Assembly (NCBI GenBank): GCA_017610265.1
Contig: JAFCCH010000008.1
Coordinates: 1-37,598 of the forward strand
Source of the DNA: Nitrososphaerota archaeon
GTDB lineage: Archaea; Iainarchaeota; Iainarchaeia; Iainarchaeales; GCA-2688035
Reading direction: 5' to 3'
Length of the DNA: 37,598 nt
Each line of letters begins with the position of its first letter. Position 1 is the first letter of the stretch. The notes below the pieces were generated by a model, which saw nothing but the letters and a program-made list of their open reading frames with translations, did not search any database and was not told the DNA's origin. Of this stretch, positions 1-37,598 are shown in pieces. The position numbers and the translations under genes were made by a program.

Positions 1-324
1 GGCGCTATCAACTACACTGAAGGAACCTGTACTGTAGAAGGTTCAACATATCCAAAGATAGTCTCAGTTGGGCAATTGGTCTACACAGACTCTCCAGCTC
101 CGGCCGGAAACCACGTAATTGTCGGTGGTTACTTGGTCAACAAGTTGGCTGAGAGTGTTGTGTTGGGCGACGGTTCAACTTTGCAGGACGCATTGACTGC
201 ACCTGGTGATAAAGTAGCAGAAGTTTTAGCTGGTGGCGACATTGTCGTTGCAGGTTACACAGCTGCTGACACTAAGGCCGCAGCACAAGAGCTAATTGCA
301 GCTTTGGACGTCTTGATGGCATAA
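1..324 (+). CDS. S-layer-like protein, C-terminal part (5' truncated by window edge)
   Basis: Frame 1 is open from base 1 (GAINYTEGTCTVEG...) into the 76..324 ORF. The C-terminal pattern 'VIVGGYLVNKLAE...DIVVAGYTAADTKAAAQELIA' resembles the C-terminal region of archaeal S-layer proteins (GGPAVN.../VVAGYDA.DT..AA). Confidence 0.75.
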   Translation, partial: GAINYTEGTCTVEGSTYPKIVSVGQLVYTDSPAPAGNHVIVGGYLVNKLAESVVLGDGSTLQDALTAPGDKVAEVLAGGDIVVAGYTAADTKAAAQELIAALDVLMA

Positions 325-336
325 ATTGTCTAAAAG

Positions 337-367
337 GAATCAGGTTTCTTACCTGATTCTTTTTTTC
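337..367 (+). terminator. Hairpin plus T-tract terminator after the S-layer-like gene
   Basis: Perfect 9-bp stem GAATCAGGT-TTCTT-ACCTGATTC followed directly by a T-rich run (TTTTTTTCTTTTTC...). Confidence 0.75.
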
Positions 368-479
368 TTTTTCTTTTTTTTCCTCTCTTTTTTTGTTTTC
401 AGCAGAATGCGTTATGTATAAGAGTACACTGCCTTTGCTTTTGTGATGGTTTTTATTCCTTTTGTTTCATTTCTTGCTT

Positions 480-1082
480 ATGGATAAGAAACATTTTCCG
501 CTAGCATTGATTGTGGTTTCAGCGGCAATTGCCGCAATTATTTTGATATTTTTTTCACAGCAGGGTCTTGTTGTGGAAGGAATTTTAATTGATGCAGGTG
601 AAGAAGATGCATTCAAGCTTTTTTCAAATTTCTCTGAAAAAGAAACATTTATTGTAAGCCCGCAAATGCATGAAAGGGCATTGCCAGTCGATCATTTAAT
701 GTTCAACGGAACCGCAATGTTCCTTCAGGTTTTGGAGGGGAATGGCAAAAAAGCTATCCAGGTCTTAAGGGTATATAATAAAAATAATGAAATTGGCTCT
801 TGCATTACAAATTACGGCGATGTTAACAGGTCTGAAACACTTGAAAAGGAAGAATGTCTTGAATATCTTTTGCCTGAAAATGGTGGCATCATTCTAATTG
901 AATTTCCAGATAATGAACTTTCCCAGTCAACAATTCAAATTTCTGAAGACATACTAATTGTAAAGCCAAAGACAGAACAGGCCATTGGTGAAACAGCCTT
1001 CCTTTCTTTAAAAATAATGTACCAAAACAGCAGGGAAGTCATTGAAAAGTCAAACAAAATAATTGGTGAAGTTCTCGGATAA
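480..1082 (+). CDS. Hypothetical protein with single N-terminal transmembrane segment
   Basis: ORF from ATG at 480; hydrophobic N-terminus (FPLALIVVSAAIAAIILIFF) then a soluble domain. Confidence 0.7.
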   Translation: MDKKHFPLALIVVSAAIAAIILIFFSQQGLVVEGILIDAGEEDAFKLFSNFSEKETFIVSPQMHERALPVDHLMFNGTAMFLQVLEGNGKKAIQVLRVYNKNNEIGSCITNYGDVNRSETLEKEECLEYLLPENGGIILIEFPDNELSQSTIQISEDILIVKPKTEQAIGETAFLSLKIMYQNSREVIEKSNKIIGEVLG

Positions 1083-1390
1083 TTTCTTTTCGGGGTGACA
1101 ACCAATCCCTCCATCTATCTATATCTTTGAACATTAAACACTTTCAAACAGGTGAAATGCCCCAATTTACTGCTTTTGAGGTCATTTTTCTGCATTTTTT
1201 TGGATAAATATGGCTTTTCTTGCCAGCATTTGCATCAAAAACACCCTTATTCTTAGCCATCATCCAAACATGGTTTTGAACAGATTTTGCCCTATTTTGC
1301 CTTTTTTCCCTTTTTTACGCCATTTCGCGGGCGCTAATCAAACAGTTATGTTTTTATTGGTTCAACAGCTCTTTTCTATTAGTGTTGTAA

Positions 1391-2697
1391 TTGTCTTTTG
1401 GTTTTAACAGCGATCCCGCAGGGGTGAAAATTCTTGGAGGCCTACTTTTTTTGCTTCCATTGCTTTTAGTGGCAAGCTTTCTTTTGCCATTGTATGTTTC
1501 AGTTATTTTTGTAAATTTTATGCTTCTCTATTTGACAATTACCTTCCTCCTATTGCATATTTTGAATCCAAAGGAGAAAGAAGCAAGGCATGCAAAAAAA
1601 CCATACTCCCTTACTGTTCTTGTGCCCTGTTACAATTCCAAGAATACAATCAAGAGATGTATTGATTCAATTAAGGCAATGGAATATCCAATTCCTTTTC
1701 GAATAATTGTTGCAGACGACGGAAGTACAGATGGCACAAGAGAAATGCTTAGAAAAATGAAGGGCTTTGAATTGCTTGAACTTCCTCACAGGGGAAAAGG
1801 TTATGCAATGAATGATGCCCTAAAAATAATTACCACTGATGCAATTGTTGGCATAGACTCTGACACTTATCCAACAAAAGAAACTTTGGTCAAGCTCGTT
1901 GGCCATTTGGATGACCCAAAGGTTGGGGCTGTAACCGCAAGGCTTATTCCTGACGCGCGCCATACCTTTATGCAAAAAGTTCAGAATTTGGAATATGTAA
2001 TGGGATTTGGATTTTGGAACAATGTCCTTTCATCAATTAATATCATGTCCTATGTTACCGGCCCACTAACTGTCTTCAGAAGAAGTGCTTTGAAAAAGGT
2101 TGGTTATTACTTTGACACAAAGAACCTTGCAGAGGACATGGACAGCAGAACGGCTACAAAATAAAAGTTTGCGCTTCTGTCTGCTGTGAAACAGATGCTC
2201 CCACAACCATTGGTAAGCTTGCAAAGCAAAGGGATAGATGGTACAGAAGCCGTGTTTACAATCTCATAAAGTACAGAAGCCTTTTTTTTAATCCGGTAAA
2301 CCCAGAGCTTGGCTTTTTTGGTCTGCCATATCTTTTCTCAGTTGAAATGCTTATGATTGTTTTGCTTTTTAGGGTAGGGGTTCTTCTTTTGTCAAGGCTT
2401 TTTGACTGGCTTGCTGTTAATTACCTGCTGTTCTTTTCAGGAAATGTTATTGCTCCCCTTTCAATAGACTTTGCAATTGCAACCCAGACATATTTCTTTG
2501 CTGCGGCAATGCTTGCAATTGCACTCCAGTATTATTTGGGAATGAAAATGGTTGACTATAAGCTCAAAAGGTCAGACATAATCCCTTTATTATTCCACAT
2601 ACTTATTTATCCTTACTTCATTGCATTTGTTTATATCAGAGGAATGGTTAGAGAATTTTTGGGAGCGAAACCGGAATGGGAAAGAGTGTCTTCATAA
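1391..2697 (+). pseudogene. Family 2 glycosyltransferase, membrane-associated, split by a frame-changing deletion near 2143
   Basis: 1391..2164 encodes GT2 motifs (VLVPCYNSKNTIKRCIDSI, IIVADDGSTDGT, GIDSDTYP, LAEDMD). The next frame from about 2143 continues QQNGYKIKVCASVCCETDAPTTIGKLAKQRDRWYRS... into the 2347..2697 ORF. The usual EDMD-x(~5)-Q..GYKI spacing is lost. Start may be TTG 1391 or GTG 1424. Confidence 0.8.
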
Positions 2698-3344
2698 TAG
2701 CGGCAATAATTACAATCTTTGTCTTTGCTTCAGTCTTCTTCCTTGTGAAGCTTGATGAATCGGCAAAGTTTGGCAATATTTCTGCCAAGTTAACCGCCTT
2801 GTACGAGGAACAGCAGGCAAACAAAATCCTTGAATCCTATCTGGAAGATGGAAGTGAGGAAAGCTGCCTTGTTTACGAAAAGCAGATTTCAAGACAGCTT
2901 ACCAAAATCTATATTCTTTTTGACGAACTTGAAAGGGCGGAAGACATGAGCTTTGCAACTTCGAGCAAGGATGTAAGAAGGCTTTATCTTCTAACCAATA
3001 TGGCCCTTTGGGTTGACTTAAAAAACGCAAGCGAAAAATGTGATCTTGGCATAAAGCCTGTTCTATACTTTTTTCCAAAAGATTGGCATACACAGTATGG
3101 CTTGCCTGACGCAAGTACCTGCCTTGAATGTGACGCAATGGTTGAACAGCTTGAAATTTTAAAAAGTCAGTGTCCTGAAACAAGGGTGTTTGCATTCCCG
3201 GCTGAAGACGAACAATTTGAGTTTGTCGGCCTTTTGAAGAGCGAGTACAATGTTTCAAGCGCTCCTGCAATTGTAATAAATGGAAATGTTGTTTACAAGG
3301 TTGCGCCAACAGAATTGCTAAAAGAATGGCTTGACTGCAGCTAA
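2676..3344 (+). CDS. Membrane-anchored thioredoxin-fold-like protein
   Basis: N-terminal TM segment; C-terminal CLEC motif with 'SSAPAIVINGNVVYKVAPTELLKEWL', typical of thioredoxin-like folds. Overlaps the end of the GT2 gene by 22 bp. Confidence 0.6.
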   Translation: MGKSVFIIAAIITIFVFASVFFLVKLDESAKFGNISAKLTALYEEQQANKILESYLEDGSEESCLVYEKQISRQLTKIYILFDELERAEDMSFATSSKDVRRLYLLTNMALWVDLKNASEKCDLGIKPVLYFFPKDWHTQYGLPDASTCLECDAMVEQLEILKSQCPETRVFAFPAEDEQFEFVGLLKSEYNVSSAPAIVINGNVVYKVAPTELLKEWLDCS

Positions 3345-4597
3345 GCTTTCATAATTTCTGCCAAGACAGTTGTGGCATAATTTCCCTTTGAAAGATCAAA
3401 CGAAATAGTTGCCACAAGCTTTTCAGGATAAAATTCGTCTTCTTCAATTGAAACAAGCTTAAGCTTTTCCGGCTTGAGCCTGATGTTTTTCCTTGTACCC
3501 TTGCTTGAAATTTCAGGCATTTTCTTTACATGGAATTCTCCAAGCTTAACATCTGCTTCTTCAAGGATTTTTTTTTCTATTTCACCAGGCTTTCCTGTCG
3601 CATGCTTTGATTCAAAGCCAAACAAAGGACCGGCAACTTCTCCGTCAATTAAAACATCGCCCTCTATTTCTTCGAGGCCAATGCCCTGTTTTATCCTTTC
3701 CTGAATGATTAGGTTAAATAAATAGCTTTGGTAGGCGTGAGTAAACAAATACCGCAACTTTTTTGGAAGCTTTCCAAATGCCCCAACATAATCTTTTGGA
3801 TACTTGCACAAATGGTGAATCATTGACCTTTCATAAGTGAATTTTACCGGGAAGTTTCTTGTGGCTTCTGCAAAGTCTCTTGTTTCTGCAAGATGCTTTC
3901 TTGCGGCCTTTATTTCTTCTTCTTCTCCTTCAACAAAGTGGGTTAAGTAAACCATTACTCCTTCTTTAAAATCTCCTTTGATAAAATGCTTTCCAACAAT
4001 GTGGGTAATCTGCCTTATTCCCCCAAACCTTTGCTCTCCAAAATAATTTGCAATCCCGCTTTTTTCCATTTCCTTAAAGCATTCCTCAACTCTTTTCCTT
4101 ATTTCTTTCTCGCTTAATAAAATATCCCTTACCTTCACCGTGAACCTGTTTCCCTTAAGCATTCCCAAATCCATTTTTTCCTTGCTCCACTCTGGATTGC
4201 TTAACTGTATTCCTCCGCTTCCAAAGTTTTGCAGTCTTTCAATGTTTGGCTCAAAAAGACTTATTCTCTGGCAGGTTACAGCTCTTTTGTCTTTCATACC
4301 TGCATAGCCAAATCTTTTCTTGCTGCCCTGCAAATATCTTGTAATAATCTTAATGACAAAATTAGTGTCCCTGTTTATTTTCTCAAGGTTTAAGTGAAGC
4401 TGGTCAAAGCCCTCTTTCTTTGATGGAATTTCAAGCCTTTCCTCTAAATGAGTTCCGTTTTCGGTAAATCTTTTTGCTTCACAGACTGTTCCGTTCCTCT
4501 GAATTTCTTCAACTATAAAGTCTGTGTACCGCCTTTTAATTTGGCCTCCGATTCCCCTGGATTTTGTTGAAAAAAAGTTTAGTCCCATCTTAATCAC
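3341..4597 (-). CDS. truD: tRNA pseudouridine(13) synthase TruD
   Basis: TruD motifs: RFGYAGMKDKRAVTCQRIS, IANYFGEQRFGG, LFTHAYQSYLFN. Confidence 0.93.
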   Translation of the reverse strand: MIKMGLNFFSTKSRGIGGQIKRRYTDFIVEEIQRNGTVCEAKRFTENGTHLEERLEIPSKKEGFDQLHLNLEKINRDTNFVIKIITRYLQGSKKRFGYAGMKDKRAVTCQRISLFEPNIERLQNFGSGGIQLSNPEWSKEKMDLGMLKGNRFTVKVRDILLSEKEIRKRVEECFKEMEKSGIANYFGEQRFGGIRQITHIVGKHFIKGDFKEGVMVYLTHFVEGEEEEIKAARKHLAETRDFAEATRNFPVKFTYERSMIHHLCKYPKDYVGAFGKLPKKLRYLFTHAYQSYLFNLIIQERIKQGIGLEEIEGDVLIDGEVAGPLFGFESKHATGKPGEIEKKILEEADVKLGEFHVKKMPEISSKGTRKNIRLKPEKLKLVSIEEDEFYPEKLVATISFDLSKGNYATTVLAEIMKA

Positions 4598-4599
4598 CC

Positions 4600-5847
4600 T
4601 TACTTATACCTTAGAATTGCACCTACTCCGCCAAAGCCGTTGTAAAACTGCTGTCCCTCTGGCGTTTCAGTGCTAATAATCTTTGTTTTGGCTCCTGTTT
4701 CCACTGCCTTCTCCATTATCCAGTCAACATAGTCAACCTGTTCAATAATCTCTGTGTTTTTTGACCCACACTTGCAGGTGTAATCCTTTTGCTTGAATGA
4801 TTCAGAGTTCTTTACAACAATTTCTTCCTCTGCATTGCATAAATCACACCTGAATTTGTAGACCCACCATTCAATTTCTTCGCTTACTAACAAAGTTGCA
4901 ACCTTGCCAATCTTTAAGGCCTCTTCAACTTCTTTCTGGCCATAAGTTCCCAAACCTGTTTTGACAATTGCTTCAAAGAATTCTTCAAGGTTCTTTCTTT
5001 CCTTTGTTATCTCTGCTCCTTTCAGCAAGTCTCCGCTTTTTTGAACGGTTTCTCTGATTCCTGATTCGTCTGTGTAGCTTGTGTCAATGTTTCCAATAAT
5101 TTTTTCCCTTAGCCTATGGTCCATCATTTCCTGGTTCATAAAATAGTTCTTTGTAATGCCTGGTCCAGCCACAATAATTCCCTTAAGCTTGTCATAATTC
5201 TGAAGAAAAATGCCGTTCATTTTTTCACTTATTTTTTTGTAGAAGCTCTGTGCCGCCTCTTCTCTCAATCTTTCAAACCTGTGGGCGCTTTGCCCTCCTG
5301 CCCTTGTCTTTCCTGCAACCCCACTGGTAAAATGCCCAAGGATCTCGTATTTTTTTCCTGTAAGCAATGCAATGGTTGCCTCATTTTTGTCAATTGTAAG
5401 AATTCCAAAAATTTCAGACGGCATTGACATTTCCTGCAATGGCCCAAGGTGAAATGTTGAATCGCACCAGTATAATTTTACATTAAGTGTCTTAACTGGC
5501 TTTAGTGTAAAAAGCTGAATGTCAGATTTTCCTTCTTGTTCGCTTACATTTCCGCAGAAGATTACAATGCCGTGTTCAGGTAGCTTGAAGTTAATGCTTT
5601 TCAAAAAATTCTGAACCTTTCTAAGAGCACCCTGCACGTTTTTCCTTGTTGTAGGGCTTTTTATGTTGCTGCTTTGCGAAGTCTCCTCTGTTAATTGTCC
5701 CATAACCAGACTTCTGTCTACTTCAGGCGGCAGATAAAGCGAAATAAGCTCTGTGCCCTTCCCCTTGTAGGTTGAAAGCTTTCGCAGTTTCTTTTTGAAG
5801 ACCGCAAGATCTGCTTCTGAAATTTCTTCAATGAACTCTTTTGCCAT
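4600..5847 (-). CDS. prf1: Peptide chain release factor aRF1
   Basis: NIKS motif (SSNIKSPTTRKNV), GGQ motif (KTRAGGQSAHRFERLREEAAQSFYKKI), C-terminal zinc-ribbon-like Cys pairs. ATG at 5847 (MAKEFIEE) preferred over the longer ORF. Confidence 0.95.
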   Translation of the reverse strand: MAKEFIEEISEADLAVFKKKLRKLSTYKGKGTELISLYLPPEVDRSLVMGQLTEETSQSSNIKSPTTRKNVQGALRKVQNFLKSINFKLPEHGIVIFCGNVSEQEGKSDIQLFTLKPVKTLNVKLYWCDSTFHLGPLQEMSMPSEIFGILTIDKNEATIALLTGKKYEILGHFTSGVAGKTRAGGQSAHRFERLREEAAQSFYKKISEKMNGIFLQNYDKLKGIIVAGPGITKNYFMNQEMMDHRLREKIIGNIDTSYTDESGIRETVQKSGDLLKGAEITKERKNLEEFFEAIVKTGLGTYGQKEVEEALKIGKVATLLVSEEIEWWVYKFRCDLCNAEEEIVVKNSESFKQKDYTCKCGSKNTEIIEQVDYVDWIMEKAVETGAKTKIISTETPEGQQFYNGFGGVGAILRYK

Positions 5848-5952
5848 GTTTTTAACCTTCAAAAGCCGGTTTAAAGGCAATATTTAAATAAGCCTTAACA
5901 ATATTTAATAAAACAAAGGATTAAATTACTGATTGGAAAAGGCGGTTTTTTT

Positions 5953-6909
5953 ATGTTTGAAGGAATGTTCGAAATATTCAATAATGACAACAAGAAGAAA
6001 GATGAGGAAACAGAAATTTCCTATCCTGAAAGCTTGTCTTCTTCAGAGCCTGATTCAAGTCCTCCGACTTATTCAAATTATTCTTCTTCAAAAATTTTTG
6101 TGATAAGCGTTGGCGGAAGCATTTTGATAAAAAACAAGCCTGACAAGGATGCAATTTCCGCAATTTCTTCCTGCTTAAATGACTTAATTAGGCAGGGCTA
6201 CAAATTGGTTCTTGTTGTAGGCGGTGGAAAAATTGCAAGGGATTATGTCAATACTGCAAAAGACCTTGGCGCAAACAATTTTGAATTGGACGAATTGGGG
6301 ATAAGGGTTACAAGAGCAAATGCCTTCCTTCTCTCAATGGCAATTGACAACGCCTATCCTCAAATTATTACAAACATAAAGGAAACAGACGACGTTCTTG
6401 CAAAGGGGAAGACCCCAATTTTCGGCGGCTTAATGCCTGGCTTTACAACTGATGCTGTTGGCGCTTTGCTTGCCGAATACCTTGGTGGGACTTTCATTAA
6501 CCTAAGCAATGTTGACGGCATTTACACTGCCGATCCTGCGGCCCATCCAACAGCAAGGATGTACCACGAAATAAGTTATGACAAGCTTTTGCAACTTCTT
6601 ACTTCAAATGCAATGAAGCCAGGGCAAAATCTTATCCTTGATCTTCCTGCTGCAATGGTTCTTAAGAGAAGCGGACTTTCTGCTTTTTTCCTCAACGGTC
6701 ATGATACTGAAAACATAAAGTCGGCAATTCAAGGCGGTTCATTTAAGGGGACTGTTGTAAGGCCTGAAGCAGTGGAAGCAATTGACGGAGACGAACCTGT
6801 TGTTTCAAAGCCAAAGCGCAAAAAAAAGCCGGCAGCCAAAAAGAAGTCTGCAAGAAGAGTTATTGATGACGAATACGAAGAACTTAACCCTGACCACATT
6901 CGTTTCTAA
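5953..6909 (+). CDS. pyrH: Uridylate kinase (amino acid kinase family), with N-terminal extension and Lys-rich C-terminal tail
   Basis: FVISVGGSILI, LVLVVGGGKIARDY, GGLMPGFTTDAVGALLAEYLGGTFINLSNVDGIYTADP. Confidence 0.85.
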   Translation: MFEGMFEIFNNDNKKKDEETEISYPESLSSSEPDSSPPTYSNYSSSKIFVISVGGSILIKNKPDKDAISAISSCLNDLIRQGYKLVLVVGGGKIARDYVNTAKDLGANNFELDELGIRVTRANAFLLSMAIDNAYPQIITNIKETDDVLAKGKTPIFGGLMPGFTTDAVGALLAEYLGGTFINLSNVDGIYTADPAAHPTARMYHEISYDKLLQLLTSNAMKPGQNLILDLPAAMVLKRSGLSAFFLNGHDTENIKSAIQGGSFKGTVVRPEAVEAIDGDEPVVSKPKRKKKPAAKKKSARRVIDDEYEELNPDHIRF

Positions 6910-7907
6910 GTTAGTTCGTCAAATTCGTATTCTTCAAGCTTTTTTTCTCCAAGAACAACAAGGGCTTCTGCTGGATTTATTATCGGCTGTTTGAACTGAC
7001 TTGAATCATCTAAAGCAATTCTTGGGCATGCTGTTGAAACAATTGCCTCAACTTCAATGCCTGCAATATAATCACTGTTAAGCAAATCACTGGCAAACAC
7101 AAATGCCTTCTTTCCTTTTTTTTCAAACTTTTCCTTAAGGCTTACTGCAAGCCCTGCCTTTCTTTGTCCTGTCTTTGAACTAATCCAGATGGCAACGCTT
7201 TTTGCCTGCTTTGACTTTTCAATCATGGCAATTCTTTTTCTGAGAAATAAGTCCCTTTGCTTTCCCAATTCTTTTACCTCTGCCTCTATCGGGTCTGCAA
7301 TTAAAACAGGTCTTTCGACAGCAAAACTTAATCCAATCGGGTGAAACAAGCCGTCTCCAACAAACACAACTGCCTTTGATTCCTTTTCAATTGCTTTTAC
7401 ACTGGTGTAATTGCATCCAAGAACCTGGCCTTTCTCTACATTGATTCCTTTTCCTGTAAATGTGTTAATACCCTTTTCTTTCAGGTTTTTTTCAACAAGT
7501 TCTCTGTAGGGCTTGAATTGTGCGGTTGAACACATACCAACTGCATTAATTTTCTTTTCTTTAAGCAGGGTCGCAATTTTTTCTGCCAGCATTGCCGCCT
7601 TTTTTCCGTCAGGCTTTCTAAACATCGGAATGTAAACTGTTGCAAGTTCTTCTTTTGCCACAAACTTGGTGTGACCAAAGTGAATTAATACTTCAGCTCC
7701 CATTTCCTTGGCTTCCCTGTCTTTTAAATCACAGGCTCCATAGCACGGCGAAACAAAGGAAATAGCTTTTGCACCGGTCTCTTTTTCAAGTTTTGAAACA
7801 ATTCCTGTAAGGCTTGTCTTCAGTCCTTCGGGAATCTGTACAGCAATTACCTTTGCTTTTTTGGCAGTTATTTCTTTAATGACCTTGTCTAAATTAAATT
7901 CAAGCAT
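6906..7907 (-). CDS. dph2: Diphthamide biosynthesis enzyme Dph2 (2-(3-amino-3-carboxypropyl)histidine synthase)
   Basis: Three conserved Cys contexts (PCYGACDL, VGMCSTAQF, VSTACPRIALDD). Stop codon overlaps the convergent pyrH stop (CTAA). Confidence 0.9.
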   Translation of the reverse strand: MLEFNLDKVIKEITAKKAKVIAVQIPEGLKTSLTGIVSKLEKETGAKAISFVSPCYGACDLKDREAKEMGAEVLIHFGHTKFVAKEELATVYIPMFRKPDGKKAAMLAEKIATLLKEKKINAVGMCSTAQFKPYRELVEKNLKEKGINTFTGKGINVEKGQVLGCNYTSVKAIEKESKAVVFVGDGLFHPIGLSFAVERPVLIADPIEAEVKELGKQRDLFLRKRIAMIEKSKQAKSVAIWISSKTGQRKAGLAVSLKEKFEKKGKKAFVFASDLLNSDYIAGIEVEAIVSTACPRIALDDSSQFKQPIINPAEALVVLGEKKLEEYEFDELT

Positions 7908-7941
7908 AGTAACTTATTTCATGAAAAGGCTTTTAATAAAA

Positions 7942-10515
7942 TTAGCTTCTGGGCCCGTTTCCCAAAATTAGCTTTTTTTCTTCCAGAAGGGTTGTTTGCC
8001 TTACTTTGTCAACAGCGTCAATGTTTGCTGAAATGCTGTCGATTCCAAACTTCACAAGATGCTTTACCATTTCCGGCTTGCTTCCTGCCTGGCCGCAGAT
8101 ACTGGTTATTACCCCTGCCTTTCTGCATTTTCTTATAACATGCCTTATACTTCTAAGAACAGCTGGATGCAGTTCGGTAAAAAGGCTCTGAATCTTTACG
8201 TTGTTCCTGTCAATTCCGAGTGTTAATTGTGTTAAGTCATTTGTTCCAAATGAAACAAAGTCAATTCCTTCCTTTAAAATTTCGTCAATTCCCCAAACAG
8301 ACGCAGGGGTCTCAATCATTACTCCAAACTGTGCGCCATTGCTTTCTCCAATTAGGCCAACTTCTTTTGCAAGTTCTTTTGCCTTTCTAACCTCTTCAGC
8401 ACTTTGTACAAATGCAAGCATTATTCCAACATTGTCAAGACCTTCTTCTCTCAATTCCTTTATTGCCTTAAACTGTGCCCTAAGCATTTCCGGCGTATCC
8501 AAGTCACGCCTTATACCATGCCATCCAAGCATTGGGTTGTCTTCCTTTGGCTCTTTTTCTCCGCCTTCAAGTCCTCTAAACTCATCAGTTCTTGCGTCAA
8601 AGGTCCTATACCATACAGGCTTTCCCTTGAACAAGGATGCAACGATTTTAACGCCTTTTTTCACTGCGGCAACAAGCTCTTTTTCCTGCCCTTGTCTGAT
8701 AAACTCTGCAGGATGCTTTCCTGTTGAGGTAATCATATGTTCTGCCCTTAGCAAGCCTACTCCGTCTGCATTTGTGTCGGCTGCCTGCTGTGCTGCGTCT
8801 GGTAGTGCAACATTAACTTTTACCTGTGGTGCGACCTTTCTGAGCAAATCCTCTATCTTTTCCCCTTCTAATTTCTGCTCTTCTTTGTTCATCTCATCGG
8901 CTTTCTTTTCTCCAAACTCTTCAACAATTTCTTTTGCTTCCTCACTTGCCTTTTCTTTTATTTCTGCTTTTTCCTCTTCTGATCTTTCGGCAAGCTCTCT
9001 TTTTTCTCTTTCGACAATGCTTTCTTCTGTTTTTTCCTCAGCAGTTGAAATAGGCTCTTCCAAAACATCTTCTATTTTGTCAAAGTCATTAAGCTTTACA
9101 ACCACTATTTTTTCCTCAACAGGCTTTTCTATTTCAACCTTGCCCTTATAGACAATGCCGTCATAACCGTTTACAGTAACCTCATCGTCGTCTTCAAGCA
9201 TTTCCGTCGCATGTTCTGTTCCGACAACGCATGGTATTCCCAATTCCCTTGAAACAATTGCGGCATGGCAGGTTACTCCTCCTTCATCGGTTATAATTGC
9301 CCGGCTTTTCTTCATTGTTGGAACCCAGTCAGGGCTTGTCATTGGAGCAACAAGAATGTCTCCCTTTTCGACCTTTGTTATCTGGGCAACATTTCTAACA
9401 ACCTTAACATTTCCTGGGGAAACTCCGGGGGATGCTGCTAATCCATTCAAAATAATTTGGTCTGTTAAAGCTTCAAGAGCTTTCTTTCTTGCTGCAATTT
9501 GTTCCCCTGTTTCCTTCAAGCCAAGTGTTGTAATTGGCCTGCTTTGCACAATAAATAATTCCCTGCTTTCAATAGCCCACTCAATATCCTGTGGCTTTTT
9601 GTAATGGTTTTCAATCTGTTTTCCAAGCTTTGCAAGCTGTATAATTGTCTTGTCGTCAATCTTTTGCTTTTTTGCAATTGCGGTCGGAAGTTTTTCCCTT
9701 ACATTTTCCCTTCCCTTTTTTACAATTTTAAATTCTTGCCTGTGAATCTTTTTGTCAATAAGCTTAAAGCTGCCTTTATCAATAGTGTAGGTATCAGGAG
9801 TAACGCTTCCGCTTACAATCGCTTCCCCTAAACCAAAGCCTGCTTCTATTACCATCTTTGTTTCGTCTCCGGTCGGCTCTGCTGTAAACATTATTCCCGA
9901 GGTCTGACCGTTAATCATTTTTTGAACAACAACTGCTATTCCAACCTCTTCTGTCGAAAAGCCGTTTTTCTTCCTGTAGTAAACTGCCCTTGCTGTAAAA
10001 AGCGAAGCCCAGCATTTTTGCACTGCTGCAACAAGGGTCTTTCTTCCCCTAATATTAAGGAAGGTTTCCTGCTGGCCTGCAAAGCTTGCTTCAGGCAAAT
10101 CCTCTGCCGTGGCAGAACTTCTTACTGCAACAAGCTCTTCTTCAGTGCTTGTTAAACCCAACCCCAATTTTCTTTCTCCAAGTTTTATGTAGGCTTTTAT
10201 TATTTCAGTTCCAAGTGATTCAGACATTGGGGTTGCAAGAATAAGTTTTCTTATTTCCTCTGACACTTCTGCAAGCTCTTTTGTATTTTCAACATTTATT
10301 GCGTCAATTTTGCTTATAATTTCATCCTTGATTCCTGTTTCTTCTATGTAACGAAAATAAGCCTGTGCAGTTACAACAAATCCTGGTGGGACAGGAAAAT
10401 TGTGGTTTGCCATTTCTCCCAAAGAAGCCCCTTTTCCTCCGACTGAGGGAATGTCCTTAATTTTTATTTCCCTGAACCAAAGGATGTTTGGCGCTTCCAT
10501 TCCGTAGTCTTCCAT
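7942..10515 (-). CDS. ppsA: Phosphoenolpyruvate synthase, with long charged insert
   Basis: N-terminal ATP-grasp motifs (SVGGKGASLGEM, VRSSATAEDLPEASFAGQQETFLN), GGVTCHAAIVSRELGIPCVVGT phosphohistidine motif, C-terminal TIM barrel (GADGVGLLRAEHM-like, FVSFGTNDLTQLTLGIDRN). Confidence 0.95.
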   Translation of the reverse strand: MEDYGMEAPNILWFREIKIKDIPSVGGKGASLGEMANHNFPVPPGFVVTAQAYFRYIEETGIKDEIISKIDAINVENTKELAEVSEEIRKLILATPMSESLGTEIIKAYIKLGERKLGLGLTSTEEELVAVRSSATAEDLPEASFAGQQETFLNIRGRKTLVAAVQKCWASLFTARAVYYRKKNGFSTEEVGIAVVVQKMINGQTSGIMFTAEPTGDETKMVIEAGFGLGEAIVSGSVTPDTYTIDKGSFKLIDKKIHRQEFKIVKKGRENVREKLPTAIAKKQKIDDKTIIQLAKLGKQIENHYKKPQDIEWAIESRELFIVQSRPITTLGLKETGEQIAARKKALEALTDQIILNGLAASPGVSPGNVKVVRNVAQITKVEKGDILVAPMTSPDWVPTMKKSRAIITDEGGVTCHAAIVSRELGIPCVVGTEHATEMLEDDDEVTVNGYDGIVYKGKVEIEKPVEEKIVVVKLNDFDKIEDVLEEPISTAEEKTEESIVEREKRELAERSEEEKAEIKEKASEEAKEIVEEFGEKKADEMNKEEQKLEGEKIEDLLRKVAPQVKVNVALPDAAQQAADTNADGVGLLRAEHMITSTGKHPAEFIRQGQEKELVAAVKKGVKIVASLFKGKPVWYRTFDARTDEFRGLEGGEKEPKEDNPMLGWHGIRRDLDTPEMLRAQFKAIKELREEGLDNVGIMLAFVQSAEEVRKAKELAKEVGLIGESNGAQFGVMIETPASVWGIDEILKEGIDFVSFGTNDLTQLTLGIDRNNVKIQSLFTELHPAVLRSIRHVIRKCRKAGVITSICGQAGSKPEMVKHLVKFGIDSISANIDAVDKVRQTTLLEEKKLILGNGPRS

Positions 10516-10618
10516 CTAAACCTATTAAAAGACGGCGTTTTTGTTTAAAAGCCTTTTTAATTCGATGGCAGAACAAAACAGGAAGGAATAAATAAGATTT
10601 CAAACATCTATTTTGCTT

Positions 10619-10996
10619 ATGAGAAAATTCAAGTCAACGCCGAAAAAAAAGGCAATTGGAATGTTTATTTTCTTCGTGTTCATCCCGCTTTTCTTTATTT
10701 GGTTTTGGGTTTTTGCACTTGACAACAAGCCTGATCAAAACACTCTTGTAATTCTTGGAGCATTTGCATTGCTTGTGGCATATCTTTTCCTGCGTTATAG
10801 GGAAAAAGTACTGATCGTTCTATTTGAACAGCCTGTAAAGAAAATGTCTGAAGAAGAAGAATTGCTTGACCAGAAAGACAAAGAATCTGAAGAAACTAGT
10901 GAGTCTGAGGAAACAGTGGAAGACCTTGAGGAATTAAAAGAGGATGAGGAAATAGAGGACGATTTTCCTGAAGAAACTGAGCCAAAGGCAAAATAA
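10619..10996 (+). CDS. Small two-TM membrane protein with acidic C-terminal tail
   Basis: Two hydrophobic segments followed by an E/D-rich tail (EEEELLDQKDKESEETSESEETVEDLEELKEDEEIEDDFPEETE). Confidence 0.65.
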   Translation: MRKFKSTPKKKAIGMFIFFVFIPLFFIWFWVFALDNKPDQNTLVILGAFALLVAYLFLRYREKVLIVLFEQPVKKMSEEEELLDQKDKESEETSESEETVEDLEELKEDEEIEDDFPEETEPKAK

Positions 10997-11051
10997 ACGG
11001 TTGCTATACTTACGGAAAGGTATAAATAGCAGTTTTTTCTATTAGTGTACA

Positions 11052-12020
11052 ATGGCTTCGGATATATTTGATGAAGAAAAGCAAAGTGTTGGTGGCATTG
11101 GGGCATTGCCAATAATTATAGTTGGGGTTTCAATATTACTTTTACTTGGGCTGGTTGTTGTTTTGTCCCTTGTTTCGGGCATGCCTGCTGCTTCTTACAA
11201 TTATGAAGCCGCAAGAAACGTTTCTTCCGGTGGCCCGGTAAAGGAAATGGTCCATGACTTTACATGGGTTCTTTATCCTGTTTTCCTTTTTAGCATTTAT
11301 TTCTTTTACAAATTGTCAACAAAGCTTGTTTTGAGACGAAAAAACGAACTTGGACTAATGTTTTCCTTGATGGGAGCAGTGCTTTTGCTTGTTGCAGTCC
11401 TTTCCCTGTTTGGAATGTCAACAGCTGTTCAGCATTTATGGGATGCAAATTTTCCAACAAACCTCCTGATCGGCTGGCTTGTTGAGTTTTCTGTCTTTGC
11501 AATTGCTGGCCTTGGATTAAGCTTTGCAGGCAATAAATTAAATGATGGAAAAACGCCTTTGATCGGCACTCTCGGTTTTCTTGTTTTGCCAACCCTTATA
11601 CTTTCAGCATTTTTGTTATTGGCAGTTGGCGCAAACGATGCCATAATTTATGAACCATCGGAAACCAGAATTCCTTTGGATACAATTGAACTTTTTGGCT
11701 GGCTTTCAACAGTTGTTGTGTTTTTTGTCTTGTCTGCATTGAGTACAAAGATTTTGAAAAATACTGCCCGAGTAAAATCTTTGGCTTCCTCAATTTTACC
11801 GCTAAAGCTTGTATCGGGATTATATCTCTTTGCTGCTTTGATCGCCTTTATTTGGGGCATGCTTATTGTGGTTAATGAAAATTTTGCTTTCAGGCCAATT
11901 TTTGTTTGGCTGGCTCAAAGTCTGTTCTTTGGAGTAGTTGGAACAGGTGCCTTTTTGTTAGCCATGAAGCTTAAAAGCAAGCTTCCAAAAGTAATAAAGC
12001 CAAGGCAAAAGGCAGCCTAA
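11052..12020 (+). CDS. Multi-pass membrane protein of unknown function
   Basis: 322-aa ORF with multiple hydrophobic segments; no family recognised. Confidence 0.7.
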   Translation: MASDIFDEEKQSVGGIGALPIIIVGVSILLLLGLVVVLSLVSGMPAASYNYEAARNVSSGGPVKEMVHDFTWVLYPVFLFSIYFFYKLSTKLVLRRKNELGLMFSLMGAVLLLVAVLSLFGMSTAVQHLWDANFPTNLLIGWLVEFSVFAIAGLGLSFAGNKLNDGKTPLIGTLGFLVLPTLILSAFLLLAVGANDAIIYEPSETRIPLDTIELFGWLSTVVVFFVLSALSTKILKNTARVKSLASSILPLKLVSGLYLFAALIAFIWGMLIVVNENFAFRPIFVWLAQSLFFGVVGTGAFLLAMKLKSKLPKVIKPRQKAA

Positions 12021-12022
12021 AA

Positions 12023-13084
12023 TCATCCTATTGTTATTGGCCCGTTGCAAGTTATTGTTGCACTTCTTTTCAAACTTGCATAGTCTGTGTATTCAATTAC
12101 TATAGTGTTATTAGAAGAATACCGGCCTATCTCGGCCAATGCATCAGGGGTTAATTCTATTTCAGCTCCTGACTCAATGGCTGAAGGGCAATTCAAACTT
12201 TTGTTGTCGTTTCCCGCAAATGCGCCAGTTGGCTCTTTTCCAACACAAGTTACATTTTCAATGTTTCCGCCTGTAAGATTTGTAATTTTTATTTGGCCAA
12301 AGTCTGGTTCCCCTAAAAGAGTTTCTTCATCTATGCTTGATCCTCTAACCATAATTTTGGCAGGGTCGCTGCTGTTGCAGATAACATTGCTGGAATATGT
12401 TGGCATTATTAGAAAACCAAGGAAGAAGATTGCGCTTACAATCAAAACCACTACTAAAAAGACTGACGCAATCACTGCTGCAATGATTTTGGACTGGGTC
12501 TCGTTTGTGGTTGCTGTTCTTGTTTTAATCCCTTGAGCTGAACTGCTTTGCCCTGAAGCAGGTCGTTTCCTTTGCACAACAAATCCGCCAAGAGCCCCAA
12601 ACAAAAAGCCCCATATTGCTGACCAAACAACAATTATTACAAAGTAAACAAGACCGGCGATTAAATAAATAGAAAGAATGCTTGTGATTCCATCAATTCC
12701 TACCCCAAAAGAATTTAAAGTATTGGATCCTCCCAAAAATACTACACTTGCCAGATAAAACAAAAAACTCAAAATTGCGGTCGCAGTTGTTGAGGCAACA
12801 ACCAAAACAATGCCTGCAACTCCTCCTTCAATTGGTCCGCCGTTAACTGCCTTTGCTGCCTTGTAACCTGCCCAAATTTCTATTGCAATTCCTCCAAAAA
12901 ACTGAAGTATCCAAACAGCTCCTAGAATAAGCATTGCATTTTCCATGATTCCTATGTTTGGTATGCTTCCTACATTTCCCATAGTGTCATAGGCAAGTGG
13001 CGATACTGCAACAGGGAGTATGCCTAAAAGAACTGCAGTAATAAAAGGAATTTTTATTGCTTTGGCAATTTTTAAAAAGTCCAT
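12023..13084 (-). CDS. Multi-pass membrane protein with C-terminal extracellular-type domain, unknown function
   Basis: 353-aa ORF with several TM segments, then a Cys-containing Asn/Thr/Ser-rich C-terminal domain. Confidence 0.7.
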   Translation of the reverse strand: MDFLKIAKAIKIPFITAVLLGILPVAVSPLAYDTMGNVGSIPNIGIMENAMLILGAVWILQFFGGIAIEIWAGYKAAKAVNGGPIEGGVAGIVLVVASTTATAILSFLFYLASVVFLGGSNTLNSFGVGIDGITSILSIYLIAGLVYFVIIVVWSAIWGFLFGALGGFVVQRKRPASGQSSSAQGIKTRTATTNETQSKIIAAVIASVFLVVVLIVSAIFFLGFLIMPTYSSNVICNSSDPAKIMVRGSSIDEETLLGEPDFGQIKITNLTGGNIENVTCVGKEPTGAFAGNDNKSLNCPSAIESGAEIELTPDALAEIGRYSSNNTIVIEYTDYASLKRSATITCNGPITIG

Positions 13085-13157
13085 GCTTCTAATTAGGGCT
13101 TAGGTCCTTTTTTATTGTTTCGGAAAAAGAAAAAAATTAGATTTGTAAGTGGCTAAC

Positions 13158-13870
13158 TCACTTTTTGCCTTTACCTTTCTTGGCGTCGCCTTTTGCTTCT
13201 GGCTTGCCTTTTGCATCGCCTTTCTTGGCGTCGCCTTTTGCTTCTGGCTTGCCTTTTGCATCGCCTTTCTTGGCGTCGCCTTTTGCTTCTGCCTTACCGT
13301 TCTTTTCGGCTTCCTCACCTTCCTTTTCGGCTTCGGCTGCCTTTGCGTCGGCTTCAGCTTTTCTAATGTCCCTTGTTTTCTTTGGTCTTGTTCCAATGGT
13401 TTCAACATCGGTTCCTATTCTTACACTGAGCTTTACTCCAATTCTTGAGTTGGCTCTCATCAAAGCCTGCTTTGCAATGTCGACGTGTTCTTCGTCAACT
13501 AAAACTGAAATAATTTTCTGTCCAGGCCTTACTCTAACTGACCTTCCAATATTTCTTCCATAAGAGTGGCTCATTCCGCTTGAAACACGATCTGCTCCTG
13601 CTCCCTGTGCCTGCTTGTTTTCCCTAAGTTCAAAAATCTGTTAATTGCCATTCTGGTGCTTTCAATTGCATTGTCCCTTACCTGGGCGTGTTCTTCAACT
13701 TTCAGGTCAAGAATGTGTGAAAATTTTCTTGTGCCGTTTCCCATATTAAATTGCCTTGTCTGAATGCCTGGAATTGCCCCCACATAGCTCTTTCTGTGTA
13801 CTTTAACTGCGTAACGCGTAAATGCTCTGTCTTTCTTGCTACTATAGCAATGACCTGGTCTCAAACCCAT
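13158..13870 (-). pseudogene. rpl10e: Ribosomal protein L10e (uL16), split into two frames with an internal segment missing
   Basis: 13571..13870 encodes MGLRPGHCYSS...IPGIQTRQFNMGNGTRKF...VRDNAIESTRMAINRFLN. From about 13628 a second frame reads LRENKQAQGAGADRVSSGMSHSYGRNIGRSVRVRPGQKI..., which is the C-terminal half. The canonical segment between them (..FKIRVYPHHV..) is absent. Confidence 0.85.
13174..13290 (-). repeat. 45-nt tandem repeat (about 2.6 copies) encoding PEAKGDAKKGDAKGK
   Basis: Near-identical units begin at 13174, 13219 and 13264 (CCTTTCTTGGCGTCGCCTTTTGCTTCTGGCTTGCC...). Confidence 0.9.
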
Positions 13871-14000
13871 TATAAATCACTTTTAACTAAAGTTAAAAAA
13901 CCCTTGAAAAAATAGGATTCTTAATACAGATAATTCCCAAGAAAACCTTTAAAAAGCTTAACAGAAGCCTTTTCTTCTATTATCTTTTGCAGAATTCCTG

Positions 14001-14759
14001 CTAGAAACGCCTTCTTCTCCTTACCTGCCTTTGCTTCGAAACAGGTTCTTTTTTCCTAAAATTAGGTTTTCTGACTTTTGGCTGGCCAACCTGTAATAAG
14101 TTTGCCTTTGCTGCTGCCTCAATTGCCTTTCCTGTTTCCTTGAGGCCAAAAATTTGTGGCACAGGCCCCAATCCCTCAACAGGAATTCTTGACCTGTTCA
14201 AAAGAATGCTCTTCATCTTAACCCTTGCCGCTCCGACAATGTCGCTCTTGAAAGAGTTGCCAATCATGACTGCGTGAAACGGTTTTATTCCAAGTGCCCT
14301 TGTGCAATTTTTAAAACTGGCTGGGTTTGGCTTAAATTTGCCTGTTTTATGGCTAAAGGATATTGCATCAAACAAGTCAAAAATTTTGCTTGTCTTTTTT
14401 AATTTTTCAACAGCTAAACCCCAACTGTTTGAAACAAGACCGAGCTTAAATCCTCTTGCATTCAAAGCCTTTAACACTGGAATTGCGTCGGGATAAGGCT
14501 CCACAATCTTTAATTCTTTTTCAATTATGCCCTGCATCTTCTGCAAGTTTGCTTTACTTGCAGGAATGCCTAATTTTTTTATCAGGTTGCCTGAAAACTC
14601 TTTCACAGAACCGTTTCTTGCCTTTCCACAAAAAACAAGCTCTACTTTTTCTTTGTAAATGTCCAAATTAAATTCTTCAATAATTCGCTGTTCTGGATCG
14701 CCGCTTTTTACAAGGGTGCTATTCAAATCAAAAATAATTGCCTTAATTGTTTCAGCCAT
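14001..14759 (-). CDS. HAD-superfamily hydrolase (phosphoglycolate phosphatase-like)
   Basis: IIFDLNSTLV (motif I variant), LGLVSNSWG, SHKTGKFKPNPASF, AVMIGNSFKSDIVGAARVKMKSI; basic C-terminal tail QVRRRRRF. Confidence 0.75.
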   Translation of the reverse strand: MAETIKAIIFDLNSTLVKSGDPEQRIIEEFNLDIYKEKVELVFCGKARNGSVKEFSGNLIKKLGIPASKANLQKMQGIIEKELKIVEPYPDAIPVLKALNARGFKLGLVSNSWGLAVEKLKKTSKIFDLFDAISFSHKTGKFKPNPASFKNCTRALGIKPFHAVMIGNSFKSDIVGAARVKMKSILLNRSRIPVEGLGPVPQIFGLKETGKAIEAAAKANLLQVGQPKVRKPNFRKKEPVSKQRQVRRRRRF

Positions 14760-14867
14760 AGTATATTTTTCTGCTGAGATACTGATTTAAACATAGCCTG
14801 CTTTAAAAAATTAAATTTAAATAGTACTTGTTTCTTTTATGTTACTTGGATGAAAAACATCGCTACA

Positions 14868-15524
14868 ATGAAAAAAACGGTTTTTATTACTCTATTGATT
14901 GTTGCAGGCCTTGCCTTGTCAGGGTGCATTGATTTGCCCCTGGAAGCAATCGAATCTGAAGGCAATGCAAATTTAGTTTGGCGTTATCCCTGTGATAATG
15001 GCACAATAGTAGATGATCCAAGTGCCTGTCCTGGTGCAGGTTCTTCCGGATTAAATGAGCCTCCTTCTTCAGGTGACGAACTGCAAACAGACTATGCTGA
15101 ATTTTGTGAAGGCATGCAAACCAACTTCCATGCAGAAGCCTGTTATTCGGATTATGCAATTTTAGCTGATGATTTAGATTTGTGTACTTCTAAAGGAGGG
15201 ATTTATGCCGATGTTTGCAGCGGGGTCCTTTCTGGAAACTGCGACTCAATTCAGGCAGTGTCACTCAAGGATTACTGCAATTTTGAACTGGCAATTAAAA
15301 CCGATTCTGAAGATGTCTGTAGTCTTATTTCTATTGAAGCTTACAAGGACGCCTGTAATTTTGCATTAAGCAACGACCCTGCATCCTGTGCTAACATTTA
15401 CCTTGATACTTGCTACTATTCTGTTGCGATATTTACCAACAACAGTTCCTTTTGTTCAAATACAAAACAGGCAGCGTCGAATTATTACTTAGAAGATTTA
15501 TGTTTATTTTTGATTAAAGAGTAA
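14868..15524 (+). CDS. Secreted Cys-rich lipoprotein with repeated Cys motifs
   Basis: Signal peptide with lipobox LALSGC; repeated C..(Y/A)xDxC..xxA elements. ATG at 14850 is an alternative start. Confidence 0.7.
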   Translation: MKKTVFITLLIVAGLALSGCIDLPLEAIESEGNANLVWRYPCDNGTIVDDPSACPGAGSSGLNEPPSSGDELQTDYAEFCEGMQTNFHAEACYSDYAILADDLDLCTSKGGIYADVCSGVLSGNCDSIQAVSLKDYCNFELAIKTDSEDVCSLISIEAYKDACNFALSNDPASCANIYLDTCYYSVAIFTNNSSFCSNTKQAASNYYLEDLCLFLIKE

Positions 15525-15554
15525 TCGACAATTAGAAAAAGCAATTAACTAATT

Positions 15555-16073
15555 TTAGGCGTATTTCAATATTACAACACAGCACTTTTGGCTTGCATTT
15601 GAATTGTCAAGCGGGCAACTGCATTCGCCTGCATCGCCGTCAAAATCTGATGCAAGACCCATTTCCTCAAGAGAGTCAATCATTTGGTTTGAGGCGTTGC
15701 AGGTAACACTTACCTTTACCTGAATATCACTTATGCTGTTGTTCATAATTGTGCTTCCCTGTATTGAGAGCGCGTCGTTGTCTTCAAAGTCTCCTTTGTG
15801 GACACAAATTTGATCTCCTGCCAAGCCACTGCTTCCGGCCAAAGCGCTTGGAGCCAAATTGCTTCCTGTCTTGAATATAACAGGGTCGCTTGTCTTCAAG
15901 GCGCCGGGCATTGGCGACATTTCTTGAATCATCTGCTTTGAAACAGTCTGAATGTCGTTGCCTGGAATAACAATATTTGTAATTATTGGGATTAATATGG
16001 CCAAAATTGCAAGCGCAACTATTGCAGCAATAAGCAATTTGAAAACACTATATGCTTGTCCTGTACTGTTCAT
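15555..16073 (-). CDS. Pilin-like secreted or membrane protein (class III-like signal)
   Basis: Short N-terminus followed by a pilin-like hydrophobic helix (STGQAYSVFKLLIAAIVALAILAILIPIITNIV), then a Cys-containing extracellular domain. Confidence 0.5.
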   Translation of the reverse strand: MNSTGQAYSVFKLLIAAIVALAILAILIPIITNIVIPGNDIQTVSKQMIQEMSPMPGALKTSDPVIFKTGSNLAPSALAGSSGLAGDQICVHKGDFEDNDALSIQGSTIMNNSISDIQVKVSVTCNASNQMIDSLEEMGLASDFDGDAGECSCPLDNSNASQKCCVVILKYA

Positions 16074-16127
16074 AACTAGCTAATAAATAGTTCCTTGTGG
16101 TATTTAAACGTTTTCTTTACTCTGCCC

Positions 16128-16525
16128 TTATGCGCCTGCAAGCATAAATCCTGCGCCAAAAAGAATGCCCATGTTTATTTTTCCCAAATGTCTTTGGATA
16201 AAACTTTCTTTTGGAAAGGTGTCTAGAAAAATGGTTATTGCTATATAGATTGCAGGTATGGTTGTTGCAAGAAAAGGAAATCCAAACAACCGCATCAATG
16301 CAGAAACTGCTATGAAAAGGGCTGAAAATTTGATAATCCCCCAAAACTCTGTTTTCCGCCTGCGTAAGCAAATACATAAAGCATTATCAGAACAGCTAGG
16401 TTAAAGGGGTTGTTTAAGACAAGCCCAACAAGCCATGACAGGTCCAGCTTCCACGGGTTTTTGACTCCGTATTTTTCTAGGTATTCCTTTGGAATCTTCT
16501 CTTTTGAAAGGTGGTCGCCGTACTT
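16128..16525 (-). pseudogene. Remnant: toxin-like C-terminal sequence running into a membrane-protein C-terminus, with one homopolymer frameshift
   Basis: After the TAG at 16526-16528 the frame continues KYGDHLSKEKIPKEYLEKYGVKNPWKLDLSWLVGLVLNNPFNLAVLIMLYVFAYAGGK. With one extra A in the A4 run (16352-16355) it would continue TEFWGIIKFSALFIAVSALMRLFGFPFLATTIPAIYIAITIFLDTFPKESFIQRHLGKINMGILFGAGFMLAGA*. Confidence 0.55.
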
Positions 16526-16663
16526 CTAATTATACTTGAGTTTGTTGATTCCTTTTTCAATTAGCTTTACGAGTTTGATGCTTTCTCCGTCTCCTTGTTT
16601 GGCTCTCTGCTTAAGTTTTTCAAATTCTTCATCGAACTCTTTTACTGGAACAACTCTATACAT
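16526..16663 (-). pseudogene. RelE/ParE-like toxin, truncated by an in-frame TAG
   Basis: MYRVVPVKEFDEEFEKLKQRAKQGDGESIKLVKLIEKGINKLKYN*. The downstream in-frame text KYGDHLSKEKIPKEYLEKYGVKNPWKLDLS resembles the remaining half of an archaeal RelE-type toxin. Starts directly after the antitoxin stop. Confidence 0.5.
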
Positions 16664-16927
16664 TCAGTATTCCTTCCCTTTTTTGATTGCCTTGCCCAGT
16701 TTTTGGTTTGACGCAATCCACATTATCTTGTTGTCTTTTGTGAAAATAATCTTGTTTGATTTTAGCAAGTAGTCTAGGATTATTTGGAATGTTTGGTACT
16801 GAACCTGCTTGGGTAGGCTCTTCCAGAGCTCCATTCTTGCAGGATAGTTTTTTGCATCTTGTATAGTGTCCTCTACCATTAGCACAGTATCAAGCCTCGG
16901 ATAATGCAGAATTGTTTTTGTTGCCAT
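16664..16927 (-). CDS. Putative antitoxin, small archaeal family
   Basis: ILHYPRLDTVLMVEDTIQDA..YPARMELWKSLPKQVQYQTFQIILDYLLKSNKIIFTKDNKIMWI; adjacent, same strand, and zero-gap upstream of the RelE-like ORF. Confidence 0.55.
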   Translation of the reverse strand: MATKTILHYPRLDTVLMVEDTIQDAKNYPARMELWKSLPKQVQYQTFQIILDYLLKSNKIIFTKDNKIMWIASNQKLGKAIKKGKEY

Positions 16928-16995
16928 AAAAACATCTATTGTATATATTTATACAAGTAGTTTATTTAAACGTTTCGCTTCACTTAACAGGTTTA

Positions 16996-17066
16996 AGCGA
17001 GGGGAGGGAGTCGAACCCTCTTCCTCGGCTCTGCAGGCCGGTGCATAACCGTTCTGCTACCCCCGC
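16996..17066 (-). tRNA. trnC: tRNA-Cys (GCA)
   Basis: Minus-strand GCGGGGG...CCCTCGC acceptor stem, GAGGG-TTCGACT-CCCTC T-arm, anticodon loop CTGCAGA (GCA). Confidence 0.92.
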
Positions 17067-17071
17067 GTTAA

Positions 17072-18028
17072 TTAATATTCTTCCTCAAATTCCTTTTTAT
17101 TGTTATTCCCTTTGAACAAATCCATGCTTAAATACCTTTCTCCTCTGTCAGGCAAAACAGTTGCGATCTTGCCGTATTTTTTTGCTATTTTAAGCGCTAT
17201 AAGCATGTTTGCTCCGCTGCTTATCCCCACTAGAAGGCCTTGTTCCCTTGCCAGCTTTCTTGTCATCTCAACAGCTTCCTCGCTTTTAACCGTAAAAACT
17301 TCGTCAACTTTGTCCATGTTTATTAATTTTGGAATAAATCCGTCTCCAATTCCCTGAATCTTGTGTTCTCCAATTCTTGCGTTGCTGCCTCCAAACATTA
17401 CTGCTGCTTCCTCCGGTTCCACCGCGATTGCCTTAACTTTTGGATTGTGTTCTTTTATTACTTTTGAGATTCCCATCAATGTTCCACCTGTGCCAACCCC
17501 TGCAACCACTGCGTCAACTGCTCCAATTTCGTTTAGTATTTCTTTCCCTGTTTTTTCCTGGGCTTTCAAATTTGCTGGGTTGCTGAACTGTCTTGCATAA
17601 AATGTCTTTGGCTCCATGGCAAGTTCTTCAACCCTGCTTATGGCTTCTTTAAGGCTGCCGCTTTTTGATGTCAAAATAAGCTCTGCGCCAAAGGCCTTCA
17701 TAAGCTGCTTTCTTTCTTCACTCATGTTTTCAGGCATCACAATTTTTACCTTGTAGCCTTTTGCCGCGCCAACCATTGCCAGTGCAATGCCAGTATTGCC
17801 GCTGCTTGCTTCAACAATTGTGTATCCTTTTTGCAGCTCTCCTTTTTTTTCCGCTTCTTCAATTATTTCCAGGGCAATCCTGTCCTTTATGCTGCCGCTT
17901 GGATTGACGCTTTCAAGCTTTGCAAACACGTTTCCAATTTTGATTAGCGGAGTATTGCCTATTGCATTCAGTACAGAATTTTTTTTATTCGATACATTTA
18001 TCTCTAGTTTCAAAAAAACACTCAACAA
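17072..18028 (-). CDS. cysK: Cysteine synthase (PLP-dependent)
   Basis: NAIGNTPLIKI, NPSGSIKDRIA (PLP Lys), EASSGNTGIALA, GVGTGGTLMGISKVIKE, GIGDGFIPKL. Start is uncertain: only TTG codons in frame (18028 and others); an ATG at 17997 is out of frame by one base across an A8 run. Confidence 0.92.
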   Translation of the reverse strand: MLSVFLKLEINVSNKKNSVLNAIGNTPLIKIGNVFAKLESVNPSGSIKDRIALEIIEEAEKKGELQKGYTIVEASSGNTGIALAMVGAAKGYKVKIVMPENMSEERKQLMKAFGAELILTSKSGSLKEAISRVEELAMEPKTFYARQFSNPANLKAQEKTGKEILNEIGAVDAVVAGVGTGGTLMGISKVIKEHNPKVKAIAVEPEEAAVMFGGSNARIGEHKIQGIGDGFIPKLINMDKVDEVFTVKSEEAVEMTRKLAREQGLLVGISSGANMLIALKIAKKYGKIATVLPDRGERYLSMDLFKGNNNKKEFEEEY

Positions 18029-18050
18029 ACAGTTTCAAAACCAAGTCATA

Positions 18051-18071
18051 CTGCAAGCCGATGCTTAGCAG
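18051..18071 (-). promoter_or_regulatory. Hairpin overlapping the stop codon of the Cys-rich leader ORF
   Basis: Minus strand CTGCTAAGC-ATCG-GCTTGCAG: 8 base pairs with one bulged T and a 4-nt loop. The 5' arm contains the last Cys codon (TGC, most of it) and the TAA stop. Confidence 0.6.
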
Positions 18072-18118
18072 TAACAGCAACAGCAGCAATTGCATGGCCT
18101 TGCATTATTGGTTTTCAT
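18065..18118 (-). CDS. Putative polycysteine leader peptide upstream of cysK (MKTNNARPCNCCCCCYC)
   Basis: ATG AAA ACC AAT AAT GCA AGG CCA TGC AAT TGC TGC TGT TGC TGT TAC TGC TAA, read on the minus strand; 36 nt upstream of the longest cysK ORF start; TATA-like sequence about 25-30 nt before the ATG. Confidence 0.65.
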   Translation of the reverse strand: MKTNNARPCNCCCCCYC

Positions 18119-18120
18119 TA

Positions 18121-18154
18121 TACTAATATATTGCTTTTGTTGTTTAAATAAGTT
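18121..18154. promoter_or_regulatory. Compact divergent promoter region between the Cys leader/cysK and the thiI-like gene
   Basis: TTATTTAAAC lies about 25-30 nt upstream of the leader ATG on the minus strand. ACTAATATATTGC lies about 27 nt upstream of ATG 18155 on the plus strand. Both fit leaderless archaeal promoters. Confidence 0.5.
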
Positions 18155-19066
18155 ATGAATTCGTCAAATGCTGAAAGCTGCCTTCTTGTAAAAACGGCTT
18201 CAGAAATTTCTCTGAAAGGCCCTTTTGTCAGGAAGTTTTTCACAAAAAAGCTTGTGCAAAGCATAAAGTTTTCTCTCAAGAAAAATAAGATTCCCTTTTC
18301 AGAAATTACCAGGGGTGGAGGAAGGCTTTACATCTACTGCGAGGAACCGGAAAAGGTTCAAACAGTTCTTTTAACTGTTTCAGGAATTCATGCAACCGCG
18401 GTCTCGCAGCATTTTAGAAAAGCAGACTATTCCCTAATGGAGGAATCTGTTCTTGTATTTGCAAAAAACCTGTTGAAAAAAGGCGATTCTTTTGCCCTTG
18501 ATGTAAGGGTTAGCAGTAACAAGGATTTTTCCTCAAAAGATCTTGAAAACAAATTAGGTGCAGTAGTGATGAAAGCCATTCCTGGCCTGAAAGTAAATTT
18601 AAGCAAACCAGACAAAAAAGTCCTGGTAGAAATTAGAACAAGGGATTTCTTTGTTTACGCTTTTGACAAAAAGGGTTTGGGCGGGCTTCCACTTGGAGTG
18701 GAGGGAAATGTTGCAATGTTCTTTGAGGGAAAGGAAGACGAGCTTCCAGCTGCGTTCCTTTTGATGCACAGAGGCTGTCACATTTTTCCAATTGTGAAAA
18801 AGATCACTCCTACAATTGAAAAACATTTGGCAAAGTTTATTCCATTCAATGATTATCGCCCTTTCATTCCAACAGAGAAAAAGGACTTGCAGAAACTCAT
18901 TGAGGAACAAAGAATCAAGGCAATTGCCACAGCTGACTCAAGCCTTGAAACTAAAGATCTTGTCTCCTATGAGGAATTCAACAAAGGAAGAAAGCTAGTT
19001 GTGCTAAGGCCGCTTCTTCTTTATCCTGCTGAAGCAAAAAAGAAGATTGAAGATCTTTTCAAATAA
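18155..19066 (+). CDS. ThiI-like THUMP-domain protein with degenerate PP-loop
   Basis: N-terminal ferredoxin-like/THUMP features (EISLKGPFVRKFFTKKLVQSIKFSLKK, RGGGRLYIYCEEPEKV, KKVLVEIRTRDFFVYAFDKKGLGGLPLGVEGNVAMFF). The SGGxDS PP-loop position reads FEGKEDE. Confidence 0.8.
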   Translation: MNSSNAESCLLVKTASEISLKGPFVRKFFTKKLVQSIKFSLKKNKIPFSEITRGGGRLYIYCEEPEKVQTVLLTVSGIHATAVSQHFRKADYSLMEESVLVFAKNLLKKGDSFALDVRVSSNKDFSSKDLENKLGAVVMKAIPGLKVNLSKPDKKVLVEIRTRDFFVYAFDKKGLGGLPLGVEGNVAMFFEGKEDELPAAFLLMHRGCHIFPIVKKITPTIEKHLAKFIPFNDYRPFIPTEKKDLQKLIEEQRIKAIATADSSLETKDLVSYEEFNKGRKLVVLRPLLLYPAEAKKKIEDLFK

Positions 19067-19075
19067 TTCCTTGCT

Positions 19076-19681
19076 TTAACTCTTTGCAAAGCCTTTTGCA
19101 ATTGCCATTCTTTGCAATGCAGAAACATTTGTCAAAAAAGCAAGGCCTGCAACAACATAAGTTAAGTACAAGGGATTAATGCTTGCGGCTAGAATTCCAA
19201 AGAACAGGATTAACAGCCTTTCAGCTCTTTCAAGCAAGCCGCCTTTCAATTCCTTTCCACTTGGAACAAGCTCTTTCTCTTTTGCTGCTGCTTTTGCATA
19301 TGTTGTAAGCATGCTTCCAAGTAAGTATAGGAAAATCCATGCAAAAGCAGGAATGTAAAAGTCAGGCAGTGCAACAAACAAAAGCCCAAACAGAATTATT
19401 GCCTCAACGTAACGGTCAACCATTGTGTCAAGATATGCTCCAAACATGCTCACAGTTCTTGTGACTCTGGCAACCGCGCCGTCAACCATATCAAGAAAGC
19501 TTGAAACAATAAAGAAAGCGCCAGCCATCAAAAAGTCGCCTTGCACCAGATAATAGACCGCGATAAACGCAGGCAGCAATGAAATAATTGTCCACTGGTT
19601 TGGGCTTAATGGAATCTTGCTGAAAATAATCCCAATCTTTGTTGAAAGCTTGTCAAACATTTGCCTGTTTTTGTAAAGCAT
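19076..19681 (-). CDS. CDP-alcohol phosphatidyltransferase (probable archaetidylinositol phosphate synthase)
   Basis: Motif D-G-x2-A-R-x8-G-x3-D-x3-D: DMVDGAVARVTRTVSMFGAYLDTMVDR. ATG 19681 or 19660 is the probable start. Confidence 0.85.
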   Translation of the reverse strand: MLYKNRQMFDKLSTKIGIIFSKIPLSPNQWTIISLLPAFIAVYYLVQGDFLMAGAFFIVSSFLDMVDGAVARVTRTVSMFGAYLDTMVDRYVEAIILFGLLFVALPDFYIPAFAWIFLYLLGSMLTTYAKAAAKEKELVPSGKELKGGLLERAERLLILFFGILAASINPLYLTYVVAGLAFLTNVSALQRMAIAKGFAKS

Positions 19682-20085
19682 TGTAAAAATAGTGTTCTTT
19701 CTGGTTAATAAGTTTTTATAAAAAAAGAAAAGAAGTTGGAAAGTTACCTTTCCCTTTCTCCTTTGATGCATCAATCACTTCCAATAGAGAATTTTTTCTT
19801 AGGACTCGAATTTTCTCGGCTTAAATCTTTGCCTTCGCTTCGCTCTGGACAACGAATTTAATGCCTCCAAAATTCGCAAGGACGTCTACGAAAAAATTCT
19901 TCATAAATTGGAGGTGATTTGATGAGTTTTTTGATTACAGAAAACAAAAGAAATCCGTTTGGAAACGGGTTCACTTTTGATGAGTTGCTAAAGAATATGA
20001 GGAGAAATGAGTTTCCTTGATTACCGGAAACCTCGTCTATAAAAGTTGCTTTAAAAAACGAAAGCGAGGTCTTACTGGTGAACCA

Positions 20086-21156
20086 ATGGATAGCACAATT
20101 GTTACTTTTGAGCAATTTGTTAAATCATTTCCAAGGATTACAAACAAGAGCAAGGTTCTGGCAAAGAGGATTCTGCCATTACATGCTTCGCCAGAGCTCG
20201 CTGCTCTGGTCGCGGCACTGATGACTGACGGGCATGTGGAATGGTATACAAGTGATGGGAATTCGAGGGCAAAAAAGATTATTCTTTATTTAAGCAATAA
20301 GGCGGAGTGTGAATGGTTTTTTTCTCTTGTCCTGAAAGTTTTTGGTACTGAGGGACAAATACAAGCATACAAACCAAAATCAGGTTATTTCAAAAAGCAA
20401 CCCTATAAGGCATTTGTTTCCAGTGCAACAATTACTCAAATACTAATTCTTGCTGGTTCTCCTATTGGAAATAAGACTGAAAAAGAATTTCTTATTCCTA
20501 ATTGGATAATGGATAGCAACAGTGAAATCAAAAGTAGATTTTTACAAACCTTTTTTACTTTTGAGGCCAGTAAACCCAGGGTAAAAACCAATAGGGAGTT
20601 TTCTTTTGAAATAAGTTTAACAATGGTAAAAACTAAAGAATTGCTTGGAAACGCTTTCAAGTTTTTTTCCCAAATTAAGAAATTGTTAGCGGAATTTGAG
20701 GTAATCTCTACAAGAACTATTGCTTGTCCTACAACAAACGGCGTTGGAATTTCCAAATATGCTTTTGGTTTTTCAATAACCAATCAGTTTTCGATAATAA
20801 ATTTCTATAGGCATATTGGCTATTTCAATCCTGAAAAACAAAGAGTGCTTAAAAAAATAGTTCTGAAAATTTCCAAGTTTGGCAGACTAAAATCCAGCAA
20901 GGTTTGTGCTTTGATTGGTGAGATAAAAATCTTTTTTGGGAGTGATAGATTATTTGCGGCAGAAGTGAGTAAACATACTGAGAAAAATTATTCAAAAAGG
21001 CAATTGGAGCATTTTAGGAGAAACGAATCAAAAGTTCCATTAGAACTTTTGTTTTCTTTAATAAAAATGAAGACTGATAAGGCAATTCTTAATGAATTGC
21101 CAAACCATATAATCTTCTTATATTCTTTGGATTCTAGCGTTCCCTTGTGCCCTTAA
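20086..21156 (+). CDS. LAGLIDADG-like homing endonuclease family protein
   Basis: SPELAALVAALMTDGHVEW resembles LAGLIDADG motif 1; the second-repeat region reads IPNWIMDSNSEIKSRFLQTFFTFEA. The open frame starts upstream at 20017. Confidence 0.7.
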   Translation: MDSTIVTFEQFVKSFPRITNKSKVLAKRILPLHASPELAALVAALMTDGHVEWYTSDGNSRAKKIILYLSNKAECEWFFSLVLKVFGTEGQIQAYKPKSGYFKKQPYKAFVSSATITQILILAGSPIGNKTEKEFLIPNWIMDSNSEIKSRFLQTFFTFEASKPRVKTNREFSFEISLTMVKTKELLGNAFKFFSQIKKLLAEFEVISTRTIACPTTNGVGISKYAFGFSITNQFSIINFYRHIGYFNPEKQRVLKKIVLKISKFGRLKSSKVCALIGEIKIFFGSDRLFAAEVSKHTEKNYSKRQLEHFRRNESKVPLELLFSLIKMKTDKAILNELPNHIIFLYSLDSSVPLCP

Positions 21157-22240
21157 TAAATTCCTCGACCATATCTCTTGCAACAGGGTCTGGATATTGT
21201 ATTGCCGGATGTTTCATTATGTAGGCGCTTATGCTATCAAGTTTTCCTTTAATGCTTCTATCCAAAGCAAGTTTCAGGCATCTAATCCCGTCAATTGTAC
21301 AACCTGCACTGTTTGGAGAATCTTCGACCTGTAACCTGACTTCAATATTAACTGGTGCTCTGCCAAATTTCTCGCCCTCGATCCGACAAAAACAAATTTT
21401 CCTGTCCTTTATCCATGGCACGAAGTCACTTGGTCCGATATGAACCTTATCAGGTTCCAAAGGAACTTTCAGATTACTTTGTACAGCCTCTGTCTTTGAA
21501 ATTCTTTTGAATTTCAATCTGTTGTGCCTTGCCATGTTCAGGAAATCTGTGTTTCCGCCAACATTTAGCTGGTATGTCCCAGTAATCTTTACACCTCTGT
21601 CATCGAACAGTTTTGCAAGAGTCCTATGTACTATTGTAGCACCTACTTCCGCTTTTATGTCGTCGCCTGCACAAGGAAGTCCTTTTTCCACAAACTTTTT
21701 TTCCCATTCGGGGTCTGAGGCTATGAATGATGGAATGCAGTTCAAGAAAGCAATTCCTGCGTCCAAGGCAGCCTGTGCATAGTGCTGTGTTGCCTTTTCA
21801 GATCCGACCGGCATGTAGTTCATCAGGATTTCTGCTCCTGACTCTTTCAAAATCTTTGTGGTGTCAGCAGGCTTTTGGCTTTCGTCAACCCTGAAAGAAA
21901 CATCTTCCGAGTATTCAATCATGTGGTCTGCTACTCCGTCCAAAACAGGACCTTTTTGTACAATGACATCTCCCCACTTTGAAACTTTTTCCATTATTGT
22001 GTATGTATTGTTAGGCTTTTCGTAAATTGCCTTGTTCAACGGCTTTCCAACCTTTCTTTTGTCAACATCAAAAGCGGCAACAAACTCAATATCTGAAACT
22101 TTGTAGCCTCTAATAACATTGTGCATAAGCCCTGGAACAAGCTCATCGCCTTCTTTTACATCTTTATAGAATTCCACTCCTTGAATAAGTGAAGAAGCAC
22201 AATTACCAATTCCTGCAATCGCAACCTTAATTTTTCCCAT
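21134..22240 (-). CDS. ino1: myo-Inositol-1-phosphate synthase
   Basis: VAIAGIGNCASSLIQGVEFY, FVAAFDVDKRKVGK, LMNYMPVGSEKATQHYAQAALDAG, NVGGNTDFLNM. Confidence 0.92.
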   Translation of the reverse strand: MGKIKVAIAGIGNCASSLIQGVEFYKDVKEGDELVPGLMHNVIRGYKVSDIEFVAAFDVDKRKVGKPLNKAIYEKPNNTYTIMEKVSKWGDVIVQKGPVLDGVADHMIEYSEDVSFRVDESQKPADTTKILKESGAEILMNYMPVGSEKATQHYAQAALDAGIAFLNCIPSFIASDPEWEKKFVEKGLPCAGDDIKAEVGATIVHRTLAKLFDDRGVKITGTYQLNVGGNTDFLNMARHNRLKFKRISKTEAVQSNLKVPLEPDKVHIGPSDFVPWIKDRKICFCRIEGEKFGRAPVNIEVRLQVEDSPNSAGCTIDGIRCLKLALDRSIKGKLDSISAYIMKHPAIQYPDPVARDMVEEFIKGTRER

Positions 22241-22274
22241 ATTTAAAAAACCTCCGAGTCTTTTACAAACATAA

Positions 22275-22298
22275 ACTATTTTACAACTGTAAAATAGT
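22275..22298. promoter_or_regulatory. Perfect 11-bp-arm palindrome, candidate operator between ino1 and a PadR-like regulator
   Basis: ACTATTTTACA-AC-TGTAAAATAGT; an extra half-site CTATTTTA lies at 22310-22317. Confidence 0.7.
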
Positions 22299-22331
22299 GA
22301 TATAATTAGCTATTTTATATATATAAAACTT

Positions 22332-22667
22332 TTGTCACCTCTTTTTTGCATGGGTTTAGGGCAAAGCAAGGAAATAACCAGGCTTAAGAGAAAGTTGGGC
22401 ATAGAACTTTTGTGGATTTATCTTCTTAGCATGCTTAAGAAAGAAAGCTCTCACGCTTATGTCCTTAGAAAAGAGGTTGAAGAAAAATTCGGCTTCTTGC
22501 CTGGAAACGTTTCCGTTTACGTTGTTTTGTACAAGCTTGAAAAGCACAATTTTGTAAAGGCCAAAAAAGAGGGCAATAAGACAATTTACAGCATTACCGC
22601 TTCTGGAAAAACTCTTTTGAAAGAAGCCAAAAAGGAACTTGACAAAACACTAAAAATGATTGACTAG
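22332..22667 (+). CDS. PadR-like winged-helix transcriptional regulator
   Basis: LLWIYLLSMLKKESSHAYVLRKEVEEKFGFLPGNVSVYVVLYKLEKHNFVKAKKEGNKTIYSITASGKTLLKEAKKEL. ATG at 22350 is an alternative start. Confidence 0.75.
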   Translation: MSPLFCMGLGQSKEITRLKRKLGIELLWIYLLSMLKKESSHAYVLRKEVEEKFGFLPGNVSVYVVLYKLEKHNFVKAKKEGNKTIYSITASGKTLLKEAKKELDKTLKMID

Positions 22668-22684
22668 TTTCATTAGTTGGCTAA

Positions 22685-23383
22685 TCACTTTCTTCGCTTT
22701 ATCCTTGTCTTAAAGTGCTCCTTTTTTCCGCCCCATCTTTCCATTGCAATCATGTTTGCCTTCTTTATTCTTCTCTCGGAAAACTTTTGGCTAAGCTCTT
22801 TCAGCAATTTCTTTCCCTCGGGCGTCTTTGCTAACTCCTTGGAGCGAAGTACATCCTTTACTTTTAACAAATCATCGTAGCTTCCAACAGATTTTCTTGG
22901 CATTATTGTGCTCTGCTTGTTTCTGTAAGGAATAATATTTTGAAGGCCTACATGAATATTGAACTTTGTCAAATAATCTGTTACACAGACATGGGTGTAT
23001 TCTCCAAATGCCCTTGTTTTCACTTGACTTGGCTTTACAACAAAGCCCTTGTTTAGCATAAGGGATTCAAAATTTGTAAACGGCTTACCTGTGTTGTCAT
23101 AAAAAGGGTTTTTGCTCTTTGGCTTTGCAAACAAGCCAAACCTTTTGCCAAGAGTTTCTTTTGCATATTTGAAAAGTTCCCTGCTTCTCTTTTTTTGGGG
23201 GTCTGACTGCACGCCTGAAGGGCATGCAAAAAGCAGTCTGTTTGGATCCTTGGCAACCTCGTCAATATGCCTTTTCCAGGTTTTGAGAAGCATCCCTGCT
23301 TCTTCCTTGCTGTAATGGTCTCTTCTGTAAAAAAACGGGTGAACCAACAAATCAATTTTTTTAATCAGCACAGGTTTTGCCAT
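22685..23383 (-). CDS. Conserved-looking basic protein of unknown function
   Basis: 232-aa ORF, Lys/Arg-rich, C-terminus KKEHFKTRIKRRK; no family recognised. Confidence 0.7.
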   Translation of the reverse strand: MAKPVLIKKIDLLVHPFFYRRDHYSKEEAGMLLKTWKRHIDEVAKDPNRLLFACPSGVQSDPQKKRSRELFKYAKETLGKRFGLFAKPKSKNPFYDNTGKPFTNFESLMLNKGFVVKPSQVKTRAFGEYTHVCVTDYLTKFNIHVGLQNIIPYRNKQSTIMPRKSVGSYDDLLKVKDVLRSKELAKTPEGKKLLKELSQKFSERRIKKANMIAMERWGGKKEHFKTRIKRRK

Positions 23384-23429
23384 AATATATTAATGATATT
23401 CCCTGAATAATAATATTGGGTTTTTGGGA

Positions 23430-24674
23430 ATGAAAATAGCAATTTTTTCAGATACACACATTGGCTTTGGCAAGGGTTCTAAGAGAAGCACAGAAGCCTT
23501 TGACCAGGCAAAACAGGCTTTTGAACTTGCTCTAAGCGAAAAGGCGGATTTAATTCTTTTAGCAGGCGACTTATTCAACGAAGCAATTCCTTCACAAACT
23601 GCCTGGCTTGAAATGTTCAAGCTTTTCTCCCTGCTTAGAAAAAGCGGTTCGGAAAAGTCAATTGTCCAATGGGAGAAGGCAGGCAAAAAAGAAGATTTTT
23701 ATTTCTCTCACGTGCCAGTAATCTCTATTGCAGGAACCCACGAGTTTAGAAGCAAGGACTTCAAGAATGCTTTGGAGGTTTTGCAGCAAGCAGGCTGTCT
23801 TGTTTACCTTCATGCAGCAACAGCCTTCTTTGAAAAAGGCGGAGAAAAGATTGCGGTTCAGGGCTTAAGTGGCGTGCCAGAAAAAAAGGCTCTTGACGCC
23901 TTAAAGATGTGGGATCCAAAGCCTGTGCAGGGGGCAAGCAATATCATCTTATTGCACCAAAGCATTAAGGAATTCCTTCCGTTTGATGATGACATGATTG
24001 CATCAATTGGCTTGGCTGACCTGCCATCAAATTTTGACTTAATCATTGACGGCCATCTTCACTGGGCCTCTGACAAAAACCTTGAAACAAAACAATTTCT
24101 TGTAACAGGCTCAACTGTTGTAACTCAGATGAAGAAACTGGAATCCAAAAAGCCAAAGGGAGTTTTCTTCTTTGATTCTGTTTCCAAAAAGGTTGACTTT
24201 AAGCAATTGCCAAAACAAAGGCAGTTCTTGTTTGAAAAGCTTGAATTCAAGGACGCAACACTTGAGCAAATAAAGGAAGCCGTTGAAAAAAAGCTTTCAG
24301 AAATACTTTCTTCTTCAAACGAAATGCCCTTGGTAAAGCTTAAGTTAAAAGGAAGTCTTACAAAGGGCCTTAACCAGGCAAACATTGATCTAAAAGGCAT
24401 TTATCAAAAGTTTGGGGAAAAATCCCATCTCTTTATAGATTCAAATTTTGAGGAAGCAGGCTTTAAGCAAAAGCTTGAGGCTTTGAGGGAAGCCCAGTTT
24501 GGAAAGAAAAGTGTTTCAGCAATGGGCTTTGACGTTCTTGAAAAAAACCTTGCTGAAACAAATTTCAAGGACGCCTTTGATGTTAAGCGAGTTTTTGATT
24601 TGCTTGCAGAGGGTGACATCGACAAGGTTGTTTCTATACTATTAGAGCCAAAAACAGCTTCATCAAAACCTTAA
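23430..24674 (+). CDS. mre11: Mre11/SbcD-like metallophosphoesterase (DNA repair exonuclease)
   Basis: KIAIFSDTHIGFG, DLILLAGDLFNEAIPS, VISIAGTHEFR, IIDGHLHWA. Confidence 0.85.
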   Translation: MKIAIFSDTHIGFGKGSKRSTEAFDQAKQAFELALSEKADLILLAGDLFNEAIPSQTAWLEMFKLFSLLRKSGSEKSIVQWEKAGKKEDFYFSHVPVISIAGTHEFRSKDFKNALEVLQQAGCLVYLHAATAFFEKGGEKIAVQGLSGVPEKKALDALKMWDPKPVQGASNIILLHQSIKEFLPFDDDMIASIGLADLPSNFDLIIDGHLHWASDKNLETKQFLVTGSTVVTQMKKLESKKPKGVFFFDSVSKKVDFKQLPKQRQFLFEKLEFKDATLEQIKEAVEKKLSEILSSSNEMPLVKLKLKGSLTKGLNQANIDLKGIYQKFGEKSHLFIDSNFEEAGFKQKLEALREAQFGKKSVSAMGFDVLEKNLAETNFKDAFDVKRVFDLLAEGDIDKVVSILLEPKTASSKP

Positions 24675-24702
24675 AATACATCTTATTTCCTCTAATTAGC
24701 TT

Positions 24703-26658
24703 ATGAGTATGCTTATCAACGCAATTATTGCCTCTTCACTGATTGCTCTTGTTCTGAGCTTTATCAAAAGAAAGGAGGTTTTGTCCTATCCAAGGGGCAA
24801 CAAGAAAATGGTTGAAATCTCCGATTTAATTCACAAGGGGGCCATGACCTTTCTTTACGCAGAATACAAAGTAATGGCAATTTTTGTTGCAGTAGTTGCA
24901 ATTCTTCTCTTTATTGCATTTGGAATAAATTCCGCAGCAATCTTTATCTTTGGAGCCTTACTCAGCACAATTGCAGGAAACATCGGAATGAGGACTGCCA
25001 CAAGTGCAAACAGTAGAACAACACAAGCTGCAAGAAAAAGCGTAAAAGCAGGTTTTGAGGTTGCATTTGCTTCAGGAAGCGTAATGGGCTTTGCAGTTGT
25101 TGGCCTGGGCCTTTTAGGAGTAACAATTTGCTATCTTGTTTTTGGTGATCCAACCATTATCTATGCCTTTGGCTTTGGAGCAAGTTCAATTGCATTGTTT
25201 GCAAGAGTTGGAGGAGGCATTTACACAAAGGCAGCCGACGTTGGAGCAGACCTTGTTGGAAAAGTTGAACAAGGCATTCCGGAAGACGATCCAAGAAACC
25301 CTGCTGTAATAGCTGACAATGTTGGAGACAATGTTGGAGACGTTGCAGGAATGGGGGCCGATCTTTTCGAAAGCTATGTTGACGCGATTATTGCCGCAAT
25401 GGTAATTGGCTTTACTTTTATGGGAACAAATGGAATTCTAATACCTTTGGCTTTGGCAGCAATTGGAATCATTGCCTCAATTATTTCAACTCTTGCAGTC
25501 AGGGTAAAGAAAGACAATCTCTTTGGTGCAATTGACAAGGGAATCTTTGTAGCTGCAATATTAATGGCAGTTATTTCATACTTTTTCCTGGTTTACTTCC
25601 TTGGAAACTTTGGATTGTTTGCCTCAATTGTTGCAGGCCTTGCAGGTGCAATAATAATCGGCTACAGCACAGAGATTGTGACAAGCCCTTTTCACAGCCC
25701 GACCCAAAAGATTGCAGCGGCAGCTAAATCAGGAGCAGGGACAACTGTTATTGCAGGTTTAAGTACTGGAATGCTTTCAACTGCTGTTCCGGTTTTGGCA
25801 GTTGGAGGTGTAATTCTTGTAAGTTATTATTTTTCCGGAATTATGGGTGTTGCAATTGCCGCAGTTGGAATGCTTGGAACCCTTGGAATAACTTTAGCAT
25901 CTGACACTTACGGAAGTGTTGCAGATAATGCAGCCGGTATCTCTGAAATGGCAGGGCTTGGCAAAAAGATTAGGGGGAGAACAGAACTCTTGGACGCTGT
26001 TGGAAACAGCACTGCCGCAATAGGAAAAGGGTTTGCAATAAGCTCGGCTGCACTAACAGCACTTGCACTTTTTGCATCCTATCTTGTTGTGGCAAAACTT
26101 GACATTATTGACATTGCAACCCCGGCAGTAACAGTCGGCTTGTTTTTGGGAGCACTAATGCCATTTGTTTTCTCTGCTTTTACAATGAGTGCCGTTGGCA
26201 AGGCTGCAGTTGCAATGGTTGTGGAAGTTAGACACCAGTTTAAGACAATTAAGGGATTGATGAAAGGCAAAGCAAAGCCTGATTATGAAAAATGCATTGC
26301 AATCAGCACACAAGCCGCATTGAGAGAGATGATTGTCCCTTCTTTAATTGCAATTCTTGCACCTGTTACAGTTGGACTTGTTTTGGGCCCTGAAGCGCTT
26401 GGCGGATTTTTGGCGGGAGCAATTGCAACAGGGTTTTTGATGGCTGTCTTTATGGCAAACGCCGGAGCAGCCTGGGACAATGCAAAGAAGTATATTGAGG
26501 CAGGGAAATTTGGCGGCAAAGGAAGCGAAGCACACAAGGCAGCAGTTATAGGAGACACTGTTGGCGACCCTTTCAAAGATACTGCTGGCCCATCTTTAAA
26601 CATTCTGATAAAACTGATGACAATTGTCTCCTTGATGATTATTCCCTTTGTTCTCTGA
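24703..26658 (+). CDS. hppA: Membrane-bound ion-translocating pyrophosphatase (K+-stimulated type by motif)
   Basis: [62 protein letters not shown] at the GNxxA/K position. Confidence 0.95.
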
Positions 26659-26729
26659 CTGGACAATTGCCTCTGCAATCGTCCCAATAACTTTTTAAAC
26701 TTTAACAACGTTCTTTTTTTGGTGAGTTT

Positions 26730-28688
26730 ATGAAGAGTCCAAAACTGGTTGAAGTTGACAAAAGCAAGAAACATATTTATTGGCCAACGCCTGACATGAA
26801 GGAAAGGGCTTGGGCAGGAACTGATAAAATTTACAAAGACGCGGCAAAGGATCCAAAGGCATTTTGGGCAAAATTGGCTCAAGACGGCCTTGATTGGGAA
26901 ACTCCTTGGAAAAAGGTTTATGAGGAAAAGCCGCCTTACTTCAAATGGTTTTTGGGTGGAAAGCTTAACGCAAGTTACAACTGCCTTGACAGACACCTTA
27001 AAGAAAGAGGAAACAAGGCCGCAATTATTTGGGAGCCAGAATCTCCTAACGAAAAACCAAGGGTATTAACCTACAAACAGCTTCATAGGGAAGTTTGCCA
27101 GTTTGCAAATGCCTTGAAAAAACTTGGCATACAAAAAGGTGATCGAGTTGGAATTTATCTTCCAATGATTCCGGAAGTTATAGTTTCAATGCTTGCATGT
27201 GCAAGAATTGGGGCAATTCACAGCGTTGTTTTTTCAGCTTTCTCTGGAGAAAGCTTTAGAACAAGGGTTGACGACTGCAAGGCAAAGGTCGTAATAACCT
27301 GTGATGGATATTCTAGAAGGGGCAAGCCAATTGAACTAAAGAAACAGGCTGATCTTGCTTCAAGCGCAAAAAGCGTAAAAAAAGCAGTCATTGTCAAAAG
27401 GCTTGGCAATAATGTTGACATGATGGACGGAAGAGATGTCTGGTATCACGAGCTTATTGCAGAGGCAAAGGCTGAATGCAAGGCACAACCAATGGAAGCC
27501 AATTCAACTTTGTTCCTTCTTTACACCTCTGGCACAACAGGAAAGCCAAAGGGGGTAATTCACGATACTGGGGGCTACTTAACACAGGCTTATTGGACAA
27601 CCTTGTTTGATTTTGATTTACATGACAATGATGTCTACTGGTGCACGGCCGACATAGGCTGGATAACCGGACACACTTATGCCTGTTATGGTCCCTTATC
27701 TGTCGGCGCCACAATGGTTGTTTACGAGGGGGGTCCTGACTATCCTGACTGGGGCAGATTCTGGAGCATTGTTGAAAAATTCGGTGTTTCAGTTTTCTAC
27801 ACTGCACCAACAGCAATTAGAATGTTCAAAAAAATGGGCGACAAGTGGATTAAGAAACATGACATTTCTTCAATTAGGCTTCTTGGAACAGTTGGGGAAC
27901 CAATTGACAATGAAGCATGGTACTGGTATTTCAAGACAATTGGAGGGGGAAAAGCCCCTGTAATTGACACCTGGTGGCAGACTGAAACAGGCGGAACACT
28001 AATAACTGCTTTGCCTGGCATTGGCCCGTTTATTCCAACTGTTGCCGGAAGGCCTTTCCCTGGAACAATCGCGGAAATCCTTGACGACATGGGCAAGCCA
28101 GTCAAAAAAGGAGAAACAGGCTATCTTGTTTTCAAGCCACCGTTCCCACCAGGCCTTTTGAGAGGAGTCTGGAACAATTCAAAGAAATACAGGGACACTT
28201 ACTGGAGTGAGTACGGCAACAAAACCTACTTTACAGCTGACGGTGCAAAATGGCATGACAAGCACAATATAAGGGTTACTGGAAGAGTCGACGACGTAAT
28301 GAAGGTCGCAGGTCACCGGCTTTCAAGCGCAGAAGTTGAAGACGCACTAAATTCACATCCTGCAATTATTGAATCAGCGGTTGTTCCAAAGCCTGATGAA
28401 ATAAGAGGCCAGGTTCCTGTTGCATTCATTGTCTTAAAGCGTGACATTGAACCATCAGAAGATTTGCAGAAAGGAATTGTTTCCGCTGTAAAAAAGGAGA
28501 TTGGACCGACTGCAAAACCTCATCAAATAATCTTTGTCAAGGGCTTGCCTAAGACAAGAAGCGGAAAGATAATGAGGCGCTTCCTTAAAAGCATACTGGT
28601 CAACGAAAAGCTTGGTGACGCAACTACTTTGCAGAATCCTGCAATCGTTGATTACCTGAAAGAAGTTGTTGGCTACAAGAAAAAGTAA
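26730..28688 (+). CDS. acsA: Acetyl-CoA synthetase, AMP-forming
   Basis: [77 protein letters not shown]. Confidence 0.95.
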
Positions 28689-28689
28689 T

Positions 28690-29178
28690 TTATCTTAGGA
28701 TCTTTACTCTTCCGTGGCTAGCTCTTACTTCAATAATATCGCCGTCTTTCAAGACCTTTGTTGCGAGCTTTGTGCCAATTACACAAGGAATTCCAATTTC
28801 TCTTGAAATAATTGCGGCATGGCATAGTACTCCACCTTCATCTGTTACTATTGCCGTGGCTTTTTTCATTGCCGGAACAAATTCCGGTCTTGTCATTGAG
28901 GCAACAAGAATGTCGCCTTCTTTAACTTTTTCAAGAGACTCTATTGTTGTACAAATTTTTACTGTACCCGCTGCTGTTCCAAGCGAGGTAGCCTGCCCTA
29001 TAAGTATTTCCATTTCCTCATGCTCTTCTTCCATAGCTTTTTGAAGTTCTTTAAAATCTTTTTCACCAAAGACCTTTTCACCTTTAAGGCTCATAACAAT
29101 TACGCATCCCTTCATTCTTTTTTTGGCCTCTTCTTCAATTGTTTTCTCCCTTATTCTTTGCGGAAGTTCTTCTGCCAT
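28690..29178 (-). CDS. Standalone PEP-utilising-enzyme swivelling (phosphohistidine) domain protein
   Basis: GDILVASMTRPEFVPAMKKATAIVTDEGGVLCHAAIISREIGIPCVIGT with the canonical CHAA histidine. Confidence 0.85.
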   Translation of the reverse strand: MAEELPQRIREKTIEEEAKKRMKGCVIVMSLKGEKVFGEKDFKELQKAMEEEHEEMEILIGQATSLGTAAGTVKICTTIESLEKVKEGDILVASMTRPEFVPAMKKATAIVTDEGGVLCHAAIISREIGIPCVIGTKLATKVLKDGDIIEVRASHGRVKILR

Positions 29179-29287
29179 AAAATAGTGGAGTAACTTTGAA
29201 CTGGCTGAAAAAAACCCTTTAATGAAAACCTTTGCCTGAATTTTTGAGGAATATCCTGTCTTGCACGATCTGCGAAAAGAAGGGCAA

Positions 29288-29887
29288 ATGAAGTCAGCTC
29301 ACAATATTAGGTTAATTTACACAGAGCTTGCCAAAAGGCACAAGACCACAAAGGACTTGCTTTACTATTACTGGCCGCTTGAGCTTGTTCAAACCATTAA
29401 AGAAAAAAAGAAAATTGATGTTGACCTGCTTGCAAAAAGAAAAGACAGATGGCTTTGTGAATACCATTCAAATGGCAAAAGCGAGGAATGGTTTAGCAAA
29501 GAGGCTTTGAAAAAGAGAGATGAAGAAACAGGCCTTGGCCATGAATTAATTCAAAAAGAAATCCAGGGAATGTCTGCCTCGCAGGGAAGGATTGTTGGCA
29601 AGGCAAAAATCTGCCTTAGTGCAAACGTTGCCTATGAAAAGATTTCTGAGGGAGATATTTTAATTACTAGAATGACACTGCCTAATTTTGTTGCGTCAAT
29701 GGCAAAAGCAGGTGCAATTGTAACAGATAAGGGCGGTCTAACCTGCTATGCAGCCATAATTGCAAGAGAGTTAGGAAAGCCATATATTGTGGGAACAAGG
29801 CTTGCAATCAGGTTAATAAAAGACAACGACTTGCTAGAAGTTAATGCAAATCACGGCGTTGTCAAAATAATAAAAGAAGCTAAATAG
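29288..29887 (+). CDS. PEP-utilising swivelling-domain protein with His-to-Tyr substitution, N-terminally truncated
   Basis: GDILITRMTLPNFVASMAKAGAIVTDKGGLTCYAAIIARELGKPYIVGT; CYAA replaces CHAA. An in-frame TGA (29237-29239) separates an upstream ATG (29222) from the open frame. Confidence 0.7.
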   Translation: MKSAHNIRLIYTELAKRHKTTKDLLYYYWPLELVQTIKEKKKIDVDLLAKRKDRWLCEYHSNGKSEEWFSKEALKKRDEETGLGHELIQKEIQGMSASQGRIVGKAKICLSANVAYEKISEGDILITRMTLPNFVASMAKAGAIVTDKGGLTCYAAIIARELGKPYIVGTRLAIRLIKDNDLLEVNANHGVVKIIKEAK

Positions 29888-29905
29888 TCACTTTCTTTCT
29901 TCCAA

Positions 29906-30799
29906 TTACTTTGGAAGAATCCTTCTTGCAATATTCAAAGTTTTTCTTTTAAGGCTTTTTCTGGGCAAGGCTCTTTGCTTTTTGGCAATGTCCTGCCTTA
30001 GGCTTCTGCTTCTGAATTTTAAGCCAAGAAATCTTGTTCGTTTCAAAAATTCAGGGCTTTTTTTGTCAATTCTGTAAAAGCTTATCTTTGGGCCGCGGGC
30101 CATCTGTCTGTCAGTGTAAAGGTCTCCATAGGCCCTTCCAACAAATTGCCCCTTAATATCTTTGTAGGCTCGTTCCCTAATCACCTGTTTAAGCAGACCC
30201 CATCTTTTCAAAGCGTCTACTACAGCATTGCCCTTGCTTTGGCTTGCAGGGTAAACATCGCACCCACTTTTGGTTAGATGGAACTTTATTTCGTGGGACG
30301 CTGCTTTTGATTTGTTTAAATTTGCAATGGCTTGCTTAACCGATTGCTTCAAAATTGCCTTGTTTGCGGGTGAAGGGTCTTTCAATTTAAAATAAAGAGT
30401 TACAAGCTTTGCGTCATTTTTTGGAAAAAAGTATTTGACTCCTTTTTTTGCCAATACTGCTTCAATTTCTGAGAGAAGCTTTCCCCTTTTTTTTTGAAAA
30501 GCTTTTCCCTCTGGAACCATTAAAACTTCTTTGCCGTTAATCCTGTAAAAACCATGTTCTCCGTACAAAAGGCATTTGTTTTCAAGACCGTACTTTTTCA
30601 AAACAGGAACAAAGTCTGCCAGAACATAGTTTGCGGATTTGCCTGTGATAAATGCAACTTTGTATCCTTTTTCAATAAGTTTCTTAATTCTCTTAATTGC
30701 CCTTTCGTCAATAACTCGTTCCCTTTTCCCGCTATTTTTTCGATTAAAGGTTAGGACATCATCTATGTCGCACAATATCACTCTTTGCTTTTCAGGCAT
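29906..30799 (-). CDS. HAD-superfamily phosphatase with basic C-terminal extension
   Basis: VILCDIDDVLTFNR motif I, KVAFITGKSANYV, YGEHGFYRINGK, SKGNAVVDALKRWG; C-terminal RSRSLRQDIAKKQRALPRKSLKRKTLNIARR. Confidence 0.75.
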   Translation of the reverse strand: MPEKQRVILCDIDDVLTFNRKNSGKRERVIDERAIKRIKKLIEKGYKVAFITGKSANYVLADFVPVLKKYGLENKCLLYGEHGFYRINGKEVLMVPEGKAFQKKRGKLLSEIEAVLAKKGVKYFFPKNDAKLVTLYFKLKDPSPANKAILKQSVKQAIANLNKSKAASHEIKFHLTKSGCDVYPASQSKGNAVVDALKRWGLLKQVIRERAYKDIKGQFVGRAYGDLYTDRQMARGPKISFYRIDKKSPEFLKRTRFLGLKFRSRSLRQDIAKKQRALPRKSLKRKTLNIARRILPK

Positions 30800-30958
30800 G
30801 ATTAATCACTTTAGGCTAAATAAATTAATCAGAAATAGTATATTAAAGTTTGTGATGGCAATTAGGGAAAGCTTTTTCTCCAAAAGAGACTTTGCAATCT
30901 TTCTTGTTTCTCTTGCATCTTTGCAGGTTGTAAAACAAAGCAGTGTCATAAATAAATA

Positions 30959-32098
30959 TTATGGCAAAAAGTCTTTCTTCTTAATCTTTGTTGGCAAATA
31001 CTCGGTTGCAACAAATTCAAGTGACTTGTTTGCAAGAGCCTGCTGTTCTATTCTGACCTTTTCCTTCAAGGCCTTTTTCAGCTGGTGCTGCCATGCTTCG
31101 TTTTGAAACCAGGGGTAGGCCATCATTTCTTTTGCCCTCTTAAGGTCTCCGTCCTTCATCTTCTCTGTTACATTTTGAAGGTCGTATATTTCAATGTCAT
31201 CAAGAGTCATTCCAATATATTTTGCGTTAGGGCATGCCATAAAGCCAGAGTGTGCAGCCAAAGCCATTGAACCCTGTTTGATAACACTGTAAATATACCA
31301 CCCATAGGGGTCTCCGTCAGTGAAGACATAAACAGGCAGCTTTTTTTCGGTGTGAAGCCTGTGAATCAACCTTCTTGTTCCACGAGCAGCTTGTCCTCCT
31401 GTGCTTACAAGAATGCAATTGTTGTCTTTTGGAAACCTTTCCTCTACAAGCCTTTCATACATTGCCTCTGTCTCAATTACTAAAACATATTTGGCGTTTA
31501 TTTTCATAATGTCAATTTCTTCCGGCTCAAGCCTTGACATAATGCTCCATCCGCCCCTGCCTAGTTTTCCACAATTAAAGGTGTCGTTGTGGTGCATTTT
31601 GTCCTTTAGTGTAATGTCTCCGTACAATGTTCCCTTTGGATTTGCGTGAAGGTTTAATTTTTCCCTGATTGAGTTAATGCTGTGTTCAAGATCAACAATG
31701 CATGAATCTGATTCTGTCTGCCCTTCAAAAGTGTTTTCTTTTGTGTTTGGCACAGTGTGCTTTAATTCGTAGTAAATTTCTCTGATTGAAGCTGTCTTAT
31801 TGTGCTTTAAGTATTCGTGTGCTTTTGCCGAAACAAGCATGGTTTGCATAAACTTCTTTGCATGCCCAACGTTCAAGAAAGTTCTTGTGGTTTCCTTGTC
31901 TCCAAGTTTTAGAATGCCTTTCTTTTCGTCAAACTCAACATTGCTTTTTCCCCGCTGCTGTGTAACAAATTCTGGATCGGTTTCCTTTTTGATGTCTGCC
32001 ACAATGCCTTTTGCCATGTCGTAGATTTTTGCAGCAATTTGCTTTGGAGTTTCTTTTTCTTTTGCAACTTTATTTTTTTGCTTTGGCATTCTTCTCAC
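30959..32098 (-). CDS. top6A: DNA topoisomerase VI subunit A
   Basis: SIREIYYELKHT (catalytic Tyr region), VLVIETEAMYERL, VYVFTDGDPYGWYIYSVIKQGS. Confidence 0.95.
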   Translation of the reverse strand: MRRMPKQKNKVAKEKETPKQIAAKIYDMAKGIVADIKKETDPEFVTQQRGKSNVEFDEKKGILKLGDKETTRTFLNVGHAKKFMQTMLVSAKAHEYLKHNKTASIREIYYELKHTVPNTKENTFEGQTESDSCIVDLEHSINSIREKLNLHANPKGTLYGDITLKDKMHHNDTFNCGKLGRGGWSIMSRLEPEEIDIMKINAKYVLVIETEAMYERLVEERFPKDNNCILVSTGGQAARGTRRLIHRLHTEKKLPVYVFTDGDPYGWYIYSVIKQGSMALAAHSGFMACPNAKYIGMTLDDIEIYDLQNVTEKMKDGDLKRAKEMMAYPWFQNEAWQHQLKKALKEKVRIEQQALANKSLEFVATEYLPTKIKKKDFLP

Positions 32099-33815
32099 CC
32101 TTTACTTTCTTTTTTTCTTTCGTTGGCTTTTTTACTTCTTTTTTTGATTTCTCTTCCTTTTTTGGCTTTTCTTCTTTGGCCTTTCCATTTTCATTGCCGT
32201 TTTTTGCTTCTTCTTCCTCGGCTTCTTTTGCATCATCAAGTTTAAGTTTTGTCAAAACCATCTTTCTAAGCTTTTTGTCAAGTGTTTCCTTGCTGTCGTT
32301 GGTAATCTGATTTAGTGCGCCGACAATTTCAGGAATATACTTGTAGAAGATTTCCCTTTTCATAAGCCTTTCAGCTTCCCTTCTCTTTCCTGAAATATAT
32401 CTTCCTGCCTTTCTTCCTGTCTGCATCAAAGCAAGCCTGATTTCCTCAATTACCTCGTCTTCGTCGGCAATTGCCTGCTTTCCTGCTCCTGTGTAAGGGA
32501 TGTAAACAGAAATAAAGTTTATTAGGACTGTAACCGGTGCGTGGTCAATGTCCTTTATGTCATATCTTTTCCAGTCAATGCTGTGAACAGCTTTTGTAAT
32601 TGCACAATTTCCTGTGTCAAAAAGCAAAGGAGACCTGTTTGCAAAACGCATTACCTCAAGCCTTTTCTCCTGGCCTGTTGGCCCTGCAACTGTTCTTCCA
32701 GATTTTCCACCATATGCTATTGCAACTTCCACCTGGAATGGAAAACCGCCTTTGTAAACCTGTGGTTTTCTTGTCATAACATGTAGGAATTCAGGGTCAA
32801 CAATGTTCTGCAGGCTTTTGGTAATTCTTTCCTCTCCAATTGGTCTTAGTGCATCAGAACTTGGTGCAATAAAATCAACTTCTTTAAACGCTTTTACAAT
32901 TTCTTCTGCTTCGTCCCATCTCAATTGCTTTGGGTCCTTTTTCATGTCAAAAGAAACCTTTTTTGTAACCGCTTCCAGGCTTTTTTGGCCCATTCTGTCA
33001 AAGTCGTTTCTTAAAAAGCTGTTAACGCTTCTTGCGCTTGTGTATTTTGAAAGGCTAACCATTTCGTCAACCGTTGCGCCCTTTGGGTGTGGCCTGACTG
33101 CAATCGGAGGCTTTGGAACCTTTGCCGCACTTTTCTTAAACAAAAACTTTTGGCCTGTTGGGTCGGTAAACTTTATTTGTGCATGAGGATTTGCAATTGC
33201 TGTTCTCCTCAAGTACTCTAATGGACCTTGTTCCGAATCCCTGTATAGAACGCCTTTGAATTTTGCCCTTACTGCCAGTCCCCTGAAATTCTTATCAATT
33301 TCTTTTAGGTTGGCTATTTTTGGGGCGTTGTGCTTTGGGTCAATTGTAAGTTCAAGGCTTATTGGCTTTCCCTTGCCTGTTCCTGTAATAATCTTGGTTG
33401 GTTTTCCTGTTGTTGACTGGGAGAGCATTGTACAGCCTGCGCTTCCAATTCCCTGCTGTCCCCTGCTTTGAATCATTCTGTGAAACTTTGTCCCGGCAAG
33501 CAACTGTCCAAGTGCCTTTCCAACAGTTTCTTTTGTTAAGCCTGGGCCGTTGTCTTTTGCAGTAATTTCATAATACTCTGTTCCAAGCTCTTCGATTTTT
33601 ACTTCAATTTCCGGAAGGATGTTTGCTTCCTCGCATGCATCCAAAGAATTTGTAACATATTCATGTATTACTGTTGTAAGTGTCCTAACCTTTCCATACA
33701 ATCCGAGCATTTGCTTGTTTTTCTTAAAGAATTCTGCAACACTGTGCTCTTTGAATTCTTTTGCAAGCTGTTCTGCTCCAACAATAGCTGGTTCAATGTT
33801 TTTCTTATCCGCCAT
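32070..33815 (-). CDS. top6B: DNA topoisomerase VI subunit B with Lys/Glu-rich C-terminal tail
   Basis: GHKL ATPase motifs: VIHEYVTNSLDACEEA, AKDNGPGL, SRGQQGIGSAGCTMLSQSTTGKP; overlaps top6A by 29 bp. Confidence 0.95.
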   Translation of the reverse strand: MADKKNIEPAIVGAEQLAKEFKEHSVAEFFKKNKQMLGLYGKVRTLTTVIHEYVTNSLDACEEANILPEIEVKIEELGTEYYEITAKDNGPGLTKETVGKALGQLLAGTKFHRMIQSRGQQGIGSAGCTMLSQSTTGKPTKIITGTGKGKPISLELTIDPKHNAPKIANLKEIDKNFRGLAVRAKFKGVLYRDSEQGPLEYLRRTAIANPHAQIKFTDPTGQKFLFKKSAAKVPKPPIAVRPHPKGATVDEMVSLSKYTSARSVNSFLRNDFDRMGQKSLEAVTKKVSFDMKKDPKQLRWDEAEEIVKAFKEVDFIAPSSDALRPIGEERITKSLQNIVDPEFLHVMTRKPQVYKGGFPFQVEVAIAYGGKSGRTVAGPTGQEKRLEVMRFANRSPLLFDTGNCAITKAVHSIDWKRYDIKDIDHAPVTVLINFISVYIPYTGAGKQAIADEDEVIEEIRLALMQTGRKAGRYISGKRREAERLMKREIFYKYIPEIVGALNQITNDSKETLDKKLRKMVLTKLKLDDAKEAEEEEAKNGNENGKAKEEKPKKEEKSKKEVKKPTKEKKKVKGEKNAKAKK

Positions 33816-33826
33816 TTCACTGCACC

Positions 33827-34378
33827 CTAAATAGTAAACCTTGTTTCTTCACTGCGAGCCTTTTGTAAAAAATCCATTACTGTCTTGTGCCTTGCTCCAT
33901 CCAAAAGCATTTCAATTGCTTTCCTGGCGAGTTCAAGATCGTTGGGTTTTCCAATTATTGCAACCGTTTTTCCCAGCACAGAAATTTTAGTATCGGTAGC
34001 TTTTTCAATTGATTCCCTTGCAAGGCCGTGAGTTCCAATAATTCTTCCCCTTTTTGTCTTCAAAGTTTTTTCTCCACCTCCAACAATGTCGGAAACTTTG
34101 ATAATGTCCAAAATCATTTCCTCTCCAACCAATGCAAACGCATTCTCCGGAGAAAAACCACGCCCTATTGCCTTTACGACATTTACTGTGTCATAAAAAT
34201 TGGCAGAATTTCCCCTTCCTTCAATGTCAACAAGACCTGTTTCACTGTCCACTTTAATTGTTGTTTCAGTCAATTTTTCCAGTTTTCTCTTTATTTTGCC
34301 GTCTGGGCCAATTAGAACGCCTATTCGTTCCTTAGGGATTTTTATTGATTCAAACAATTCGTTAGGCAAAAAAGCCAC
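33827..34378 (-). CDS. KH-domain RNA-binding protein (archaeal Pno1/Dim2-like)
   Basis: Two KH-like repeats: IPKERIGVLIGPDGKIKRKLEKLTETTIKVD and TKRGRIIGTHGLARESIEKATDTKISVLGKTVAIIGKPNDLELARKAIEMLLDGA. Confidence 0.88.
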   Translation of the reverse strand: MAFLPNELFESIKIPKERIGVLIGPDGKIKRKLEKLTETTIKVDSETGLVDIEGRGNSANFYDTVNVVKAIGRGFSPENAFALVGEEMILDIIKVSDIVGGGEKTLKTKRGRIIGTHGLARESIEKATDTKISVLGKTVAIIGKPNDLELARKAIEMLLDGARHKTVMDFLQKARSEETRFTI

Positions 34379-34476
34379 CTATATATAGTATATATAATAT
34401 ATAATGGGGAAAACTTTTAAAAGCTCTTCCAACGAAATATCCTATTCTATCTAAAAGTTTTGGAGGTGAAATCACG

Positions 34477-35112
34477 ATGTTTTTTAACGAATGGATTGAA
34501 GTTTTACTTTTTAAGAAAAAGCCAGCTGATATTGCTGCAACCTCTTTGGAAGAAGGCCTCAAAAACCTTGCAATCGCCGCAGTAATTGTTGGAGTATTAC
34601 AAGGAATCGGAGGTGCAATCCTTGGAGATTTCGGTGCCTTTGTCGCAATAATTGTAAATCCAATTGTTAGTATTTTTATAGTATTTGCTGCTGGATTGGT
34701 TTTTCATATACTCTCCATGATTTTTGGAGGCAAGGGAAGCTTCACTAATTACATAGGAGTCCTTGCAATGATTGATGCATCAATCACAGGCACACTCGGA
34801 GTCTTGTTTGCTTTGATTATTGCTCTCGCAGGATTTGGAGGTATTGGTACTGCCCTTATTGTTGGAGGTTTGATATTCTTTGTTGGAATCCTTGTCTACA
34901 TTTGGCAAATAGTTCTGACAGTGCTTGCAACAGAGGCTGTGCAGAAACTTTCACGTGGAAAGGCAATTGCTGTAATACTTCTTCCACTCTTAGTTGGACT
35001 AGTTATTGGAATAATCTTATTCTTCCTCATGGCCGCTGTATTGTTAGCAATGGCTTCCGCAATTTTTAGCGGTATGGGCGGAGCAACAGGATTTGCTGGA
35101 CTTCCATTGTGA
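34477..35112 (+). CDS. Yip1-like multi-pass membrane protein
   Basis: Five or more hydrophobic segments with Yip1-type layout (IEVLLFKKKPADIAATSLEEGLKNLAIAAVIVG..., GGKGSFTNYIGVLAMIDAS). Confidence 0.6.
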   Translation: MFFNEWIEVLLFKKKPADIAATSLEEGLKNLAIAAVIVGVLQGIGGAILGDFGAFVAIIVNPIVSIFIVFAAGLVFHILSMIFGGKGSFTNYIGVLAMIDASITGTLGVLFALIIALAGFGGIGTALIVGGLIFFVGILVYIWQIVLTVLATEAVQKLSRGKAIAVILLPLLVGLVIGIILFFLMAAVLLAMASAIFSGMGGATGFAGLPL

Positions 35113-35183
35113 ATTCAGCTCCTTTTTTTCTTTTTCTTCTTCTTAAAAAGCTTTAAATATAAGCATTGACTTCTTATTCTTGA

Positions 35184-35799
35184 ATGCAGAAAAAAACTCA
35201 TTTAAACTTTGAAATTTTGCCAATAATTCTTTTCAATCCAAAAAAGGCCTTTAAACAGTTGGAAAAAAAGGCAACAATTGAAGAAGGTCTTGCAATGACA
35301 TTGCTTCTCTCAGCCATTGCAACAGGCATAACAGTTTTAAGCGGGGTCTTTTACGGAACGCCTCCTGAAAGCCAGCTCTTTATTGCACTTGGTCTAATAC
35401 TCGGAGTATTTCTCTCAGTTGCAATTATTGCGGTTGCAGGATGGCTTGCAGCCATGATTGCAGGAATAATTTTTAAGGGAAAAGGGGATGTCAAAAAAAC
35501 AATTGCCCTGCTTGGATACAGTACAATTTTATCAATCGCCTTTGCGCTTTTAAGTTCGATTGCAGTTTACCTTGGACGTTGAAGCTCTAACCCCTGTGCT
35601 TATGGTTGGAGTGGTTCTCGGGCTTATCAAGCTTATTTGGGGTCTTTATGTTCAAGGCAACGCGGTTGCAGTTGCAAACAAGATTTCTTTCTTTAAAGGG
35701 GCAATAATCAGCTTTGTAAGCATTACACTAGTAACACTTATTGTTTCCTTTATTGTGTTCATTTGGAGCCTGGCCTTTGCTGCCAGCATCACACTTTAA
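35184..35799 (+). pseudogene. Second Yip1-like membrane protein, split by a frameshift near 35560-35582
   Basis: 35184..35582 covers the N-terminal half (ILFNPKKAFKQLEKKATIEEGLAMTLLLSA..., FKGKGDVKKTIALLGYSTI). The frame 1 ORF 35560..35799 supplies the expected C-terminal TM pair. Layout matches the upstream paralogue. Confidence 0.6.
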
Positions 35800-35837
35800 T
35801 CCTCCATTTCTAGCAGCCCTTTTTCCTAATCTTTGTC

Positions 35838-35991
35838 TTAAACCTCTTCATTAAAAACAATTTTTGCATTTTCTTCGACAAAACTTACTTTTATTTCTTT
35901 TACGCTGTCAAGTTCAATAATTTTTTTCTTGCACATTTTTTTCACAGCTCTTGCAATGCAAGCCGTTTATTTTTATGGAAATATTTTTCAA
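35838..35991 (-). pseudogene. Heavy-metal-associated (HMA) domain protein, CopZ-like, broken at an A7 run
   Basis: TTG start: MKNISIKINGLHCKSCEKNVQEK, then (removing one A from 35921-35927) IIELDSVKEIKVSFVEENAKIVFNEEV*. GLHCKSC is the HMA metal-binding motif. Confidence 0.65.
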
Positions 35992-36061
35992 TGGAAATCA
36001 TCAAACAAATTGCAGCTGAAACCATTAATATGGTTTTTTGAAACTGTGGTTTTGGTTCATT

Positions 36062-37288
36062 TTATTTGCCAAAAACAGATAATATTTTTTGCAGACTTTC
36101 TGCAAACAAGTCAATTTCTTTTTCTGTATTGTACAAATAGAATGAGGCTCTTGCAAGTCCCTCGCTGTCAAGCTTGCTTACAAGGGGTTCTGCACAATGC
36201 ATTCCGCTTCTAATTGCAATATTGTCTGCTTCGTCCAATGCAAGGGCAAGGTCGTGAGCCTCCATGTTCTTTGAGCCAAACATTACTATTGCACCTTGCT
36301 TTTCAGCATCCTTTGGGCAGAAGAGTTCAATATCTTCAACTTCCTGCATTTTTTCCAAGCTATATTTTGTAAGCTCTTTCTCATGTCTTTCAATGTTTTG
36401 CATGCCAAGCTTTTGCAGGTAGTCAATCGCTGCTCCAAAAGCAATTCCACCGGCAATGTTTGGAGTGCCTGCCTCAAACTTGTATGGAAGCCTGTTCCAT
36501 GTTGAGCTATGTCTTTTCACTGTGTGAATCATGTCTCCTCCGTAAAGAAAAGGAGGCATCTTTTCAAGCATTTCCTTTTTTGCATAAAAAACACCAATGC
36601 CTGTTGGGCCAAGCATTTTGTGGGCTGAAAAGCAGAGAAAGTCTGGATTAATCTTTTTAACATCAAGCGGCATATGGGGTGCGCTTTGCGCGGCATCCAA
36701 TGCAAATAGTGAATTGTGGTCGTGTGCAATCTTTGCAATTTCTTTTGCAGGCGTAATGGTTGCAACAGTGTTGCTTGCATGCATTATTGAAACAAGCTTT
36801 GTTTTTCCCGAAATTTTTTCTTCGAGGTCCTGCATGTCCAAGGTATAATCGTTGTTCAACTCAACAAAGTTTAGCTTTACTTCGACTCTTTTTTCCAGAA
36901 ACTGCCATGGCACAATATTGCTATGGTGTTCCATTGCACTTACAAGAATTTCGTCGCCTTTTTCAAAAAAGCCCTGCATGAAAAGCGAGTACATCAAAAG
37001 ATTGAATGACTCTGTTGTATTCTTTGTAAAAATAATTTCTTCTTCTTTTGCATTAATGAGTTGCCCTGCTTTTTTGTGGCTTTTTTCATAAAGTTTGCTT
37101 GACTCCTCACTCATTCTGTGAACGCCCCTGTGCACGTTTGCAGTAATCTCTGAATAGTAATGGTTTACTGCGTCAATAACCGGCTGCGGCTTGAGGGATG
37201 TTGCAGCATTGTCAAAGTATATTATTGGCTTTCCCTTGTGCTTTAATTGCAGCAATGGAAAGTCTTCTCTTATTTTTTCAATGTTCAT
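36062..37288 (-). CDS. sufS: Cysteine desulfurase, SufS/CsdA-type
   Basis: IYFDNAATSLKPQPVIDAVNHYY, EEIIFTKNTTESFNLL, FALDAAQSAPHMPLDVKKINPDFLCFSAHKMLGPTGIGVFYAK, IRSGMHCAEPLV (active-site Cys). Confidence 0.93.
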   Translation of the reverse strand: MNIEKIREDFPLLQLKHKGKPIIYFDNAATSLKPQPVIDAVNHYYSEITANVHRGVHRMSEESSKLYEKSHKKAGQLINAKEEEIIFTKNTTESFNLLMYSLFMQGFFEKGDEILVSAMEHHSNIVPWQFLEKRVEVKLNFVELNNDYTLDMQDLEEKISGKTKLVSIMHASNTVATITPAKEIAKIAHDHNSLFALDAAQSAPHMPLDVKKINPDFLCFSAHKMLGPTGIGVFYAKKEMLEKMPPFLYGGDMIHTVKRHSSTWNRLPYKFEAGTPNIAGGIAFGAAIDYLQKLGMQNIERHEKELTKYSLEKMQEVEDIELFCPKDAEKQGAIVMFGSKNMEAHDLALALDEADNIAIRSGMHCAEPLVSKLDSEGLARASFYLYNTEKEIDLFAESLQKILSVFGK

Positions 37289-37315
37289 TAATCTTACTTC
37301 CTACAAGACCTTGCT

Positions 37316-37582
37316 TTAGGTGCCATTGTTTGTTAAATCACATTCAATTCCGTCGCAGTCTTCAACAGGCCCTGTTTCAAGAGTGCAGTTTGGATCTGGA
37401 ACAGTGTTTGGAGTAAAAACGCATGTTTCAGGGGTCTGTGGGTCACAACTCCCGTAAATCGCAAGGTTGTAAACAGTGTAGGCACTGTATACAAGGCTTA
37501 CCATTAAAAGAATTGTAAAAATCCAGCCGATTGTCTCAAAGTGCTTGAATACAAATCCTCCAAGCGCCTTGTTTCTTTTCAT
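37316..37582 (-). CDS. Small single-TM protein with Cys-containing extracellular tail
   Basis: 88-aa ORF; TM segment IGWIFTILLMVSLVYSAYTVYNL then CDPQTPETCVFTPNTVPDPNC. The 5' region lies at the window edge. Confidence 0.5.
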   Translation of the reverse strand: MKRNKALGGFVFKHFETIGWIFTILLMVSLVYSAYTVYNLAIYGSCDPQTPETCVFTPNTVPDPNCTLETGPVEDCDGIECDLTNNGT

Positions 37583-37598
37583 AAGCTTTGTACTGGCT

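Follow-up and report, generated by a model that had tools for sequence, protein, structure and literature searches.

A poly-cysteine leader ORF ahead of cysK points to a ribosome-read cysteine sensor in DPANN archaea

Our results suggest that a short open reading frame (ORF) ending in a run of cysteine codons is, with high probability, a cysteine sensor that is read by the ribosome and that heads an operon of cysK and tRNA-Cys. The ORF lies in a stretch of 37,598 nucleotides (contig JAFCCH010000008.1, hereafter the window), and the host is a Diapherotrites-type DPANN archaeon. An earlier note on this DNA had proposed an archaeal cysteine-responsive attenuator at this place. Its observation is confirmed, the archaeal setting included, and its interpretation is partly supported: comparative evidence supports the central idea of a sensor well, which cannot be said of the details of the switch.

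The earlier note described a 17-codon ORF on the minus strand with seven cysteines among its last nine codons, and direct reading shows both coordinates and codons to be right (Table 1). Such an ORF is unusual in its surroundings. Among the 419 short ATG ORFs in the window (6–40 amino acids), only three have three or more cysteines among their last nine residues, and the leader alone has CCC there. The TATA-like box sits at the leaderless distance that the note had claimed for it and predicts a transcription start at or beside the leader ATG. The gene downstream is a cysteine biosynthesis gene, as stated: it matches the cysK model, and its probable TTG start lies 51 nt from the leader stop. 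Behind it follows a tRNA-Cys gene, absent from the earlier note, which is probably co-transcribed with cysK. Rfam matches within the window are confined to tRNA, without a T-box structure. On the other side of the leader, a gene with THUMP and ThiI_fer domains is transcribed away from it. Only 36 nt separate the two, hence their promoters overlap. A sequence resembling this gene also lies upstream of the leader in two other loci (L002 and L009).

Table 1. Features around the leader ORF, in window coordinates.
Feature	Position	Strand	Remarks
TATA-like box TTATTTAAAC	18151-18142	minus	starts at -33 from the leader ATG; same sequence in L002
Leader ORF MKTNNARPCNCCCCCYC	18118-18065	minus	17 codons, ATG at 18118, TAA ending at 18065; no Shine-Dalgarno sequence, probably leaderless
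Cys codon cluster	18068..18094	minus	7 of the last 9 codons, TGC and TGT mixed, ends at the stop codon; direct reading; core CNCCCC retained in L002
Hairpin CTGCTAAGC-ATCG-GCTTGCAG	18071-18051	minus	covers the final Cys codon and the TAA; z -2.3 relative to dinucleotide shuffles, MFE about -12 kcal/mol
Weak SD-like GAGTG of cysK	18023-18019	minus	counterpart in L002 is GGGTGA
T7 tract	18018-18012	minus	runs into the cysK start codon; direct reading
cysK, cysteine synthase (PLP-dependent)	17072..18013	minus	TIGR01136 (cysKM) above cut-off; most likely TTG start 18013-18011
tRNA-Cys (GCA)	17066-16996	minus	5 nt after cysK; same order in L002 and L003
THUMP/ThiI_fer-domain gene	18155-19066	plus	

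The earlier note proposed to compare related genomes and to test whether the cysteine run and the stop are conserved while other residues drift. This is what we find in the nearest relative (L002), whose CysK is 89–90% identical to that of the window and whose leader is MNKVKAEKKCNCCCCH. From the TATA box through the next 20 nt the two are almost identical, the first half of the peptide differs, and the cysteine core and the stop are kept.

The pattern also recurs in three DPANN phyla. We gathered cysK loci from the window's phylum, the Nanoarchaeota (G098), the phylum that holds G096, a fourth archaeal phylum (G095) and bacteria, and called a leader any short ATG ORF with CCC among its last nine residues within 400 nt before cysK. 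If the phylum of G096 is taken as DPANN and that of G095 as non-DPANN, as we infer them to be from genome sizes, then leaders stand before 22 of 93 DPANN cysK loci, 0 of 30 other archaeal loci and 1 of 41 bacterial loci, and the single bacterial match does not end in cysteine. Within the three small-genome phyla the counts are 5 of 18, 15 of 50 and 2 of 25. About three quarters of the DPANN cysK loci have no CCC leader within 400 nt, some of them because the head of the operon is further upstream. Examples of leaders are MSGQDNKKKCTCKCCCCCCC (L009), MKPNQCCCC (L105), MQYNICCCC (L092), MTKTTCCCDCCCC (L119) and MLKAPCCCCC (L116), each followed directly by the stop. A candidate in L084 was dropped, as it overlaps a tRNA-like stretch.

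These numbers are far from what chance would produce. In an earlier set of 59 DPANN cysK upstream regions we observed 16 CCC-type ORFs, against 0.02 per set in dinucleotide shuffles. Control tiles from the same 59 loci contained two such ORFs in 776 tiles (0.15 expected against 16 seen; Fisher p 7e-18, a value not to be taken literally, since the sequences are partly related).

Two further observations concern loci without a poly-Cys leader. The cysK copies of L079, L080 and L188 lack one; their CysK proteins are 72–78% identical to that of the window, although the genomes belong to other phyla. This is closer than taxonomy predicts and probably reflects transfer of the gene between DPANN archaea, unless the sequences were misbinned. 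In L003, L011, L014, L195 and L213, the cysK start is met or closely preceded by the end of a short HTH-like ORF, which is perhaps an alternative regulator.

Nothing speaks more strongly for a cysteine sensor than the way the leader tracks the head of the operon, because neither chance nor a peptide function tied to CysK predicts such a placement. Where cysE precedes cysK, the leader stands before cysE (L091, L093, L120). In L106 it stands before a serK-like gene followed by cysK; the best match of this gene is the ADP-dependent serine kinase SerK, below the model cut-off, and it also matches the free serine kinase of PDB 5x0b. In L163/L107 the leader heads tRNA-Cys, cysS and cysK, and in L114 and L115 tRNA-Cys lies directly between leader and cysK. 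All genes headed by leaders (cysK, cysE, serK-like, tRNA-Cys, cysS) supply cysteine or Cys-tRNA. In L116 and L125 there are tRNA-like genes between leader and cysK that ARAGORN did not call and that are perhaps tRNA-Cys genes with introns.

The anatomy of 29 leaders tells us more about how they might be read. TATA-like boxes start between -33 and -25 from the leader ATG in 17 of them, compared with at most four in windows away from this peak. The strict TATA pattern peaks at the same distance as the box of the window, yet does not match that box itself. A Shine-Dalgarno (SD) sequence precedes none of the 29 leaders, whereas 17 of the 19 downstream starts have one. In 25 leaders a Cys codon stands directly before the stop. 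The ORFs are 6 to 33 codons long and contain 2 to 9 Cys, and nothing outside the Cys run is conserved. It is thus very probable that the transcript begins at the leader ATG or close to it, which would make the leader leaderless, and the Cys run has its place at the stop.

One could argue that the ORF encodes a functional Cys-rich peptide, for example one that binds metals or thiols, and is co-transcribed with cysK by chance. Cys-rich small peptides often bind metals, and the peptide is conserved in outline. Nevertheless, this is very unlikely: the wide range of lengths and Cys counts, and the lack of conservation beyond the Cys run, do not fit a functional product, nor does the position of that run directly at the stop, and leaders head cysteine or Cys-tRNA genes even where the first gene changes. 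It is even harder to believe in a chance ORF or a low-complexity TGY repeat in intergenic DNA. TGY runs are indeed common genome-wide, with 21 raw matches to TGYx4 in this genome, and a raw poly-TGY search of the phylum proved too unspecific to be useful as a leader finder. However, short ATG ORFs with a terminal Cys run show an enrichment of about 100-fold upstream of cysK, the antisense count for CCC is zero, and a TATA box accompanies these ORFs at a constant distance. Enrichment and operon-head placement already contradict chance.

An alternative that we consider improbable, if somewhat less so, is a translated upstream ORF that controls only re-initiation or mRNA stability, with no sensing of cysteine. 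The short distance between leader and cysK would suit it (51 nt in the window, and as little as 16 nt from stop to start in L126), as would the fact that no general RNA switch was found across leaders. It leaves unexplained, however, why the codons are Cys codons, why the genes supply cysteine and why leaders stand before tRNA-Cys.

A cysteine sensor would work as follows. The transcript would begin at or next to the leader ATG, such that a ribosome could load immediately. With ample Cys-tRNA(Cys) the ribosome would clear the Cys run, terminate and depart. With scarce Cys-tRNA(Cys) it would sit on the Cys codons with its footprint over the stop and roughly a dozen further bases, and a ribosome held in this way would lead to higher expression of the downstream cysteine genes. 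That the ORF is translated, that ribosomes stall on it, which way expression responds and how the output is produced are the parts of this model that we infer. In many leaders TTCT and CATTG/T stand right after the stop; in many of those from Nanoarchaeota, TTCT..CATTG falls within about 15 nt of it, a segment that would lie under a ribosome stalled on the final Cys codons. A TTCT(YT)CATTG-like motif directly after the stop is found in L092, L095, L096, L105, L115, L119, L123, L125 and L128.

How the stalled ribosome would be translated into expression may differ between lineages. The window has two traits of ribosome-mediated amino-acid attenuators: its short upstream ORF contains a run of end-product codons, and this ORF heads the operon. 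We found no pair of mutually exclusive terminator and antiterminator hairpins with a U-run before the first gene. The hairpin over the stop codon that the earlier note described is present in the window, yet it is not a general feature: a post-stop hairpin stands out in 4 of 29 leaders (L001, L005, L163 and L114, the window's among them), no general post-leader hairpin emerges across the 29 (mean z about 0), and L002 retains only the AAGC/GCTT core of the window's hairpin. The T7 tract that the note placed near the cysK start is likewise real, but it overlaps the likely TTG start and is not a separate terminator.

Masking of the downstream ribosome site fares no better as a general rule. Duplex energies between the post-stop segment and the downstream SD are weakly enriched over shuffles (overall p 0.03). 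Pairing beats shuffles in L009 (p 0.007; GACCTCTCT with AGAGAGGT) and L119 (p 0.012) and is marginal in L128; for L009 and L119, such pairing by the bases directly behind the leader stop speaks for translational control. A folding model with a stalled ribosome yields no general gain in SD exposure across leaders (p 0.83). We therefore rejected a general SD-unmasking model, as pairing is clear only in L009 and L119. Leaders directly before tRNA-Cys argue for control of transcription in those lineages, through read-through of early termination, because in front of a tRNA there is no ribosome site that could be masked. For the window, transcription termination and masking of the cysK ribosome site are both possible. 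We conclude that the sensor would be shared, and that the output may differ by lineage or use a signal outside the models tried.

Relatives of the window carry what could be a second layer of control. In these loci a short ORF with an SD and an ATG overlaps cysK at a Cys codon, with cysK in the +1 frame. Our scan, which covered three DPANN phyla and demanded a Cys codon in the overlap, detected such cassettes at 15 cysK loci (L004, L005, L012, L015, L081, L085, L095, L103, L104, L118, L195, L204, L205, L207, L212) and at 0 of 71 control loci. A 16th was found by eye at the serK-like gene of L106. In 12 of the 16, GGTGR stands at equal spacing before the Cys codon (GGTGRN-NNN-NNN-TGY), an element that the scan did not demand. 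Examples are GGT GGT TAT CGG TGC A (L104), GGT GAT TAT GCG TGT A (L085), GGT GAA TAT TTT TGC C (L195) and GGT GAA TAT CTT TGC A (L212). The cassettes of L012 and L015 read AAA CCC TGT T, without the SD element. Strict Cys-rich leaders are also present at seven of the 16 loci (L004, L005, L081, L095, L104, L207 and, at the operon head, L106), and weaker ones at L085 and L103. An RF2-type cassette was not found in the cysK of the window or of L002.

The simplest reading of the cassettes is RF2-type +1 frameshifting, in which a hungry Cys codon would take the place of UGA. Twenty DPANN cysK loci lack an in-frame ATG. Fourteen of these have a cassette, five belong to the window's family with TTG starts (L001, L002, L003, L011, L014), and one has a broken frame (L213). 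In L015 the open part of the cysK frame contains no ATG, GTG or TTG. Non-standard starts are a possible alternative to frameshifting; in L085 and L106 the downstream frame has an ATG within the cassette, and several other cassettes have a GTG. We dropped a reassigned CGG codon as the cause of the shifts, since CGG, though rare, is found in frame at these loci and the codon ahead of TGY at the junction is not constant. An overlap ORF in L203 was taken as chance, as it has no GGTGR element and its cysK has an ATG.

Searching 382 genomes with the pattern GGTGRTTATSSGTGY gave nine matches, five of which are cassettes already known before cysK or serK-like genes. The match in L181 is upstream of cysK but overlaps a chance-like stretch, and those in L179 and L187 look like chance. 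The remaining match belongs to L185, where around position 1500 two successive cassette-like stretches (GGTGGTTATCGGTGC and GTTGATTATCGGTGC) precede two small genes, possibly a pair of the toxin-antitoxin type, beside a tRNA-like stretch. Taken over the three phyla, we consider it rather likely that DPANN archaea gauge cysteine through codons in two layers: by leaderless poly-Cys leaders that head operons and, in the window's relatives, by RF2-like +1 frameshifting at a hungry Cys codon out of the short frame into the cysK or serK-like frame.

Both layers have bacterial counterparts. In bacterial attenuators of the trpL or hisL type, a leader peptide rich in the end-product amino acid precedes the biosynthetic operon of that amino acid. 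The DPANN leaders share this layout and lack a conserved terminator/antiterminator pair; archaeal RNA polymerase and termination differ from the bacterial ones. In E. coli prfB, which reads AGG GGG TAT CTT TGA C, the internal SD is in the same place as in the cassettes. The relatives' cassettes further share with prfB a short SD-started ORF, the fixed spacing of the internal SD, a slow A-site codon and a main ORF in +1, whereas the A-site codon is Cys (UGY) instead of UGA, the gene is cysK or serK-like and the host is an archaeon. For bacterial prfB (RF2), programmed +1 frameshifting relies on an internal SD, a slow A-site and +1 re-pairing (PMC5009743). According to the same 2016 review, no natural examples of starvation-driven frameshifting were known (PMC5009743).

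A close counterpart of the leaders is mycobacterial. Leaderless short ORFs with contiguous Cys codons stand there before cysteine-related genes (Canestrari et al. 2020, Mol Microbiol 114:93) and, in the passages of PMC9031893 and PMC13236596 that describe them, act by attenuation through ribosome speed set by cysteine supply. As far as those passages go, the window shares the leaderless short ORF and the contiguous Cys codons before cysteine genes; the leaderless trait appears here as TATA spacing and SD absence, with a predicted start site. DPANN differ by an archaeal promoter (TATA at about -30), by tRNA-Cys and cysS in the operons, by a Cys run that abuts the stop and by the Cys +1 frameshift layer in relatives. 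There is no sign of common descent between the two, and we claim none, as the ORFs are too short for homology. Judged by its sequence features, the system of the window would be an archaeal variant of mycobacterial poly-Cys leader attenuation. Open-access papers yielded no description of an amino-acid leader peptide from Archaea.

In many DPANN genomes, automatic annotation will probably overlook the leaders and give cysK a wrong start. The cassettes offer a testable case for whether hungry-codon frameshifting makes a protein that is needed in starvation. If our reading is true, the second layer would be natural starvation-driven frameshifting that makes a protein. And if the leader is common to three archaeal phyla with tiny genomes, then nutrients would be gauged by the reading of leader codons outside bacteria as well, and independently of the terminators that bacteria use.
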